Shown here in pieces: positions 1-64,000 of a DNA stretch of 64,000 nucleotides. Under the pieces are notes generated by a model. The model made no database searches and was not told the DNA's origin. It saw nothing but the letters and a program-made list of their open reading frames with translations. Each line of letters starts with the position of its first letter. Position 1 is the stretch's first letter. The stretch is from Candidatus Methylomirabilota bacterium. GTDB taxonomy: Bacteria; Methylomirabilota; Methylomirabilia; Rokubacteriales; CSP1-6. A program made the position numbers and the translations under genes. The stretch covers positions 1 to 64,000 of the forward strand of contig DASTFB010000023.1 in the NCBI GenBank assembly GCA_035709005.1. The letters run 5' to 3'.

Positions 1-173
1 CCGGCGTGTTCGAAGCGTTGATCGCGCCTTTCGTTTTCGTCCACATCGTGCTCGCCCTCCTCGTCGCCGGCGTGATCGGCCTGGCGCGCCGGCGGGCCGC
101 CCGGGCGGCGGGCCTCGATGCAGGTGAACCGCGCGGCGACACCGCCGAGCGGCGGCGGCGTCGGTCCTCCTGA
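1..173 (+). CDS. C-terminal end of a membrane protein (5' end outside window)
   Basis: The third reading frame is open from the first base to a TGA at 171-173 and encodes 56 residues. The fragment has one hydrophobic helix (about residues 8-27 of the fragment) followed by a strongly basic tail ending in several arginines and two serines, as in the last transmembrane segment and cytoplasmic tail of an inner-membrane protein. It lies just upstream of cytochrome oxidase remnants, so a role in the same respiratory operon is possible, but I cannot assign a family from this fragment. Confidence 0.5.
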   Translation, partial: GVFEALIAPFVFVHIVLALLVAGVIGLARRRAARAAGLDAGEPRGDTAERRRRRSS

Positions 174-2523
174 ACCCTACGACGTGGCATCAGCGGGCAG
201 GCAACCGGTGGGGGTGCCTGCCCGGCCTCGGGTCGTAGCGCTCCTCATCGCCCTCAGCGTCCTGACCGGATGCCGGGGCCCCTCGGCGCTGGTCCCGGCC
301 GGTCCCGGCGCGGGTAGCATCGCAGCGCTCACCTGGGTGCTGCTGGCCGTGCTGACGGTGGTCTATCTCGCGGTGATCGGGGCCCTGCTCGTCGCGGTTC
401 GTCGGCGACATCCCGCGCTCGCGGAGCCCATCGGGGCCCGCTCGGACCGCCGGGCGGTCGCCGCGGTGATCGCCGCCGGCGTCGTCGCCCCCGCGCTCAT
501 CCTCGGCGTGATCTTCGTCGTCACGCTACACACGCTGGCCGACGTGTTGCCGGCGCCGACCGCCGACGCGCTGACCGTCGACGTGACTGCGCACCAGTGG
601 TGGTGGGAATTCGACTACGGTGGCGATCCGCCGCTGCGAACCGCCAACGAGCTGCACATCCCGGTCGGGCGCCGGGTCATGCTCCGCCTGCACGCGCGTG
701 ACGTGATCCACAGCCTCTGGGTCCCGGCTCTGCACGGCAAGCTCGACCTCATCCCGGGGACCACGAACGTCACCTGGCTGCAGGCCGACCGCGCTGGCGT
801 CTACCGCGGGCAGTACCTGCTCCCGCTCTTGCTGGGCACGCGCGACCTGCCGTTTCCGCGCCTGACCGCGCTGAGCTACTGGACGTACCTGTTCGGCGGT
901 CTCTTCCTCTACACGAGCTTTCTGGTCGGCGCCGTTCCGGACGGCGGATGGTTCGCGTACCTGCCGCTCACCGGGCCGCGCTACTCGCCGGGCCTGGCCC
1001 TGGATTTCTGGGACATCGGGCTCAGCGTGGCCGAAGTGGCCGCCCTGGGCGCCGCCGCCGAGCTGATCGTCGGAATCTTGCGGATGCGGGCGCCCGGCAT
1101 GCGTCTGGACCGCCTGCCCCTGTTCGCCTGGGCGATGCTGGCCACCGCCATCATGATCGTATTCGCCTTCACACCGCTCATCGTGGGCACCGCGATGCTG
1201 GAGCTCGACCGCAAGGGCCTCACGCGCTTCTTCGATCCCGACGCCGGGGGCAAGCCCTTGCTCTGGCAGCACATCTGCTGGGTGTTCTGCCACCCCGAGG
1301 TCTACATCATGTTCGTCCCCGCCGTCGGCGTGGTCTCCCACGTCGTGCAGGCGTTCGCCCGGCGCCCCATCGTGGGCTACCCCCTCATGGTGCTGGCCAT
1401 CGTGGCCACGGCCATCCGGAGCTTCGGGCTCTGGGTGCACCACATGTTCACGACGGGGCTGTCGCCCGTCGCCATGGGCTTCTTCACGGCGGCCAGCCTC
1501 ATGATCGCGATCCCGAACGGCGTGCAGGTCGTGGGGTGGATCACCACGCTCCTCACGGGCCGCCCGGTGTGGAGCGTCGCACTGCTGTTCGTGGCCGGGT
1601 TCATTGCCATCTTCACGCTGGGTGGGCTCACCGGCGTCATGCTGGCGGTGGTGCCGTTCAACTGGCAGGCCCACGACAGCTACTTCGTCGTCGGCCATTT
1701 CCATTACGTGCTGATCGGGGGCGTGATCTTCCCCGTCTTCGGACGCCTGAGCGAGCGGCTCGGCCATGCACGTCGTGGGATTGCTTGGCATGCCGAGGCG
1801 GGTGTTCACCTATCCGTCCGACCTCGGCTGGGAGCCGTACAACATGGTCACCACCCTCGGGGCCTTCGGCTTCGCCGCCGGCATCGGTCTGTTCCTGGTC
1901 AACGTCGTCTGGAGCCTGAGGACCGGACCGGCCGCCGGGCCCAACCCCTGGAATGCCGACACGCCTCACGGCGATCGAAGCGCTCCCTCGCCGGCTGCGC
2001 CGCCCCCTGGCCGCGCCGCCCCCTGGCCCGCGGCCTCGCGGCCGTGCCGGGCCGGCAGATCGTCGGTCAGCCGGCCGTCGTCTGGGCCGCCCACGCGACC
2101 GTCCTGTGGGCCTGGCACGTCCCGGCCCTGTACGACCGCGCCCTGGCCAGCCCCCTCGTGCACGCGGCCGAGCACGCGACTTTCCTGCTCAGCGCGGCGG
2201 CATTCTGGGCCTTGCTGCTGCACGAGCCGGGACGTTGGCGCCTGGGCGTGGGCGGGGGCCTCGTCTACCTGTTCACCATGGGCATGCAGGGCACGATCCT
2301 GGGAGCCTTGCTCGTCCTGGCCGATCGGCCCTGGTACGCGGCTCACGCTCAGGGCCTGCCGGCGTCCGGGCTTTCTCCGCTGGAAGATCAACACGTGGCC
2401 GGCCTCATCATGTGGATCCCCGCCGGCGTGGTGTATGCGGCAGCGATGCTGGCGCTCGTGGCGACGTGGCTGGCACCGCGGCCACCGGCGCCGGACGTCG
2501 TGGCCGGACGGCCGGCGCCGTGA
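118..2523 (+). pseudogene. Collapsed caa3 cytochrome c oxidase genes: coxB 5' part fused in frame to coxA, then ctaG
   Basis: A single 801-codon open frame is a mosaic of oxidase genes. A likely start is GTG at 214, which gives a lipoprotein leader with lipobox LTGC. Subunit II follows (two membrane helices, VTAHQWWWEFDY, then the cupredoxin start) but stops at about 813, before the CuA cysteines. The next codon is subunit I at about its third helix. HPEVYI, WVHHMF and HFHYVL supply the CuB and heme a3 ligands, but helices I-II with the first heme a histidine are missing. About ten residues seem lost after VFPVFG. At about 1764 a further deletion shifts the frame: the end of subunit I (GLLGMPRRV to PNPWNADT) continues in the second frame to about 1963. 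Subunit III is absent and ctaG resumes in the original frame. The surviving protein stretches are well conserved, so the deletions are recent or are assembly errors. No functional oxidase can come from this ORF. Confidence 0.75.
1990..2523 (+). pseudogene. ctaG: CtaG-like caa3 oxidase assembly protein, N-terminally truncated
   Basis: From about residue 630 of the fused frame the protein matches the CtaG/caa3-assembly family. Visible motifs are LWAWHVPALYD, HAAEHATFLL, a TMGMQGTILGALL helix, WYAAHA and GLSPLEDQHVAGLIMW. At least four hydrophobic helices remain. CtaG helps insert copper into caa3 oxidase subunit I at the inner membrane. The usual N-terminal half is missing and no start codon of its own is evident; the first recognisable residues straddle two frames between about 1966 and 2040. 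It keeps the usual operon position after the oxidase subunits. The call to family is firm; function is doubtful because of the truncation. Confidence 0.65.
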
Positions 2524-2627
2524 GAGCGTCCGCGCTCGCTCCGGCGGTGGTGGCGCTGCTCCTGCTGGGCTGCCGCGGCGAGCCGCCGCGCACCGGCGAC
2601 GCCGGGCGCGCGGTCGCGGCGCAGTAG
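2520..2627 (+). pseudogene. Lipoprotein leader remnant (possible cytochrome c of the cox operon)
   Basis: GTG at 2520 overlaps the ctaG stop and opens 35 codons ending at TAG 2625-2627. The peptide has a clean lipoprotein leader (APAVVALLLLGC) followed by RGEPPRTGDAGR. Lipid-anchored c-type cytochromes in such operons begin this way and then carry a CxxCH heme site; here the reading frame ends before one. I read it as a leader left by another internal deletion in the same operon. It could also be a genuine very small lipoprotein. Confidence 0.4.
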
Positions 2628-2674
2628 CCGACGACGGAGGCCCCGATCGGGTGACGCCGTCCCGCCGTCTCGTG

Positions 2675-2680
2675 TAGAAT
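2675..2680 (+). promoter_or_regulatory. Likely -10 element (TAGAAT) for the aldo/keto reductase cluster
   Basis: TAGAAT stands out in a very GC-rich stretch 25 bases before the start codon and is followed by a strong AAGGAGG ribosome binding site at 2691-2697. No good -35 hexamer is visible 16-18 bases upstream. Confidence 0.4.
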
Positions 2681-2704
2681 TCGGTTCGCCAAGGAGGCCA
2701 ATCC

Positions 2705-3688
2705 ATGGACTATCTCCCGCTGGGACACAGCTCACTGAAGGCGTCCCGCCTGGGCCTGGGCCTGATGTCGATGTCCGGCATCTACGGCAAGGGCGACGAC
2801 CAGGAGTCCGTCGACACCATGCGCCACGCCATCCAGCGCGGCATCAACTTCCTGGACAGCTCCGACATGTACGGCTGGGGCCACAACGAGGAACTGTTCG
2901 GCCGTGCGATCAAGGGGCTGCGCAATCAGGTGCTGGTGACTACGAAGTTCGGCCAGGTCCGCAGCGAGGGCGGACGCAACCTGGTCAACGGCCGGCCCGA
3001 GTACGTGCAGCAGGCCTGCGAGGCCAGCCTCAAGCGCCTGGGCGTCGACGTGATCGACCTGTACTCCCAGCACCGGGTGGATCCCAGCGTGCCCATCGAG
3101 GACACCGTCGGCGCCATGGCGCGGCTCATCGAGGAGGGCAAGGTCCGCGCGATCGGGCTGTCGGAGGCGGCGCCGGCCACGATCCGCCGGGCGCACGCCG
3201 TGCACCCGATCAGCACCGTCCAGCTCGAGTACTCGCTGCTCTATCGCCAGGAAGCCGAGCAGACCCTGCCCACCTGCCGCGAGCTCGGCATCACCTTCGT
3301 CGCCTACTCGCCTCTCGGCCGCGGGTTCCTCACCGGGCGGATCCAGAACCTCAGCGACCTCCTCGAGAACGACCGCCGGCGGGACCACCCCCGCTTCCAG
3401 GAAGCCAACTTCGGCCGCAACCGGCAGCTGGTCCAGACCATCGAGCAGATCGCCAAGGGCAAGGGCTGCACGCCGGCCCAGCTCGTGCTGGCGTGGCTCC
3501 TGGCCCAGGGCCCGGACATCATCCCGATCCCGGGCACCAAGCGGAAGGCGCGGGTCGACGAGAACCTGGGCGCGCTCGACGTCAAGCTCGACGCGCAGGA
3601 GGTCGCGCGCATCTCGGCGGCGGTGCCGGTAGGCGCGGCCGCGGGCACGCGCTATCCCGAGCCCCAGATGAAGGGCGTGTACATCTAG
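2705..3688 (+). CDS. Aldo/keto reductase
   Basis: This 327-residue cytosolic NADPH-dependent oxidoreductase has the complete AKR catalytic tetrad: Asp51, Tyr56 (SSDMYG), Lys81 (VTTKFG) and His123 (YSQHRVD). The C-terminal half carries the cofactor-binding segment [19 protein letters not shown] typical of the AKR11/13-type reductases. Length is normal. The start is supported by AAGGAGG eight bases upstream. It heads a same-strand run with a tungsten-type aldehyde oxidoreductase only nine bases downstream, so the two probably act on related aldehydes or ketones in opposite directions. The substrate cannot be told from sequence. Confidence 0.9.
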
Positions 3689-3697
3689 GAGGCCAGC

Positions 3698-5575
3698 ATG
3701 GCGATCACCGGCAGGCTGCTGCACGTCGACCTGGGGACCAGGCAGACGCGGACCGAAGAGATCCCCGAGACACTGATGCGCAAGTATCTCGGCGGCGGCG
3801 CTCTGGCCGCCCACATCCTCCTGCGCGACATGCCCCCCGGCGTCGATCCCCTGGGGCCGGCGAACGTGCTGGTCTTCGTCACCAGCGTCCTCAACGGGCT
3901 CTCCCTCAGCGGCACCAACCGCTACACGGCGGCCGCCAAGTCCCCGCTGACCGGCGGCTATGGCGAATCCGAGGCCGGCGGCTGGTGGGGGCCCGAATTG
4001 CGGGCCGCCGGATGGGACGGCGTCGTCATCCACGGCCAGGCCGACCAACCCGTCTACCTGTGGATCAAGGACGACCGGGTCGAGGTGCGCGACGCCCGGG
4101 CCTATTGGGGCAAGCTCTCCGGCGAGGTCCAGGACGGGCTCGAGCAAGAGCTGGGCGACAAGCGCATCCGCGTGCTGCAGACCGGGATCGCCGGCGAGCG
4201 GGGCGTGCGCTTCGCCGCCATCGTGAACCAACTCAAGCACTTCCACGGCCGCTGCGGGCTGGGCGCGGTGATGGGCGCCAAGCGCCTGAAGGCCGTCGTG
4301 GTCCGGGGCTCCAAGCCGCCCGTGGCGATCGACAGGGAGGGCGCCAAGCGCGCGCTCGTCTGGTTCAAGGAGCACTACGACCGGGCCAAGGACCGCTTCC
4401 ACCAGCTCGGGTCCTCCAGCGCGGTGATGGCGCTCGAGGCCTCCGGCATCCTGCCCACGCGCAACTTCCGCGACGGGTCCTTCGAGCACGCGCGCGCCAT
4501 CAGCGGCCAGACGATGCGCGACACCATCCTGGTCAACCGCGGGACCTGCTACGCCTGCGCGGTGGCCTGCAAGCGCGAGGTCGAGGTGGAGAGCCTCGGC
4601 GTCACCGCCAAGTTCGGCGGCCCCGAGTACGAGACGCTGGCCGCCTCGGGCTCGCTGTGCGGCGTGAGCGATCTCAACGCGCTGGCCCTGGTCAATCAGC
4701 TCTACGCCCAGTACGTGCTGGACTCGATCTCGACGGGAGCCGTCATCGCCTTCGCCATGGAGTGCTTCGAGCACGGCATCATCACCCCGCAGATGACCGG
4801 CGGGATCGACCTCACCTGGGGTAACGCCGAGGGGCTCGTGCAGATCGTGCACGCCATCGGCAAGCGGGAGGGGATCGGCACGCTCCTCGGCGAGGGGGTC
4901 AAGCGCGCGGCGGCCGAGCTGGGCCGAGGCGCGGAGCGCTTCGCCCTTCACGTCAAGGGCCAGGAGCTGCCGATGCACGACCCGCGGGGCAAGAAGGGCC
5001 TGTCCCTGGCCTACGCGCTGTCGCCCACCGGGGCCGACCACATGGAGGCCCCGCACGATCCGCTCTACGCAGGCTTTCACCCCCATGGTCACCCTCTGGG
5101 GCCGCTCGGGCTCATCGAGCCGCTCGATCCGCTCGACCTCGACAGCCGCAAGGTCCGCGCCTTCTTCGAGACGCAGAAGCTGTGGTCCAGCTACAACGCG
5201 GTGGGAATGTGCGACTTCGTGGGCACGCCGCTCAACGGTCTCGAGATGGAGCCCCTGGTCGCCTACATCAACGCCGTCACCGGATGGAACATGAGCCTCT
5301 ATGAGCTGCTCAAGGTGGGCGAGCGGAACAACACGCTGGGGCGGGTCTTCAATTGCCGTGAAGGCTTCACCCCCGCCGACGATCTCTTGCCCCAGCGGAT
5401 GCACGAGGGCATCGGCAACGGTCCGCTCAAGGGCCAGCGCATCGATCCCGGCGAGTTCCTGGCCGCCCGCCGCACCTACTACCAGATGGCGGGCTGGGAT
5501 CCCGAGACGGGGCAGCCGACGGCGGCCAAGCTGGCCGAGCTGGGGCTGGAGGAGCCGTCGTTGGCTCCGGCCTGA
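3698..5575 (+). CDS. Aldehyde:ferredoxin oxidoreductase family (tungstopterin enzyme)
   Basis: The 625-residue protein has the AOR architecture: an N-terminal pterin-binding domain starting with VDLGTRQTRTEEIPE and GGGALAAHIL, then the [4Fe-4S] ligands Cys284, Cys287 and Cys291 (CYACAVAC), with the fourth ligand Cys505 in VGMCDF. The segment MHDPRGKKGLSLAYA with TGADHMEAPHD is the second pterin region. Such enzymes oxidise aldehydes to acids with a tungsten bis-pterin and low-potential electron carriers in the cytoplasm. The ribosome binding site AGGAGG overlaps the stop codon of the preceding gene, indicating tight co-transcription. Seven bases downstream begins the selenocysteine AhpD homologue. 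The exact aldehyde is unknown; benzoyl- or glyceraldehyde-type members cannot be separated here. Confidence 0.88.
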   Translation: MAITGRLLHVDLGTRQTRTEEIPETLMRKYLGGGALAAHILLRDMPPGVDPLGPANVLVFVTSVLNGLSLSGTNRYTAAAKSPLTGGYGESEAGGWWGPELRAAGWDGVVIHGQADQPVYLWIKDDRVEVRDARAYWGKLSGEVQDGLEQELGDKRIRVLQTGIAGERGVRFAAIVNQLKHFHGRCGLGAVMGAKRLKAVVVRGSKPPVAIDREGAKRALVWFKEHYDRAKDRFHQLGSSSAVMALEASGILPTRNFRDGSFEHARAISGQTMRDTILVNRGTCYACAVACKREVEVESLGVTAKFGGPEYETLAASGSLCGVSDLNALALVNQLYAQYVLDSISTGAVIAFAMECFEHGIITPQMTGGIDLTWGNAEGLVQIVHAIGKREGIGTLLGEGVKRAAAELGRGAERFALHVKGQELPMHDPRGKKGLSLAYALSPTGADHMEAPHDPLYAGFHPHGHPLGPLGLIEPLDPLDLDSRKVRAFFETQKLWSSYNAVGMCDFVGTPLNGLEMEPLVAYINAVTGWNMSLYELLKVGERNNTLGRVFNCREGFTPADDLLPQRMHEGIGNGPLKGQRIDPGEFLAARRTYYQMAGWDPETGQPTAAKLAELGLEEPSLAPA

Positions 5576-5582
5576 CGCGGTC

Positions 5583-6152
5583 ATGACCGACGCGCCGATC
5601 AGCCGGTTCCCCATTCCCGACCTGGCGTCGCTGCCGCCCGACGTGCGCGAGGCCATCCAGAACGTCACCACCAAGACCGGCTTCACGCCCAACGTGTTCC
5701 TGGCCTACGCCTGGAAGCCCGAGCATTTCCGGGCGTTCTTCGGCTTCTACGAGACGCTCATGCGCGGGCCGTCGGGCCTGAGCCGCCCCGAGCGCGAGCT
5801 GATCGCGCTGGCGGCCAGCGCCACGAATGACTGCCTCTACTGAACGGTCGCCCACGGAGCGGCGCTCCGTGTGCTGGCCAAGAACCCCTACGTGGCCGAC
5901 CAGGTCACGGCCGACCACCGCCACGCCGAGCTCACCGCCCGCGAGCACGCCCTCGTCGACTTCGCCGTCAAGGTCACCCGGGCGCCGGCGACGATCGACG
6001 CGGACGACCTCGAGCGCCTGCGCGGCGAGGGCTTGACCGACGCGGACATCTGGGACGCCGGCGCCGTCGCCGCCTTCTTCAACCTGTCCAACCGCATGGC
6101 CTCGCTCGCCGACCTGAAACCGAATCGCGACTTCTACGCGATGGGCCGATGA
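5583..6152 (+). CDS. AhpD-like carboxymuconolactone decarboxylase-family peroxidase, selenoprotein (Sec at residue 87)
   Basis: Reading through one TGA at 5841-5843 gives a 189-residue protein homologous along its whole length to AhpD/CMD-type peroxidases. Before the TGA: FTPNVFLAYAWKPEHFRAFF and SRPERELIALAASATNDCLY. After it: TVAHGAALRVLAKNP and FFNLSNRMA. The family motif CxxCxxxHG becomes Cys84-Leu-Tyr-Sec87-x3-His91, so the TGA replaces the reactive cysteine. A perfect SECIS-type hairpin follows (5853-5871). Terminating at the TGA would leave an 86-residue fragment lacking the active site. The product presumably reduces peroxides in the cytoplasm using a dithiol/selenol pair. It follows the AOR gene by seven bases and overlaps the next gene by ATGA, so it belongs to this operon. 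No clear Shine-Dalgarno precedes the ATG, suggesting translational coupling. Confidence 0.85.
5853..5871 (+). promoter_or_regulatory. Bacterial SECIS element of the AhpD-like gene
   Basis: CACGGAG at 5853-5859 pairs perfectly with CTCCGTG at 5865-5871; the inner C-G pair can close too, leaving a GGC loop. The loop begins 16-17 bases after the TGA and has G in its first two positions, meeting the published bacterial SECIS rules (4-16 bp stem, 3-14 nt loop, 16-37 nt spacing). Confidence 0.8.
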
Positions 6153-6964
6153 ACCGGTTACGCCCCGAGGATCTCCAGCTGGTGGTCGATGGCCTGCGAC
6201 TGCACGTGCTGGACTGGGGCGGCGCGGGCCGCACGCCGCTGCTCCTGCTGCACGGCTTCACCGGCCACGCCCACGCTTGGGACACGCTCGCCATCGCCCT
6301 GCAGCCGCACTTCCACGTGTACGCGCTGGACCAGCGGGGCCACGGCGACAGCGACCCCGCCGACACCTACAACGCCATCGTCGCGTTCGGTGACCTTTCC
6401 GGCGTCATCGCCCAGCTCGGTCTGACCTCCCTCGTCGTCGTCGGTCTGTCGATGGGCGGGCGCAACGCCATGTACTTCAGCGCCCAGCGGCCGGAGGTGG
6501 TCCAGCGGCTGGTCGTGGTGGACATCGGCCCCGAGATCAGCACGCGCGCCGCCGCCACGCCGGCCGGCCCGCCCGAGCCCGACGTGTGGGAAAGCATCGA
6601 GCAGGCGGCCCGGCATCTGTATCGCGCCAACCCGCTGCCCGGCATCCATTACTACCGCTGGGTCGTCTCGCACAGCCTGCGGGAGCGGCCCGAGGGCGGG
6701 CTGGTGTGGAAGTGGCATCCGAGCGTCAAGACGCGACGATCGACTCCGGACGTCGACTGGTGGGCCATCGTGCGCGCCATCCAGGCCCCCACGCTGGTGT
6801 TGCGCGGGGAGAGGAGCCCCGTGCTGGACCGCGAGGTTGCCGAGCGCATGGCCAAGGAGCTGCCTCGCGGGAAGTTCGTGGAGATCCCCCGGGCCGTCCA
6901 CACGCTGCACGAGGACAACCCCGAGGCCGTGCTGGCCGTGCTGCGCGAATTCCTCGGATTCTGA
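6149..6964 (+). CDS. Alpha/beta hydrolase
   Basis: The 271-residue protein shows the canonical fold: oxyanion segment LLLHGFTGHAHAWD, the DQRGHGDSD strand, nucleophile elbow GLSMGG with Ser101, an acid in RGERSPVLD and the catalytic histidine in AVHTLHEDNPEAV near the C terminus. It has no signal peptide and should act in the cytoplasm on an ester, lactone or C-C bonded substrate. Its ATG overlaps the stop of the selenoprotein gene (ATGA), so expression depends on the same transcript. Combined with an aldehyde oxidoreductase and an AhpD/CMD protein, a small catabolic operon is plausible, although the substrate is unknown. Confidence 0.88.
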   Translation: MNRLRPEDLQLVVDGLRLHVLDWGGAGRTPLLLLHGFTGHAHAWDTLAIALQPHFHVYALDQRGHGDSDPADTYNAIVAFGDLSGVIAQLGLTSLVVVGLSMGGRNAMYFSAQRPEVVQRLVVVDIGPEISTRAAATPAGPPEPDVWESIEQAARHLYRANPLPGIHYYRWVVSHSLRERPEGGLVWKWHPSVKTRRSTPDVDWWAIVRAIQAPTLVLRGERSPVLDREVAERMAKELPRGKFVEIPRAVHTLHEDNPEAVLAVLREFLGF

Positions 6965-6971
6965 TCCGCGG

Positions 6972-6977
6972 TATGCT
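6972..6977 (+). promoter_or_regulatory. -10-like TATGCT just upstream of the rhomboid gene
   Basis: TATGCT ends nine bases before the ATG at 6987 and there is no Shine-Dalgarno in between. A transcript started from it would have almost no leader. The same layout recurs at 16066 and 43901. Confidence 0.4.
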
Positions 6978-6986
6978 CAGGGCGCC

Positions 6987-7751
6987 ATGATTCCCTATCA
7001 CGACGAGAATGCCACCCAGCGGACCTCCGTCCTCACCCTGGCCATCATCGGCCTGAACGTCCTGGTTTGGCTCCTCGTCCAGGGCGCCGGCTCCACCATG
7101 GCCCTGGCGCGGTCGGTCTGCGAGCTGGGACTCATCCCCGGCGAGCTCACCGGGATGCTGGCCCCGGGGACGCCGTTCCCCATGGGCGAGGGGCTCGTGT
7201 GTTTGACGGATCCCGGCCGGCAGCTCTCGAACATCTTCACCTCGATGTTCCTGCACGGCTCATGGATGCACATCATCGGCAACATGTGGTTCCTGTGGGT
7301 CTTCGGCAACAATATCGAGGACTCCATGGGGCGCGTCAGGTTCGTGGTCTTCTACCTGCTGTGCGGGATCGCGGCGGCGCTGGGGCAGGTGGCCCTCAAT
7401 CCGTCCTCGGGCATCCCGATGGTCGGCGCCTCGGGCGCCATCAGCGGGGTCATGGGGGCCTATTTCGTCCTGTACCCGCGGGTGCGCGTGTGGACGCTGG
7501 TGCCGATCGGGTTCTTCCTCACCTCGATCGCCCTGCCCGCCTGGACGATGCTCCTCTACTGGATCGCCATCCAGTTGCTGGGCGGCCTGTTCGGAATCTT
7601 TGCCGGCGCCGAGGGCGGCGTGGCCTTCGGCGCGCACGTCGGCGGCTTCGTGGCCGGATTGATCCTGGTCAAGCTGTTTGCCCGCCGCGAAGACGTGGCC
7701 GCTCACCGCAGTGAGCACTGGGAGCCGCGGCGAGTCTCCGGGCGGTGGTGA
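6987..7751 (+). CDS. Rhomboid family intramembrane serine protease
   Basis: The 254-residue inner-membrane protein has about six hydrophobic helices. The rhomboid signatures are present: WMHIIGNMWFLWVFGNNIED in the second conserved helix, catalytic Ser149 in GASGAISG and catalytic His217 in AHVGGF. Rhomboids cleave transmembrane substrates within the bilayer. The N terminus (IPYHDENATQRT) matches the DUF-free short rhomboids common in proteobacteria. I chose the ATG at 6987 because upstream in-frame codons overlap the hydrolase gene and the family start fits. It has its own -10-like element, so it may be transcribed apart from the preceding operon. The substrate is unknown. Confidence 0.92.
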   Translation: MIPYHDENATQRTSVLTLAIIGLNVLVWLLVQGAGSTMALARSVCELGLIPGELTGMLAPGTPFPMGEGLVCLTDPGRQLSNIFTSMFLHGSWMHIIGNMWFLWVFGNNIEDSMGRVRFVVFYLLCGIAAALGQVALNPSSGIPMVGASGAISGVMGAYFVLYPRVRVWTLVPIGFFLTSIALPAWTMLLYWIAIQLLGGLFGIFAGAEGGVAFGAHVGGFVAGLILVKLFARREDVAAHRSEHWEPRRVSGRW

Positions 7752-7805
7752 GCCGGTCAGCGACGTAGCCCGGGGGGCCCGTGTCCCGGCCCCCCGGCGG
7801 GGACG

Positions 7806-8219
7806 CTAGTCTGCTGAGCGCGGCCGCGTGCAGGCCGCGAAGTTCGTACCGCGCGCCGGATCCCAAGCGCCGTCGCACCAGGGCTGACGTGGCTCCCCGG
7901 CGATAATGGCCTTCGGCGCCGCCGCCGGCTGGCGGACGAGCGCGGCACTGGTGTCCGGCACGACCGCGACCGGCTGGCCGCCACGGATGACGACGACGGT
8001 GCCGGGCTCCAGCGCCATCAGGGTGGCCGGCTTGTCGTTCACGACGATCTGGCTGGTGTCGATGACCCGGATCATCCGCCCGTCCTCGAGGACGACGATC
8101 CGCTCGGCCTGGTCGACCTGAATCACCGTCCCCCGCACCACCGCGGGATCCTGGGCCCAGGCGCCCACCGACAGCAACACGGTCACGGCCATGAGCGCCA
8201 GCGTGGTCAGCCTTTTCAT
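7806..8219 (-). CDS. Small exported protein of unknown function
   Basis: A 137-residue protein with a clear Sec signal peptide (MKRLTTLALMAV then VLLSVGAWA, cleavage before QDP). The mature part has a small beta-rich segment, GTVIQVDQAERIVVLEDG and VVVIRGGQPVAVV, resembling the short exported proteins that carry an RNA- or ion-binding-like barrel, but I do not recognise the family. Two cysteines near the C terminus (WCDG, AACTRP) could form a disulfide in the periplasm. The start is fixed by AGGAGG directly upstream of the ATG; an upstream in-frame ATG would add a non-leader sequence. It stands alone between convergent and divergent neighbours. Confidence 0.65.
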   Translation of the reverse strand: MKRLTTLALMAVTVLLSVGAWAQDPAVVRGTVIQVDQAERIVVLEDGRMIRVIDTSQIVVNDKPATLMALEPGTVVVIRGGQPVAVVPDTSAALVRQPAAAPKAIIAGEPRQPWCDGAWDPARGTNFAACTRPRSAD

Positions 8220-8319
8220 GGACTCCTCCTGCCCTCCTGGTCTTGCGTGGCCGGTCGGCCCACGCACGGCCGACGCTGGTGCAAATCCGGGGCCGTTGTC
8301 CCGCGCAGTCGGGCGCCCC

Positions 8320-9186
8320 TCACCGCCGCCGCGCTTCCCGGACGACGATGGAAAGGCCGCTGCCTACGATGATGGCGGCGCCCAGCCAGGTCCACCCGCT
8401 GGGCACGTCACCGAACACCAGATACCCGAGGGCCGCAGCCCAGATGAGCTGCACGTAGTGGAATGGCGAGACGATCGACGCGGGAGCCCAGAGGAGCGCC
8501 CGGGCCACGCAGTAGTGGCCGGCCGCGCCCAGCAATCCCAGCGTGGCGAGCATGAACCAGTGCGAGAGCTGCCCGGGCGTCTGCCAGACGAACGGAACCA
8601 GCGTCGAGAGGACCAGGGTGCCGGCCAGGGCGCTGTAGGTGACGCTCGTCTCCGGGGCGTCCACCCCGGCGACCCGACGGGTGAGGAGCTGGTAGAGGGC
8701 GTAGCAGACCGCGCTGCCCAGGACCAGGAACGTATACGGGCTGGCGCCCTCTCCGGTGGGGCGGATGACGATCAAGGCGCCGGCGAACCCGACGGCGATC
8801 GACACCCATTGCGCGACGCCGACCCGCTCACCGAGCACGGGTGCCGCCAGCACCGCCACCAGCAGCGGTGAGGTGAAGGACACGGCGGTGGCGTCCGCGA
8901 CGGGCACCCGCCCCAGCGCCGTGAAGAAGAAGGAGGTCGACAGTAACAGCAGCAGCGAGCGTCCCACCTGGGCCGCCGGGCGGCGCGTGACGAGCAGGCG
9001 CCAGCCCCCGCGGCCGGGAGCGAAGAGCGCCAGGACGACGAGCAGGTGGCCGAGCGTCCGGGCCCAGATGAGCTCGACGGTGGGCAGGTACGCCGTGAGC
9101 GCCTTTACGGTGACGTTCATCACCACGAAGCACAGCGTGGCGATGGTGACGAACAGAATCCCGCGTGAGATCTGGAGGGGATCCAG
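8320..9186 (-). CDS. EamA/DMT-superfamily permease
   Basis: About 288 residues with ten hydrophobic helices in two EamA repeats. Family features include RTLGHLLVVLALF, the repeat-1 end TSPLLVAVLAAPVLGER and repeat-2 SIVSPFHYVQLIWAAALGYLVFGD. Such carriers move small metabolites or amino acids across the inner membrane. The start is uncertain: the first helix requires codons upstream of the ATG at 9120, and no ATG, GTG or TTG is available before the stop of the preceding gene, so I placed it at a CTG (9184-9186). A gene caller may use 9120 and lose part of the first helix. It follows the GAF-domain gene with about ten bases between them and is probably co-transcribed. Confidence 0.8.
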   Translation of the reverse strand: MDPLQISRGILFVTIATLCFVVMNVTVKALTAYLPTVELIWARTLGHLLVVLALFAPGRGGWRLLVTRRPAAQVGRSLLLLLSTSFFFTALGRVPVADATAVSFTSPLLVAVLAAPVLGERVGVAQWVSIAVGFAGALIVIRPTGEGASPYTFLVLGSAVCYALYQLLTRRVAGVDAPETSVTYSALAGTLVLSTLVPFVWQTPGQLSHWFMLATLGLLGAAGHYCVARALLWAPASIVSPFHYVQLIWAAALGYLVFGDVPSGWTWLGAAIIVGSGLSIVVREARRR

Positions 9187-9197
9187 GGGGCGGGGGC

Positions 9198-11621
9198 TTA
9201 CGGCCGACCGGCGGCTGGCTCCAGCGCCCGCAACGCGAATGGCCCCTCGCCCGGAGCCTCGCGGAGCGTCACCGTTACCCGGAGCGCGCGCAAGCCGTGA
9301 ACGCCCTGCAGCTCGTCGAGCTCGAGCTCTTCGGTGTCGGCGGCCAGGTAGCCGAGGTGCTGCAGGTATTCGATGTAGCCGCGGTACTCCTGGGCCTCGG
9401 CCACCTGCGAGTAGACGATGGCGATGCGGCCGGGCTGGGTCAGCCGCTCGGCGGTGCCCTTGACCAGCGCCTTGTCGATGCGCTTCTTGACGAGCTCGTA
9501 GCGGACGTCGTACGCGCCGTCCACGTCGAAACGCTTCTCGTCGAAGCGGAAGCTGATCGCCAGCGGGGCGTTCTGGACGACGATGAGGTGCGTAGTCTCC
9601 AGGGGCACCGGCAGCTGGCGGGCGAGCTCCTCGGCGCGCGCGGCGATCCCACACACGACCATCAGCTGCCACAGCCGGAGGTTCTTCAAGTACAGCCGAT
9701 CGAACTGCCCGTCCTCCATGAGAGAGGCGCCCACGTAGATCTGGTGATCGACCCCGTCCGTCTTCTGCTTCTCGAAGTAATGCGGGAACATGCTCTGGGC
9801 GGCCTGCTCCTCGAGATCCAGGTAGGCCGCGATGCCCTCGGTGAGCCGGGTGACGCTCTCCTCGAACAGCCGACGCTGGCGATAGACGGCGCGCTTGCGG
9901 GGGTCGAGGGCCGACTGGTAGGCCTGGACCCGCTCCTTCACGGACGCCCCGAAGCCCTGCAAGCGCTCGTACAGCGGCTCCACCTCGGCGCGGAGGAATG
10001 CCGCCACCCCGACCTCGTCGCCCGAGGCCAGATCGCGCTCGATGTGCTCGCGGTGCTTGTCCAGCCGGTACCGCACCTCGTCGAGGGCCGGCAGAGGCCG
10101 CGCCGCCAGCGCCGCTTCCAGGACTCCGCGGGCCAGACACAGCTGCTCCAGGAGATCCGCCTGGATGGCCAGGGCCCGCTGCGTCGAGGAGCCGCGGATG
10201 TCGGACAGCGCGTAGAGCGGATAGACGTTGTCGAACACGATGGGCTCGAGCTCGGCGGCGGCGCCGGTGTCGCCCCGTCGCTCCAGGGCGTCCAGCACGG
10301 CTTTGCGAAACCGCCACTCCACCACGGGGTGGATCGCCGTGAACCGCTCCTTGATCTGGGTCTGGATCCGCGCGTTCAGCTCTTCCATGCTCCGCTGCAC
10401 AGCCATGGAGAACAGGGGCAACACCTCGTGGAGCTTGGGCAGATGCGTCGGGTTGAGGTCCTCGGGATGCGGGGAGGTCAGATCGAGGGTCCCGATGATC
10501 CGGTCCTGATAGTAGAGGGGGGCCACCACCATGGTGCGGACGCCGAACCCCAGCAGCTCCTCCTCGACCGGCGTGCGCTCGGGCAGAGTCCGCAAGTCGT
10601 CGATGATGACGGGCTGGCCGCTCTTGACCGCCCGGGCGTAGACCGTGCCGGCGAAGTCGGCGGTCGTCAGGTGACAGGAGTCGGCGAAGATGCACGCGTG
10701 CTGGTGGCGGGACCCGTAGTTGAGCACGAACACGCGGTCGCCTTCCAGCGCGGCCAGCCCCAGACGCAGGTCGGGGCGCCGGAACAAGGTCTGCAGCTTG
10801 GCTTGCAGCCCGAGGAAACGCGCGTTGGAGACGATGGACTCACGGTCGATCAGGTCGCGCTTGAGGGCCGAGAGCACTTCCTGATCGGTTACCTCGACGG
10901 CGCGCAGGATCGTGAAGCCGCGGATGAGGATGCGCTCCGGCGGCACGACCTGGCGCAGCAGATCGGGGTCGAGGACGTTGGTCTGCAGGCGCCGCCGCAG
11001 CTCCTCGTTGAGCGGAGGCAGCTCACCGTCCAGCACGACATCCTCGAACCGCCAGTCGAACATCATCCGGAAATGGCGGTCGAGCCCCGTCTCGGGGTCG
11101 GACACGGTGCAGATGATGGGGTACTCGACGTCCACCGCGATGCCGTAGAGCTGGCCCAGGACGAGGGCCTGGGCGTAGGCCAGCCGCATGGCGCCGACCA
11201 TGGCCTCGCTGAGGTTCACCCGGCCCTGCAAGCGGCCGTCCTCGGCGATGAGCAGCCGGCGCATCGCCGGTGTCGCGTAGAAGCCGCGGAGCTGGAACGG
11301 CACCAGCGCGGCGATGTACTCCTGCTCCCACGCCGCCGGCGGAAACACCGCGCTCATCAAGACGTCGACGAGCTCGCGGTGGCGCTCGATCACGCCGGCG
11401 TCGTCGATCGTTCCCAGCAGCTCCGGCGCCGCGCGCTGCACCTCCTCGCCCACCATCCGGGCCAGCGTGCCGCGGGGCGAGGGGTCGGCCGCGGCGTGGG
11501 CCCAGAAGGCGATCAACGGCGCCAGGCTGAGCTCGCAGCGGAACGGGAACCCCGTATCCGCGCCCAGCGCCGTCTGGATGTCCGACGAGCGAGAGAGCGT
11601 CCCCGGCGTGCGGCGGTCCAT
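9198..11621 (-). CDS. GAF-domain protein of unknown function
   Basis: An 807-residue cytosolic protein. A GAF-like domain sits at about residues 280-430 (NYGSRHQHACIFADS, GQPVIIDDLRTL, VVAPLYYQDRIIGTLDL), a fold that binds small molecules or nucleotides. The N-terminal third is alpha-helical. The long C-terminal part contains helical repeats and a segment IDKALVKGTAERLTQPGRIAIVYSQ. No kinase, cyclase or DNA-binding motif is visible. Similar full-length proteins are annotated only as GAF-domain proteins. The ATG at 11621 is chosen because the upstream extension lies in the divergent promoter region and resembles no protein. Its role, perhaps sensing, is inference. Confidence 0.75.
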   Translation of the reverse strand: MDRRTPGTLSRSSDIQTALGADTGFPFRCELSLAPLIAFWAHAAADPSPRGTLARMVGEEVQRAAPELLGTIDDAGVIERHRELVDVLMSAVFPPAAWEQEYIAALVPFQLRGFYATPAMRRLLIAEDGRLQGRVNLSEAMVGAMRLAYAQALVLGQLYGIAVDVEYPIICTVSDPETGLDRHFRMMFDWRFEDVVLDGELPPLNEELRRRLQTNVLDPDLLRQVVPPERILIRGFTILRAVEVTDQEVLSALKRDLIDRESIVSNARFLGLQAKLQTLFRRPDLRLGLAALEGDRVFVLNYGSRHQHACIFADSCHLTTADFAGTVYARAVKSGQPVIIDDLRTLPERTPVEEELLGFGVRTMVVAPLYYQDRIIGTLDLTSPHPEDLNPTHLPKLHEVLPLFSMAVQRSMEELNARIQTQIKERFTAIHPVVEWRFRKAVLDALERRGDTGAAAELEPIVFDNVYPLYALSDIRGSSTQRALAIQADLLEQLCLARGVLEAALAARPLPALDEVRYRLDKHREHIERDLASGDEVGVAAFLRAEVEPLYERLQGFGASVKERVQAYQSALDPRKRAVYRQRRLFEESVTRLTEGIAAYLDLEEQAAQSMFPHYFEKQKTDGVDHQIYVGASLMEDGQFDRLYLKNLRLWQLMVVCGIAARAEELARQLPVPLETTHLIVVQNAPLAISFRFDEKRFDVDGAYDVRYELVKKRIDKALVKGTAERLTQPGRIAIVYSQVAEAQEYRGYIEYLQHLGYLAADTEELELDELQGVHGLRALRVTVTLREAPGEGPFALRALEPAAGRP

Positions 11622-11810
11622 ACGCCAGTCATTGTAACAAGGTGGTCGAGCGCGACCCGGCCGCGTAGCGGTGTCAGATGGCCGACGACCGCCGGGACAG
11701 CTTGACCACGATCCCGTCGCAGCCGGAACGCCGGGCGAGCGCAAGTCCGCTAGAAAACATGCCGGGTCCGACACGCCGGCCTGGCATCCTGGGTGCACTG
11801 CTCGCCGCCG

Positions 11811-13193
11811 ATGCGTTATCACTTCTCCGGCATCGCCGGGGCCGGCATGAACCCGCTGGCCCAGCTGCTCCGCGCCAGAGGCCACCAGGTGCAGGGCTCG
11901 GACCGGTCGTTCGACCAGGGCAAGAACCAGGAGCTCGCGGACCGGCTGCGCAGCCTGGGCATCACCCTCCGCCGCCATGACGGCACCGCCATCATCCGCG
12001 GCATCGACCGGTTCGTGTACTCGACCGCCGTCGAGGCCGACACGCCGGAGATGCGTGCCGCCCGACAGCTCGATCTCGAGCTGGTGACGCGCCCCGCCCT
12101 GCTCGCGGAGATCGTGAACGCCGGCCGGCCGGGAATCGCCATCGCCGGCACCTGCGGCAAGAGCACGATCACCGGGATGGTGGCGTGGCTGACGGAGCAG
12201 GCGGGGCTGGCGGCGACCGTGCTCGGCGGCGCCGCCCTCGTCGGCGAGGGCGTGGCCGGCTGCTTCCGCGCCGGTCCCGAGGGCGGCGGGGTCGTCGCCG
12301 AGGCCTGCGAGTCCGATGGCACGCTGGGCGGCTACCGGCCCAGCATCGGTATCGTCCACAACATCAGCCGGGACCACGGCGAGGTGTGGGCGGTTCGCGA
12401 GCAGTTCGCCGCGTTCGCCGCCAGCTGCCGCAAGCTGCTCCTCAACGCCGGCTGCCCGGAGGCGGCCTCACTGCGGGCCGGCAAGGACGTCCTCACGTAC
12501 GGCGTCTCGCCCACCGCGGCCGCGCGGCTCGAGGTGCTGAGCGTCGGTCCCCACCGCGCGGCCGGCCGGCTGGCCGTGCCCGGCGGCAGCCTGGCCCTGG
12601 GGATTCCCCAGCCCGGCGCCCACAACCTGGACAACGCGGCAGCGGCGGCGCTGGTCGCCCTGGAGCTGGGGATTGCGCCGACGACGATCGAGGCGGCGCT
12701 CGCGCGCTTCCCCGGCGTGGCGCGCCGCTTCGAAGTGGTCGGGGTGGCCAACGGAATCCGGGTCGTCGACGACTACGCGCACAACGGCGAGAAGCTCCTC
12801 GCCGCGCTCACGACCGTCCAGGCCGGCGCCGAGCGTGTCCTGGCGGTGTTTCAGCCGCACGGGTTCGGCCCGGCCCGGTTCCTGCGCCCCGAGCTACGCG
12901 AGCTGTTGCCGCGAGTGCTGCGGGAGCACGATCGGTTCTGCTATGCGGAGATCTACTACGCGGGGGGCAGCGTCCAGAAGGATATCTCGAGCCGCACGCT
13001 GGCGGCCGATCTACCCGCCCGGATGCGCTGCGCCTACGCGGCCGACCACCGGGCTGTGGTCCAGTGGGTGCAGGGCGAGGCCCGGCCCGGCGACACGGTC
13101 CTCATCATGGGCGCTCGTGATCCCGAGCTGCCGCGACTGGCCCGGGCCGTCCTCGCGTCCCTTCGGCACTCTCCCGCGCTAGCGGTTCCCTGA
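11811..13193 (+). CDS. Mur ligase family, UDP-N-acetylmuramate ligase-like (MurC/Mpl type)
   Basis: The 460-residue protein begins with YHFSGIAGAGMNPLAQLL, the nucleotide-sugar binding start of MurC/Mpl. It then has a Mur P-loop, GTCGKSTITGM, the central domain with ACESDGTLGGY and HNISRDHGE, and the C-terminal domain with RRFEVVG, VVDDYAHNGEKL and FQPHGFGP. Mpl and MurC join L-alanine-containing peptides to UDP-MurNAc in the cytoplasm. The P-loop has Cys and Ser where most family members have His and Thr (GTHGKTT), so substrate or function may differ. It is isolated from other division or cell-wall genes, which favours a recycling or specialised ligase over the housekeeping MurC. Its 3' end overlaps the convergent cation transporter gene by about 90 bases. 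Confidence 0.8.
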   Translation: MRYHFSGIAGAGMNPLAQLLRARGHQVQGSDRSFDQGKNQELADRLRSLGITLRRHDGTAIIRGIDRFVYSTAVEADTPEMRAARQLDLELVTRPALLAEIVNAGRPGIAIAGTCGKSTITGMVAWLTEQAGLAATVLGGAALVGEGVAGCFRAGPEGGGVVAEACESDGTLGGYRPSIGIVHNISRDHGEVWAVREQFAAFAASCRKLLLNAGCPEAASLRAGKDVLTYGVSPTAAARLEVLSVGPHRAAGRLAVPGGSLALGIPQPGAHNLDNAAAAALVALELGIAPTTIEAALARFPGVARRFEVVGVANGIRVVDDYAHNGEKLLAALTTVQAGAERVLAVFQPHGFGPARFLRPELRELLPRVLREHDRFCYAEIYYAGGSVQKDISSRTLAADLPARMRCAYAADHRAVVQWVQGEARPGDTVLIMGARDPELPRLARAVLASLRHSPALAVP

Positions 13194-13821
13194 CCGGCCC
13201 GGCGGCCGGCGGCGCCGCGTTCCCGACCCGCAGCTCTCGGCGACCGGCCCGGATCACCCCGACGGCCGAGCGGCCGTAGAGGGCCGCGATGGCCAGACCG
13301 ACGAGGATGTCCGGCCAGGCGGAGCCGGCAAGGTTCACGCCGGCGGCGGCGACCAGGACGCCCACGTTCCCGATCACGTCGTTGCGCGAGCAGAGCCAGG
13401 CCGATCGCAGATTCACGTCGTCGGCGCGGCGGCGCCACAGCAGCGCGAGGCAGGCCACGTTCGCGGCCAGGGCGAGGCCGCCCACGGCGCCCATCACCGC
13501 CGAGGCGGGCATGGCGCCGACCGCCAGCTTGCGAGCGACCTCCGCCAGCACGCCGGCCCCGAACGCCGCCATCATGGCTCCCTTGACGATCGCTGCCCGC
13601 GCCTGCCAGAGGACCCCCCGGGCCACCACGTACAGGCTGAAGGCGTAGACGAAGGCGTCGCCCAGCATGTCCATGGAGTCGGCGAGCAACGCCGTCGAGT
13701 GCGCCAGCAGCCCGGCGCCCAGCTCGACCCCGAACAGCGCCAGGTTGATGGCGAGGACGATCCTGAGCACCCGCCGCTGGCGCTCGGGAATGTCGGCTCC
13801 GAGCTGGCAGCACTCCGTCAT
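13105..13821 (-). CDS. Cation diffusion facilitator-like transporter
   Basis: The 238-residue inner-membrane protein has five to six hydrophobic helices and the CDF metal-site motifs: STALLADSMDMLGDAFVYAF in helix 2 and SRNDVIGNVGVL in helix 5. These acidic/histidine-type positions bind Zn, Co or Cd in the family. The C-terminal cytoplasmic domain is short and atypical, ending in a Pro/Arg-rich tail that overlaps the convergent Mur ligase gene, so the reading frame beyond about residue 205 may be an unselected extension. The N terminus has MTECC, a possible metal-binding cysteine pair. The metal is not known. Confidence 0.75.
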   Translation of the reverse strand: MTECCQLGADIPERQRRVLRIVLAINLALFGVELGAGLLAHSTALLADSMDMLGDAFVYAFSLYVVARGVLWQARAAIVKGAMMAAFGAGVLAEVARKLAVGAMPASAVMGAVGGLALAANVACLALLWRRRADDVNLRSAWLCSRNDVIGNVGVLVAAAGVNLAGSAWPDILVGLAIAALYGRSAVGVIRAGRRELRVGNAAPPAAGPVREPLARESAEGTRGRPGPVAAARDHERP

Positions 13822-13831
13822 CGCCTACGGT

Positions 13832-14155
13832 TTACCGGGCGCGCCCCGACCCGAAAAACCCGCCGGGCGGGCGGGCGTGGGCGTGCCAGTGATCGGGGAT
13901 GTTGCGCATGTGCTCGTCGAGCCGGAAGGCGCCGAGCTCACGGGCGCCCACCTCCCGCAGCGCCTGTCGCATGTGCTCCAGCTCCGCCATCGGCGGGTCG
14001 GTGCCGTGCCAGCGCCAGACGACCATGGGGACGGCGCAGATCTCGCACTCGGCGATCCAGCAGATCGTGTCCTCGTGATACCAGGGCGTGATCCGCGCCG
14101 CCCAGCAGAGCGGGCAGCCCGCGACCTTGACCCCTCCCGCGCTCGCGCTGGCCAT
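13832..14155 (-). CDS. Conserved small protein with paired CxxC motifs
   Basis: A 107-residue soluble protein with two close cysteine pairs, CPLC and CEIC, separated by WAARITPWYHEDTICWIAE, followed by VPMVVWRWHG and ending with IPDHWHAHARPPGG. The pattern suggests a zinc-ribbon-like fold, and the spacing of aromatic and His residues resembles small uncharacterised proteins seen in several phyla that look like degenerate HIT-type hydrolases. I do not recognise a named function. The ATG at 14155 is preferred over an upstream ATG because the extension (VERQGRGESIGVH) looks non-coding. It is eleven bases from the cation transporter gene on the same strand, so co-transcription is likely. Confidence 0.6.
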   Translation of the reverse strand: MASASAGGVKVAGCPLCWAARITPWYHEDTICWIAECEICAVPMVVWRWHGTDPPMAELEHMRQALREVGARELGAFRLDEHMRNIPDHWHAHARPPGGFFGSGRAR

Positions 14156-14223
14156 ATGCACCCCGATCGACTCGCCCCTTCCTTGCCGTTCAACAAATCC
14201 GGAAGGACCTGTTTGACGTTTTA

Positions 14224-14251
14224 TTGATTGAGAGGCCAGATCGAATATAAC
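14224..14251 (+). promoter_or_regulatory. Sigma70-like promoter upstream of the truncated ECF sigma gene
   Basis: TTGATT at 14224-14229 and TATAAC at 14246-14251 are 16 bases apart in an unusually AT-rich stretch (about 14180-14255). The TATAAC contains the stop codon that closes the sigma frame on its 5' side. Confidence 0.4.
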
Positions 14252-14280
14252 CGGCACGGCCGGACACTGGAGCTAGCCAG

Positions 14281-14733
14281 ATGTTGATCGTGCGCATCAC
14301 CAACAATCGGGAAACCGCCGAAGAACTGACGCTGGATGTCTTCCACGACGTGTGGCGCCGAGCGTCGACCTACGATCCCGCCGGCGGTTCTGTCGTCGGA
14401 TGGATCATGAATCAGGCGCGCTCTCGGGCGATCGACCGGTTGCGGTACGAACAGCGAAAGAAACGCGTCGGCACTCATGGGGATAGCCCATTGCCGGCGA
14501 CGGCGGCGGGCGGCCCCCAGCAAGCATTCGACGTGAGGGAGCAGGGTCGCCTCCTGCAGCGGGCCTTGCAGGTCCTCACCCCGGAAGAGCGACGGGCAAT
14601 CGAAACCGCATTTTTCTCGGAACTGACGTATAGCGAGGCGGCGGCCAAGTTGAATCAACCCCTCGGGACCGTGAAGACGCGGATCCGCTCCGGATTGGGC
14701 AAACTCCGACAGGCGCTCACGGGAATGGTATAG
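14281..14733 (+). pseudogene. ECF RNA polymerase sigma factor, N-terminally truncated
   Basis: The 150-residue frame is a group of ECF sigma factor typically paired with ChrR. It contains the second half of region 2 (NNRETAEELTLDVFHDVWRR, then GWIMNQARSRAIDRLRYEQ) and an intact region 4 (LTPEERRAIETAFFSELTYSE, GTVKTRIRSGLGKLRQAL). About 35-40 residues of region 2.1-2.2, which bind core polymerase, are missing. An in-frame TAA at 14248 precludes a longer start. Base composition is lower in GC than the neighbours. A damaged ChrR-type anti-sigma gene follows by five bases. The pair is probably non-functional or mis-assembled. Confidence 0.6.
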
Positions 14734-14738
14734 GCCCT

Positions 14739-15143
14739 ATGACCTCAGGATCAAGCGAACACGAGCGGGATCACCGAGTGGACCAACCAGAATGGGAGGA
14801 GGTCGCGCCCGGCATCACCTGCAAGCTCCTCGCCACGGATACGGAGAAAGGGCGCGTCGAGCGGATGGTCGACGAGAAAACACTCCATCCGGGAGATTAC
14901 CTCCGATCGGAGCCCGGCACCGCCGATCATCGTGTCTGGAGCGAGTCCGGCTGCACGGGTGTCCTCCTCACCTCCGCCCGAGATATCCTTCGCCGATGTC
15001 CTGATCGCGGTCCGCACCTTCCTCACCCCGCGGCGGGCGCCAGTGCCCGCATCGCGGTCCGCACGACCTCGCGCCGGCGCGCGGGATCGGCCTCGGCACT
15101 CTGGAACGACAGGAACACGGTGTCGATCCCGGCGTCCAGGTAG
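14739..15143 (+). pseudogene. ChrR-like cupin anti-sigma factor with an internal deletion
   Basis: Residues 18-40 (PEWEEVAPGITCKLLATDTE) and 49-85 (LHPGDYLRSEPGTADHRVW then GCTGVLLTSARDIL) match the two ends of a ChrR-type cupin domain. The middle, which carries the metal-binding His motif of the cupin, has been reduced to a few residues (GRVERMVDEKT). Homology ends near 15000; the frame then runs on through unrelated sequence into the convergent oxidoreductase gene. ChrR proteins hold their partner ECF sigma factor inactive until oxidative or light stress, a role this version could not perform. Confidence 0.55.
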
Positions 15144-16030
15144 CGACGAATACGGGCGCGCATGGCCTCGGGCGAGCCTCGCAGGAGCAGCTGATCCAGG
15201 ATGGCCGCGGGGATCGCGGTCACGGCGCCCCGGCGGTCACCCGTGTCCCAGGCCTCCCACATCGGCCCGAGCTCCGGCGTTCGTCCGAGCCACTCGTGAA
15301 ACGCCCGGTAGACCGGGACGTTCAGGTAGGCGGCGACATGGCGCCGGGTCGCCGTATCGGCCTCCGGCGACGGCGAGTCGACGTGCGCGAAGATCCGGCA
15401 CGTCACCTCGATGGCCTGCGGGTCCCGGCCCGCCCGCCGGGCCGACTCTCGCACGACGGCGACGCAGCGCGGCACGTCCTCGGGCGCCAACCAGTTGAGG
15501 ATGACGCCATCGCCGACTTCCCCGGCCACACTCAGCATCCCCCCGCGGAGGGCGGCGATGTAGATCGGGACGGGGTGGGCCGGCGCCCGGGAGAGCCGGA
15601 AGCCATCGACCGTGAACGTCTGTCCCCGGAAGACCACGCGCTCACCCGTGAGAGCCCGGCGCAGGAACGTGGCCATCTCGCGCACCCGCGTAGCCGGTCG
15701 CTGGAAGGCCAGCCCGTTCCAGCTGTCCACGATCACGTTGGAGCCCGCGCCGATCCCCAGGCAGAAGCGCCCCGGCGCAATCTCCGCGATCCCGGCCGCG
15801 CACTGGGCCAGCGTGGCCGGCCCCCGCGTGAAGACGTTGACGATGGCCGTGCCCAGCCGGAGCCGGCTCGTCAGACCGGCCACGGCCAGCGGACTGAAGG
15901 CGTCGAGCCCGTCGGCCTCCCACGACCAGGCGTCCCGGTACCCGAGGCCCTCGGCCTCGCGCACGAGCTCGGTGTGCTCGGCCAGCGTGTACCCCTCGAA
16001 CGGCACGGTCACGGCGATGCGCTTGTCCAC
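15023..16030 (-). CDS. LLM-class flavin/F420-dependent oxidoreductase
   Basis: The 335-residue protein has the bacterial-luciferase-like TIM barrel: EAEGLGYRDAWSWE near the start, LRLGTAIVNVFTRGP, the barrel segment APGRFCLGIGAGSNVIVDSWNG and PVPIYIAALRGGM with GEVGDGVILNW, which forms the flavin/F420 pocket. Length is normal. Members reduce or oxygenate diverse substrates in the cytoplasm; this one resembles the methylenetetrahydromethanopterin reductase-like subgroup, where substrate cannot be predicted. A GGAGG-containing site precedes the ATG on the minus strand. It is transcribed divergently from the CoA-transferase gene with only 51 bases between them, so the two may share control and a common acyl-CoA pathway. 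Confidence 0.88.
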   Translation of the reverse strand: MDKRIAVTVPFEGYTLAEHTELVREAEGLGYRDAWSWEADGLDAFSPLAVAGLTSRLRLGTAIVNVFTRGPATLAQCAAGIAEIAPGRFCLGIGAGSNVIVDSWNGLAFQRPATRVREMATFLRRALTGERVVFRGQTFTVDGFRLSRAPAHPVPIYIAALRGGMLSVAGEVGDGVILNWLAPEDVPRCVAVVRESARRAGRDPQAIEVTCRIFAHVDSPSPEADTATRRHVAAYLNVPVYRAFHEWLGRTPELGPMWEAWDTGDRRGAVTAIPAAILDQLLLRGSPEAMRARIRRYLDAGIDTVFLSFQSAEADPARRREVVRTAMRALAPAAG

Positions 16031-16065
16031 GCGGCCTCCTTCGTTCGGGAGTCGGCACCGCGTGG

Positions 16066-16071
16066 TAGTCT
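16066..16071 (+). promoter_or_regulatory. -10-like TAGTCT upstream of the CoA-transferase gene
   Basis: TAGTCT ends ten bases before the ATG at 16082 in the short divergent spacer. No ribosome binding site lies between, consistent with a leaderless or near-leaderless transcript. Confidence 0.35.
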
Positions 16072-16081
16072 AGCGCGCGCC

Positions 16082-17386
16082 ATGGACGACGCCCGTCCCT
16101 TCGCCGGTGTCCAGGTCGTCGAGTTCGGCCAGTTCATCGCCGTCCCCTTCTGCGCCCAGGTCCTGGCCGAGGGCGGCGCGCACGTGATCAAGGTGGAATC
16201 GCTGGAGGGCGATCCCGTCCGCCATCTGGCGCCGCTGGCGCCGGGCGAGACCCGCCACTTCCTGTCGCGCAATCGCGGCAAGCACTCGCTGCCCCTGGCG
16301 CTGCGCCATCCCTCGGCCCGGCGTGTCATCGACCGCCTGGTCGAGCACGCCGACGTCGTGCTCACCAACTTCCGCCCCGGCCTGGCCGCCGAGCTGGGGC
16401 TGGACTGGGCGAGCCTGGCGCCCCGGCACCCGCGCCTGATCGTGGGCAACGTGAGCGCCTTCGGTCGCCACGGCCCGGATGCCGGACTGGCCGGCATGGA
16501 CCTGGTGGTGCAGGCGCGCAGTGGGCTGATGGCCGTGAGCGGGCAGCTGGCCCAGGGGCCGGGCGGCGGCGACGCGCCGCCGGTCGCCGACTACATGTGC
16601 GCCATGACCCTGGCCTACGGCATCGCCTCGGCGCTCTACCGGCGAGAGCGCACCGGCCGCGGCGGCGAGGTGGACGTGGCCCTCCTCATGGCGGCGCTGG
16701 TCGTGCAGAACAACTCCATGGTCCGGGTGGAGGCCGTCGACGGCCCCCGCCACGCCGCCGCGCGCGGGAAGCTCGGCGAGCTGCGGGCCGCAGGCCGTCC
16801 GTTCGCCGAACAGCTCGCCATCGCGCCCACCACCCGCACGCCCGGGATGATCAACGTCTACTACCGCACGTACGCCACGAAGGACGCCGCCCTGGCCATC
16901 GCCTGCGTGAGCCCGGGCATCCAGCGCACGCTCATGAAGGCCGTCGGCATGGAGGACGCCGCGCTGGCGACACCGATCGCCGACCGCGAGGCCCAGCTCC
17001 GCCACTACCGGGCCCTGGGCGCCCGGATGGAGGCGCTGATGGTCACGCGCACCACGGCCGAGTGGAAAGCGTTCTTCGACAGCCACGGCATCCCGGCCTC
17101 CGGGGTCATGCTGCCGCTCGAGCTGCTCGACGACGAGCAGGTCGTGGCCAACGGCTTCGCGCGCGATCTCGCGCACCCCGTCCTGGGCCCGGTGCGGGTG
17201 CTGGCCACCCCGCTCCGGCTCGACGGTGAGGGGTTCCAGCCGGGCCCGGCCACCGCGCCGTTCGGCTCCCAGACGCGGACGCTGCTGGGCGACCTCGGCT
17301 TCTCCGACGCGGAGGTGGCCGCCCTGCTGGCCGAGGGAGTGACCCGCGACGACAAACCCAGCCTTCCCACACGAGGAGCGCCATGA
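16082..17386 (+). CDS. CaiB/BaiF (class III) CoA-transferase
   Basis: The 434-residue protein carries family III CoA-transferase features: GVQVVEFGQFIAVPFCAQVL at the N terminus, VIKVESLEGDPVR, the FLSRNRGKHSLPLAL strand, VVLTNFRPG and GLAGMDLVVQARSGLMAVSG, where the catalytic aspartate lies. It moves CoA between carboxylic acids in the cytoplasm. It overlaps the next gene by ATGA, and that gene encodes the hydratase/dehydrogenase steps of beta-oxidation, so the acid it activates is probably degraded by that enzyme. The true substrate is unknown. Confidence 0.9.
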   Translation: MDDARPFAGVQVVEFGQFIAVPFCAQVLAEGGAHVIKVESLEGDPVRHLAPLAPGETRHFLSRNRGKHSLPLALRHPSARRVIDRLVEHADVVLTNFRPGLAAELGLDWASLAPRHPRLIVGNVSAFGRHGPDAGLAGMDLVVQARSGLMAVSGQLAQGPGGGDAPPVADYMCAMTLAYGIASALYRRERTGRGGEVDVALLMAALVVQNNSMVRVEAVDGPRHAAARGKLGELRAAGRPFAEQLAIAPTTRTPGMINVYYRTYATKDAALAIACVSPGIQRTLMKAVGMEDAALATPIADREAQLRHYRALGARMEALMVTRTTAEWKAFFDSHGIPASGVMLPLELLDDEQVVANGFARDLAHPVLGPVRVLATPLRLDGEGFQPGPATAPFGSQTRTLLGDLGFSDAEVAALLAEGVTRDDKPSLPTRGAP

Positions 17387-19470
17387 CAGCCATCAGCAAG
17401 TCCGTCAGCCTGGAGCGTCGCGGCCGCGTGGCCGTGCTCACCGTCGACAACCCGCCCGTGAACGCGCTCAGTCAACACGTGCGCCTGGGGCTGCGGGACG
17501 GCCTGCGCCAGGCCGGCGGCGATGCGGCGGTGGCCGCCATCGTGCTGGCCTGCGCCGGACGCACCTTCATCGCCGGCGCCGACATCACCGAGTTCGGCAA
17601 GCCGCCCCAGGAGCCGCTGCTGGGCGAGGTCCTGGATGCGATCGAGCAGAGCGCCAAGCCGGTCGTGGCCGCGATCCACGGCACCGCGCTCGGGGGCGGC
17701 CTGGAGGTGGCGATGACCTGCCACTGGCGCGTGGGCCTCCGCACGGCCCGTCTGGGTCAGCCCGAGGTGAAGCTCGGGCTGCTGCCCGGCGCCGGCGGCA
17801 CCCAGCGGCTGCCCCGCCTGGTCGGCGTCGAGAAGGCACTTTCGATGATCGTGGGCGGCGACCCCATCGGGGGGGAAGAGGCGCACCGCCTGGGCCTGCT
17901 CGACGAGCTCGTGGAGGGTGACCTCACCGGGGCGGCTGTGGCCTTCGCCGAGCGGGTGGTGGCCGAGGGCCGTCCCCTGCGTCGCGTCCGTGACCTCGAC
18001 GACAAGCTCACGGCGGCGCGAGGCAAGCCGGAGCTCTTCGCCGACTTCCGCAAGTCGGTGGCCCGGCAGACCCGCGGCTTCCGGGCGCCCGAGGCCTGCA
18101 TCAAGGCGGTCGAGGGCGCGCTGAGGCTGCCCTTCGCGCAGGGCCTGGCCCGGGAGCGCGAGCTGTTCGTCGAGCTGCTCAACTCGCCGGAGTCCAAGGC
18201 TCAGCGGTACTTCTTCTTCGCCGAGCGGGAGAGCGCCAAGATCCCCGACGTCCCCCCCGACACGCCCACGCGCACGATCGGCAAGGTCGCGGTGATCGGG
18301 GCCGGAACGATGGGCGGCGGCATCGCCATGAACTTCGCCAACGTCGGCATCCCGGTCACCGTGGTGGAGGTGGCCCGGGACGTCCTGGACCGCGGCCTGG
18401 GCATCGTGCGCAAGAATTACGAAGCCACGGCGTCCCGGGGCCGGCTCACCGGCGCGGACGTCGAGCGGCGGATGGGTTTGATCCGGGGCAGCGTCGACTT
18501 CGCGGACGTCGCCGACGCCGACCTGGTGATCGAGGCCGTCTTCGAGGAGATGCCGCTCAAGAAGGAGGTCTTCGCGCGCCTGGACAAGGTCGCCAAGCCC
18601 GAGGCGGTGCTCGCCACCAATACCTCCACGCTGGACGTCAACGAGATCGGCGCGGCCACCCGGCGGCCCGAGAGCGTCATCGGTACCCACTTCTTCAGCC
18701 CCGCCAACGTCATGCGGCTGCTGGAGGTGGTGCGCGGGGCGAGGACGTCGAAGACCACGATCGCCACCGCGATGGCGGTGGGGCGACGCATCGGCAAGGT
18801 GCCGGTGCTGGTCGGCGTCTGCCACGCCTTCGTGGGCAACCGGATGCTCCACCAGCGCGGGCGCGAAGCCGAGCGCTTGCTCCTGGAGGGAGCCCTCCCC
18901 CAGCAAGTCGACAAGGTCCTCTACGACTTCGGCTTCCCCATGGGCCCGTTCGCCATGGGCGACCTGGCCGGCCTGGACGTGGGCTGGCGCGCTCGCAAGG
19001 CCCGAGGCACGCGCGCGCCCGTGGCCGACCGGCTCTGCGAGATGGGACGCTTTGGCCAGAAGACGGGCTCGGGCTTCTACCGTTACGAGGGCTCCGATCG
19101 CACGCCGCGGCCCGATCCCGAGGTCGAGCGCCTCATCGGCGAGATCGCCCGGCAGGAAGGCGTGACCCGTCGCCAGGTCCCGGACACGGAGATTCTCGAG
19201 CGCCTGCTCTATCCCATGGTCAACGAAGGGGCCAAGATCCTCGAGGAGGGCATCGCCATCCGGGCCAGCGACATCGACGTGATCTGGATCTACGGCTACG
19301 GCTGGCCCGTCTACCGGGGCGGCCCGATGTACTGGGCCGATCAGACCGGGCTCAAGGTCATTCGCGACCGCATGCTCGAGCTCGAGCGGCGCACCGGCGA
19401 CGAGCGCTGGCGGCCGGCCGCCCTGCTGAGCCGCCTGGCCGACCAGAGCGCCGGCTTCCTGCCGCGCTGA
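17383..19470 (+). CDS. Bifunctional enoyl-CoA hydratase / 3-hydroxyacyl-CoA dehydrogenase
   Basis: The 695-residue protein is a FadB/FadJ-like fusion. The N-terminal crotonase domain (about 1-190) has AGADITEFG and HGTALGGGLEVAMTCH, which form the oxyanion hole, and PEVKLGLLPGAGGTQRLP. A Rossmann NAD domain begins with VAVIGAGTMGGGIAMNFANV at about residue 300, followed by ASTxT-like NTSTLDV and GTHFFSPANVM. C-terminal dehydrogenase domains follow, including RFGQKTGSGFYRYEG. It hydrates 2-enoyl-CoA and oxidises the 3-hydroxyacyl-CoA in the cytoplasm. The length equals peroxisomal-type and bacterial multifunctional proteins. It is translationally coupled to the CoA-transferase gene. Confidence 0.93.
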   Translation: MTAISKSVSLERRGRVAVLTVDNPPVNALSQHVRLGLRDGLRQAGGDAAVAAIVLACAGRTFIAGADITEFGKPPQEPLLGEVLDAIEQSAKPVVAAIHGTALGGGLEVAMTCHWRVGLRTARLGQPEVKLGLLPGAGGTQRLPRLVGVEKALSMIVGGDPIGGEEAHRLGLLDELVEGDLTGAAVAFAERVVAEGRPLRRVRDLDDKLTAARGKPELFADFRKSVARQTRGFRAPEACIKAVEGALRLPFAQGLARERELFVELLNSPESKAQRYFFFAERESAKIPDVPPDTPTRTIGKVAVIGAGTMGGGIAMNFANVGIPVTVVEVARDVLDRGLGIVRKNYEATASRGRLTGADVERRMGLIRGSVDFADVADADLVIEAVFEEMPLKKEVFARLDKVAKPEAVLATNTSTLDVNEIGAATRRPESVIGTHFFSPANVMRLLEVVRGARTSKTTIATAMAVGRRIGKVPVLVGVCHAFVGNRMLHQRGREAERLLLEGALPQQVDKVLYDFGFPMGPFAMGDLAGLDVGWRARKARGTRAPVADRLCEMGRFGQKTGSGFYRYEGSDRTPRPDPEVERLIGEIARQEGVTRRQVPDTEILERLLYPMVNEGAKILEEGIAIRASDIDVIWIYGYGWPVYRGGPMYWADQTGLKVIRDRMLELERRTGDERWRPAALLSRLADQSAGFLPR

Positions 19471-19480
19471 GCGAACGGAA

Positions 19481-19502
19481 GACCGGACCTCACGGCCCGG
19501 TC
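19481..19502 (+). terminator. Hairpin after the hydratase/dehydrogenase gene
   Basis: GACCGG at 19481-19486 pairs with CCGGTC at 19497-19502, with two further G-C pairs inside one mismatch and a four-base loop. There is no T-tract, so it is a terminator by position only. Confidence 0.35.
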
Positions 19503-19574
19503 ACCGACCGCGGCGGCGCTCGAGCGACGCCCACCGGGCGACGGCGGCAGCAAGGCGGGGCGGTCCGCTTCGGC

Positions 19575-19580
19575 TATACT
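19575..19580 (+). promoter_or_regulatory. -10 element TATACT for the cupin-like gene
   Basis: TATACT is followed five bases later by a strong AAGGAGG (19586-19592) and the ATG at 19599, giving a short but conventional leader. Confidence 0.45.
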
Positions 19581-19598
19581 CTCCGAAGGAGGCCTGCC

Positions 19599-20099
19599 AT
19601 GGGATACACGCTCGAACAGGTGGCGACGGAGTTCCACCGGCTGCTCGCCGACACGCCCGGCCCCGAAGGCCGGCGGAAGGTATGCGCGCTGCTGCAGGAC
19701 GTCCTGAAAGACGAGGCCTTCGTCTCCACTCATCTCAACGACAGCGGCCCCGAGCGCAAGATCCTCTACGAGGACCCCACGCTGGGCTTTTGCATCCTGG
19801 CCCATGTCTACAAGGGCGCCAAGGAGAGCAAGCCCCACGATCACGGTCCCTCGTGGGCCATCTACGGACAGGCCCGGGGCACGACGGTGATGAACGACTG
19901 GGCGCTCGTCGAGCCGGCCACCGAGTCCCGGCCTGGCAAGGTGCGACACGTGCGGAGCTATCGCCTGGAGCCGGGCATGGCCCACGTCTACAACGAGGGC
20001 GACCTGCATTCCCCGCGTCGCGACGGGCCGACCTGGTTGATCCGGATCGAGGGGACGAACATGGACAAGGTCAAGCGCCTGGCGTACGAGAGGGCGTAG
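19599..20099 (+). CDS. Cupin-like protein, possible cysteine dioxygenase-type fold
   Basis: The 166-residue soluble protein has a cupin core: LGFCILAHVYKGAKESKPHD with HDHGPSWAIYGQARG as the first metal motif and YRLEPGMAHVYNEGDLHSPR as the second. The histidines in KPHDHG and DLHSP could bind one metal. The layout resembles PCO/cysteine-dioxygenase-like cupins, but I cannot name a substrate. An excellent AAGGAGG fixes the start. A beta-barrel gene begins seven bases downstream, so they are likely co-transcribed. Confidence 0.75.
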   Translation: MGYTLEQVATEFHRLLADTPGPEGRRKVCALLQDVLKDEAFVSTHLNDSGPERKILYEDPTLGFCILAHVYKGAKESKPHDHGPSWAIYGQARGTTVMNDWALVEPATESRPGKVRHVRSYRLEPGMAHVYNEGDLHSPRRDGPTWLIRIEGTNMDKVKRLAYERA

Positions 20100-20106
20100 G
20101 CGAGGC

Positions 20107-20688
20107 ATGGCGCGCCGGCGAGACCTCTGGCGCAGCGTCCGCGTGCTGTGTCCGTTGTCGCTGGCGGTCCTGATGCTGGCCGCTCCCGCCCGGGCCGACG
20201 TGGACGACTTCAGGCCGGGTCGGTGGACAGGGGGAGCCGGCGTCGGCTTCCTGGCCGACACGCCCGATGGCGACGTCGAGTTCGCCCTCCGCGGGTACGC
20301 CGACTATTTCCTGATGCCACGGCTCTCCGTGGGACCGCTCGTCCAGTACGGCGGCGCCGGCAACGATCTGCTCTTCGGCTTGTCCGGCCAGGCCAAGTAC
20401 TGGTGGGACTTCCTGGGCAGCCGCAACGCGCGGCTCGTGCTCCAGGGCGGGGTGGGATTCGTGCGGGCCGGCATCAAGGATTCGGACAGCGGCGTCGCCG
20501 ACACCTACACGTCGTTCCTGATCCCCCTCGGCGTGGGGCTGGACTACACGGTGACCAAACAGATCGCCGTCACCGCCGACTTCTTTCTGAACTTCACCTC
20601 GCTGGGGGACACCGTCCGCGTGTCAGGCCGAGAGGTCGACCTCCACACGAACGTCATGCCGGCGCTGTACCTGGGGGTGCGATTCTAA
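20107..20688 (+). CDS. Outer-membrane beta-barrel protein
   Basis: A 193-residue protein with a signal peptide (LCPLSLAVLMLAAPARA, cleaved before DVDDF) and alternating amphipathic strands such as FALRGYADYFLMPRLSVGP and GVGLDYTVTKQIAVTADFFL. It ends in LYLGVRF with a terminal phenylalanine, the signature recognised by the BAM machinery. About eight strands fit the length, like OmpW/OmpA-type small barrels. Function is unknown. The gene follows the cupin gene closely and converges on a membrane protein gene five bases away. Confidence 0.8.
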   Translation: MARRRDLWRSVRVLCPLSLAVLMLAAPARADVDDFRPGRWTGGAGVGFLADTPDGDVEFALRGYADYFLMPRLSVGPLVQYGGAGNDLLFGLSGQAKYWWDFLGSRNARLVLQGGVGFVRAGIKDSDSGVADTYTSFLIPLGVGLDYTVTKQIAVTADFFLNFTSLGDTVRVSGREVDLHTNVMPALYLGVRF

Positions 20689-20693
20689 GCCGG

Positions 20694-21230
20694 TCAGGCG
20701 GGCGCGGGAAGCTGGCGGGCCGCGGAATACCCGCGCAGGATCATGAACAGCGCGAACGCGTGGAAGCCCACGCCCACCCAGTCCTGGACGAGCAGGAAGA
20801 TGGCGCCGTCCACGGCGAAGAGCCCCATACCCAGCAGGAACGCCCAGCGATAACCCTGGATCGCGCGTTGGCCGATGACGGCGAACACCCCGATCACGGC
20901 CAGGCCCACGATGCCGGCCTTGAGCCCGGCGGCCCCGGACTGCTGAGTGAGCTCCTGGACGAGCTGCGTCACGCCGAGACCGAGGATGAAGCGCCAGTCC
21001 TGCCCGGCGAGGGCCAGGCCGGCGTTGATGAGCGACAGACCCGCGATCCAGTAGAACCACTGGCCGCCGCTACGGCGCTGGCTCTCCAGCGTCATGCGTG
21101 TCTCGTCCGCCATCGCCGGATTGCCGACCCCGCTGGTCCTGGACGCCGGCTGTGGCTGGGCCGGCGCCGTCCGGCGCTGGGGAGGACGGCTGAATGGACT
21201 AGCGCTTCCTTTCGGCGTCCCGGTCTCCAT
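20694..21230 (-). CDS. Multi-span inner-membrane protein of unknown function
   Basis: The 178-residue protein starts with a polar Pro/Arg-rich stretch of about 50 residues and then has four hydrophobic helices (WFYWIAGLSLINAGLALAG, GIVGLAVIGVFAVIG, WAFLLGMGLFAVDGAIFLLV, FALFMILRGYSAARQL). AAGGAGG six bases before the ATG at 21230 supports this start; a later ATG at 21113 would skip the polar stretch. The helix order resembles small uncharacterised bacterial membrane proteins. Nothing suggests transport or catalysis. Confidence 0.65.
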   Translation of the reverse strand: METGTPKGSASPFSRPPQRRTAPAQPQPASRTSGVGNPAMADETRMTLESQRRSGGQWFYWIAGLSLINAGLALAGQDWRFILGLGVTQLVQELTQQSGAAGLKAGIVGLAVIGVFAVIGQRAIQGYRWAFLLGMGLFAVDGAIFLLVQDWVGVGFHAFALFMILRGYSAARQLPAPA

Positions 21231-21278
21231 GTGTCCTCCTTGTCACGCCCGTGTCAATTTGTGCGGCCCACGAGCTCC

Positions 21279-22532
21279 ATGCCGCGATTCCGGGGGCAAT
21301 GGGGCAAGCTCCGTGCCACGGCTGTGCTCCTGCTCGTGCTCGTCGTCGGGCAGGCGGCGTGCGCGACGCCACGAGCATCGGAATCCAGGCGCGCCCGCGC
21401 CGCCCTGGAACGCGGCCAGGCGTTGCTCGCGCGCGGCGAGATGGGCGCGGCGACCGTCGCCCTGCGAGAGGCGCTCCGGAGCGAGCCCGGCCTCGGTGAG
21501 GCCAGGGAGGGCCTGGGCCTCGCCCTCTACGGCATGGGCGATTTCGACGGCGCCATCGACGAGCTGCGAATGCTCCTGCGCAGGCAACCGGGGGCGTCCC
21601 GGGCGCGCCTGACACTGGCCCGGGCCCTCATGGCGAGGCACGACTGGGCCGGCGCGCGCACCGAGCTCGACACGATCGTGCGCGAGCGTCCCGATCTGAT
21701 CGAGGCCAGCTACGCGGCGGGCGTCGTGCGCTATCGACTGGGCGATCTCGACGGGGCCATCGAGGCGTACCGACATGTGCTGGCGCGGATGCCCGAGCAG
21801 CCCGACGCGCGCTATAACCTGGCCCTCATGCTGAAGCTGGCGGGCCGCGATGACGAGGCCGCGGGCGAGTTTCTCGCCGCGGCCGAGGCCGGCGTGGCCA
21901 AGGCCCAGTACTTCGCGGGCGCCGCCTATGCCGGCGGCCTGGGGACGCCGCGAGATCTGGCCAGGGCGATCGCCTGGTGGTTTCGGGCAGCCGATCAGGG
22001 CGTGAGCGAAGCCGAAGAAGCGTTGAGCCAGCTCCGACGGGCGGCGTCGGGCCGCGGCACACGCGGCCCGATCGAGCGCGAGGCCGCCGCGCAGGGCTTT
22101 CGGGATTTTCGCGTCGGCCTGTGGCAGCAATACCCCGGGCTCGGCCCACCCACCACGCCGGAGGAGGACGCCTCCCTGGGCGCCGCCTTGCTGGGCCGCG
22201 GCCGGGCCGACGAGGCGATCGTCGTCCTGATCCGCGAGGCCTCCGCGCTGAGCGAGCCCGCCCGGCGCCAGCTCGAGACGGTGTACGAGCGGGGGATCGA
22301 AGGGCGCGTGCCCGCGCACGACACCCGCATCCTGAGCTACTTCACGGCGGCCTCCGCCGAAGGCGATCCCCGGGCGCGAATGGCGCTGGCGCGCATCTAT
22401 GCGGAGGGGCTGGGCGTCCCTCGGGACGTCGAGCGCGCGCTCGCGCTTCTGAGAGAAACCCCGCACGAGGACGCGCAGAGCCTGCTGCAAGAGCTGTCGG
22501 TCGGGCCGGGCCCCGCGTCCATCCGCCCGTAA
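21279..22532 (+). CDS. Lipoprotein with TPR and Sel1 repeats
   Basis: The 417-residue protein has a lipoprotein signal peptide with lipobox QAAC (Cys28). It then has tetratricopeptide repeats (LERGQALLARGEMGAATVAL, EGLGLALYGMGDFDGAIDEL, GVVRYRLGDLDGAIEAYRHV) and Sel1-type repeats (AKAQYFAGAAYAGGLGTPRD, then ARMALARIYAEGLGVPRDVE). Such proteins act as periplasmic scaffolds. The CHASE2-type activator gene starts 14 bases after its stop, so the two form a transcription unit, and this lipoprotein may influence the extracytoplasmic sensor domain of that regulator (inference). Confidence 0.8.
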   Translation: MPRFRGQWGKLRATAVLLLVLVVGQAACATPRASESRRARAALERGQALLARGEMGAATVALREALRSEPGLGEAREGLGLALYGMGDFDGAIDELRMLLRRQPGASRARLTLARALMARHDWAGARTELDTIVRERPDLIEASYAAGVVRYRLGDLDGAIEAYRHVLARMPEQPDARYNLALMLKLAGRDDEAAGEFLAAAEAGVAKAQYFAGAAYAGGLGTPRDLARAIAWWFRAADQGVSEAEEALSQLRRAASGRGTRGPIEREAAAQGFRDFRVGLWQQYPGLGPPTTPEEDASLGAALLGRGRADEAIVVLIREASALSEPARRQLETVYERGIEGRVPAHDTRILSYFTAASAEGDPRARMALARIYAEGLGVPRDVERALALLRETPHEDAQSLLQELSVGPGPASIRP

Positions 22533-22546
22533 GCCGAGAGCGCCGG

Positions 22547-25282
22547 ATGCTGTGGCGTGCGCGTCCCGCCATCGTGGGCCTGGCGGCCACGCTGATCACC
22601 GCCGCCATCTGGGTTTCGGGGGCGACGCCATTCTCGGCGCTGGACCACGCGGTCCACGCCCGCTGGCCGGGCGCACACGACAGCGGGCCGGCGACTGGCG
22701 CGCTCGTCGTCGTGGAGCGCGATGCGGCAAGCGAGGCGCGCTTCGGCACCGGAGGCTGGGACGCCGCCCTGATGGCCAGAGCGATCACCAGCCTGGCGAG
22801 CGCCGGCGCCGCGACGATCGGCATCGACGTCCCGATCGGCCAGGCGAGCGCCGCCCCGCGTGGTGGTGCGGCGAGCGCGGCGCTCCTGGAACAGGCCACC
22901 GCACTGACGGGTGCGGTCGTCTACCCGATCGCGCTCGAGCCGGCCGACGCGCGTGACGAGGCGGACAGCAGCGAGACCCCGCCCCTGAGCCATCCATCCT
23001 GGGCCGCCGCCTCCCGCCTGCCTCTGGATCTCCCTGAAGCCCGGCCGCCCGGCGGACCACGGGTCCGGCTCGCCCAGCACGCCAGGGCGATCGGTCACAC
23101 GCTGGCGCCGGCCGCAACGGGCGGCACGATCGGCAAGGTTCCACTCTTCGTCAAGGTGGCAGACCAGGCGGTTCCCGCCTTCGGCCTCGCGCTGGCCGCG
23201 GCGTTCCTCGACGCCGCGCTCGGCGAGGTCGCCCTGGAGAACGGGGCCCTCGTCCTGCGTCCCGAGCGAGAGCAGCTTCCGCTGCGCCGGATCCCGGTGG
23301 ACGAGCGCGGGCAGGGTCTCGTCGCTTTCACCGGTCCGGATCTTCCTCTGGGCGTGACGCGGGTGCCGTTCTCCGAGCTGTGGGCGGCGATCGAGGCGAC
23401 AGATACCGAGGCCCTGCGCCGCCTCGCCAGCGACAGGCTCGTGCTGATCCTCGCGGAGCCGGCCCGAACACCGCCGGACGGAATGTCGGACGTGGCGATC
23501 CAGGTGCACCTGCTCGGCGCCGTGCTGAGCGGTGATTTCTTGAGCGAGCCGTCGCCGCTCCTGACGCTGCTCGGCACGCTCGTCCTGGCCACGCTGACCG
23601 CGTGGCTCTGGCTGACCCGGACCTGGTGGGTCGCCGCGATCGGCACCGTGGCGCTCGCCGCGGTCGGCCTGGTCACGGCCGGGCTCGGCCTGTCGACGGC
23701 CGGACTCGTGCCGCCCGTGTGGCTGCCGCTCACCGCGCTGCTGCTGGCGACGGCGGGGGCGCTGGCCCTGAACCAGCTCTCCACGGCGGGGCGCGTCCGA
23801 CACCTCAAGGACGAGAACGCCCGGGCCCGCGAGGTGCTGGCCCGGCAGGAGGCGGCCGCCGACGCGCTCGAGGAAGATCTCGAGGTCGCCCGCGCCGCTG
23901 TGACGAGGTCCAGCAGCGCCCAACGCGAGCTGCAACAGACGGTGCAGGCGCTGCAGGACCAGGTGACGCAGGCCCGCGCCCAGGAAGAGCACACGCGGCG
24001 CCGGCTCGACGCGCTGGAGGAAGAGCTACGGGCCTTACGCCCCGCCGAGAGTCCGGGCGCTGCCGCGGGCGGGCTCGAGGACGACCGCCTGCGTCAGGAA
24101 TGCGAGCGGCTCGGGATCATCACGGGAGATCCGGCCGTGCTCGCCGCCTTCCGCGATCTCACCCGGGCGGCCCGATCGGCCTTGCCCGTCCTCCTGCTGG
24201 GCGAGCCCGGTACCGGCAAGGAGCTGTTCGCGCGCGCCACCCATCGGCTGAGCCCTCGGGCCGACCAGCCGTTCGTCGCGGTCAACATGGCGGCCGTCGC
24301 CGTCGAGCTGTTCGAGAGCGAGCTCTTCGGGCACGTCAAGGGCAGCTTCACCGGCGCCACCGCCGACCGGAAGGGGTACTTCGAGCAGGCCGATCGCGGC
24401 ACGGTCTTCCTCGACGAGGTCGGGGAGCTTCGTCCCGAGCAGCAAGGCAAGCTGCTGCGGGTGCTTCAAGAGCGCACGTTCCACCGGGTGGGGGCCAGTC
24501 GACCGACCACGGTGGACGTGAGGGTGGTCGCGGCCAGCAACCGCGATCTCCAGCGCGGTGTCGCCGAGGGCTGGTTCCGGGAGGACCTCTACTTCCGGCT
24601 CAAGGGGCTCGTGCTGGAGCTGCCGCCGCTGCGCGCGCGCCCGGGCGATATCCCGTTGCTGGCGGCCCGCCTCGTGGCGGAGGCGGCCGCCGAGGCCGGC
24701 CGGGACGGCGTGGCGCTCTCGCAGGACGCCGTCCTGGCCTTGCAAGCGTACGATTGGCCCGGCAACGTCCGTGAGCTCCAGCACTCCCTGCGCCGTGCCG
24801 TCACGCTCGCCGACTCGCCCCTGATCAGCCGCGAGGACCTGCGCCTGCCGCCGCCGCAGCCCGCCGTCAGCCCCGATGTGGCCTCCGGCCTGGAGACGCA
24901 TACCGACGCGGCCGTCCTGGCTTCCCTCCGGCGTCACGGCTTCGACATGCAGGCGACTGCGGCCGCGCTGGGCTGGGACCGAAGCACGGTCACGCAGCGG
25001 CTCAAAGGCCTCGGCTTCCGCGCGCTGGTCCAGTGCGCCGGCGACCGCTCACGCGCGGCCCTGGAGCTGGCCGGCGATCCTGCCCACGCCCGTATCGTCG
25101 AGGTGAAGCTGCGCGAGTACCACGAGCATCTGCTGCGGGTGATCCAGGCCTTCGACTCCGCCGACGCGGCGCTGGGCGCCTGCCGGCGCCGCTTCAAGAA
25201 CCTGCCCGAGCGCCACTTCCGCTCGCTGGAAGCGCTGGTCCGCCAGCACTTCGAGCCCCGCCCCCCGACCCCGGTCGTCTGA
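22547..25282 (+). CDS. Membrane-bound CHASE2-sigma54 AAA+ transcriptional activator
   Basis: The 911-residue protein begins with a signal-anchor helix and an extracytoplasmic CHASE2 domain (about 30-330), followed by three membrane helices (about 345-425), a coiled coil (about 430-505) and a sigma54-activator AAA+ domain. Visible motifs are Walker A GEPGTGKE (about 552), FGHVKGSFTGA (599-604), Walker B GTVFLDEVGE and the arginine-finger region WFREDLYFRL. A FIS-type HTH (about 800) is followed by about 100 more residues. The sigma54-contacting loop reads GSFTGA rather than GAFTGA, a tolerated-looking change. A membrane-anchored enhancer-binding protein that senses the periplasm directly is unusual compared with two-component NtrC systems. 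No kinase partner is present. The target promoters are unknown. Confidence 0.85.
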   Translation: MLWRARPAIVGLAATLITAAIWVSGATPFSALDHAVHARWPGAHDSGPATGALVVVERDAASEARFGTGGWDAALMARAITSLASAGAATIGIDVPIGQASAAPRGGAASAALLEQATALTGAVVYPIALEPADARDEADSSETPPLSHPSWAAASRLPLDLPEARPPGGPRVRLAQHARAIGHTLAPAATGGTIGKVPLFVKVADQAVPAFGLALAAAFLDAALGEVALENGALVLRPEREQLPLRRIPVDERGQGLVAFTGPDLPLGVTRVPFSELWAAIEATDTEALRRLASDRLVLILAEPARTPPDGMSDVAIQVHLLGAVLSGDFLSEPSPLLTLLGTLVLATLTAWLWLTRTWWVAAIGTVALAAVGLVTAGLGLSTAGLVPPVWLPLTALLLATAGALALNQLSTAGRVRHLKDENARAREVLARQEAAADALEEDLEVARAAVTRSSSAQRELQQTVQALQDQVTQARAQEEHTRRRLDALEEELRALRPAESPGAAAGGLEDDRLRQECERLGIITGDPAVLAAFRDLTRAARSALPVLLLGEPGTGKELFARATHRLSPRADQPFVAVNMAAVAVELFESELFGHVKGSFTGATADRKGYFEQADRGTVFLDEVGELRPEQQGKLLRVLQERTFHRVGASRPTTVDVRVVAASNRDLQRGVAEGWFREDLYFRLKGLVLELPPLRARPGDIPLLAARLVAEAAAEAGRDGVALSQDAVLALQAYDWPGNVRELQHSLRRAVTLADSPLISREDLRLPPPQPAVSPDVASGLETHTDAAVLASLRRHGFDMQATAAALGWDRSTVTQRLKGLGFRALVQCAGDRSRAALELAGDPAHARIVEVKLREYHEHLLRVIQAFDSADAALGACRRRFKNLPERHFRSLEALVRQHFEPRPPTPVV

Positions 25283-25314
25283 CTCGCGGGGCGGACCCGC
25301 CACCCGGTGCGGGG

Positions 25315-25334
25315 ATGCGGGGAGCTCCCCGCAT
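25315..25334. repeat. Perfect 20-base palindrome between the activator and OmpA genes
   Basis: ATGCGGGGAGCTCCCCGCAT reads identically on both strands. As RNA it could form a tight hairpin, so it may end the activator transcript; as DNA it could bind a dimeric regulator. The remaining 25283-25528 spacer holds no other gene that I can see. Confidence 0.5.
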
Positions 25335-25528
25335 GGCCGGCAGTGGGCTTCGCCGGAGCGCGTCCCAACACATCGGAATCGCTCAGCTCACGAGCGACAA
25401 CGGCGTGGCGCGGGCGTTGCTGACTGCCCCGACCGGGCGCGGGGCCGCAGCGGGCGGCCATCCGGGGCCCGAGCAGCGATGCGCGGCCGGCTCGAGCGCC
25501 AACCGAGCCGATGGGAAGGAAAAGCGCA

Positions 25529-26128
25529 ATGGCAGAGATCACGAAGTACGTGGCAATCCTTCTGGGTGGACTGGGAATCCTGGTCGGGGGAGCGCTGGGC
25601 ACCGCCTGGATGCAGGGGCCGACCATGGAAGCCTCCGCGACGTCGTCGGAGGCGACGCCCGCCGTCGTCGCCACGGCGCCGGAGACCGCGCGGGCGTCGG
25701 TCGAGTCCAAGCTGCCGGAGGCGCCCGAGGCGGTTCACGCCGACATCTACTTCGACTTCAAGAGCGCCCGCCTGAGCGCCGACAGCGTGAGCGTGCTCCA
25801 GGAGCACGCGACGACGCTGAAGGACGACGGCACCTGGGCCGTCCTGGTCCAGGGCTACGCCGACCAGCAGGGCCCGAGCGAGTACAACCGGCGCCTGGCC
25901 CAGCGGCGGGCCGACGAGGTCAAGCGGTTCCTGGTCGAGCTCGGTGTGGCCGAGCCGCGGATCAAGGTCGTCACCATCGGTCGGGAGGGCTCCCTCTGCG
26001 ACGATTCCGGCGCGGCGTGCCAGCGGCTCGACCGCCGCGTCCATCTCGAGATGCGCAAGCTCTCCCCGGCGATCGCCGGGCCCGCCGCGGCCTCGCCGGT
26101 CAGCCAGGCCGAGGTTCCGGCCCGCTGA
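25529..26128 (+). CDS. OmpA/Pal-type peptidoglycan-binding protein
   Basis: The 199-residue protein has an N-terminal signal anchor (VAILLGGLGILVGGALGTAW), a low-complexity Ala/Thr/Pro linker and an OmpA C-terminal domain: ADIYFDFKSARLSADSVSVL, VLVQGYADQQGPSEYNRRLA with the peptidoglycan-contacting Asp/Arg, QRRADEVKRFLVELGV and the final DRRVHLEM. Two cysteines (SLCDDSGAACQR) could pair. Such proteins tether membranes to the cell wall. GGGAAGGA at 25513-25520 supports the ATG at 25529 rather than the in-frame ATG at 25511. Confidence 0.85.
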   Translation: MAEITKYVAILLGGLGILVGGALGTAWMQGPTMEASATSSEATPAVVATAPETARASVESKLPEAPEAVHADIYFDFKSARLSADSVSVLQEHATTLKDDGTWAVLVQGYADQQGPSEYNRRLAQRRADEVKRFLVELGVAEPRIKVVTIGREGSLCDDSGAACQRLDRRVHLEMRKLSPAIAGPAAASPVSQAEVPAR

Positions 26129-26143
26129 GCGGTACGCGGGGAT

Positions 26144-26187
26144 CGCGTCCGGGCCCTGGCGGCTACCGCCGCCGGGGCCCGGACGCG
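26144..26187. terminator. Strong bidirectional terminator-like hairpin
   Basis: A perfect 13-base inverted repeat (CGCGTCCGGGCCC at 26144-26156 with GGGCCCGGACGCG at 26175-26187) encloses a second GGCGG/CCGCC hairpin. It lies between two convergent genes, 16 bases from each stop. There is no clear T-tract. Confidence 0.6.
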
Positions 26188-26202
26188 CTCGCTCGTCTCC
26201 GG

Positions 26203-27276
26203 CTAGACCCTGGCGACGTAGAGCGAGTTCATGGGGTCGACGCGCTCGAAGCGCGTGATCTCCTTGAAGCCGGCCTCCTCGAGCAACCGAGTGGCCACCT
26301 GATGGCCCCAGGCGGTGCCGAGCCCCGGGCCTCCGCCGGCTAGCGACACGCTCATGCAGTGCATGGTGCTCACGGTGTAGAGATAGGGTGCCAGGGGCAC
26401 GCCGACGTTGTCCTCGAGACGGCTCGACGCGCAGACGTCGACCATGAGGAAGAGGCCGCCCGGAACCAGCGCCGAGCGGATGCGGCGCAGCACTCCGGAC
26501 GGATCGGCCTGGTCGTGGATCGCGTCGAACGCCGTGATCAGGTCGAAGGGCGTCGGCGTCTCCAATCGCGCCACATCGGCCACGAGGAACGACGCGTTCG
26601 TCGTGCCGCGTGCGCCGGCCTCGGCCCGGGCCTGGGTGATGGCCGGCTCGGAGACGTCGTACCCGACGAACATGCTGTTGGGGAAGCGCGCGGCCATCAA
26701 CGCGATGCAGTAGCCGGTCCCGCATCCGATGTCGGCGACCCGGATCCCGGCTTCCAGCCGCGGCAGCAGGCCCTCGGGCAGGGTCAGGTACTTGCTCAGC
26801 AGGTACTCGTCGTAACGGGGGCGACTGCGGCGATCCATGACCCCGGTGAAGTGGGGCTGGTAGGCGCTGTAGGGCACCCCGGCGCCGGTGCGAAAGGCCT
26901 CGGTGACCTCGGGAATCACGCGGGTCATCAGCGACATCATCTCGGCGACGGGGACGAGGTTCCTCGAGCTGCTGCCGGTGAGCACAGTGGCGTGCTCAGG
27001 CGGCAATCGATAGGTGCCGGCCGTGGCGTCGTACTCCACGATCCCGCCGCACACCATCGCGGCGAGCCACTCGCGGACGTACCGCTCGCTGAGCCCGGCA
27101 CAGGCGGCGATCTCGGCGCTGCCGCTCGGGCCCAGCCGGGCCAGCGTCTCGAAGAGGCCGACGCGCCCGCCGATCTCCAGCATCACGGTGACCGCAGAGC
27201 CCTCGAGATGCCGGACCATGAGCCGGGTGAACGCCTTGGCCTTGTCTTTGTCGAAGCCGGCTGCCGGTTCCCCCAT
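26203..27276 (-). CDS. SAM-dependent methyltransferase with N-terminal winged helix
   Basis: The 357-residue protein has an N-terminal winged-helix/dimerisation domain (about 1-110: GLFETLARLG, YVREWLAAMVCGGIV) and a class I methyltransferase domain with motif I VADIGCGTGY (about 184), an acidic motif MFVGYDVSEP, VADVARLETP and FDAIHDQADPSGVL. This matches the acetylserotonin/O-methyltransferase-like bacterial group. It methylates an unknown small molecule in the cytoplasm. GGAGGAGAC precedes the ATG. It is divergent from the TPP decarboxylase genes. Confidence 0.85.
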   Translation of the reverse strand: MGEPAAGFDKDKAKAFTRLMVRHLEGSAVTVMLEIGGRVGLFETLARLGPSGSAEIAACAGLSERYVREWLAAMVCGGIVEYDATAGTYRLPPEHATVLTGSSSRNLVPVAEMMSLMTRVIPEVTEAFRTGAGVPYSAYQPHFTGVMDRRSRPRYDEYLLSKYLTLPEGLLPRLEAGIRVADIGCGTGYCIALMAARFPNSMFVGYDVSEPAITQARAEAGARGTTNASFLVADVARLETPTPFDLITAFDAIHDQADPSGVLRRIRSALVPGGLFLMVDVCASSRLEDNVGVPLAPYLYTVSTMHCMSVSLAGGGPGLGTAWGHQVATRLLEEAGFKEITRFERVDPMNSLYVARV

Positions 27277-27379
27277 CGTCTCCTCCAGGAGCGGCCGGGA
27301 TATGAGGTGAGGGCCGACACACTACCACACGGGGACCGGGGCGCGTATGCTGCCCGCATGCTCGGCGTCGAGCACGGGC

Positions 27380-27886
27380 GTGAGTGAGCGGGGAGCGAGC
27401 GCAGCCCGGACGGTGACCCAGATCGAGGCCCTGGGCTTCAGCCACGTCCTCATGATCCCCGACACCGAGAGCCGCCTGCTCTACGACGCCGTCCGCCACT
27501 CGTCGCTGCCCCTCATCACCCCGTGCCGGGAAGGCGAGTCCATCGCCATCGCGGCCGGGCTGTGGGCGGGAGGGCGCAAGCCCCTGGTCGTGCTCCAGAA
27601 CACGGGCCTGATGGAGGCGGGCGACGCGCTCCGCGGCTGCGGCCTGGGACCTCGAGTCCCGCTGCGCCTGATGCTCGGCTGGCGGGGCTATGCCGGCGCC
27701 ATGGCCGGGCGCAAGCCCATCGACTCCGCGTACACCTACACCGAGCCGCTCCTCGCCGCCTGGGGGATCCCCTGCTGGCACCTGATGAGCGACGAGGACC
27801 TACCGACCCTGGCCACGATGGACCGCACCGCCGAGGAGACCTCGCTGCCCGCCGCCGTCGTCACGGGATGGGCGTTCCGGCCATGA
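27380..27886 (+). CDS. TPP enzyme alpha subunit, sulfopyruvate/phosphonopyruvate decarboxylase-like
   Basis: A 168-residue pyrimidine-binding half of a split thiamine-diphosphate enzyme: FSHVLMIPDTESRLLYDAV, then ITPCREGESIAIAAGLWAGG, where the Glu in REGE activates the cofactor, and LVVLQNTGLMEAGDALRG. The most similar enzymes are ComD-type sulfopyruvate and phosphonopyruvate decarboxylases. I chose GTG 27380; an in-frame ATG at 27347 sits inside a -10-like TATGCT and is less likely. It overlaps the beta-subunit gene by ATGA, as usual for the alpha-beta pair. The 2-oxo acid is unknown. Confidence 0.8.
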   Translation: MSERGASAARTVTQIEALGFSHVLMIPDTESRLLYDAVRHSSLPLITPCREGESIAIAAGLWAGGRKPLVVLQNTGLMEAGDALRGCGLGPRVPLRLMLGWRGYAGAMAGRKPIDSAYTYTEPLLAAWGIPCWHLMSDEDLPTLATMDRTAEETSLPAAVVTGWAFRP

Positions 27887-28467
27887 TCGAGCGCATGGAC
27901 CTCTTCCGGGCGCTGGCCGCGCGCCGGACGGACGAGATCGTCGTCATGACGATGACGGCGACGCTGCAGTGGCCCCTCGTCTCTCGCCACGAGCTCGACT
28001 TCGATTTCCTCGCCTTCGGCATGGGCCACGCCGGCGACTTCGGCCTGGGCCTGGCGCTGGCCCGGCCCGAGCGGAAGACGATCGTGCTCAAGGGCGACGG
28101 CGGGTTGCTCATGAGCCTGGGCTCGCTGGTGACCTGGGCGGCCTGCGCGCCGGGCAATTTTCTCGTGCTGCTGCTGGAGAACCGGAGCTACGAGCTGACC
28201 GGCAGCCAGCCCCTGCCGCCGCGCGTGGACTTCGCCGGCCTGGCCCGGGCGGCCGGCCTGGCCGGCGGCGGCGCCACCGGAGCAGGCAAGGTCGAGCGGA
28301 TCGACACGCTGGCGGCGTTCACCGACGCCCTGCCCCGTCTGCTCACGGAGACGGGACCGCACTTCGTCGTCCTCCCCGTGACGAACCGCGAGCCCCTGCC
28401 CCCAGTGAGTCACTCCGACCACGCCGGGCGGATCACCAAGCTCCGGCACGCTCTGGGCGTGACGTGA
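27883..28467 (+). CDS. TPP enzyme beta subunit, sulfopyruvate/phosphonopyruvate decarboxylase-like
   Basis: The 194-residue pyrophosphate-binding half carries the thiamine-diphosphate motif GDGGLLMSLGSLVTWAACAP ending in LLLENRSYELTG (GDG to N spacing as expected), which binds Mg and the diphosphate. The N terminus has TMTATLQWPLVSRHELDFDF, like ComE. With the preceding alpha gene it should form a cytoplasmic 2-oxo acid decarboxylase. The aldehyde it would release could feed an aldehyde oxidoreductase such as that at 3698-5575; this is inference only. Confidence 0.8.
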   Translation: MIERMDLFRALAARRTDEIVVMTMTATLQWPLVSRHELDFDFLAFGMGHAGDFGLGLALARPERKTIVLKGDGGLLMSLGSLVTWAACAPGNFLVLLLENRSYELTGSQPLPPRVDFAGLARAAGLAGGGATGAGKVERIDTLAAFTDALPRLLTETGPHFVVLPVTNREPLPPVSHSDHAGRITKLRHALGVT

Positions 28468-28489
28468 GTCAGCGGAAGTTTGCTGGCGC

Positions 28490-28619
28490 AATCGAGCGCA
28501 AGCTCGATTGAGAGACCCGATTTGGGGGTATGAGGGGCCGGTCGTCGCACGCACGATCGAGCCCCCAGGCTCGATCGAGACGTGGATGGGGGGTATGGGG
28601 GGCCATGTCGGGGCCCCCC
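28490..28619. repeat. Tandem imperfect hairpin repeat in intergenic region
   Basis: Two related units lie head to tail. Unit 1 begins with AATCGAGC-GCAA-GCTCGATT (28490-28509), unit 2 with GATCGAGCC-CCCA-GGCTCGATC (28555-28576). Each hairpin is followed after a similar distance by a G-rich box with TATG in the middle (about 28524-28537 and 28588-28604). A third perfect hairpin, GGGGGGCC with GGCCCCCC (28597-28619), closes the block. It sits between convergent genes and may act as a terminator, but the duplication suggests a mobile or REP-like intergenic element. Confidence 0.6.
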
Positions 28620-28625
28620 ATCTCC

Positions 28626-29933
28626 TCAGTAGCGGTTGGCGATGGGCAGTTCCTCGGCGGGGAACAGCGTGATGATCTGGGCCCCGCTCGGCGTCACGAT
28701 GATCTCTTCCTCGATGCGGGCGGCCGACACGCCGTCGGTGGCCGGGCAGTAGGTCTCCACCGCGAAGAGCATGCCGGCCTCGATCTCCATGGGATCCTCG
28801 AACGAGTGCTGGCGGCTGATGATGGGCCGCTCGTGCAGGCCCAGGCCGATGCCGTGACAGAAGTTGAGGCCGAAGGCCCCCATCTCGCTCTCGAAGCCGA
28901 TGTCCTGGGCCTTGGGGAAGGCCCGCGCGATCTTGTCGGTGGTCACGCCGGGCTTGATGAGCGCGATGGCCTCGTCCATCCACTCCCGGGCCTTCTTGTA
29001 GGCCGCGATCTGGGCGCGCGTCGCCCGTCCCACGTTGAACGTGCGGTAGTAGCAGGTGCGGTAGCCCACGAAGGACATGATGATGTCGAAGAAGGCCTGA
29101 TCGCCGGGACGGATCAGCCGGTCGGTGAAGTTGTGGGGATGCGGGCTGCACCGCTCCCCGGAGATCGAGTTGATGGCCTCCACGCAGTCGGCCCCCATCT
29201 CGTAGAGCCGCTTGGTGGCCAGGGCCACGATCTCGTTCTCACGCACGCCGGGCTTGAGGGCCTCCGAGATGTCCTGGTACACGCCGTCCACCATGGCCGC
29301 CGCCATGTTGAGCAGCGTCAGCTCGTCCTGGCTCTTGATGACACGGGCCTCCAGCATGACCTGCTGGCCGTCGCGCACCTCGATGCCGAGCTCTTGCAGG
29401 GCGAAGAGAAAAGGGGGCTCGACGATGTCGATGCCCAGCGGCATGCCGCCCACGCCCTCGGCCTTGAGGATCTCCTTGATCTCCTGGGCCGCCTCCTTGA
29501 ACAGGCCGGCCTTGGGCGACACCGCGCCCCGCATGCCCACCATGCCCGCCAGCGACTGCCGGGCCGGAATCCACGGCGCGTAGAGGCGATGGTGGCGCGC
29601 CGCCGAGCCGAAGTCCCACACCCAGGGCTCGCCCGTCCCCGTCAGCAGGGACCAGCGCGTCATCTTGTCGCGCGCCCACTCGCCGATGACGGTGCTGGAG
29701 ATGTAGCGGATGTTGTGCTGGTCGAAGACGAGCAGCGCGCCGAGCCCGGACCGGGCCAGGGCATCGCGCACCCGCCCCAGCCGGTAGGTGTGCAGTCGCC
29801 GGAAGTCCACGCGCTCCTCGAAGTCGACCTGCATGTGGCCGGGCGCCTGCAACGGCCGGTCCCAGCGATGGCGAGGGTCCAGACTCTCCGGAGTGACGGG
29901 CTTGGGTCCGGTTGACGCCGACTTGCGAGCCAT
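28626..29933 (-). CDS. M24 (Xaa-Pro aminopeptidase/creatinase-fold) family protein
   Basis: The 435-residue protein has an N-terminal creatinase-like domain (VFDQHNIRYISS) and a C-terminal pita-bread domain. Metal-site positions seen are Asp in FFDIIMSF, His in NFCHGIGLGLHERP, Glu in FAVETYCP and Glu in ARIEEEIIV. The second aspartate expected in the DxTRTF strand is replaced: the sequence reads GYRTCYYRTFNVG, with Cys or Tyr at that place. It may therefore bind metal differently or act on a non-peptide substrate, as the DMSP lyase DddP does within this fold. It is cytosolic with no signal peptide. It does not appear to be in an operon. Confidence 0.8.
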   Translation of the reverse strand: MARKSASTGPKPVTPESLDPRHRWDRPLQAPGHMQVDFEERVDFRRLHTYRLGRVRDALARSGLGALLVFDQHNIRYISSTVIGEWARDKMTRWSLLTGTGEPWVWDFGSAARHHRLYAPWIPARQSLAGMVGMRGAVSPKAGLFKEAAQEIKEILKAEGVGGMPLGIDIVEPPFLFALQELGIEVRDGQQVMLEARVIKSQDELTLLNMAAAMVDGVYQDISEALKPGVRENEIVALATKRLYEMGADCVEAINSISGERCSPHPHNFTDRLIRPGDQAFFDIIMSFVGYRTCYYRTFNVGRATRAQIAAYKKAREWMDEAIALIKPGVTTDKIARAFPKAQDIGFESEMGAFGLNFCHGIGLGLHERPIISRQHSFEDPMEIEAGMLFAVETYCPATDGVSAARIEEEIIVTPSGAQIITLFPAEELPIANRY

Positions 29934-30002
29934 GTTTTCCTCCCTGGGATCGCGCTGCGGAGCTCAACTCTACCTCATCTACCGACTGCCGGGGGAGGTT
30001 CG

Positions 30003-30434
30003 ATGGCTCGACTGACGCTGGCCCAGGCCACCACCATCATCGAGAACGCGCTCAAGAAAGGGCGGCAACTCGGCTGCGCGCCGCTGGCCGTCGCCGTGCT
30101 GGACGAGGGCGGCAACCTCAAGGCCTTTGCCCGGGAGGACGGCGCCGGCATCCTCCGGCAGCAGATCGCGACCGGCAAGGCCTGGGGGGCCCTGGGCATG
30201 GGGTTCGGCTCCCGGACGCTGGCCAAGCGGGCCACGGACAACCCGGCGTTCTTCGCGGCCCTCTTCGCGGCCTCCCAGGGCCGGCTGGTCCCCGCTGCCG
30301 GGGGCGTGCTCATCCGCGACGGCGCGGGAGAAGTGCTGGGCGCCGTCGGCATCTCGGGCGACACATCCGACAAGGACGAGGCCTGCGCGCTGGAGGGCAT
30401 CCAGGCCGCCCGCCTGACCGGCGAGACGGGCTGA
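30003..30434 (+). CDS. GlcG/HbpS-family heme-binding-like protein
   Basis: The 143-residue protein matches the GlcG/HbpS family along its length: LAQATTIIENALKKG, APLAVAVLDEGGNLKAF, DNPAFFAALFAASQGRLVPA, GGVLIRDGAGEVLGAVGISG and the C-terminal DKDEACALEGIQAA. Family members bind heme or corrinoids or act as small accessory proteins in glycolate- and diol-related operons. There is no signal peptide. The gene stands between the divergent M24 gene and a diguanylate cyclase, so context does not narrow the role. Confidence 0.82.
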   Translation: MARLTLAQATTIIENALKKGRQLGCAPLAVAVLDEGGNLKAFAREDGAGILRQQIATGKAWGALGMGFGSRTLAKRATDNPAFFAALFAASQGRLVPAAGGVLIRDGAGEVLGAVGISGDTSDKDEACALEGIQAARLTGETG

Positions 30435-30522
30435 CCGCTCACGCGCGGCGACGGCTTCCATCCATGAGGGCTCGCGGTGGGCCGAGCGTTATCATGGATT
30501 CGATGGAGCCACGCATCTCGGG

Positions 30523-31710
30523 GTGAGACGCCTCCTCCGGCTGCTTCCGGGTTTCCTGCTCGTCGCCGCCGCGTCGGTCGTCCTCCTCGTGCCCGATTCG
30601 CGGGACTGGGCCCACACGGTGGGGCCCAGCGTCGGCTACGTGGTGGCGCTCGCCGGCATCGTGCTCGGTCTCCGGTTCCGGAACACCCGCGTCCTGCTCG
30701 CCCTGATCGTGCTGGTCCTCGCCGACCAGGTGATCGGGCGCTGGGCGCCGACCGCCAGCCCCACCAGCGCGGCCGGCATCGCCCGCACCGTCGTCGTCCT
30801 GCTGGTGCCCTTGAACCTCGCCGCCCTGGCCTGGATGCCCGACCGGGGCTCGCCGTGGCGGCGCGTGCGACTGTGGGCGATCCTCATCGCGGTGCAGGCC
30901 ATCGCCGTGGCCGTGCTCTTCGTTCCCGAAGCTGCCGAGGCCGCGCGGGCCTTCTGGCGCAGCGTCCGCGTGGCGGCCCCGCTGCAATGGTCGGCGGTCT
31001 TCGCCTTCGGCGTCGCCGTGGCCCTGGCCCTGATGCGCTTCCTGCGCCACCCCCGCCCGACCGAGGGCGGGTTCGTGTGGGCGGTGATCGCCGCCTTCCT
31101 CGCCCTCGGGCTGGGCGCCGACAGCCTGGACGCCAGCGTGTACCTGGCGACCGGCAGCCTCATCCTGCTCGTCGCCGTGATGGAGACCTCGCACGCGATG
31201 GCATTCAGCGACGAGCTGACGGGGCTGCCGTCGCGACGGGCGCTCAACGATGCCCTGACCGAGCTGGGCGAGCGCTACACGGTCGCCATGGTCGACATCG
31301 ACCACTTCAAGAAGTTCAACGACACGTACGGGCACCAGGCTGGCGACCAGCTCCTGCGGAAAGTCGCCACGACCCTCACGGGCGTGTCCGGGGGCGGCCG
31401 GGCTTTCCGCTACGGCGGCGAGGAGTTCGCCGTGGTCTTCACGGGCCTGTCAGCCGAGGAAGCCACGCCGCACCTGGAGGCGTTGCGCGAGACGATCGCC
31501 GATTCGTCGTTCGGCCTGCGGGGGCGCCGCCGTCCCCGCCGCAAGCCGCAGCAGCCCAGGCCCGGCAGCCGGCAGAGCCAGCGGGTCACCGTCAGCATCG
31601 GCGCGGCCGATTCCGCGTCGGCGGGCCCGGCGGCGGCCGACGTCGTGCGGGCGGCGGACGAAGCGCTCTATCGGGCCAAGCGGGCGGGCCGCAACCGGCT
31701 GGCCGTCTGA
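30523..31710 (+). CDS. Membrane-anchored diguanylate cyclase (GGDEF)
   Basis: The 395-residue protein has about six to seven N-terminal hydrophobic helices (to about residue 225) and a GGDEF domain (about 228-395). The domain start DELTGLPSRRALND, the metal/substrate motif VAMVDIDHFKKFNDTYGHQA and the signature RYGGEEF are intact, so it should make cyclic di-GMP from GTP. The product-inhibition RxxD site five residues before GGEEF is missing. A basic insertion (GRRRPRRKPQQPRPGSR) interrupts the domain before the final strand RVTVSIGAA. The start is a GTG. The membrane part resembles 7TM sensor modules but I cannot name it. Confidence 0.88.
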   Translation: MRRLLRLLPGFLLVAAASVVLLVPDSRDWAHTVGPSVGYVVALAGIVLGLRFRNTRVLLALIVLVLADQVIGRWAPTASPTSAAGIARTVVVLLVPLNLAALAWMPDRGSPWRRVRLWAILIAVQAIAVAVLFVPEAAEAARAFWRSVRVAAPLQWSAVFAFGVAVALALMRFLRHPRPTEGGFVWAVIAAFLALGLGADSLDASVYLATGSLILLVAVMETSHAMAFSDELTGLPSRRALNDALTELGERYTVAMVDIDHFKKFNDTYGHQAGDQLLRKVATTLTGVSGGGRAFRYGGEEFAVVFTGLSAEEATPHLEALRETIADSSFGLRGRRRPRRKPQQPRPGSRQSQRVTVSIGAADSASAGPAAADVVRAADEALYRAKRAGRNRLAV

Positions 31711-31716
31711 CCCGGC

Positions 31717-33168
31717 CTAGCGGGCCATGAAGCGGCGCACCTGCTGCATCAGCGGCTCCACGTCGTAGCTGTTGTAGAGCAGGGTCGCGTTGCGCATCCA
31801 GTCGCCCTGGAAGAAGCGCTCGTAGAGCACCTGCCGCGAGCCGAAGGCGCTGCACGCCAGATCCCAGGCCAGGTGGAAGAGCTGCACGCGGTCCCGGGCG
31901 CTGGCGGTGTCCGTCTCCAGGTACTTTTCGATCTCCCGGCCCAGCGGCCCGGAGAAATCCTGCTCGCCGGGCAGCGCCATCAGGCTGCTGGAGCCGAGGA
32001 GCTGGATGATCTCCGCCATCCGCGGATACATCCGGATGAACAAGTTGCGGGCGACCGTGAGCGGGGCGCGGGCCGGACAGAGCACGCCCCACTGGTCGAT
32101 CTCGGCATTGACCTCGGCCGCGCACAGCAGCGCCTTCGTGACCTCGAGGTCCTCGATGAGCTCGGCCAGCATGGCCTGCACGTGGGGCAGGCTCTGCGAG
32201 CCGAGGACCTTGACCATGAGGTTGGCCACTCCCACCACGAACTCGCACTTGGCGACGTTCTTGGTCACCACCTGGTGCCCGGAGTGCGTGTACTGGTTCG
32301 TGGCGCTCACCATGTTGTTGCAGAGCTCCGTGTCGCCGTAGAGGAAGACGCGCTCCCAGGGCACCAGCACGTCGTCGAAGAAGACGATGGCGTCCATCTC
32401 CTCGAAGCGGGAGCCGAGGGGGTGATCGAAGGGCGAGCGGCCCAGGTCGTAGCTCTCGCGACAGAGGAAGCGCAGCCCCGGGGTCGCGCACGGAATGGCG
32501 AAGGCCACGGCGTAACGGTCCAGGGCCGCGCCCGGCAGCCGGTGCGAGCGCGCCGGATACACGGCGATCTCGTCGGCCAGCGGGCCCAGCGTGGCCAGGA
32601 CGCGGGGGCCCCGCACCACGATGCCGGCGTCGGTCTCCCGGACGACGGCCAGGGCGACGTCCGTGCGATCTTCCACAACCGTGCCCACCGGGGCGCGGTT
32701 GCGTTGCAGGTTGACCAGGGTGTGGGTGAGGACCAGATCGTGCTCGCGGACGTACTCGTAGTAATTGACGATGTTCTGCCGGAACTCCGGGCGGTTCCGG
32801 CCGAAGTAGTCGCCGGCGCTGGCCATGGCCATGATGCTGACGTTGAGGAAGTCCGGCGTGCGGCCCATCATGCCGAAGCTGGTGTGGGCCCAGTGGGACA
32901 TCATCACCCGGCGGCGGGCCAGATCGTCCGGGATCCTGGGCACGATGAAGGACAGGCCCACGCGCTGACCTGTCGTCGGAGACGGATACGTCATCTCGTC
33001 GCGGAGCGCGGGGTCGTGCTGCATGTCGTAGAGGCTGGCGACGGAGCGCGCACCATTGGCCAGGCCCGGACACGTGGTCACGTCCTCGATGCGCCGGCCC
33101 GCCAGGTGGACCTCACACGGCGCCTTCTGCAATCGAGCCAGATACTCCGCTCCGGTGCGCGCTGGCAT
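31717..33168 (-). CDS. 4-hydroxyphenylacetate 3-hydroxylase family (HpaB-like) FAD monooxygenase
   Basis: The 483-residue protein matches HpaB/HpaH oxygenase components along its full length: DVTTCPGLANGARSVASLYD at the N terminus, SFIVPRIPDDLARRR, HWAHTSFGMMGRTPDFLNV, SAGDYFGRNRPEF and FFDDVLVPWERVFLYGD with ATNQYTHSGHQVVTKNV. HpaB uses reduced FAD and oxygen to hydroxylate phenols; the fold is also used by 4-hydroxybutyryl-CoA dehydratase, but no iron-sulfur cysteine motif is visible here. AAGGAGGAC fixes the start. No flavin reductase (HpaC) gene lies nearby, so reduced FAD must come from elsewhere. Confidence 0.88.
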   Translation of the reverse strand: MPARTGAEYLARLQKAPCEVHLAGRRIEDVTTCPGLANGARSVASLYDMQHDPALRDEMTYPSPTTGQRVGLSFIVPRIPDDLARRRVMMSHWAHTSFGMMGRTPDFLNVSIMAMASAGDYFGRNRPEFRQNIVNYYEYVREHDLVLTHTLVNLQRNRAPVGTVVEDRTDVALAVVRETDAGIVVRGPRVLATLGPLADEIAVYPARSHRLPGAALDRYAVAFAIPCATPGLRFLCRESYDLGRSPFDHPLGSRFEEMDAIVFFDDVLVPWERVFLYGDTELCNNMVSATNQYTHSGHQVVTKNVAKCEFVVGVANLMVKVLGSQSLPHVQAMLAELIEDLEVTKALLCAAEVNAEIDQWGVLCPARAPLTVARNLFIRMYPRMAEIIQLLGSSSLMALPGEQDFSGPLGREIEKYLETDTASARDRVQLFHLAWDLACSAFGSRQVLYERFFQGDWMRNATLLYNSYDVEPLMQQVRRFMAR

Positions 33169-33251
33169 GGCGTGTCCTCCTTGGCCGAGCCACCAACTAA
33201 TAGCACGGGCGCCACGCCGGCGCAGGCGCCGGGGTGCACGAATCTTCGCCG

Positions 33252-33280
33252 GGAACTTCCACGGCAGCGGTATGGTCTCA
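33252..33280 (+). promoter_or_regulatory. ECF-type promoter, probable autoregulation of the sigma gene
   Basis: GGAACTT (33252-33258) and GTCT (33275-33278) are separated by 16 bases, close to the sigmaE-type consensus. The start point expected a few bases downstream coincides with the ATG at 33285, suggesting a leaderless autoregulated transcript. Confidence 0.55.
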
Positions 33281-33284
33281 CTTG

Positions 33285-33833
33285 ATGACGGGGCCCGACG
33301 ACCCCGAGTGGGTGGCGCGCCTGCGGACGGGCGACGTCCAGGCCTTCGAGGAGCTGGTCATCGCCTACCAGCACCGGGTGTTCGGGGTCGCCCTCCGGAT
33401 GCTCGGCAACCGCGCCGAGGCGGAGGAGATCGCGCAAGAGACGTTCGTGCGCGCCCATCGCGCGCTGCCGGAATTCCGGGGCGACGCGAAGCTCTCGACC
33501 TGGCTCTTCGCGATCGCCTCCCGGCTGTGCCTGAACCGGCTCGCCGCCGGCGAGAGGCGGATGCGGCGTGAGGGCGAGGAGACGCTCCTGCGCCTGCCGG
33601 CCGACGCCGATCCGGCCGCGGGCGTCGAGCGCCGGGAGGTCGAAGTGGCCCTGCACCGGGCGATCGAGGCGCTCCCCGAGGAGCGGCGGATCGTGGTGAT
33701 CCTGAGAGATCTGGAAGGGCTCGGCTACGAGGAGATCGCCCGGGCCCTGGGGCTCGAGCTTGGCACGGTGCGCTCTCGCCTGCACCGGGCCCGGATGGAG
33801 CTGAAGGAGAAGATGGAGCGGTTCCTGCCATGA
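33285..33833 (+). CDS. ECF RNA polymerase sigma factor (RpoE-like)
   Basis: The 182-residue protein is a complete ECF sigma factor. Region 2 runs from FEELVIAYQHRVFGVALRML through AEEIAQETFVRAHRAL to STWLFAIASRLCLNRL, and region 4 contains LPEERRIVVILRDLEGLGYE and LGTVRSRLHRARMELKEKM. It directs polymerase to stress promoters until captured by its anti-sigma factor, whose gene overlaps by ATGA. I prefer the ATG at 33285; a GTG at 33234 lies upstream of the predicted promoter. In contrast to the broken sigma/ChrR pair at 14281-15143, both genes here are intact. Confidence 0.9.
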   Translation: MTGPDDPEWVARLRTGDVQAFEELVIAYQHRVFGVALRMLGNRAEAEEIAQETFVRAHRALPEFRGDAKLSTWLFAIASRLCLNRLAAGERRMRREGEETLLRLPADADPAAGVERREVEVALHRAIEALPEERRIVVILRDLEGLGYEEIARALGLELGTVRSRLHRARMELKEKMERFLP

Positions 33834-34759
33834 CGACGTGCTCCGAGGCCCGGGAGCTCTTCTCGGCCCTGGTCGACGACGCGCTCACGCCCGACGAGCA
33901 AGCCCGGCTCGACCTCCACCTGGCCGGCTGCGCCGAATGCCGCGAGGAGCTGCAGCGCTTCCGGAGCCTCGTGTCGCTCGTCCGCGCGGTGCCGCCCGAG
34001 CGGGCGCCCGTGGGCTTCGTGGACGGGGTGCTCGACCGGACGAGCCGGGCGCCGTGGCATCGGCGCCTCCTCTTCCCGCTCTCCCAGAAGGTCCCGCTCG
34101 GCGTGGCGGCGGCGGTGCTCGTCGGTGTGCTCGTGAGCCTGCTGTACCGCGCTTCGCCCCAGCTCGATCAGGCAGCCCGGCGCGACATCGGGCCACCGCC
34201 GGCTGCGGTCGAGGCGCCGGTTCTGGGCGAAGCGACGAAACCGCAGACGCCGGCTGGTGTCGAGGCGCCGGGCGTGGGTGAGACGACAGAAAGAGAAGCG
34301 CCGGCTAGCCCGGCGCCGGCGGCGCCTCAGGAGGGCTCGGCACGTTTGTCGGACGCGCCACAGTCTGATCAACAGCGCGAGCGTCCCGAGCGCTTCCGGG
34401 CCGAGCCACGAGAGCCGGTCTCCGCAGGCAAGGCGAGCGAACCGGTCCAGCGCAGGAAGACCGAGGCCGAGCAGCAGGTAACCGGGCTTGCGACACCGGC
34501 GCGCGACGTGGCCGGACGCCTCACCGTGAGTGACGTCGCGGCCGCCGAGCGCGCGCTCGGCGAGCTCGTCTCTCGCTCGGGGGGCTGGCAGACCGGCCGC
34601 CGGTGGACTCCGGACGGCCGCGAAGTCGACGTGTCGATCCCCCGCGCCGCCGTGGACGAGTTCATGCGCGAGCTGGCGCGCCTGGGCTCCTGGCAGGCCG
34701 CGCGGGCCACCGAGTCGCCTGGCGACCCGGTACGCATGGGCATCCAGCTCGTCCGCTAA
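33830..34759 (+). CDS. Zinc-finger anti-sigma factor
   Basis: The 309-residue membrane protein has an N-terminal zf-HC2 anti-sigma domain with Cys4 and the HxxxCxxC motif LHLAGCAECREEL, one transmembrane helix (about 90-105, VPLGVAAAVLVGVLVSLLY) and a long periplasmic part rich in Pro/Glu/Ala. A DUF4349-like end follows (TVSDVAAAERALGELVSRSG). It should hold the preceding sigma factor at the membrane and release it when the periplasmic domain is disturbed. The gene is translationally coupled to the sigma gene. Confidence 0.85.
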   Translation: MTTCSEARELFSALVDDALTPDEQARLDLHLAGCAECREELQRFRSLVSLVRAVPPERAPVGFVDGVLDRTSRAPWHRRLLFPLSQKVPLGVAAAVLVGVLVSLLYRASPQLDQAARRDIGPPPAAVEAPVLGEATKPQTPAGVEAPGVGETTEREAPASPAPAAPQEGSARLSDAPQSDQQRERPERFRAEPREPVSAGKASEPVQRRKTEAEQQVTGLATPARDVAGRLTVSDVAAAERALGELVSRSGGWQTGRRWTPDGREVDVSIPRAAVDEFMRELARLGSWQAARATESPGDPVRMGIQLVR

Positions 34760-34805
34760 GGCCGACCCTGATCCTCCGCGAGAAAACGCCCTCGACAATC
34801 GTGTG

Positions 34806-34829
34806 GCTCGCGACACGGTGGTCGCGAGC
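34806..34829. terminator. Perfect 9-bp inverted repeat after the sigma/anti-sigma operon
   Basis: GCTCGCGAC (34806-34814) pairs with GTCGCGAGC (34821-34829) across a six-base loop. It may end the anti-sigma transcript or, being 44 bases before the vapB-like ATG, serve as the operator of that toxin-antitoxin locus. Confidence 0.45.
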
Positions 34830-34872
34830 GCCCGCATCGACGTACACCCATACTTTCGATACGGTTTGCCAT

Positions 34873-35099
34873 ATGAAAACGACGCTGAACATCGACGACA
34901 CCGTGATGGCCCAGCTCAAGCGTGAGGCGGCACGCCAGGGCCGCACCATGTCCGAGCTCGTCGAGACGGCGCTCCGGCTGCTCTTCCGCTCCCAGCGGAA
35001 ACAGGACGCGCTCCCCCCCTGCCGACGTTCCACGGCGGAGGCACGCTGGTGGACATCGCCGACCGGGAGGCGCTGTACGGGGCGATGGAAGGACGATAG
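34873..35099 (+). pseudogene. VapB-like ribbon-helix-helix antitoxin, frameshifted in a C tract
   Basis: The first 45 residues are a normal RHH antitoxin: MKTTLNIDDTVMAQLKREAA, then MSELVETALRLLFRSQRK. After DALPP the frame is lost at a run of seven C at 35013-35019. Adding one C restores LPTFHGGGTLVDIADREALY up to AMEGR and a TAG at 35097-35099, exactly the usual VapB tail. As written, the frame runs on to the next gene. This is either a one-base deletion in the genome or a homopolymer sequencing error. The partner toxin gene overlaps its stop. Confidence 0.65.
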
Positions 35100-35158
35100 T
35101 GCTCGTCGTCGACACGAACGTCCTGGTGTACGCGGCACCGATCGATCCGCTCACGTAG
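35099..35158 (+). pseudogene. VapC toxin remnant (first 19 codons)
   Basis: GTG at 35099 overlaps the restored vapB stop, as in intact vapBC operons. It encodes LVVDTNVLVYAAPIDPLT before a TAG. The start of a PIN nuclease is unmistakable (VDTNVLVYA, with the first catalytic Asp), but the remaining 110-120 residues are gone. The next sequence is a small GGGGG/CCCCC hairpin and then the leader of the DUF4139 gene. Confidence 0.6.
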
Positions 35159-35229
35159 GGGGAACTCCCCCCCAGCCCACCGGTCTAACCCATCAGACGG
35201 CCCACCACGGGCCTGGGGAGGACCGGATC

Positions 35230-36630
35230 ATGCGACAGCTCATCGCCTGCGCGCTGTTCCTGGCCGTCGGCACGGCCGAGGCGGCGCCGACATCTCTCGC
35301 CGTCAGCCGCGACAACCAGAAGGACGTGATGGTGACGATCTACAACGGCAACCTGGGCCTCGTGAAGGACACCCGCGAGATCCGGCTGCCGGCCGGCGTC
35401 CACCACCTGCGCTTCATGGACGTGGCGGCCCTGATCGATCCCACCACGCTGCACCTCAAGTCGCTCACCGACGCGGGCGGCCTGCGCATCCTCGAGCAGA
35501 ACTACGAGTACGACCTGCTCACCAGCCAGAAGCTCATGGAGAAGTACGTGGGCCGCAAGGTCCGCCTCTACCAGGGCAGCTCCTGGATCGAGGCCACGCT
35601 GCTGTCGACCAACGGCCCCGTCTTCGAGATCAACGGGCAGATCCACCTCGGTCATCACGGCCAGATGGTGCTGCCGGCGCTGCCCGAGAACCTCGTCTCC
35701 AAGCCCACCCTCGTCTGGCTGCTCCGGAACCGGGCGCCGGCGCCCCAGCGGATCGAGGCCTCCTATCTGACGAGCGGCATCACCTGGAAGGCCGACTACG
35801 TGCTGGTCCTGAACCCCGACGACACGCGGACCGACCTCACCGGCTGGGTGACGATCGACAACAAGAGCGGCGCGACCTACCCGAACGCGGCGCTCAAGCT
35901 GGTGGCCGGGGATCTCAACCGGGCCCGCGACCCCCGGCGGGAGGGCCGGGTGATGGAGATGGCCGCCAAGGCCGCCTCGGTGGGCGACGCCAGCCTCGAC
36001 TTCCGGGCCGAAGGCTTCTTCGAATACCACCTCTACACGCTCGACGGGCGCACCACGATCAAGGACAACCAGACCAAGCAGCTCACCCTGATGGCAGCCA
36101 GCGAGATCCCCGTCCAGAAGCACTTCATCTACTGGGGCGCTCAGGACTACTACCGCAACCGGTACGGCGTGCCCATCTCGAACCAGAAAGTAGGGGTCTA
36201 CCTCGAGATCAAGAACGCCAAGGAGCACCGGCTCGGCGTCCCCCTGCCCCGGGGCAAGGTGCGGGTCTACAAGGCCGACGCCTCGGGCAGCCACCAGCTC
36301 ATCGGCGAGGACTGGATCGGGCACACGCCCAGGGACGAGCGGGTGAAGGTCAAGATGGGCGAGGCCTTCGACGTGGTCGGCGACCGCAAGCAGACCGACT
36401 GGAAGAAGATCGCCCCCCACGTCTGGGAGGTGGAGTGGGAGGTGAGCCTGCGCAACCACAAGAAGGCGCCGGTCACCGTGCAGGTGATCGAGCCCGTGCC
36501 CGGCGAGTGGCAGGTGCTCCACGCCACCCACAAGGGCGACCGGATCGAGGCGCACACGCTGCGGTTCGACGTGCCGATCGCCGGGGAGAGCGCGGCGAAG
36601 CTCAGCTACCGCGTTCGGATCCGCTACTGA
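35230..36630 (+). CDS. Exported DUF4139-family protein
   Basis: The 466-residue protein has a signal peptide (MRQLIACALFLAVGTAEA, cut before APTSL) and a large beta-rich domain. Conserved DUF4139 segments include VTIYNGNLGLVKDTREIRLP near the N terminus, YLTSGITWKADYVLVLNPDD with LTGWVTIDNKSGATYPNAAL, and the end VLHATHKGDRIEAHTLRFDV. It should be periplasmic or surface-exposed. No enzymatic residues are evident and I know of no assigned function. GGGGAGGA seven bases upstream supports the start. The gene is isolated; the broken vapBC lies upstream. Confidence 0.8.
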   Translation: MRQLIACALFLAVGTAEAAPTSLAVSRDNQKDVMVTIYNGNLGLVKDTREIRLPAGVHHLRFMDVAALIDPTTLHLKSLTDAGGLRILEQNYEYDLLTSQKLMEKYVGRKVRLYQGSSWIEATLLSTNGPVFEINGQIHLGHHGQMVLPALPENLVSKPTLVWLLRNRAPAPQRIEASYLTSGITWKADYVLVLNPDDTRTDLTGWVTIDNKSGATYPNAALKLVAGDLNRARDPRREGRVMEMAAKAASVGDASLDFRAEGFFEYHLYTLDGRTTIKDNQTKQLTLMAASEIPVQKHFIYWGAQDYYRNRYGVPISNQKVGVYLEIKNAKEHRLGVPLPRGKVRVYKADASGSHQLIGEDWIGHTPRDERVKVKMGEAFDVVGDRKQTDWKKIAPHVWEVEWEVSLRNHKKAPVTVQVIEPVPGEWQVLHATHKGDRIEAHTLRFDVPIAGESAAKLSYRVRIRY

Positions 36631-36639
36631 ACCTGGCGC

Positions 36640-36789
36640 CGTGCTCAGTCGGCTGAGCTCGTCATAGACGGACTGGACGGCTGCCTCCTGCGCCACGGCG
36701 CCCGACCGGAGTCCTATGGAGATCGCCACGGCGATCGCCAGAGCGGCCAGCGGGCGTCGGAGGCGGAGCGCGTCCACGGGCGCGCGCAA
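36640..36789 (-). pseudogene. Signal peptide and N terminus of a lost solute-binding protein
   Basis: On the minus strand an ATG at 36789 opens a convincing leader (RRPLAALAIAVAISIGLRSG, then AVAQEAAVQSVYDELSRL). The mature start resembles iron- or polyamine-type extracellular solute-binding proteins. After about 45 codons the frame enters the antisense of the DUF4139 gene, so the body of the protein is missing. Family assignment is tentative. Confidence 0.35.
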
Positions 36790-36904
36790 GATTCACCGGC
36801 GTGCGGCCGGTTTCAATGGACGAATCGATCAAAAACATGGCGTTTTGGCAAAGCACCGGGTCTTCAGAAAACTTGGTCGAAGCCAGGGTGTGGGCCAATA
36901 CTTC

Positions 36905-36921
36905 AACCACTTATAGTGGTT
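36905..36921. promoter_or_regulatory. Inverted repeat overlapping the response-regulator start
   Basis: AACCAC-TTATA-GTGGTT is a perfect 6-base inverted repeat that includes the GTG start at 36916. It lies at the end of an AT-rich stretch (about 36810-36920). It could be an operator for autoregulation or a hairpin limiting translation. Confidence 0.45.
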
Positions 36922-37986
36922 ACCAGCGACCGTCCGATCCGGCCGACCGTGCTGGCAGTCGATGACGACCCGGGCTTCCTGGAGGCCCTGGACCTCATCC
37001 TGTCCGAAGATTTCGACTTCCTCACCGCGCAAAGCGGCCCGCAGGCGCTCGAGCTCATCGGCAAGCGCCGTGTCGATGTGATCCTGCTCGACCTCGTGAT
37101 GCCCGAGATGAATGGCTTCGAAGTCCTCGAGCGTCTCCGGGAGTCGCGGTCCACGGTCCCGGTCATCATCGTCACCGCGTACAACGACGTCGCTCGTGTC
37201 GTGAGGGGCATGAAGGCCGGCGCCTATAACTACGTGACGAAGCCCTGGGATGATGACGCCGATCTCATCACCCTGATCCAGGGTGCTCTGCAGTCTCACT
37301 CGTGCAGGACGGCGGTGCTTCTGCTGAGCGAGGAGCCAGGGGCTCTGGCTTCCATAGAAGTGGCGCTTCAGGCGGAGTTGAAGGTCATATCTTCAGCCCC
37401 GGCTCGGGCCTCAGCCTTCGGCGTCCGGGCCGAGGCAATCGTAATCGACGGTCAGTTTGCAGAGGAGGGTGAAATTGCTGCCTTGCGGGGCATCCGAGCC
37501 CGGTTCTGGGATGTCCCGCTCGTAGTAATTACGATGGCTTCTCACGATGCCCGCCTCGAGGATATCGCCGCCCTCCACCCCGCCGCGGTGTTCGTGAAGC
37601 CCTATGCCCTGGACGATGTCCTGATTCGTCTCACCGAGCTACTGGCCGGTCGTGGGTGCTCCCCACGCGGATGGCCGCGGTTCACCCCTGAGATACGGCG
37701 CGCCGTCGAAGTGCTGGCTCGACAGTACTCAAATCCGCCGAGCGCATCAGCGCTGGCGCGAGCTGTTCACATCTCTGAAGAGAGGCTCAGGAGCGCGTTC
37801 CGCGAGGCGTTAGGAATGAGCCCAAAGGAGTTCGCCAAGCGGTTGCAGGTCGCCATTGCTGCCCGGCTCGTCCGCGAGACCGATCTGAGACTTGCCGAGA
37901 TTGCCCGCCGAGCGGGGTTCCACGACGAGTCCTACTTCTCACGCATGTTCAAGGAGGCACGAGGGTTCCGAGGGCCTACACCCTAA
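36916..37986 (+). CDS. Response regulator with AraC-type DNA-binding domain
   Basis: The 356-residue protein has an N-terminal receiver domain with the acidic pocket Asp16-18, phospho-acceptor Asp59 (ILLDLVMPEMNG), Thr87 and Lys109 (YVTKPW). A central region (about 125-235) looks like a second, degenerate receiver without the acceptor Asp, and an AraC/XylS double HTH follows (LARAVHISEERLRSAFREAL, IARRAGFHDESYFSRMFKEA). It should activate genes after phosphorylation, but no histidine kinase is in the window. Codon use is clearly less GC-rich than its neighbours, suggesting recent acquisition. The start is GTG; no good Shine-Dalgarno is present. Confidence 0.82.
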   Translation: MVTSDRPIRPTVLAVDDDPGFLEALDLILSEDFDFLTAQSGPQALELIGKRRVDVILLDLVMPEMNGFEVLERLRESRSTVPVIIVTAYNDVARVVRGMKAGAYNYVTKPWDDDADLITLIQGALQSHSCRTAVLLLSEEPGALASIEVALQAELKVISSAPARASAFGVRAEAIVIDGQFAEEGEIAALRGIRARFWDVPLVVITMASHDARLEDIAALHPAAVFVKPYALDDVLIRLTELLAGRGCSPRGWPRFTPEIRRAVEVLARQYSNPPSASALARAVHISEERLRSAFREALGMSPKEFAKRLQVAIAARLVRETDLRLAEIARRAGFHDESYFSRMFKEARGFRGPTP

Positions 37987-39083
37987 TAGCCCTCTTCCTC
38001 CAGCAGCGGGAAGGCGCTCGTCACGTGGGGCGGGCACACGGGGGTCGCCGGGTGCAGATAGGAGCGGTCGAGCTGGGAGAGGCGGCTCACGCCCATCAGC
38101 CCCATGCAGACCCGGACCTCGTCCTCCAGCAGCTCGAGCACGCGGACCAGGCCGGCCTGGCCGGCGGCGGCGAGGCCGCAGCACTCCAGACGGCCGATGG
38201 CCACGGCGTGGGCGCCCGTGGCGATCGCCTTGATCACGTCGGTGCCGCGCATGATCCCGCCGTCCACGATGACGGTGGCGCGCCCGTCGACGGCGGCCAG
38301 CACCTCGGGCAGCACCTCCAGCGTGCCCCGCCCGTGGTCGAGCTGGCGGCCGCCGTGGTTGGACACGTAGACGATCTCGACGCCGTGCTCGACGGCCAGC
38401 GCGGCGTCCTCGGCGGTGGCGATGCCCTTGAGGGCCAGCGGGATGTCGTGCACGTCCTTGAAGCGCTTGACGTGGTCCCAGTTCAGGCTCGCCTGGTACT
38501 CGAAGCCGCCGGCGCGCACGCGCCAGGGCTTGACGAAGCGGCGGGCCAGGTCCCGCTCGCGCCGGCTGTAGACGGCCGTGTCCACGGTGAGGCAGAAGGC
38601 GGCGTACCCGTGATCGCGGGCCCGCTTGACGAAGTCGTCGACCCAGGCGTCGTCACCGCGCACGTAGAGCTGAAAGATGCGGAAGGCATCGGGGGCCGCC
38701 TTGGCCGTGGCCTCCAGACCCGGGTTGCAGACCGACGAGAGCATCTGCGGGATGCCGAACTCGGCGGCGGCCTGAGCCGCCGTGGCGCCGCCCCCGGGGC
38801 TGAACGTCTCGATGGAGCCGACGGGAGCCAGCATCACCGGCAAGCGAACCGCCCGGCCCAGCAAGGTCGAGGTGCAGTCGATCTTGGAGACGTCGCGCAG
38901 GACGCGCGGCCGGAAGCCCACGGCGTCCAGCGCCTGGCGGTTGCGGCGCAGCGTCGTTTCGGTCTCGGCGCCGCCGGCCAGGTAGTCCCACGGGCCCGGG
39001 GCCAGGTTGACCCGGGCGGCCCGGACGATTTCGTGCAACGTGAGGAACCGCTCCTCGAGGCCGGAGCTCACGGCCGGGAGCAT
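37983..39083 (-). CDS. FMN-dependent alpha-hydroxy-acid dehydrogenase
   Basis: The 366-residue TIM-barrel protein matches the lactate/glycolate/mandelate oxidase family. N-terminal YLAGGAETETTLRRNRQALD is followed by LLGRAVRLPVMLAPVGS, QLYVRGDDAWVDDFVKRA, the catalytic-histidine motif SNHGGRQLDHG and the phosphate-binding end VDGGIMRGTDVIKAIATGAH. It oxidises a 2-hydroxy acid to a 2-oxo acid. It has no signal peptide, so it is soluble or peripheral. Its stop overlaps that of the convergent response-regulator gene by four bases. The exact substrate is not predictable. Confidence 0.9.
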   Translation of the reverse strand: MLPAVSSGLEERFLTLHEIVRAARVNLAPGPWDYLAGGAETETTLRRNRQALDAVGFRPRVLRDVSKIDCTSTLLGRAVRLPVMLAPVGSIETFSPGGGATAAQAAAEFGIPQMLSSVCNPGLEATAKAAPDAFRIFQLYVRGDDAWVDDFVKRARDHGYAAFCLTVDTAVYSRRERDLARRFVKPWRVRAGGFEYQASLNWDHVKRFKDVHDIPLALKGIATAEDAALAVEHGVEIVYVSNHGGRQLDHGRGTLEVLPEVLAAVDGRATVIVDGGIMRGTDVIKAIATGAHAVAIGRLECCGLAAAGQAGLVRVLELLEDEVRVCMGLMGVSRLSQLDRSYLHPATPVCPPHVTSAFPLLEEEGY

Positions 39084-39114
39084 AGCAGATTTCGCGACGG
39101 GAGGCGGACAGCGG

Positions 39115-39834
39115 TCAGCTCGGCGGCTCGATCTTTCCGCGGCGCTGCAGGTAGCGGGCGACGAGCCAGCACACGAGGGCCCAGGCCAGGCCCGCCGTCC
39201 AGCCGCTCAGGACGTCGGTGGGATAGTGGACGCCCAGGTACACGCGGCTGGCGCCGACCAGCAGCGTGAGCAGCAACGCGATGGTCAGGACGTACACGCG
39301 CACACGCCGGCGCACAATGAACCGGGCGAGCAGGGCGCCCAGGGTGAGATAGACCACGGCGGCCAGCATCGAGTGGCCGCTGGGAAAGCTCGGCGAGGCG
39401 ACCGTGATCATGTGGGGCACGATGTCCGGACGGTCGCGGTCGAAGAGGTTCTTCATCACCGTGCTCAGCAACCCGCCGCCGGCCGCGGCCAGAACGACGA
39501 GCCACATCCCGCCGGGTTTGCCGTCGAGGCCCAGATACCCCATGGCGATGAGGACCACCAGAGTGAGCGCCGTGCGGCCGCCCAGCGCGGTGACGTCGTG
39601 CGCGGCTTCCATCAGCCACACGGGACCGCGAGGGATTCGAGGGTTGTCGGGCTCGCGAAGCAGCCGCAACAGCCACTCGTCGAAGTTTCTGGTCTCGCCC
39701 TCGACGACCTCGTCGGCCAGCTCGATGAAGGCCGTCACGGCCAGGACCAGGACAAACGCCACGAAGAGCACGACGCCTTCCGGCCGGCCCAGCCAGCGGA
39801 AAGGCAGCCGTAGCACGCGACGCATCGTCGTCAT
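39115..39834 (-). CDS. PAP2-family membrane phosphatase
   Basis: The 239-residue protein has about six hydrophobic helices and the three PAP2 motifs: KNLFDRDRPD (motif C1), PSGHSML (C2) and SRVYLGVHYPTDVLSG (C3). The last two supply the catalytic histidines. Members dephosphorylate lipid phosphates such as phosphatidate or undecaprenyl diphosphate on the periplasmic face. It lies 31 bases upstream, on the same strand, of the hydroxy-acid dehydrogenase gene. Role in undecaprenyl recycling is possible but not shown. Confidence 0.88.
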   Translation of the reverse strand: MTTMRRVLRLPFRWLGRPEGVVLFVAFVLVLAVTAFIELADEVVEGETRNFDEWLLRLLREPDNPRIPRGPVWLMEAAHDVTALGGRTALTLVVLIAMGYLGLDGKPGGMWLVVLAAAGGGLLSTVMKNLFDRDRPDIVPHMITVASPSFPSGHSMLAAVVYLTLGALLARFIVRRRVRVYVLTIALLLTLLVGASRVYLGVHYPTDVLSGWTAGLAWALVCWLVARYLQRRGKIEPPS

Positions 39835-39920
39835 GATGCGCGTCCCTCGACTAAAGCTTAACCCCGGTGTTACCCTTGGGCCCGCTGCCGCCGGCGGCGC
39901 GCAGCAGAAGGGAGGGAACT

Positions 39921-40988
39921 ATGAGCGCTCCCCGGACCATGCGGGCCACCGTGTTGACGGCGCCCCACCGCTTCGAGCTGCTGGAGCGGCCGGTGCCCCA
40001 GCCGGGCCCGGAAGATGTGCTGGTGCGCGTGCGCGCCTGCGGCGTCTGAGGCACCGACCTGAAAATCATCCACCAGGGCATGCCCCACATGCCCCCGTAC
40101 GGCGAGTTCATCTTCGGCCACGAGTACGCGGGAGAGGTGGTGGCGCTCGGCAGCACGGTGGACGAGTTTCGGGTGGGCGACCGGGTGGTCGTCGAGGCGC
40201 ACATGGGGTGCCGGCGGTGCGAGAACTGCATCCGCGGCCTGTACACGGCGTGCCTGAATTCCGGCAACATGAAGCGCGGGCACCGGGCCAACGGGTTCAC
40301 CACCAATGGCGGGCTGGCCGAGTACGCCCTGAACCACGTCAACACGCTCTACCGCATCCCCGACGGGATCTCCTACGAGGAGGCCGTGGTCGTGATGACG
40401 GCCGGCAGCCCCCTCTACGGGCTCGAGCGGGCCGGCGGCTACTTCGCGGGGGAGACGGTCGCGGTGCTGGGACCGGGCCCGATCGGGTTGATGGCGTTGC
40501 AGCTCGTCAAGGCCCTGGGTGCCGTGCGCGTCGTCCTCACGGGCACGCGGCCGTCGCGCCTGGCCCTCGGCAAGGAGCTGGGCGCCGACGTGATCGTGAA
40601 CAGCCGTGAGCAGGACCCGGTGGCGGCGGTACGCGAGGCCACCAACGGCCGCGGCGCCGACGTCAGCATCGAGTGCGCAGGCGGCGACGACACGTTCGAC
40701 CAGGCCATCAAGATGACCAAGCCCGGCGGCCGGGTGATCCTGGTCGCGTACTATCACGGCCCCGTCACCGCCGACGTGTCGGATGCCGTGCGCCGTAACT
40801 TGACGATCTACACGGAGCGCGGCGAGGGCGGCACGAGCGTGGGGCGGGCCCTGGCCTTGCTGGCGGCCGGCCGGATCCGCGCCAAGCCTCTGGTCAGCCA
40901 GATTTTCCCCCTCACCGACGTCCACCGGGGCTTCGAGGTGCTGGAAAAGCGCATCGGCGATCCCATCAAGGTGATCTTCCACCCATGA
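39921..40988 (+). CDS. Zinc-dependent medium-chain alcohol dehydrogenase, candidate selenoprotein (Sec43 at catalytic zinc ligand)
   Basis: Readthrough of a single TGA at 40047-40049 gives a 355-residue MDR dehydrogenase. The upstream half ends RVRACGV and the downstream half begins GTDLKIIHQG, so the family motif CGVCGTD has Sec for its second cysteine, the first ligand of the catalytic zinc. Other key residues are intact: His67-Glu68 in FGHEYAG, structural-zinc Cys97, Cys100, Cys103 and Cys111 (GCRRCENCIRGLYTAC), and the Rossmann motif VAVLGPGPIGLMAL. GGAGGG precedes the ATG at 39921. A plausible SECIS hairpin follows at 40076-40094. Without readthrough only 42 residues would be made, and the body would have no good start. 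The gene lies 10 bases before a TTT transporter operon. Its substrate is probably a polyol or alcohol taken up nearby; a sequencing error at one codon is the alternative. Confidence 0.75.
40076..40094 (+). promoter_or_regulatory. Candidate SECIS element of the alcohol dehydrogenase gene
   Basis: GGGCAT (40076-40081) pairs with ATGCCC (40089-40094) around a seven-base loop GCCCCAC that starts with G, 32 bases after the TGA. This fits the bacterial SECIS rules but is a weaker hairpin than those of the other two selenoprotein genes. Confidence 0.5.
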
Positions 40989-40998
40989 AAGGGCCGCG

Positions 40999-41943
40999 AT
41001 GATACGATTGACCGCTCTGCTCGCCGCGCTCCTGGCCGGGACGCCCGCAGCCTGGGGCCAGGCCTTCCCGGCGAAACCGATCGAGCTCATCATTCCCTTC
41101 GGCGCCGGCGGCTCCGCCGACATCGAGGGGCGGATCATCGCCAAGGCGGCCGAGAAGATCCTCGGCGTGCCCGTCGTGCCCATCAACAAGCCGGGAGCTG
41201 GCGGCGCGCTCGCCTACACCCACGTGAAGGGCGCGGCGCCGGATGGATACACGGTGGCGTGGAACTCCACCTCCCTGCTGACGACCTCGAACATCGGGAC
41301 GCTCGCCTTCCCCTGGGATGCCCTGGATCACGTGGCGCGCGTGTCGACCCAGGCGATGCCGCTGGCGGTCCGTGCCGACGCGCCCTGGAAAACGTTCCAG
41401 GACTTTGTCGCCCACGCCCGCGCCAACCCCGGGAAGGTGCGCATCGGCAACGCCGGCCACGGCAGCGGCACCCACTTCGCGGCGCTGGCGGTGACGGAAG
41501 CGACGGACATCAAGGTGATCCACGCGCCCCTCGGCTCCGGCAAGCGCGTGGCCAGTCTGCTCCGCGGCGAAGTCGAGATGATCAGCGTGCCCACCCCGGA
41601 GATTGCCGCCCAGGTCCGGGCCGGTGAGGTGCGCATCCTGGCCGTCCCGAGCGAGGCGCCCGATCCCGCCTTCCCGGGCGTGCCCACGCTGCGTCAGGCC
41701 GGCGTGCCGGTGGCGATGGAACTGTTCCGCGGCCTCAGCGTGCCCAAGGGCACCCCGGCCGCGGTCATCCAGAAGCTGGCCGAGGCGTTTGGGAAAGCGG
41801 CTCAGGACGAGAGCTTCAAGGAGGCCGGCGTCAAGGGCGGCTACCTGGTCGGCGTCCAGGGCCCGGCCGAGTTTCGCAAGTACCTGGCCGAGCAGAACGC
41901 GTTCATCGCGGACCTCGTGAAGAAGGCCGGCCTCAAGAAGTAG
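40999..41943 (+). CDS. TTT transporter periplasmic binding protein (TctC/Bug family)
   Basis: The 314-residue protein has a signal peptide (IRLTALLAALLAGTPAAWG, then QAFPAKPIELIIPFGAGGSA) and the Bug-family body with VPINKPGAGGALAYTHVKGA, PWKTFQDFVAHARANPGKVR and a late VPKGTPAAVIQKLAEAF. It captures a carboxylate in the periplasm for the membrane pair that follows. It starts ten bases after the dehydrogenase gene, which links the transported compound to that enzyme. Ligands of Bug proteins vary and cannot be read from sequence. Confidence 0.9.
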   Translation: MIRLTALLAALLAGTPAAWGQAFPAKPIELIIPFGAGGSADIEGRIIAKAAEKILGVPVVPINKPGAGGALAYTHVKGAAPDGYTVAWNSTSLLTTSNIGTLAFPWDALDHVARVSTQAMPLAVRADAPWKTFQDFVAHARANPGKVRIGNAGHGSGTHFAALAVTEATDIKVIHAPLGSGKRVASLLRGEVEMISVPTPEIAAQVRAGEVRILAVPSEAPDPAFPGVPTLRQAGVPVAMELFRGLSVPKGTPAAVIQKLAEAFGKAAQDESFKEAGVKGGYLVGVQGPAEFRKYLAEQNAFIADLVKKAGLKK

Positions 41944-41950
41944 GCCCGGC

Positions 41951-42388
41951 GTGCCGGCGCGCTTCGGCGTCCCCCTCGCCGTGCTCGCCGTGGCGGCCGC
42001 GTGGGCCTGGCTCGCCCGCGGCCTGCCGCCGGGAGGCCCGGAGGCACCCGGACCCGCGTTCGTGCCGCTCCTGCTGGCCGGGCTGCTGGCGCTTCTGGGT
42101 CTGTCGCTCCTCGTCAACAACGCCGTGGCCGGCGAGAGCGAGCGCGCTCACGGCCCCGATTGGGCCCAGGCGCTCCGGGTGCTGGGCCTGCTGGCCCTCT
42201 ACGCCACGGCCCTGGCGTACCTGGGCTACTTCCCGGCCACCCTGCCCTTCGTGGCGCTGGCGATGTGGCTGGCCGGGGCTCGATCGCCTGCGTTCGTGCT
42301 CGGCACCACCGTCGGTTTCACCCTCGCGCTCTGGCTCGTCCTGACCGCCCTGTTCGCGGTGCCCCTGCCGCGGGGCCCGTGGCTCTGA
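41951..42388 (+). CDS. TTT transporter small membrane subunit (TctB)
   Basis: The 145-residue protein has four hydrophobic helices (VPLAVLAVAAAWAWLARGL, FVPLLLAGLLALLGLSLLV, ALRVLGLLALYATALAYLGY and LGTTVGFTLALWLVLTALFA), the normal TctB topology. The start is a GTG seven bases after the binding-protein gene. With the next gene it makes a cation-coupled inner-membrane carrier. Confidence 0.8.
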   Translation: MPARFGVPLAVLAVAAAWAWLARGLPPGGPEAPGPAFVPLLLAGLLALLGLSLLVNNAVAGESERAHGPDWAQALRVLGLLALYATALAYLGYFPATLPFVALAMWLAGARSPAFVLGTTVGFTLALWLVLTALFAVPLPRGPWL

Positions 42389-42398
42389 CCCGCTGACC

Positions 42399-43898
42399 GT
42401 GACCGACGGCGTCATCTGGCAGGCCCTCGGTCAGGTCCTGTCCTGGCCGAGCGTGCTGGCCAGCCTCGTCGGCGTCCTGCTCGGACTCGTCGTGGGGGCG
42501 CTGCCCGGGTTCACCATCTCGCTGGGCATGGTGCTGGTGCTGCCGCTCACCTTCGGCCTGGAATCGATCCACGCCATGTCGCTCATGCTCGGCCTCTTCG
42601 CCGCCGGCATGACGGGCGGCTCCTATTCGGCGATCCTCATCAAGATCCCGGGCACCCCGTCGGCGTCGGCCACGGTGATCGACGGCCATCGCATGGCCCT
42701 GCACGGCCAGGCCGGCAAGGCGCTGGGCGTCTCGGTGATCTCGTCCGTCTACGGCGGCATCTTCAGCCTGGTCTGCCTCGTGCTCTCGGCGCCGCTGATC
42801 GCACGTGTCGCGCTGCAATTCGGGGCCGCCGAGCAGTTCGCGCTGCTCACGCTGGGCCTCACCCTCATCGCCGCCTTCTCCGGACACTCGCTCGTCAAGG
42901 GCCTGATCGCTGGCGTGCTGGGCCTGCTCCTCACCGGCGTCGGACAGGACCCCATGGTGGGCACGCCGCGCTTCACGTTCGGACAGGTCGAGCTGCAGGC
43001 GGGCGTCCACTTCATCCCTGCGCTGATCGGGCTGTTCGCGATCCCCCAGGTGATCGAGGGTCTACGCGCGGGCGCCAGTCCGGTGATTCCGCGGTTCACC
43101 GCCGGGCTCACCGGCCTCTTGCCCTCGTGGCGGGAGCTCCGAGGCCTCAACCGCAGCATGCTGGTCGGCTCCGCCGTCGGCACCGGCGTGGGCGCCATTC
43201 CCGGCACGGGCGGCCCCATCGCCGTGTTCCTGGCCTACGACGTGGCGCGCCGGGTCTCCCGTGCCCCGGAGGCTTTCGGCCGGGGCAGCGCCGAGGGCGT
43301 CGCCGCGCCCGAGGCCGCCAACAACGGCGTGACCGGCGGGGCGCTCATCCCCATGCTGACGCTGGGGATCCCGGGCGATCCCATCACCGCCATCCTGCTG
43401 GGCGTGCTGATCGTCCAGGGGCTGGCGCCCGGGCCCCTGCTCTTCAAGGAGCATCCCGAGTTCGTCTACGGCATCTTCTGGGCGTTGCTCCTCGCCAACC
43501 TCATGACCTTGGTGGTCGCGCTGATCTCGGTGCGCTGGATCGTCCAGGTGCTGCGGTTGCCCCAGAGCGCGCTCATTCCGGCCATCGCCGTGCTCTGCGT
43601 GGTCGGGGCCTACGGCATCCGCAACACCTTTTTCGACAGCGCCGTCATGCTCTTCTTCGGCGCCATCGGCTACCTCCTGAACCGCTACGGCTTCCCGGTG
43701 GTGCCGATGATCATCGGCCTCGTCCTGGGCGGCGATCTCGAGGAGCAGTTTCGGCTCGCCCTCACCCTCAGCGGTGGCGACCCCGGGGTCTTCGTGCGCC
43801 AGCCCATCGCCGCCGGCTTTCTGCTGCTCACCCTGGCCGCGCTCTGCTGGCCGCTGGTGCGGGCCGCGCTGGCGCGCCGGCAGGGCGGACGCGCGTGA
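42399..43898 (+). CDS. TTT transporter large membrane subunit (TctA)
   Basis: The 499-residue protein has about eleven to twelve helices and typical TctA segments: VVGALPGFTISLGMVLVLPL, GSYSAILIKIPGTPSASATV, GTGVGAIPGTGGPIAVFLAY and EAANNGVTGGALIPMLTLGI. The two glycine/proline-rich motifs line the transport path. It begins with GTG ten bases after tctB, so the order is tctC-tctB-tctA. This differs from the other two sets in the window, which are listed on the minus strand. Confidence 0.9.
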   Translation: MTDGVIWQALGQVLSWPSVLASLVGVLLGLVVGALPGFTISLGMVLVLPLTFGLESIHAMSLMLGLFAAGMTGGSYSAILIKIPGTPSASATVIDGHRMALHGQAGKALGVSVISSVYGGIFSLVCLVLSAPLIARVALQFGAAEQFALLTLGLTLIAAFSGHSLVKGLIAGVLGLLLTGVGQDPMVGTPRFTFGQVELQAGVHFIPALIGLFAIPQVIEGLRAGASPVIPRFTAGLTGLLPSWRELRGLNRSMLVGSAVGTGVGAIPGTGGPIAVFLAYDVARRVSRAPEAFGRGSAEGVAAPEAANNGVTGGALIPMLTLGIPGDPITAILLGVLIVQGLAPGPLLFKEHPEFVYGIFWALLLANLMTLVVALISVRWIVQVLRLPQSALIPAIAVLCVVGAYGIRNTFFDSAVMLFFGAIGYLLNRYGFPVVPMIIGLVLGGDLEEQFRLALTLSGGDPGVFVRQPIAAGFLLLTLAALCWPLVRAALARRQGGRA

Positions 43899-43900
43899 TC

Positions 43901-43906
43901 TATACT
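43901..43906 (+). promoter_or_regulatory. -10 element TATACT before the NMT1/THI5-like gene
   Basis: TATACT ends eight bases before the ATG at 43915, leaving no room for a leader or ribosome binding site. It begins two bases after the tctA stop. Confidence 0.45.
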
Positions 43907-43914
43907 GGGCGCCC

Positions 43915-44829
43915 ATGCGGGTGACGGTCGCGCAACCCTTCCACTCACTCTTCTATGCGCCGCAGAGCGTCGCGCGCCACGGCGGGCACTTCGAAGCCGA
44001 GGGGCTGGAGGTGCGATCACTCGTCGCCGACGGCCGTACCAGCGCCCTTCGCGCGCTCCTCGAGGGCACGGCCGATCTCGCGCTGAGCGGCCTCATGCGG
44101 AGCCTGGACCTGGCCGACCGCGGCGGCCGTCTCGTCCCCCACTTCGCGGAGGTCAACAGCCGCAACGGGTTCTTCCTGCTGAGCCGGACCGCGCGCCCGG
44201 ACTTCACCTGGCGGGACCTGGTGGGCCGAACGGTGATCTCGTTCGCGGGCGCCCCCACGCCCTGGCAGTGCATGCTCACGGTCCTGCGCCGGCACGGGGT
44301 CGACCCCTCCCGCGTCCGGTTCGTCCGCGACCTGCACGGCGACGATGCCGTCGCCGCGTTCCAGGCCGGCCGGGGCGATTTCCTGGAGGCGGGTCAGCCC
44401 ACCACCGAGGCGTTACTGACCGCCGGGTCCGCTCACGTGGTGAGCTCGATGGGCGAGGCGACGGGCCCGGTGCCGTTCTCGTCGTACATGGCGACCGCCG
44501 ACCGGCTGCGCCGCGAGCCCGAGCTGCTGCTGCGCTTCACCCGCGCCCTGTACCGGGCGCAGCACTGGATCGCCCGTCACGGCGCCGCCGAGGTCGCCGA
44601 GGTGATCGCGCCGGACTTCCCGGACATCCCGGCCGATCTCCGGCGCCGCGCGGTCGAGCGCTACCTGGCTCAGGGCACCTGGGCCGCGCATCCCGTGCTC
44701 AAGCGGCCCGGCTTCGAGTACCTTCAAGACATCCTGCTGGGCGGCGGATTCATCAAGCGCCGGCACCGCTACGAGGACCTGGTGGACACCGCCTACGCCC
44801 GCCAGGCGATGGAGACGCTCAAGGAGTAG
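43915..44829 (+). CDS. NMT1/THI5-like solute-binding protein without a signal peptide
   Basis: The 304-residue protein has the type 2 periplasmic-binding fold of SsuA/THI5-like proteins: QPFHSLFYAPQSVARHGGHF, LVADGRTSALRALLEGTADL, RNGFFLLSRTARPDFTWRDL and GEATGPVPFSSYMATADRLR. There is no signal peptide: the ATG is followed directly by the first beta strand. It may be cytosolic, as THI5/pyrimidine-synthesis homologues are, or the leader has been lost. No ATP-binding or permease gene of an ABC transporter is nearby. Its promoter suggests separate, leaderless transcription. Confidence 0.8.
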   Translation: MRVTVAQPFHSLFYAPQSVARHGGHFEAEGLEVRSLVADGRTSALRALLEGTADLALSGLMRSLDLADRGGRLVPHFAEVNSRNGFFLLSRTARPDFTWRDLVGRTVISFAGAPTPWQCMLTVLRRHGVDPSRVRFVRDLHGDDAVAAFQAGRGDFLEAGQPTTEALLTAGSAHVVSSMGEATGPVPFSSYMATADRLRREPELLLRFTRALYRAQHWIARHGAAEVAEVIAPDFPDIPADLRRRAVERYLAQGTWAAHPVLKRPGFEYLQDILLGGGFIKRRHRYEDLVDTAYARQAMETLKE

Positions 44830-44832
44830 CGG

Positions 44833-45834
44833 TCAGGGCTTCTTCTGCCCCTTGTACAGCCCGGCTTCCTTGATCAGCTCTCCGTAGTTCGCCCCGACCT
44901 TCCGCAGCCAGTCGGCCAGGGCCTGGCCGGTGAGCGGCGCGCCGACGGCGGCCTCGGTCTTGCGCGCCATGCTCACGAACGCCTCCGTCCTGGCCGCCTG
45001 GTTGAAGGCGTCGGCCAACCGCTCGACCACCTGACGCGGCATCCCCTTGGGCCCGTAGGTGATCACCGCCGTCGTGCTCTCGACGTCGTACCCCGCCTTC
45101 TCGAACGACGTCGCGTCGGGCGCATAATCGAGGCCTTCCCTGTCGTTGACGAGGAGGACCCGCATCCGCTTGGCCTGGACGTAGCTGCTGACGGCCACCG
45201 AGCTGCCCCCCAGGAGGACGACGTGCCCGCCGAGGAGCGCGCTGACGGACGGGCCGTCTCCGGCGAATGGAACGCCCCGGAAGGTGAAGCCGTCCTTCGC
45301 GGCGAATCGGGTCATGACCAGCGCCGGCGTGGTGGCGACGCCCGGATTGCCGAACGTGAGCTGCCCGGGGTGCGCCTTCGCCCACTCCACGAGGTCGCGC
45401 CACGTCCGGTGCGGGCTGTCCTCTCGCACGGCGAAGACGATCTTGAACGTGCCGACCCGGTTGATGAACGTCAGATCGCGGAAGGGATCGTATTCGAGAT
45501 CCCGGAGGTGCGGCGCCCGGGTGACCGGCGTGTCCGTGTTGCAGATGATCGTGTACCCGTCGGGCTTCAGTTTGATCAGCTCGGCCGTGGCTACGGCCCC
45601 CGCCGCCCCCGGCTTGTTGATGACCACGATCTTCTGGCCGAGGATCTTCTCGGCCCCCTCGGCGAGAGCACGGGTGAGGATGTCGGTGGCCCCTCCGGGC
45701 GGAAAGCCCACCCAGATGGTGATGGCCTTCGTGGGAAACGGCTCCTGGGCGCCGGCGCCGGGCAGGCCGGCGACGGCCGCCGCCACCAGCGCGATCAGCC
45801 CGAGCGCTACGATGTGCGAAAGCCTCCTGGTCAC
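44833..45834 (-). CDS. TTT transporter periplasmic binding protein (TctC/Bug family), second set
   Basis: The 333-residue protein has a signal peptide (HIVALGLIALVAAAVAGLPG, cut near GAQ) and Bug-family motifs: PFPTKAITIWVGFPPGGATD, VVINKPGAAGAVATAELIKL and LTFGNPGVATTPALVMTRFA. The start is GTG 45834 with AAAGGAGG upstream; the stop of the tctA gene overlaps it by four bases. The binding pocket differs from that of the first set, so another carboxylate is expected. Confidence 0.88.
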   Translation of the reverse strand: MTRRLSHIVALGLIALVAAAVAGLPGAGAQEPFPTKAITIWVGFPPGGATDILTRALAEGAEKILGQKIVVINKPGAAGAVATAELIKLKPDGYTIICNTDTPVTRAPHLRDLEYDPFRDLTFINRVGTFKIVFAVREDSPHRTWRDLVEWAKAHPGQLTFGNPGVATTPALVMTRFAAKDGFTFRGVPFAGDGPSVSALLGGHVVLLGGSSVAVSSYVQAKRMRVLLVNDREGLDYAPDATSFEKAGYDVESTTAVITYGPKGMPRQVVERLADAFNQAARTEAFVSMARKTEAAVGAPLTGQALADWLRKVGANYGELIKEAGLYKGQKKP

Positions 45835-47312
45835 GTTGGCCTCCTTTGCCGCGAGAGGATCTGCACGACGAGCAGCGCCGCCATGACGGCCATGCAGGCG
45901 GCCGCGATGGGGCGGGTGAAGAATATCGCGAAACTGCCTCCCGACAGCGCCAGCGACTGGCGCAGCGCCGTTTCCAACAGCGGCCCCAGGACGTAGGCCA
46001 GCGCCAGGGGCGCCGGGGCGTAGCCCAGCTTCTGCATCAGGTAGCCGACCAGCCCGAAGAACGCCATGAGGTACACGTCCATCCGCGAATGGTTCACGCT
46101 GTACACGCCCACCACGCAGAACATCAGAATGAGCGGGAACAGGACGTCGTAGGGCACGCGCAGGAGCCGGACCCACATGCCGATGAGCGGCAGATTGAGC
46201 GCGAGCAGCATGACGTTGCCCACGAACATCGAGGCGATCACGCCCCAGAAGAGGTCGGGGTGCTGCTGGATCAGCAGGGGGCCCGGCGTGATGCCGTGGA
46301 TGAGCAGCCCTCCGAAGAGGACGGCCATCACCACGTTGGGCGGGATGCCCAGCGCCAGGAGGGGGATGAACGAGGCCTGGGCGGCGGCGTTGTTGGCGGT
46401 CTCCGGCGCCGCCACCCCTTCGATCACCCCGGTGCCGAAGCGCTCCGGGTACCGCGAGACGCGCTTCTCCACGGCGTAGGAGACGAACGAGGACAGGACG
46501 GCGCCGCCGCCGGGCAGGATGCCCAGAAGGAAGCCGATCAGCGTGCCGCGGACGATCGACCACTTCGCGGCCAGCCAGTCGGCCGCCGTGGGCAGCAGCT
46601 CGCCGAGCCGCGTCTCGTAGATCCGCCGCCGCATCGACTGGTCGAGGTTGCCCAGGATCTCGGCGATGCCGAACAGGCCCATGACCAGCGGGATGAGGCC
46701 GATGCCGTCGGTCAGCTCGTTCAACCCCAGGGTGAAGCGCGGCACCGAGGTGAACATGTCGAGCCCGACCCCGCTGAGCAGCAGGCCGAGCAGCCCCATC
46801 ATGAGGCTCTTGTACATGGAGGCCTGGGACAGAAAGGTGAGCACGACCAGGCTCACGCACATGAGCGCGAAGTACTCGGGCGGCCCGAAGCTGAGGGCGG
46901 CCTCGGCCAGCGGCGAGGCCAGCAGCATCAGCCCGACGATGCCCACCGTCCCTCCCGCGAACGAGCCCAGCGCGGCCATGCCCAGGGCCGGCCCGGCGCG
47001 GCCCTGGCGGGCCATCTGGTAGCCGTCGAGACCGGTGACGATGGCGCTGGCCTCCCCCGGGATGTTGACGAGGATCGAGGTCGTCGAGCCTCCGTACTGC
47101 GCGCCGTAGTAGATGCCGGCCAGCATGATGATGGCCCCGACCGGGGAGAGGTGGAAGGTCGCGGGCAGGAGCAGGGACATCGTGCCCACGGGCCCGATGC
47201 CCGGCAACACGCCGATCAGCGTTCCCACGAACACGCCCACGAAGCAGAAGAGGAGATTGGTCGGCTGCAGCGCGACGTGCAGCCCCAGCCCGAGGCTCAG
47301 CAGGGCGTCCAT
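45831..47312 (-). CDS. TTT transporter large membrane subunit (TctA), second set
   Basis: The 493-residue protein has about twelve helices with the TctA motifs VGVLPGIGPVGTMSLLLPAT, YGGSTTSILVNIPGEASAIV, GILPGGGAVLSSFVSYAVEK and ETANNAAAQASFIPLLALGI. It sits between the tctB and tctC genes; the three form one minus-strand operon in the order tctB-tctA-tctC. Confidence 0.9.
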   Translation of the reverse strand: MDALLSLGLGLHVALQPTNLLFCFVGVFVGTLIGVLPGIGPVGTMSLLLPATFHLSPVGAIIMLAGIYYGAQYGGSTTSILVNIPGEASAIVTGLDGYQMARQGRAGPALGMAALGSFAGGTVGIVGLMLLASPLAEAALSFGPPEYFALMCVSLVVLTFLSQASMYKSLMMGLLGLLLSGVGLDMFTSVPRFTLGLNELTDGIGLIPLVMGLFGIAEILGNLDQSMRRRIYETRLGELLPTAADWLAAKWSIVRGTLIGFLLGILPGGGAVLSSFVSYAVEKRVSRYPERFGTGVIEGVAAPETANNAAAQASFIPLLALGIPPNVVMAVLFGGLLIHGITPGPLLIQQHPDLFWGVIASMFVGNVMLLALNLPLIGMWVRLLRVPYDVLFPLILMFCVVGVYSVNHSRMDVYLMAFFGLVGYLMQKLGYAPAPLALAYVLGPLLETALRQSLALSGGSFAIFFTRPIAAACMAVMAALLVVQILSRQRRPT

Positions 47313-47322
47313 GCGCGCGCCG

Positions 47323-47802
47323 TCAGATGCCCAGCGGCCCTTCCGGCACCGGCACGCCGAGCGCGCGACAGAGCAGGCGGGCCGCCGTCACCACCACCGC
47401 CGCGGACAGCAGCGTCACCCACCAGCGCTTGTCGGCGACGATGCCGAACAGCACCACCAGCATGAGAAAGATCGTGATGCTGAAGCCCGCCCGCTCGAGG
47501 ATGAACCCGGCACCGAACAGCGTCGCCAGCACGACGCTCACCACGCCCCAGCGGCTGGCGGTCGGGGCGGGTCCGCCGCCGGCCTGCCCGGGCGGCGCGA
47601 TGGCCACGCGCACGAGTCGGCCGAGGGCCATCGCCGCCAGCAGCGTCGCGGTCGCGAACGGCATGAAGCCGGGACCGGGATCGTGAACGGTGCCGAGACC
47701 CAGCCGATGGGCGCCGAGGGCGACGGCGGCGGCCAGCGCGAACAGGAACGCGCTCGCGTAGGCCTCAGGGTCCGTCGGGCGCCGCCCCCCCGCGTGTTCC
47801 AC
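47323..47802 (-). CDS. TTT transporter small membrane subunit (TctB), second set
   Basis: The 159-residue protein has four hydrophobic segments, including the TctB helix start DPEAYASAFLFALAAAVALG, DPGPGFMPFATATLLAAMAL and a late FSITIFLMLVVLFGIVADKR. The start at 47802 is GTG. It heads the second TTT operon and follows the methanethiol oxidase operon on the same strand by 20 bases, so readthrough from that operon is possible. Confidence 0.78.
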   Translation of the reverse strand: MEHAGGRRPTDPEAYASAFLFALAAAVALGAHRLGLGTVHDPGPGFMPFATATLLAAMALGRLVRVAIAPPGQAGGGPAPTASRWGVVSVVLATLFGAGFILERAGFSITIFLMLVVLFGIVADKRWWVTLLSAAVVVTAARLLCRALGVPVPEGPLGI

Positions 47803-47822
47803 CGATCGGGATCATAGCCCGC

Positions 47823-49025
47823 TCAGCTGTCCGGCGCGCCCGGGGTTCGGGCCTCGTCGACGAGCTCGGCGGTGCCGTCCCCCGTGAGCGCGTGCAGGAA
47901 CTCCACGAGGGCCGCGACCTCGTCCTCGCTGAGCCCGAGCGGGCCCAGCCGGGGATCGAGGCCCGGGTGCGGGTTGGCCCCCCGCGCGTAGTAGCGAACG
48001 ACGTCGGCCAGCGTGCGCAGCGAGCCGTCGTGCATGTACGGCGCGGTGAGGGCCACGTCGCGCAGCGAGGGTGTCCGGAATTTCCACACGTCGGCGGGGA
48101 CGAGGGTCACCTCGTGGCGCCCGAGGTCGGCGGCGGCGGGCTCGCCGACGCTGTCCACGATCTCGCGCGGCACGTCGACGGTGACGCCGGGAGCGACTTC
48201 CACCGACACGGGCGTGCGCTGGCGCGGGCGAACGACCGCGTTGTAATGGCCGATGCCGGTGTCGTGGAAGGCGCCGTTCGTGAACAGGGCGTCCCGGGCC
48301 CCGATGGTGTGACAGCCGACGCAGCCGGCCTTGCCGGTGAACAGGCGGAAGCCTTCCACGGCCCGGGGCGTCAGGGCCGCGCGCTCGCCCCCGAAGTACC
48401 AGCGGTCGAACGGCGAGCGTCCCGACAGCAGCGTGCGCTCGTAGCTGGCGATGGCCTGGCCGATACGGTCGGGACTGGGTCCGGCGCCGAAGGCCCGCTC
48501 GAAGAGACCAGCGTAATCCGGCAGCGCCCGGAGGCGGGCGATCACGTGGCCGATGGAGGGATTGCCCATCTCGCTGCGCTCCACCAGCGGTCCGATGACC
48601 TGACTCTCCAGCGCGATCTCGCGCCCGTCGTGGAAGAGCCGCTCGACATAGGCCACGTTCAGCAGCGTGGGCGCGTTGCGGCGCAGGCTGCGGCCCTCGA
48701 CGCCGACCGCGCGAGCCAGCTCGTTGTTCGTGAAGCCCTGCTCCGGGATGTGGCACATCGCGCAGGACATCGTCCCGTTGTGGGACAGGCGGCGGTCGAA
48801 GAAGAGCTTGCGTCCGAGCGCGACCTTGGCCGCCGACGGCCGGTTGTCGGCGGGGACGGGAACCGGCGGCAACCCGAGCGGCGGGGCCGCGACGCGGGCC
48901 AGCGCGGCGGCCAGCCGCCCGTCCCCATCGGTGGCATGAGCCGGCGGGCCAGCCGTGAGGGCCAGAACCGCTGCCAGGGCGCCGAGCAGCGGCCTCGCCA
49001 CGAGCCGCGTGAGCCCCGTCGTCAT
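47823..49025 (-). CDS. mauG: Di-heme cytochrome c peroxidase/MauG-family protein of the methanethiol oxidase operon
   Basis: The 400-residue periplasmic protein has a signal peptide (ARPLLGALAAVLALTAGPPAH) and two heme c sites, CAMCH (88-92) and CVGCH (235-239). Other family segments are ALGRKLFFDRRLSHNGTMSC, RNAPTLLNVAYVERLFHDGR and FRTPSLRDVALTAPYMHDGS. MauG-type enzymes use high-valent heme to modify tryptophan in partner proteins. In characterised methanethiol oxidase loci a mauG gene follows mtoX and sco1, just as here, and is proposed to mature the oxidase. Its start overlaps the sco1 stop by four bases. A plain peroxide-detoxifying role is the alternative. Confidence 0.85.
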   Translation of the reverse strand: MTTGLTRLVARPLLGALAAVLALTAGPPAHATDGDGRLAAALARVAAPPLGLPPVPVPADNRPSAAKVALGRKLFFDRRLSHNGTMSCAMCHIPEQGFTNNELARAVGVEGRSLRRNAPTLLNVAYVERLFHDGREIALESQVIGPLVERSEMGNPSIGHVIARLRALPDYAGLFERAFGAGPSPDRIGQAIASYERTLLSGRSPFDRWYFGGERAALTPRAVEGFRLFTGKAGCVGCHTIGARDALFTNGAFHDTGIGHYNAVVRPRQRTPVSVEVAPGVTVDVPREIVDSVGEPAAADLGRHEVTLVPADVWKFRTPSLRDVALTAPYMHDGSLRTLADVVRYYARGANPHPGLDPRLGPLGLSEDEVAALVEFLHALTGDGTAELVDEARTPGAPDS

Positions 49026-49714
49026 GGCCGGTGGCCTTGCTCTTCCAGGAGCAGGGTGCGCACGTCCGCCAGGAGCAGGCGAGCGTCGAGGAAGTCGAGC
49101 CCGTAGACGTTGCGAATCCGGCGCCCGGCGTCGATCAGGTAGACGCGCAGCAGATGGGTCGGCGGCGCCGTCCGGTCGCCGAGCCCGACCGGCTGCCCGT
49201 ACGCCTCGAGGAGCGAGGTCAGCTCGCGCTCGGACGTGGGCACCACGAAATCCCACGGGCTCGTCCCCCTCGACTCCTGCCGGGCCGCGCCGGCGTACCG
49301 GCCCAGCGCGGCGGGGCTGTCGTTGCGCAGATCGAAGCTGACCGTGACCAGCCGGAGCCGGCGTGCCAGCACGGGATCCCGGCCGGCCGCCGCCCGAATC
49401 TGATGGAGCACCGCCGTGGCGAGCGGGCACCCCTGGGGGTCGACGCAGCGGGTAGAGATGAAGCTCACCACGACGATCCGATCGCCCATGAGCCCGTGCA
49501 GGCGGCGCGGAGCCCCGGCCGCGTCGACGACATGAGCGTCGGCGGCCGGCTTGATCGCGGGCAGCGCGTAAGTGCCGGGGCGCGGCGGCTCGTAGTCGAA
49601 GCGCGGGAAGCCCAGGTCCGCCGCGGTCGAGCCCGACCCGTGGGCCCACGCCGCGCCGGCTACCGCGGCAAGGGCCACCATCGTCGCCGTCAGAAGCCTC
49701 GCGGTCCGAATCAT
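49022..49714 (-). CDS. SCO1/SenC-family copper chaperone of the methanethiol oxidase operon
   Basis: The 230-residue protein has a signal peptide (LLTATMVALAAVAGAAWA) and a thioredoxin-fold SCO domain: DRIVVVSFISTRCVDPQGCP, RLVTVSFDLRNDSPAALGRY and THLLRVYLIDAGRRIRNVYG. The copper-binding pair reads CVDPQGC, two residues longer than the classical CxxxC, while the distal histidine is seen in PPTHLLRVY. SCO proteins deliver copper to periplasmic enzymes. It lies between mtoX and mauG, so the likely client is the copper-containing methanethiol oxidase. Confidence 0.85.
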   Translation of the reverse strand: MIRTARLLTATMVALAAVAGAAWAHGSGSTAADLGFPRFDYEPPRPGTYALPAIKPAADAHVVDAAGAPRRLHGLMGDRIVVVSFISTRCVDPQGCPLATAVLHQIRAAAGRDPVLARRLRLVTVSFDLRNDSPAALGRYAGAARQESRGTSPWDFVVPTSERELTSLLEAYGQPVGLGDRTAPPTHLLRVYLIDAGRRIRNVYGLDFLDARLLLADVRTLLLEEQGHRP

Positions 49715-49767
49715 CGTTCGTCCTCCAGGGGCGGCGCCGGCGTTGGCGCCGCCCCGACATGCCGTCA

Positions 49768-51075
49768 TTACCGGTAGAGGCTGGTGCTTCCGAAGCGCAT
49801 GACGTGCGCCCGGCCCAGCCCGAGCTTGGCGAAGTCCAGGGCGAAGCGTTCCTCCAGGGCCTTGCCGTCCCAGGTGTAGGCCTTGAAGAACTGCTCGTCG
49901 GCCTCGGCCTTCTTGTCCCAGCGGGCCAGCACCGAGCTGGTGAAGTAGAGCCGCTTGCCGTCCCAGCTCTGCGACACCATGTTGATCTGCGAGCCGATCC
50001 GCTTGCTGTAGATCTCCCTCGGCCGGTGCGGGTCGCTCACGTCGAAGGCGCGGACGGTGCCGTCCATGAAGGAATCGACCCACAGCGTGCGATCGTCGGC
50101 GCTGAGGGTGATGGCCACCGGCAGCGGGATCGTGGCGGGGTCGCCGATGTCGGCGACGGGCTTGGCCTGCCATTCCCCTCTGGCGTCCTCGTGGATGAGC
50201 CAGATCTTCGAGGTCAGCGCCGTGGTGGTGAAGGCGTAGTTGTGGCCCGGCTGCGTGGCGAACCGGATCTCCAGCGGCGAGCCGGGCACGTGCAGCACCG
50301 TACGGGGCTTGCGAGCGTGGAAATCCCAGACCACCACGGTCTGCCCGAAGCGCTTCATGGCCTCGGGGTCCTTCAGCATCTGGCCGAAGTCCATCATGTA
50401 GTTGGACCAGCCGGTGAAGGACGAGGTCAGCATCACATTCTTGCGCGGCAGGACGCGGATGTCATAGCCGTAGCCGTCGGCCACCTTCTCGATCCTGGCC
50501 CCGTTGGCCGTGGTGGCCAGCGGCATCCAGTGGGTCGCCACGTACTTGCCCTCGTTCGAGTACTCGACGAGCGCGGTGTGCCCGCCGTGGTCGCGGTTGT
50601 TGGACAGGGCGGCGATCATCATCCGCCCGGGCAGCGCGTAGAAGGTATGCGGTCCTACCACGCCGCCGGAGGCGCGGACGAAGTCGTCGATGGTCTTGTG
50701 CAGCCGAGGCCGGGCCGGATCGGTCGCCACGTCGAAGATGAAGATCTTGCTGGTATCGAGGCCGCCCGCCCAGAAGTAGCGCCGGTCGTCGGTGAATCCG
50801 CCGTGGTGGGCCTCGTGGCGCCCGCCCACGGAGACCGAGTGGATCACCTGGCCGTACGTGGACGAGCCGCGGCGGACGTCGATGGTGACCAGCTTGTCGG
50901 AGCCGTCGCCCATCCCTTCCACGCCGAGGGTCCACACGTAGACGAATTCCTCCTCGCCGGTGATCTTCTGCACATAGGGCGACTGGCACGGCTCGTCGGC
51001 GCGCGCGGCTGCCGGCGCCAGCGCTGTCAACAGCGCGACCAGGACGATCCACCTGACTGCGGGGCTCGGTTTCAT
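49768..51075 (-). CDS. mtoX: Periplasmic methanethiol oxidase (SELENBP1/MtoX family)
   Basis: The 435-residue protein has a signal peptide (AVRWIVLVALLTALAPAAAR, cut before DEPC) and the SBP56 beta-propeller: LVTIDVRRGSSTYGQVIHSV, GGRHEAHHGGFTDDRRYFWA, VVGPHTFYALPGRMMIAALS and VTSQ-like INMVSQSWDGKRLYFTSSVL near the end. Histidine-rich loops (RHEAHHGG and others) are the expected copper ligands. MtoX converts methanethiol with oxygen to formaldehyde, hydrogen sulfide and hydrogen peroxide. The mtoX-sco1-mauG order matches that described for Hyphomicrobium. A second, cytosolic SELENBP1 homologue is at 56172-57563. The regulator at 51312 is divergent and separated by 236 bases, which should hold both promoters. 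Confidence 0.87.
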   Translation of the reverse strand: MKPSPAVRWIVLVALLTALAPAAARADEPCQSPYVQKITGEEEFVYVWTLGVEGMGDGSDKLVTIDVRRGSSTYGQVIHSVSVGGRHEAHHGGFTDDRRYFWAGGLDTSKIFIFDVATDPARPRLHKTIDDFVRASGGVVGPHTFYALPGRMMIAALSNNRDHGGHTALVEYSNEGKYVATHWMPLATTANGARIEKVADGYGYDIRVLPRKNVMLTSSFTGWSNYMMDFGQMLKDPEAMKRFGQTVVVWDFHARKPRTVLHVPGSPLEIRFATQPGHNYAFTTTALTSKIWLIHEDARGEWQAKPVADIGDPATIPLPVAITLSADDRTLWVDSFMDGTVRAFDVSDPHRPREIYSKRIGSQINMVSQSWDGKRLYFTSSVLARWDKKAEADEQFFKAYTWDGKALEERFALDFAKLGLGRAHVMRFGSTSLYR

Positions 51076-51311
51076 CGCTCTTCCCTCCTCGTCGATCGGT
51101 CGGTTCGCCTGCGGCGAGCGACGGCCCACTTGCCGGCGCCCGCGAGTCGACGAGCGCTGGTGCAGCCGGAGTGCCACGTCCAGATGCGCTGTAAGGGCGC
51201 GGAGTTAACCCCAGGCAGCCCGAGATAGACCACACGGCACTTCGCCCGATTCGTCGGTTTCGTCAGTTTTCCGGCGAGCCCGACGGCGTCGAGGTACCAT
51301 ACCGGCTGTCG

Positions 51312-54300
51312 ATGCCAGCGCTGGCCGAGCTCCTCGGCGATAGCCCCGCCCTGGTCGCCGTGCGCGAACAGGTCGCGCGGGTGCTACGCCGCCCCAGCGG
51401 TCCCGTGCGACGGCCGCCGCCCATCCTGATCCTCGGCGAGACAGGCACCGGCAAAGGGCTCCTCGCTGCGGCCATCCATCGCGCCGGCCCGCGCGCGGGC
51501 GGGCCCTTCGTCGACGTGAACTGCGCCGCCATCCCCGACACGCTGCTCGAAGCCGAGCTGTTCGGCTACGAGCGCGGGGCCTTCACCGACGCGCGCCAGG
51601 CCAAGCCGGGACTGTTCCAGGCCGCCTCCGGCGGCATCATCTTCCTCGACGAAATCGGGCTGCTGCCACTCGGCCTGCAGTCCAAGCTGCTGCGGGTGAT
51701 CGAAGAGCGCTCGGTCCGTCGGCTCGGCAGCACCCGCAGCGAGCCGCTCGATGTGTGGATCGTGGCGGCGACGAGCGAGGACCTGGCGGCCGCCGTGCGG
51801 ACACGCCGGTTCCGGGAAGACCTCTACCACCGCCTGGCCGTCGTGACGCTGCAGCTACCGCCGCTGCGCGAGCGCGGCCGCGACGTCGTGAAACTGGCCG
51901 AGCGCTTCCTGGCCCGAGCCTGCGACGACTATGGCCTCGCGCCGAAGACGCTGACCGAGGACGCTCGGGCCGCGCTCCTGGCCTTCGCGTGGCCGGGCAA
52001 TGTCCGGGAGCTCGCCAACGTGATGGAGCGGGCCGCCCTGCTCACCGACGCCCGGGCGCTGGAGGCCAGCCATTTCGGGCTGACCGCGCGGCCCGCCAGC
52101 CAGCCGACGGCCGGGGCGCCCGAGGCCGATCCCGACGCCGTCGAGGACGCGGACGAGCACACTCGCCTCCTGAAGGTTCTCCAGGCCACCGGCTGGAACA
52201 TCTCGCGCGCGGCCGAGCGGCTCGGCATGCCGCGCAATACGCTGCGCTACCGGCTGGAGCGTCACGGCCTGGCCGCCGACAGCCCGCCGGACCGGCGGCG
52301 CGGCGGGCGCCCGCCCCGCACCCCCCGAACCGGCGGGTCTCCGCCGCCCCCCGCGCCGGCCCCCCGGCAATGGCAGGCCCGCGTCACGATGCTGCAGGCC
52401 CGACTCATCCCTATTCGTGCGGACGCCGGGCCTTCCGACACCAAGCGCGCCGTCGAGGCGGTGCGGGAGAAAGTCCAAGGATTCGGAGGCGTCATCCAGG
52501 AGCTGACGCCGACGGCGATGGTCGCCGCGTTCGGGCTGGAGCCGGTCGAGGATTCCCCCCGACGCGCGGCCCTAGCCGCCATGGCCATCCGGGCCCTGGC
52601 CGCACGGGCCCGGAGCGATGACGAGGGGCGGCCCGACCTGAAGGTCGCCCTCCACACCCAGCAGCTTCCGATCACCCGGCGCGGCGACACCGCCGAGATC
52701 GATCCCGATGGACGTCACGCCGGCTGGACCATCCTCGCGGCGTTGCTCGAGCGTGCGGGCAGCGGCGATATCGTGACGAGCCGCCCGGCCGCCGGTTTCC
52801 TCGAGCGCGCCTTCAACCTGATGCCGCTGCCGACGGGGGACGCGTTCCGGCTGACCGGGCAACGGGACCCGGCCGTGACGGCCTTCGTCGGACGGGACCG
52901 CGAGCTCACCCTGCTCACCGAGCGGTTCGAGCAGGCGCAGGCGGGCCAGGGTCAGGTCGTCGTGGTCGTCGGCGAGCCCGGCATCGGCAAGTCTCGCCTG
53001 CTGGCCGAGCTCCGCCGCCGGCTGGCCGGCGACTGCACGTGGGCCGAAGGTCACGCCCTGGCCTTCGGCGGGTCGATGCCGTTTCACCCCGTGATCGAGA
53101 TGCTGCGGCGGACCTACCGCATCGACGACGCCGATCCCGAGGCCGTGATCATCGAGAAGCTCGAGCCGCGAATCCTGAAGCTGGGTGAGGATCTGCGCCC
53201 CACGCTGCCATTCCTGCGCTACCTGTTGTCGCTGGATCCGGGTGATCCCACCGTCCCGGCGATGGACGCCAAGCTCCGGCACGCCGAGATCGTCATGGCT
53301 TGCCACCGCGTCCTGGAGCGGGCGGCCGAGCGACGCTTGCAGGTTCTGGTTCTCGAGGATGCCCACTGGATGGACCCGGCCACGGGAATGTGGATCGCCG
53401 CCCTGGCCGATCGGATCGCCGGCAAGCGCCTGTTCCTGATCCTCACCTGTCGTGCCGGTCACGCGCTGCCACTCGGCGATCGCACGGTCCACACGCGGCT
53501 GGCGCTCGCCGCGCTGTCGACGGCCGACAGCGTGCACGTCGCCCGCGCCACGTTAGGGGCCGACGAGCTGCCAGGCGAGCTGGAGTCAGCCATCGCCAGC
53601 AAGGCCGATGGCAACCCATTCTTCGTCGAGGAGCTGGTCCGGTCGCTGCTGGAGACGGGCGCCCTGCGGCGCGAAGGCGGGCGGGTCGCGCTGGCCCGGG
53701 GTCTGGACGAGGTCGTCGTTCCCGACACCGTTCAGGACGTCATCCTGGCCCGCATCGGCCGCCTCGATCCGTCGGCGCGACGCACGCTGCAGCTCGCCTC
53801 GATCGTCGGTCGCGAGTTCGGTCGGCGCCTGCTCGATCACGTGATCGGCGAGCCCGAGCGCGTGGGCCTGGCGCTGAGGCAGCTCACGGCCGTGGAGCTC
53901 GTGTACGAGAGGACGCTCTTCCCCGAGCCCGTCTACGCGTTCAAGCACGCGCTCACCCACCAGGTCGCCTATGCCACGATGGAGCCGGCCGAGCAACGGG
54001 AGCTGCACCGCCGCATCGGCGCGGCCATCGAGGCGTTCGACGCCGACCGCTTGCCCGAGCACTCCGGCCTGCTGGCCCACCACTACTCGCGGGCCGAGGA
54101 ATGGCCGAAGGCCCTGCAGTACCTGCTGGCCGCCGCGGCCAGGGCGGCCGCGGCCTTCGCCACCCGCGAGGCGCTCGCCCTTTACGATCAAGCGCTGGAG
54201 GCGGCCGAGCGCCAGCTGAACGGGGCCGATCGGTCGACCATCATGGCCATCTACGAGGCCAAGGCGGCGCTGCACATCGTGGTCAGCGACTTCGAGCAGT

Positions 54301-55523
54301 CGCGAGTAGAGGCCAGCCGGCTGGTCGAACTGGCCCGCGCCGCCGACGACCGGCCCCGCCAGGCCGCGGCGCTGGCCGCGCTCGCCTGGGCCTCGACCTG
54401 GGCGCGCGACCTGGACGGCGCCACCACCTACGCGCAGCAGGCCATCGAGGTCGGCGAGTCGGTGCGGGCCGAATCCGCGCTGGCCCGAAGTCACTTCGCT
54501 ACCGGCTTTGTCCGCGCGGTCACCGGCGGGCTCGACCAAGCCCGGGACCATCTCTCTCGCGCGCTCGCCAGCAGCCGCGCCGGCGGCGACCCCTTCCATC
54601 AGTCACTCACGCTGGCCGCCCTCGGCCTCGTCAAGAGCTGGGAGGGGAACTACGGGGAAGCGACGGCACTGCAGAGCGAGGGCCTGGACATCGCGCGGAG
54701 CCAGGGGCTACTCTACCCGCTGCTCTTCGGCGTGTTCCTGCACGGCCTCACGCTCACCGCCCGAGGGGACTACAGCACGGCGCAGCGCGGGTATCACGAG
54801 GGGCTGGCGCTGGCCGAGCGGCTCGGCGACGAGACGATCCATCACCGTTTGCTCAACTGTCTGGGCTGGCTCCATCTGGAACTCGGGGATCTCGACGCGG
54901 CCGAGGACCTCAACCGGCAGAGCGCCGCGGTGGGCCGCCGACGCAAGGACCCCGGCACCATCCCGAACGCCGAGATCAACCTGGGCGATGTCTTTCTCGC
55001 CAAGGGCGACCTGCCGCTGGCCCGGGAGTTCTACGAAGGTGTCGAGCGCTACGCCGCCGATCCGGATACCAGCGAGTGGATGCGCTTCCGATACCTGATT
55101 CGCCTGGCGGCCAGCCAGGGCGAGCTGTGGCTCGCCAGTGGCGACCTCGACCGCGCCCGTCAGCACGCCGAGCGCTGCCTGGAGCTGGCCACGCGCAGCA
55201 ACGCCCGCAAGAACCTCGTCAAGGGCTGGCGCCTGAGCGGCGAGATCGCCCGCCGCCGACGCCGCTGGGACGACGCCGAGCAGGCGCTGCGCCGAGCGCT
55301 GGCCCTGGCCGAGCAGATCGGCAATCCGCCCCAGCGCTGGCTGACGCTGGCCGCCCTGGCCGGGCTCGAGCTCGAGCGCGGTCGGCCCGACGCCGCCCGG
55401 CTCGCCGGCGCGGCCGCCCGGGAGGTGATCGACGGCGTGCTGGCCGGGCTCGCCGATCCGGCGCTGCGCGTGAGCCTGCAAAGCGCGCCCGTGGTCCAGA
55501 GCATACGTGACCTGGCGCCCTAG
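51312..55523 (+). CDS. Large AAA+ / cyclase-like / STAND-TPR regulator
   Basis: The 1403-residue protein fuses three modules. Residues 1-320 are a sigma54-activator-like AAA+ domain (Walker A GETGTGKG at 42-49, Walker B GGIIFLDEIG) with a FIS-type HTH (AAERLGMPRNTLRYRLERHG). Residues about 355-510 resemble a nucleotide-cyclase fold without the catalytic residues. From about 530 there is a second ATPase (FVGRDRELTLLTERFEQAQA, Walker A GEPGIGKSR near 555, LVLEDAHWMDPATG) followed by many TPR-like helices. The loop that contacts sigma54 reads GAFTDA instead of GAFTGA, so it may not activate sigma54 at all. It is divergent from mtoX-sco1-mauG and is the best candidate regulator of that operon (inference). 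It has no signal peptide or membrane segment. Confidence 0.82.
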   Translation: MPALAELLGDSPALVAVREQVARVLRRPSGPVRRPPPILILGETGTGKGLLAAAIHRAGPRAGGPFVDVNCAAIPDTLLEAELFGYERGAFTDARQAKPGLFQAASGGIIFLDEIGLLPLGLQSKLLRVIEERSVRRLGSTRSEPLDVWIVAATSEDLAAAVRTRRFREDLYHRLAVVTLQLPPLRERGRDVVKLAERFLARACDDYGLAPKTLTEDARAALLAFAWPGNVRELANVMERAALLTDARALEASHFGLTARPASQPTAGAPEADPDAVEDADEHTRLLKVLQATGWNISRAAERLGMPRNTLRYRLERHGLAADSPPDRRRGGRPPRTPRTGGSPPPPAPAPRQWQARVTMLQARLIPIRADAGPSDTKRAVEAVREKVQGFGGVIQELTPTAMVAAFGLEPVEDSPRRAALAAMAIRALAARARSDDEGRPDLKVALHTQQLPITRRGDTAEIDPDGRHAGWTILAALLERAGSGDIVTSRPAAGFLERAFNLMPLPTGDAFRLTGQRDPAVTAFVGRDRELTLLTERFEQAQAGQGQVVVVVGEPGIGKSRLLAELRRRLAGDCTWAEGHALAFGGSMPFHPVIEMLRRTYRIDDADPEAVIIEKLEPRILKLGEDLRPTLPFLRYLLSLDPGDPTVPAMDAKLRHAEIVMACHRVLERAAERRLQVLVLEDAHWMDPATGMWIAALADRIAGKRLFLILTCRAGHALPLGDRTVHTRLALAALSTADSVHVARATLGADELPGELESAIASKADGNPFFVEELVRSLLETGALRREGGRVALARGLDEVVVPDTVQDVILARIGRLDPSARRTLQLASIVGREFGRRLLDHVIGEPERVGLALRQLTAVELVYERTLFPEPVYAFKHALTHQVAYATMEPAEQRELHRRIGAAIEAFDADRLPEHSGLLAHHYSRAEEWPKALQYLLAAAARAAAAFATREALALYDQALEAAERQLNGADRSTIMAIYEAKAALHIVVSDFEQSRVEASRLVELARAADDRPRQAAALAALAWASTWARDLDGATTYAQQAIEVGESVRAESALARSHFATGFVRAVTGGLDQARDHLSRALASSRAGGDPFHQSLTLAALGLVKSWEGNYGEATALQSEGLDIARSQGLLYPLLFGVFLHGLTLTARGDYSTAQRGYHEGLALAERLGDETIHHRLLNCLGWLHLELGDLDAAEDLNRQSAAVGRRRKDPGTIPNAEINLGDVFLAKGDLPLAREFYEGVERYAADPDTSEWMRFRYLIRLAASQGELWLASGDLDRARQHAERCLELATRSNARKNLVKGWRLSGEIARRRRRWDDAEQALRRALALAEQIGNPPQRWLTLAALAGLELERGRPDAARLAGAAAREVIDGVLAGLADPALRVSLQSAPVVQSIRDLAP

Positions 55524-56149
55524 CTCCGGACGAGCAAGAGAATAGCTCCCGTTACGGCCAGGGAGGCTGTCCACAGGAGGTCGAGATTGACCCACCCGCG
55601 CCGCAAGAAGGCGAGCCCGACCCACTCGTAGACGACGATCGCGATCACGCCGGTCGTCACCAGCATCGCCAGCGTGTGCACGCCGACCGCGGCGAGCGAG
55701 ATTGCGAGCGAGGCGCCGGGCGACGGGTGACCGTGCTCGTGCCCGGCCGAGCTCAGGGGAGCCAGGAGCGGCACCAGCATCAGTCCCGCTCCGTGCGCGC
55801 TGGCCATCAGGAACGACCACAGGCCGAGCCCGGCCATGCCCGTGCGCATGCCGAACCGGACGCGATGGCGCGAGCCGTACAGGTAGTGATAGGCCGCCCA
55901 CCCGATGAGGACGAGCCCGGCGGCGAGCCGGAGGGCCCGCTGATCGACGACCAGGCCGAGCGCCACCACGGCGATGGCCACCACGGCGATGGCCAGCGCG
56001 TGCCCCAGCGCGATGGGAATCAGTGATGTCAGGACCACGCGCCGGCTGCCGCGATGCAGGCCGAGGGCGACCGCGAACAGCCAGCCCATGGCGGGGTTGA
56101 CGCCATGAAAGGCGCCCAGCCCCGCCAGGGCTAGCCACGGCCACGTCAA
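55520..56149 (-). CDS. Multi-span membrane protein (possible metal or small-solute exporter)
   Basis: The 209-residue protein has about six helices. It begins AGLGAFHGVNPAMGWLFAVA, with a His-Asn motif in the first helix, and later has ALGHALAIAVVAIAVVALGL, WSFLMASAHGAGLMLVPLLA and a His-rich loop GHEHGHPSPG. The His positions recall HupE/NiCoT/RcnA-type metal permeases, but this group is uncharacterised and annotated variously. It lies 22 bases downstream of the SELENBP1-like gene on the same strand, so both are probably expressed together. Its stop overlaps the convergent regulator gene by four bases. Confidence 0.7.
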   Translation of the reverse strand: MTWPWLALAGLGAFHGVNPAMGWLFAVALGLHRGSRRVVLTSLIPIALGHALAIAVVAIAVVALGLVVDQRALRLAAGLVLIGWAAYHYLYGSRHRVRFGMRTGMAGLGLWSFLMASAHGAGLMLVPLLAPLSSAGHEHGHPSPGASLAISLAAVGVHTLAMLVTTGVIAIVVYEWVGLAFLRRGWVNLDLLWTASLAVTGAILLLVRS

Positions 56150-56171
56150 CGATCAGCCCGCTGGCCGTGCC

Positions 56172-57563
56172 TCACGGATAGCAGTAGGAGTCCGAGGACG
56201 CGTCGCCGCCCTGCAAACGCACCTGATGCGGGCGGTAGCCGTCGGGCCACGGAATGAAAAAGTCCTTGGCGAGCTCGATGCCCCCGCCCGGCCTGGCGTC
56301 GACGCGGACCATCCATCCCTGCACGCCGTCAGGGTAGAACTGAGGGTCCACCGCGCCGTAGAGCGAATTCGTGAAGTAGATCCGCCGGCCATCGCGGCTG
56401 ATCTCCACCATCTGCGGCCCGCCGTTGAGCGGCCCCTGGCCAGCGGGGTGCGCGGCGCGGGCCACGATGCCTCCGATCCGTACCGTGCCCGTCAGCTTCG
56501 GCTTGAAGGGATCCGAGACGTCGTACTGCTGCAGATCGCCCGTGCCCCAGCAGGACACGTAGAGATAGCGGTCGTCGACGGAGAGGTCGATGTCGGTCAC
56601 GAGCGGCGGGCAGGCCTTGAAGGCCTGGATCGCCGGCGGCAGCCGCTCCGGGTCGGTCGGCTCGGCCGGGATGTCGATCACCTTCTTCACGGCGAAGCGG
56701 TCACCCTCGCGGTACCACACCCAGATCGAGGACGAGAGGTCTTTGAGGCACACGACGCAGTTGACGAACCCGTAGGTCTTGGTCGGATCGTGAGCGGGGC
56801 GCAGCTCGAACACCAGCTGATAGTCCGGCCCGAAGTCGATCTCCTGGATGTGCTTGCGCTTGTGCAGGTCCCAGAAGTGCAGCCGCCGCCCGTACTTGCT
56901 GCCGAGCAGCAGTTCGGGGACGAGCCCGTTCTCGAACATGTCGGGCGTGCCCCACTCGCTCGTCACCATGACGTCGTGACCGAGATGCCACCACATGTCG
57001 TAGGCGAACTGCTGGGGGCCCCGGTCGAGCTCCCAGCGTCCCCGCACGTCGAACGTCTCGTGGTCCATGACGAAGACGCCGCCCGGCCCCTTGCCCTCGG
57101 CATTGCCCAGGGCCGTGACGTAGATGCCATCCGGCCCGCAGTGCACCGTGTGAGGACGGGAGTAGCCCGCGCGCTCTGCCAGTTCGCGGGCACCGATCGT
57201 CCGAATCACCTTGGGGTGCCGGGGATCGGGCTGAGTGTCGAGGACGTGGATGTTCGAGGACCGCAGCCCCGGGACGATCAGGTATCTGCGCTCGACGTGG
57301 GGGTGCGGGGCGTTCGGACAGAGGCACGAGCTGCAGGCGTTCCAACCGAAGTGGTGGAGCTCATCGCCGGCGTTGGGCATGGGCGTCCGGCCGACGATCT
57401 GCCCGTAGCCCTTGGAGCCCGGATCGACGTCCACGACGGCGATGCGATCCGGCCGGGCCCGTTCGGGGTCGAACTCGGCCACGTAGGCGAGCTTTTCCGG
57501 GGGCGCCTGTGCGGCCAGGCGCGGAGAGGGATAGAAGGAGGGGTCGGGCGTCCATCTCGCCAT
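56172..57563 (-). CDS. Cytosolic selenium-binding protein family (SELENBP1/SBP56)
   Basis: The 463-residue protein aligns with SELENBP1 from end to end: AYVAEFDPERARPDRIAVVD, LHHFGWNACSSCLCPN with Cys77 and Cys80 corresponding to the selenium-binding pair, RRYLIVPGLRSSNIHVLDT, PHTVHCGPDGIYVTALGNAE, WWHLGHDVMVTSEWGTPDMF and the end PHQVRLQGGDASSDSYCYP. Unlike the mtoX product it lacks a signal peptide. The family is known for methanethiol oxidase activity and for binding selenium; which applies here is not known. AAAGGAGA precedes the ATG. The divergent gene encodes a selenocysteine peroxiredoxin, so a joint role in thiol or selenium metabolism is attractive but inferred. Confidence 0.88.
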   Translation of the reverse strand: MARWTPDPSFYPSPRLAAQAPPEKLAYVAEFDPERARPDRIAVVDVDPGSKGYGQIVGRTPMPNAGDELHHFGWNACSSCLCPNAPHPHVERRYLIVPGLRSSNIHVLDTQPDPRHPKVIRTIGARELAERAGYSRPHTVHCGPDGIYVTALGNAEGKGPGGVFVMDHETFDVRGRWELDRGPQQFAYDMWWHLGHDVMVTSEWGTPDMFENGLVPELLLGSKYGRRLHFWDLHKRKHIQEIDFGPDYQLVFELRPAHDPTKTYGFVNCVVCLKDLSSSIWVWYREGDRFAVKKVIDIPAEPTDPERLPPAIQAFKACPPLVTDIDLSVDDRYLYVSCWGTGDLQQYDVSDPFKPKLTGTVRIGGIVARAAHPAGQGPLNGGPQMVEISRDGRRIYFTNSLYGAVDPQFYPDGVQGWMVRVDARPGGGIELAKDFFIPWPDGYRPHQVRLQGGDASSDSYCYP

Positions 57564-57889
57564 GGTGGTCTCCTTTCTCAGAGGGTTTCCGAATGGGGCC
57601 GTTTACCAGCCATCGACTGGCAGAGAGCATCCTAATCAGAGGGATGTGAGTGTACCAGCCGGGACAGTGGCAGGGTGTTGAAATCACAGCCGCGCTCGGC
57701 AGCCCCATGGGCGTGGCCGCAGCTTGACCCGCTTTCCCCGAAACAGTATCGTGGCCGTCGTCCATCGCGGCAGCCTCATGCGTAGGGGCGAGGGCGGAAA
57801 CCACGCTATCACCCCTCGAGTTCATAGTGTTGACCTGCAGCTTGTCCCAGCAGTCACGACGGAACGATCCGGAGCGATGAGGGGGACCG
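57564..57889. other. Divergent intergenic region between SELENBP1 and Sec-peroxiredoxin genes
   Basis: These 326 bases have no convincing gene; the open frames across them have no family features. Toward the left end is a TAGGAT on the minus strand (complement of 57629-57634) that could be a -10 box for the SELENBP1 gene, and a TTGACC near 57830 may be a -35 box facing the peroxiredoxin. Both assignments are weak. GC content is slightly lower than in the genes on either side. Confidence 0.5.
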
Positions 57890-58456
57890 ATGAGTCCAAG
57901 GCTGGTACGGACGTCGACGGTCGTTGCCGTGATGAGCGCCGTCCTTTTCAGCGTCGGAAGCGCGATCAGCCCCGGGCCGGCGGTGGCGGAGCCCGGGGTC
58001 GGCGACCGGGCGCCCGATTTCACGCTCCCGGCGACAACGGGAGACAAGATCAGCTTGAGCCAGTTCCGTGGCAAGAAGATCGTCCTGCTGGAGTTCTACG
58101 GCGCCGACTTCAATCCTGTGTGAGCGGCAAACTTGTCGGCCAGGAAGGCCGACTACGGCAAATTCGAAGCGCTGAACGTCCAGATCCTGGGGATCAGCTC
58201 CAACAACCCATTCTCGCAGAAAACGTTCGCCGACTCGCTCCAGCTTCCCTACCCGCTGCTGAGCGACTTTCCGCATCTCACCACGATCAAGAGCTACGCG
58301 GGCCTCAACAAGCAATGGTCGAGCACGACCGCGCAGCGCGCCTTCTTCCTCATCGACAAGAACGGCGTCATCCGAGGCCGATGGCTCGGCACGGTCACGG
58401 ACGTATTCCCGACCGAGGCGATTCTGGAAACGGCGCGGGCAGTCGCCAGGGAGTGA
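57890..58456 (+). CDS. Exported AhpC/TSA-family peroxiredoxin, selenoprotein (Sec78)
   Basis: Readthrough of TGA 58121-58123 gives a 188-residue peroxiredoxin. It has a signal peptide ([20 protein letters not shown], cut near AVA-EPG), then [35 protein letters not shown], Sec78, [20 protein letters not shown] and [20 protein letters not shown], with [16 protein letters not shown] near the end. Sec78 falls on the peroxidatic cysteine. The rest of the protein has no cysteine, so it is a one-Sec enzyme needing an external reductant. A textbook SECIS follows. A stop at the TGA would leave a 77-residue signal-bearing fragment without catalytic strands. The product is predicted to act outside the cytoplasm, which is unusual for a selenoprotein. 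Confidence 0.88.
58135..58153 (+). promoter_or_regulatory. Bacterial SECIS element of the peroxiredoxin gene
   Basis: GTCGGCC (58135-58141) pairs perfectly with GGCCGAC (58147-58153) around the loop AGGAA. The loop starts 18 bases after the TGA and has G at its second and third positions, close to the E. coli fdhF element in form. Confidence 0.85.
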
Positions 58457-59448
58457 TGGCCGGGCCCCCCGTCTGTCGGGTATTCGGCCTCGCGCTCATC
58501 CTGATCGCCGGGGGAGTGGTGCCCGGGCCGGCGGCCGCGCAGGTGGCGAAGCCGATCCTGATTGGAGCCTTGACCGAGTCCTGGGGCCCCACGCCGGCGA
58601 TCGTGGGCCTGCGGGACGGCCTGGTCGAGTTCGGCTATCGGGAGAACGAGCACTTCGTGATCGGTGTCCGCTTCACCGAGGGCAACGCCGAGGCGCTGCC
58701 GCGCGCGGCGCGCCAGCTCGTCGAGCGAGGGGCCGACATCCTGGTCAGTGGGGGCGGCGGCGCGAACGAGGCGACGGCGCTCCAGCGGGCGAGCAATCGC
58801 ATCCCCATTGTATTCATCAGCGGGAGCGATCCGGTGGGCACCGGACTGGTGCAGAGCTTTGCCCGGCCGGGTGGCAACGTGACGGGGGTAGCTGATCTCG
58901 ACGTCGAACTCGCGCCCAAACGGCTGGAGATCTTCCGAGACCTCGTCCCGGGGCTGAACCGCGTCCTCTTCGTCTACGACGCCGGGGACACCTACGCCGT
59001 GTCCCAGCTGGACCGGTATCGAGAGGCGGCACGGCGATTGAGACTGAGGCTGGTCGAGCGGCCGGTGCGCACGCAAGCCGAAGCCCGGGCAGCGCTCGGC
59101 AGCGCGAGAAAATCCGAGGTTGACGGGATCCTTTCGCCTCGCTTCCTCTCGCTGAACATCCCGGGCTTCATCATCGAAGCCGGGCTGAGGCAGGCCCTCC
59201 CGACGATGCTCCACGCCTCGTTCCACGTCGAGCAGGGCGGCCTCGCCAGCTACGCGGCGAACCTGTACGAGCTAGGTCGCCACGCCGCCCGGCTGGTGGA
59301 CCGGATCCTCAAAGGCGCCCGCCCCGCCGATGTCCCGGTCGAACAGGCCACGCACTTCGAGCTGACCATCAACACGAAGACTGCGCGAAGGCTCGGTCTC
59401 GCGATCCCGCCGAGCATCCTGCTACGGGCGAATCGCCTCATCGAGTAA
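58456..59448 (+). CDS. ABC-type solute-binding protein (TrpX-like family)
   Basis: The 330-residue protein has a signal peptide (VFGLALILIAGGVVPGPAAA) and the family I periplasmic-binding fold used by the PF04392 group: IGALTESWGPTPAIVGLRDG, LVERGADILVSGGGGANEAT, IVFISGSDPVGTGLVQSFAR with the PGGNVTGV motif, and LYELGRHAARLVDRILKGAR. Its ligand could be an amino acid or a small aromatic. The ATG overlaps the peroxiredoxin stop by one base, so they are co-transcribed. No permease or ATPase genes follow; the convergent tctA gene overlaps its 3' end by eleven bases. Confidence 0.85.
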   Translation: MAGPPVCRVFGLALILIAGGVVPGPAAAQVAKPILIGALTESWGPTPAIVGLRDGLVEFGYRENEHFVIGVRFTEGNAEALPRAARQLVERGADILVSGGGGANEATALQRASNRIPIVFISGSDPVGTGLVQSFARPGGNVTGVADLDVELAPKRLEIFRDLVPGLNRVLFVYDAGDTYAVSQLDRYREAARRLRLRLVERPVRTQAEARAALGSARKSEVDGILSPRFLSLNIPGFIIEAGLRQALPTMLHASFHVEQGGLASYAANLYELGRHAARLVDRILKGARPADVPVEQATHFELTINTKTARRLGLAIPPSILLRANRLIE

Positions 59449-60940
59449 TCCCGGCGGTGGCGGGCTTCATGTTCCGCCACACCGCCCAGGCGACGGCCGC
59501 GGCCGCCAGGCCCAGGGCCACCGCGCTCACTGGACGCGTGACGAACACCGAAAGGTCGTTGCCGTGCGACACCATCGAGGTGAGGAAGTACTGCTCGGCC
59601 ATCGGGCCCAGGATGATGCCCATGACCATGGGCGGCACCGGCAGATCCCAGCGGCGCATCACGAAGCCCAGCACGCCGAACAGCATCGTGAGCCAGACGT
59701 CGGCCATGTCGTTGCGCAGCGCGAAGGCCCCGATGAAGCAGAACACCACGATCGCCGTGTTGAGCAGGAAGGCCGGCACCCGCATCAGCGCGGCGAAGCC
59801 CATCGCGGCCAGGAAGCCCAGCCCGATCATGAGCACGTTGGCCAGGATCATGCCGGCGAACAGCGTGTAGACCTGCTCCGGCTGCTGCGCGAAGAGGAGC
59901 GGCCCGGGCTGGATGCCGTGGATGAGGAACACACCCATCATCACGGCGGTGGCCGCGCTGCCGGGAATGCCGAGGGTCAGCAGGTGGATCATGGCGCCGC
60001 CCGTGGAGCCGTTGTTGGCGCTCTCGGCGGCCACCAGCCCGCCGGCGTGGCCGGTGCCGAACTGCTCTGGCTCCCGGGCCATCTGTTTTTCCAGGCCGTA
60101 GGCCACGAAGGAGGACACGGTCGCGCCGGCGCCGGCCAGTCCCCCCACCGCGATGCCCACGACCGTACCCCGCACGAGCGGTCCCCGCAGGGGCCACAGA
60201 TCCAGGAGCGGCAGTCGGGGAATCGACCGCGCCTGCGTGAATGGCACGCTCTGCGGCGGGGGGCCGGTGAGCTGATCGAGGATCTCGCCGATGGCGAAGA
60301 GTCCGATGAGCACGGTGACGAAATCCACGCCCGTGCGGAGGAACGGCACGCCGAAGGTGAAGCGCTCGACGCCGTACTGAGCCTCGGTCCCCACCGTGCC
60401 CAGGAACATCCCGGCCAGGAGCGAGATGAGCGCTCCCGTGACCGAGCCGTGCCCGAGCACCGAGACGCTGGCCAGCCCGAAGACGACCACGGAGAAGAAC
60501 TCCACCGTGGAGAAGGTCAGCGCGAACCGGGCGAAGGGCGGAGCGAAGAAGGCCAGGCAGAGCGCGCTGGCCAGCCCGCCCAGCGCCGAGGCCATGATGG
60601 CCAGGCCCAGCGCGTATCGAGCCTGGCCCTTGCGGTTGAGCCGGTAGCCCTCCCACGCCGTGGGCACGTTCATGGGGTCACCGGGGATGTTGAAGAGGAT
60701 CGCCGTGATCGACCCCCCGAAGACCCCGCCGCAGTAAATCCCGATCATCAGCAGCAGAGCGGGCACGATGCCCATCAAATAAGTGAACGGCAGCACCAGC
60801 ACGATCGAGTTGAGCATGGTGATGCCGGGCAGCACGCCGGCGAGCACCCCGATGGCCAGGCCCAGCACCACCATGAGGAAGTTCCCGGGCTCGAAAACGT
60901 TGAGGAGGCCCACGCCGAGGTTGGCCAGCGCGTCGGCCAC
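59438..60940 (-). CDS. TTT transporter large membrane subunit (TctA), third set
   Basis: The 500-residue protein has about twelve helices and TctA motifs VLAGVLPGITMLNSIVLVLP, GGSITAILFNIPGDPMNVPT, GGLAGAGATVSSFVAYGLEK and ESANNGSTGGAMIHLLTLGI. It follows tctB by one base in a minus-strand tctC-tctB-tctA operon headed by an acyl-CoA ligase gene. That arrangement suggests uptake and CoA activation of the same carboxylate. Confidence 0.9.
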   Translation of the reverse strand: MADALANLGVGLLNVFEPGNFLMVVLGLAIGVLAGVLPGITMLNSIVLVLPFTYLMGIVPALLLMIGIYCGGVFGGSITAILFNIPGDPMNVPTAWEGYRLNRKGQARYALGLAIMASALGGLASALCLAFFAPPFARFALTFSTVEFFSVVVFGLASVSVLGHGSVTGALISLLAGMFLGTVGTEAQYGVERFTFGVPFLRTGVDFVTVLIGLFAIGEILDQLTGPPPQSVPFTQARSIPRLPLLDLWPLRGPLVRGTVVGIAVGGLAGAGATVSSFVAYGLEKQMAREPEQFGTGHAGGLVAAESANNGSTGGAMIHLLTLGIPGSAATAVMMGVFLIHGIQPGPLLFAQQPEQVYTLFAGMILANVLMIGLGFLAAMGFAALMRVPAFLLNTAIVVFCFIGAFALRNDMADVWLTMLFGVLGFVMRRWDLPVPPMVMGIILGPMAEQYFLTSMVSHGNDLSVFVTRPVSAVALGLAAAAVAWAVWRNMKPATAGITR

Positions 60941-60941
60941 G

Positions 60942-61448
60942 TCAGAAGATCCCGAGCAGGCGGTAGAGCGACAAGGTCACGGCCTCGAAGGGGCCGTCGC
61001 CCTTGGGCAGGGGCAGGTACACGACCTTGACGAAGAGATAGAGCACGCCGAGGGTCCCGCCGACCGCGGCCGCCGCCACGCCCGCCGGTCGTCGCGCGCC
61101 GGCCCCGACCGCGAACGCGGCGATGAAGCCTCCGGTGGCCAGGGGAAAGCCGACGAGCGGAGTCGCGAGCACGTAGAGCAGGATCAAGCCGATCGCCAGC
61201 GCCAGGCGCCGCCGGGCCAGCGGCGCGGCGCGGGACGAGGCCGCGCGATCCCCCGAGGCGCCACGCCACAGGGAGGCCACGCGCACCGCGCATACCGCGG
61301 CCAGCCCGACCAGCACCAGCCGCGGCCAGAAGTCCGGACCCAGCTGCCCCTCACGCGCGAGATCGCCGAGCCCGCGCGTGGCCGGGAGCAGCCCGAGCGC
61401 GAGCACGAGACCGGCGAGGGGCGCCAGGACGCGCGCCAGGCCGGCCAT
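60942..61448 (-). CDS. TTT transporter small membrane subunit (TctB), third set
   Basis: The 168-residue protein has four helices (VLAPLAGLVLALGLLPATRG, WPRLVLVGLAAVCAVRVASL, LALAIGLILLYVLATPLVGF and a late GTLGVLYLFVKVVYLPLPKG), matching TctB. Its neighbours on both sides are separated by one and two bases, so this is a compact operon. Confidence 0.8.
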   Translation of the reverse strand: MAGLARVLAPLAGLVLALGLLPATRGLGDLAREGQLGPDFWPRLVLVGLAAVCAVRVASLWRGASGDRAASSRAAPLARRRLALAIGLILLYVLATPLVGFPLATGGFIAAFAVGAGARRPAGVAAAAVGGTLGVLYLFVKVVYLPLPKGDGPFEAVTLSLYRLLGIF

Positions 61449-61450
61449 GG

Positions 61451-62425
61451 TTACTTGCGGAGCCCGAACTCCTTCACCAGCCGATCGAGCGTGGCCACCT
61501 CACCGGCCGCCCAGCGGCCGAACCGCTCCGGCCCCAGATAGCTCTCCGGGCTCATGTACCAGTCCTCGGCGAACTTCTTCCACTGCGGGGTCTGCACGGC
61601 CTTGCCGAAGGCGTCGGCCAGGGCTTTCACGCGGTCGGCCGGGGTCCCCGCCTTGGCCACGACCCCCCGGAACTGCGGTAGGGTGATGTCGAGCCCCAGT
61701 TCCTTGGAGGTCGGCACCTCGGCGAACGACGGGTGCCGCCGCTCGGCGAAGATGACCAGGGGCTTGAGCTGGCCGGCCTTGAGGTACTGCAGCACGTCGC
61801 CAGCCTGCTCGTAAAGGACCTCGGCGTGACCGCCGAGCGTGGCCGCGTAGCGCTCGCCCGGCTTGGGATACGGCACCGTGGTCATCTTGTAACCTTTCTT
61901 TTCGAGGTACCGGACGGTGACGTCGTCCACGGTGCCGAAGCCGGTGCCCGCCACCCGCAGCTTGCCCGGGTTGGCCTGCGCGTGCTTGAGGAGCTCCTGG
62001 ATCGTCTTGAACGGTCCGTCGGCCTTGACGAAGAGGAAGGAGTCGGCGACCTGGGTCCGCGTGATCCACGCCAGGTCTTCGACCTTGTGACGAGCCAGCC
62101 CCATGGGGATCGTCATCAGCGTGTCCTGGATGTAGACGGCGACCGTGTAGCCGTCGGGCTTGCCGTTGAGGACCTTGGCCAGCCCCGTGTTGCCGGCGGC
62201 GCCCGGCGCGTTGGAAACCGGCAAGGGCGTGCCCAGCAGGGGCTGGGTGAGCGTCCCGAGCTGGCGGGCCATCGAGTCGGCTCCGCCGCCGGTGCCCCAG
62301 GGGACGATGAAGTCGATGGGCCGGCTCGGGAACTTCTCCTGGGCCGCGCCAGGGACAGGGGCCAGAGCGGCTAGCAGCAGCGCGGCGATCACGAAGACGA
62401 TCGGAGCAGGCAGGCGTGTCGTCAT
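61451..62425 (-). CDS. TTT transporter periplasmic binding protein (TctC/Bug family), third set
   Basis: The 324-residue protein has a signal peptide (IVFVIAALLLAALAPVPGAA) and Bug-family motifs: KFPSRPIDFIVPWGTGGGAD, VSNAPGAAGNTGLAKVLNGK and LLKHAQANPGKLRVAGTGFG. The glycine-rich carboxylate-binding loops are preserved. Its start overlaps the stop of the acyl-CoA ligase gene by four bases, which couples their translation. Confidence 0.88.
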   Translation of the reverse strand: MTTRLPAPIVFVIAALLLAALAPVPGAAQEKFPSRPIDFIVPWGTGGGADSMARQLGTLTQPLLGTPLPVSNAPGAAGNTGLAKVLNGKPDGYTVAVYIQDTLMTIPMGLARHKVEDLAWITRTQVADSFLFVKADGPFKTIQELLKHAQANPGKLRVAGTGFGTVDDVTVRYLEKKGYKMTTVPYPKPGERYAATLGGHAEVLYEQAGDVLQYLKAGQLKPLVIFAERRHPSFAEVPTSKELGLDITLPQFRGVVAKAGTPADRVKALADAFGKAVQTPQWKKFAEDWYMSPESYLGPERFGRWAAGEVATLDRLVKEFGLRK

Positions 62426-64000
62426 GGCTCTCCTCTCAGCGAGACCTCGCGCCGCAGCTCGCGCCGCAGCAGCTTGCCGGTGGTGGTCATGGGCAGCTCC
62501 GACCGGAACTCGACGATGCGGGGCGCCTTGTAGGGCGTGAGGCGTTCCCGACAGAAGTCGATGATCGCGGCGGCGCTGGGGGGCGTCCCCGGCCCGTCCC
62601 TGAGCACGACATAGGCTTTCACTGCCTCGCCGCGGTAGTCGTCGGGGACCCCGACCACCGCGGCCACCTTCACCGCCGGGTGCGCATAGAGCGTTTCCTC
62701 CACCTCGCGAGGCCAGACCTTGAAGCCGGCGGTGTTGATCACGTCCTTGCTGCGGTCGACGACACGGAAGTACCCCTCGTCGTCCATGCAGGCGATGTCA
62801 CCGGTGCGGAGCCAGCCGTCGCGCATCACCTCGGCGGTCTCCGCCTCTCGCCGCCAGTACCCGAGCATCACCTGGGGGCCGCGGACCAGCAGCTCGCCGG
62901 CTTGGCCCGCCGGCACGTCCCCGCCGCGCTCGACGTCGATGACCCGCGCGTCGGTGTCGGGCAGCGGAACGCCGATCGAGCCGGCCTTGGCTCGCCCGAT
63001 GGGGTTGGCGTGTGTCAGGGGGCTGGTTTCCGTCAGCCCGTAGCCCTCCACCAGGACCTCGCGTCCCACCAGCGCGTCGAACGCCGTCTTCACGGCCGGC
63101 GGCAGCGGCGCGGCGTTGGTGCGGCAGGCGCGCAGCGCCGAGTAATCGGCCCGCCGGCCCTCGCCGTCGTTGAGCAGGGCGATGAACATCGTCGGCACCC
63201 CGAAGAGCCGGGTGGCTCGGTAGCGCGTGACCGCGCGGGCCGCCGCTCCCGCGCTGAACCGCGGCAGCACCAGGCAGGTGCTGGCGGCATAGAGCGGAAC
63301 GTTCATGGCGCCCGACATCCCGCCGGAGTGGTAGAACGGCAGGACGCACACCGCCGTCTCCTGGCCGGGCGCGAACGCGTACCATTCGGCGAACTGGATG
63401 GTGTTGGCAACCAGGCTGTAGTGGCTCAGCATCGCCCCCTTCGGCGTCCCGGTCGTCCCACCCGTGTAGAGCAAGACGGCCATGTCGCGCTCGGGGAGGC
63501 AGGCCGCCGGCTCCGCGGGCGGAAGGGCCGCCAGGCCGTGGAAGCGCTCGCTGTCCAGGAACGGGATCTCCAGCCGACCGGCGGCCGCCTGGGCGGCGCT
63601 CCCGGCCGCGCCGACGACGAGGCCGACGTCGGCATCACCGAGCTGCTGGACGAGCTCGGCCTCGCGCGCAGCCGGATTGGCGGGCACCACCACGCCCCCC
63701 GCGACCCAGGTCGCGTAGTAGGCGACCACGAGCTGCGCCCCGTTCGGCAGACAGTAGCCCACCCGGGTTCCGGGACCGACGCCGGCCCCGCGCAGCCCGG
63801 TCGCCGCGCCACGGGCGGCCCGCCACAGCGCCTCGTAGGTCACCGTCCGTTCCTCGGCCAGCGTCTCGGGGCTCAGCTCGCGCAGAGCGACGCGGTCGGC
63901 GAAGCGCGCGACATTGCGCTCGAGGAGCCACCAGGCCGGCACGCGCGGATAGTCGAGCGTGAAGGCAAGATGGGCGGGCCAGACGTCGTGCCACCGGCGA
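62422..64000 (-). CDS. AMP-dependent acyl-CoA synthetase/ligase (N terminus outside window)
   Basis: The frame is open from the window edge, and the first in-window residues (RRWHDVWPAHLAFTLDYPRV) already look like the family N terminus, so the true start lies beyond 64000; the GTG at 63942 would be too late. ANL-superfamily motifs are complete: YTGGTTGTPKGAMLSH (P-loop), GYGLTETSP, WLRTGDIACMDDEGYFRVVD and the C-terminal DDYRGEAVKAYVVL and TTGKLLRREL with the catalytic Lys. It makes acyl-CoA from a carboxylic acid, ATP and CoA in the cytoplasm. It shares an operon with the third TTT set, so it probably activates the acid imported by that transporter. The substrate class is unknown. Confidence 0.88.
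   Translation of the reverse strand, partial: RRWHDVWPAHLAFTLDYPRVPAWWLLERNVARFADRVALRELSPETLAEERTVTYEALWRAARGAATGLRGAGVGPGTRVGYCLPNGAQLVVAYYATWVAGGVVVPANPAAREAELVQQLGDADVGLVVGAAGSAAQAAAGRLEIPFLDSERFHGLAALPPAEPAACLPERDMAVLLYTGGTTGTPKGAMLSHYSLVANTIQFAEWYAFAPGQETAVCVLPFYHSGGMSGAMNVPLYAASTCLVLPRFSAGAAARAVTRYRATRLFGVPTMFIALLNDGEGRRADYSALRACRTNAAPLPPAVKTAFDALVGREVLVEGYGLTETSPLTHANPIGRAKAGSIGVPLPDTDARVIDVERGGDVPAGQAGELLVRGPQVMLGYWRREAETAEVMRDGWLRTGDIACMDDEGYFRVVDRSKDVINTAGFKVWPREVEETLYAHPAVKVAAVVGVPDDYRGEAVKAYVVLRDGPGTPPSAAAIIDFCRERLTPYKAPRIVEFRSELPMTTTGKLLRRELRREVSLRGEP

Follow-up and report, generated by a model that had tools for sequence, protein, structure and literature searches.

AhpD-like proteins of the NCBIfam family TIGR01926 that carry a CxxU motif are listed as a predicted selenoprotein family in Table 1 of a 2026 review (PMC13188914), and the earliest report of AhpD-like selenoproteins came from the Sargasso Sea survey (PMC1088965). 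Solved cysteine proteins of TIGR01926 include 2PRR (Ralstonia eutropha), 3C1L, 2PFX, 2OYO and 6K40, whose database entries call them uncharacterised peroxidase-related proteins, putative antioxidant proteins or, for 6K40, AhpD. A further model, NF041238, describes an AhpD-related selenoprotein with a CFYUT motif. The AhpD proton relay is known from two cysteine enzymes: in PA0269 of Pseudomonas aeruginosa, which reduces H2O2 weakly, it is formed by Glu36-Cys48-Tyr50-Cys51-His55, and in Mycobacterium tuberculosis AhpD by Glu118, Cys130, His132, Cys133 and His137 (PMC3141380).

The gene described here lies in a stretch of 64,000 nucleotides (the window) from a draft genome of Candidatus Methylomirabilota bacterium, an uncultured member of the Rokubacteria. 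An earlier note on this DNA had proposed a genuine selenoprotein of a known AhpD-like kind, and the two sources cited above bear out that such proteins are known. As the CxxU form of TIGR01926 is already catalogued, the gene is a new example of a known selenoprotein family, with which it shares, in a comparison made through the table entry, the NCBIfam model, the CxxU motif, selenocysteine (Sec) at the second position and a SECIS element just downstream. What it adds is the Rokubacteria lineage and a gene group, with an aldo/keto reductase (AKR), an aldehyde:ferredoxin oxidoreductase (AOR) and a hydrolase, that is not seen in the relatives examined. A search of the literature on Rokubacteria or Methylomirabilota selenoproteins found nothing on this AhpD-like gene. 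Taken together, the in-frame UGA in an AhpD-like CxxC motif, a conserved and covarying SECIS hairpin and a full set of Sec machinery genes indicate a genuine selenoprotein gene, at a probability of about 0.96. Coordinates are collected in Table 1.

Table 1. Features of the AhpD-like locus and of the Sec machinery; positions without a contig are those of the window, and C64, C87 and C94 are contigs of the source genome
Feature	Position	Strand	Remarks
AKR	2705..3688	+	PF00248; first in co-directional group; 9 nt to AOR
AOR (tungsten enzyme family)	3698..5575	+	PF02730 and PF01314; 7 nt to AhpD-like gene
AhpD-like selenoprotein gene (predicted)	5583..6152	+	TIGR01926, CMD fold; 189 aa, Sec at residue 87
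Start ATG of AhpD-like gene	5583-5585	+
Glu72 codon	5796..5798	+	first residue of predicted AhpD-type proton relay (E72, C84, Y86, U87, H91)
Cys84 codon	5832..5834	+	putative resolving (partner) thiol for U87; conserved in all 17 aligned homologues
In-frame TGA, predicted to be read as Sec (U87)	5841..5843	+	second position of catalytic CxxC
Bacterial SECIS hairpin (predicted)	5853..5871	+	stem 5853-5860 / 5864-5871; apical loop GGC 5861-5863
Stop TGA of AhpD-like gene	6150-6152	+
Alpha/beta hydrolase	6149..6964	+	PF00561/PF12697; ATG overlaps AhpD-like stop by 4 nt (ATGA)
tRNA-Sec (selC)	C64:6481-6574		68.9 bits; ARAGORN anticodon TCA
selA	C64:7883-9235		596 bits
selB	C94:100-1983		361 bits
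selD (L052)	C87:189561-190505		336 bits
Second tRNA-Sec-like gene, other genomes of the class	G026:C3, G034:C49, G035:C18, G092:C127, G094:C243		52-58 bits

Reading frame and family

The internal TGA is the sole stop within the AhpD-like frame, and, as the earlier note had it, falls at the second cysteine of the CxxC motif (NDCLY-U-TVAHGAALRV, that is N82-D-C84-L-Y86-U87-T-V-A-H91-G). Protein-level similarity to homologues continues on both sides of it. With Cys placed at U87, the read-through product scores 199.4 bits with TIGR01926 ("peroxidase-related enzyme"; cut-off 81.8), its residues 7-181 covering positions 1-176 of the 178 in the model. Both the score and the arrangement of the site, CxxU preceded by Glu at 12 residues and followed by His at 4, place it in this family. 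It also exceeds the cut-off for the CMD domain PF02627. No dedicated AhpD equivalog model was matched, the hits being to TIGR01926, to the general domain TIGR00778 and to other subfamilies, and the protein is therefore named AhpD-like rather than AhpD. The solved TIGR01926 proteins align with it over nearly the whole chain and, in two of the alignments, show a CxYC site followed by AHG, with Cys where the window protein has Sec. Although NF041238 likewise has a CxxUT motif within an AhpD-like domain, the protein reaches 54.5 bits against a cut-off of 175 for that model of 357 positions and belongs to a different subfamily. Across the window, a TGA bridges two same-frame stretches of coding-like GC3 in four places only, of which this is one and another resembles an ordinary gene end.

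The SECIS hairpin

Downstream of the TGA, CACGGAGC-GGC-GCTCCGTG forms a perfect 8-bp stem closed by a 3-nt loop, and folding of 48 nt around it gives -22.7 kcal/mol (z = -3.3). Published criteria for bacterial SECIS elements are a loop of 3-9 nt, a stem of 4-16 bp, G in the first two loop positions, a loop 16-37 nt from the UGA and an energy of <= -7.5 kcal/mol (PMC13188914); the hairpin falls within all of these limits. The earlier note had placed a hairpin 16-17 bases after the TGA. The perfect stem and the loop G stand, but 17 nt is the distance to the start of the apical loop, and the stem begins 9 nt past the UGA. In the window, which has a GC content of 71%, perfect stems of at least 8 bp that obey the spacing and loop-G rules follow 8 of the 1373 TGA trinucleotides on both strands (0.6%).

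Conservation among orthologues

Eleven of 95 genomes of the class, the source genome included, contain a full-length close orthologue. The codon at the U87 position is TGA in eight and TGC in three; the UGA thus sits at a redox cysteine position that homologues keep as UGA or as a Cys codon, which is the pattern of a bacterial selenoprotein. The seven other TGA genomes belong to three other genera (g13, g14, g23) and their proteins are 62-67% identical to that of the window, while the three TGC orthologues (L034-L036) are single uninterrupted proteins from one genus, g7. Homologues fetched from Pseudomonadota and Actinomycetota (50-53% identical) all have TGC, and plasmid homologues are all below 60% identity. 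A tree of 23 proteins requires at least two changes between the Sec and Cys states, the forks around the window sequence being unresolved. Genus g7 is of the same family as the source bacterium, and tRNA-Sec is kept in two of its three genomes with the Cys form.

The hairpin is identical letter for letter in all eight TGA orthologues. Between the window gene and each of the others there are 25-38 third-position changes per gene half, as against a single one in the seven codons of the hairpin. The stem depends on uncommon codons, GGA accounting for 8 of 140 Gly codons and CGT for 3 of 104 CGN codons in the four genes of the group; the TGC orthologues have GGC and CGC instead and no such stem. 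In distant TGA homologues (33-41% identical) a stem is present at the same place and is retained by paired changes, one pair having gone from C-G to A-U in three of them and another from G-C to C-G in one. In the stem alignment 94.2% of cells are paired, and the covariation score is 0.151 against 0.043 +/- 0.022 for shuffled alignments (0/500), a comparison drawn from few distant sequences with four cells changed on both sides. Sliding the stem partner by 1-3 columns abolishes the signal. Since the hairpin is kept in TGA genes, lost in TGC genes and rebuilt in distant relatives, the comparative sequence evidence indicates that selection acts on an RNA structure linked to the TGA state.

Selenocysteine machinery

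The source genome is a draft of 4.59 Mb in 134 contigs, 95% complete with an estimated contamination of 3.6%. It contains tRNA-Sec, selA, selB and selD, each above its own cut-off and on contigs tied to the window solely by membership of the same assembly. Contig C64 terminates 15 nt past the selA match and C94 starts 99 nt ahead of the selB match; as both genes are at contig ends, they are probably one selA-selB locus that was split there. The selD gene is itself interrupted in frame by a TGA (YASCAG-U-ASKM), with a palindromic sequence, CTCCTGGAGATCTCCAGGAG, after it. Sec-containing SelD proteins are known, and this gene resembles them. Across the class, 79 of 95 genomes have a tRNA-Sec that passes the filter. 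Of the eight TGA genomes, three (G076, G077 and G088) yielded none that passed; two of these are just 77-81% complete and the third, G088, 94%. Several genomes of the class have a second, divergent tRNA-Sec-like gene besides the main one, which scores 65-76 bits.

Three of the checks proposed in the earlier note, namely a search for the sel genes, an alignment of homologues at the TGA codon and a comparison with the bacterial SECIS model, have thus each come out on the side of a selenoprotein, as has the confinement of the conserved, covarying hairpin to TGA genes.

Active site and proposed mechanism

The columns of E72, C84, Y86, C/U87 and H91 are invariant across 17 aligned homologues and their spacing is exactly that of PA0269, so that U87 would replace the second catalytic cysteine, with C84 as its partner. 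The relay of M. tuberculosis AhpD (with His where PA0269 has Tyr) is spaced in the same way, although the chain topology of that enzyme is different (PMC3141380).

During translation, SelB with Sec-tRNA-Sec would bind the hairpin and decode the UGA as Sec, as in the known pathway, giving a full-length helical protein of 189 residues. By analogy with the family, the catalytic pair may be activated by E72 and H91 together with Y86 and water; the U87 selenolate would then attack peroxide, or the disulfide of a partner peroxiredoxin, form a selenenyl-sulfide with C84 and be re-reduced by a cellular thiol donor. Going by selenoenzymes in general, Sec at this site would be expected to make the residue more nucleophilic and to help protect it from irreversible over-oxidation. 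The most likely function, as predicted from the active site, is that of a Sec-dependent thiol peroxidase/adaptor with an AhpD proton relay, the term 'peroxidase' being taken from the family and the active-site residues. The physiological role is probably in peroxide/thiol redox defence.

Gene neighbourhood and alternative readings

The head-to-tail order of the AKR, AOR, AhpD-like and hydrolase genes, with narrow gaps and an overlap (Table 1), makes co-transcription likely. The operon arrangement described in the earlier note is tight and real in this genome, but it is absent from ten related loci. When the AKR, AOR, hydrolase and oxidase proteins were searched against the neighbouring genes, no AKR or AOR stood beside the gene in any of the 10 orthologous loci of the class, nor beside the Cys homologues of other phyla; the sole matches were distant hydrolases in a different orientation, and a conserved operon was rejected. 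As the arrangement is absent at orthologous loci, it carries little functional information. Upstream, a cytochrome oxidase frame (118-2523, forward strand) joins a COX2 domain that lacks its end to a COX1 domain that lacks about 70 N-terminal residues, then departs from the COX1 frame and runs on as CtaG. The pattern suggests a deletion combined with a frameshift, arising from gene decay or misassembly.

That oxidase frame, and the fragmentation of the draft, might suggest that the TGA is itself a sequencing or assembly error for TGC or TGT, or a nonsense mutation in a decaying pseudogene, since a single change from TGC to TGA would mimic the picture in one genome. The same TGA nevertheless recurs in seven other genomes of three genera, and the protein downstream of it and the rare-codon hairpin are intact; recurrence across multiple genomes excludes an error or a decayed gene, and we attach next to no probability to either. 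It is just as improbable that the locus encodes two genes or a truncated protein, with a stop at 5843 and the C-terminal half restarting at GTG 5871. Open reading frames 5301-5843 and 5871-6152 do exist, and a gene caller would give both, splitting or truncating the gene as the earlier note anticipated; however, such a split would put Cys84 on one fragment and leave His91 off both, the proteins of the Cys orthologues are uninterrupted, and the conserved hairpin would be left without a purpose.

Given a selenoprotein, the enzyme might still be something other than a free-standing peroxidase. It might act as a thiol-disulfide adaptor, or else convert a specific substrate on behalf of the AKR, AOR and hydrolase in aldehyde or lactone metabolism. 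The four closely packed co-directional genes point that way, as do the role of M. tuberculosis AhpD as an adaptor of AhpC and the weak activity of PA0269 (PMC3141380), yet the AKR/AOR pairing is restricted to this locus among those compared and could be a coincidence. We consider this a tentative possibility, somewhat unlikely on balance. A narrower proposal, that the Sec peroxidase works in functional association with the tungsten-type AOR and the AKR, for example by clearing peroxides made by AOR or protecting this oxygen-sensitive enzyme, appears decidedly improbable. Aerobic respiration genes are also present in the host bacterium. If true, such a link would amount to a previously undescribed aldehyde module combining selenium and tungsten.

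Further selenoprotein candidates

The scan for TGA codons bridging coding-like frames gave two other candidates in the window. A zinc-type medium-chain (threonine/alcohol-type) dehydrogenase (39855-40988, forward strand) has TGA 40047-40049 at the expected catalytic Zn-ligand cysteine (VRACGV-U-GTDLK). Among the related loci read from other genomes of the same taxonomic family (77-82% identical), the codon is TGA at seven (L068, L069, L071-L075) and TGC at one (L070), and those at 53% identity have TGC. Downstream, the hairpin GGCAT...ATGCC is a weak one that may simply result from conservation of the GMPxMP codons. A selenoprotein family of zinc-type dehydrogenases is absent from the table of the 2026 review (PMC13188914) and from the literature searched; the gene may represent an unlisted selenoprotein family, as a candidate, and its TGA is probably the most novel feature of the window. 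An AhpC/TSA-type peroxiredoxin (57881-58456, forward strand) has TGA 58121-58123 at the expected peroxidatic position (GADFNPV-U-AANL), followed downstream by a 7-bp hairpin (GTCGGCC...GGCCGAC), and is probably one more selenoprotein of an already known kind.

Elsewhere in the source genome, a second AhpD-like gene (L018; G000:C21:7726-7929, reverse strand) contains TGA within CRY-U-LQVH; its hairpin, ACTTCTGC-GGT-GCAGAAGT, pairs perfectly over 8 bp, and the gene is another probable selenoprotein. At locus L019, a TGA lies within CHY-U-TEHN.

Implications

The AhpD-like gene is a well-supported case of an enzyme that standard gene callers would cut precisely at its catalytic residue. Together, the Cys gene of genus g7 and the Sec gene form a natural Sec/Cys pair for enzyme comparison. 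For one Methylomirabilota genome, 63 selenoprotein genes are predicted according to the 2026 review (PMC13188914), and the present gene adds to the view of Methylomirabilota/Rokubacteria as users of selenium.
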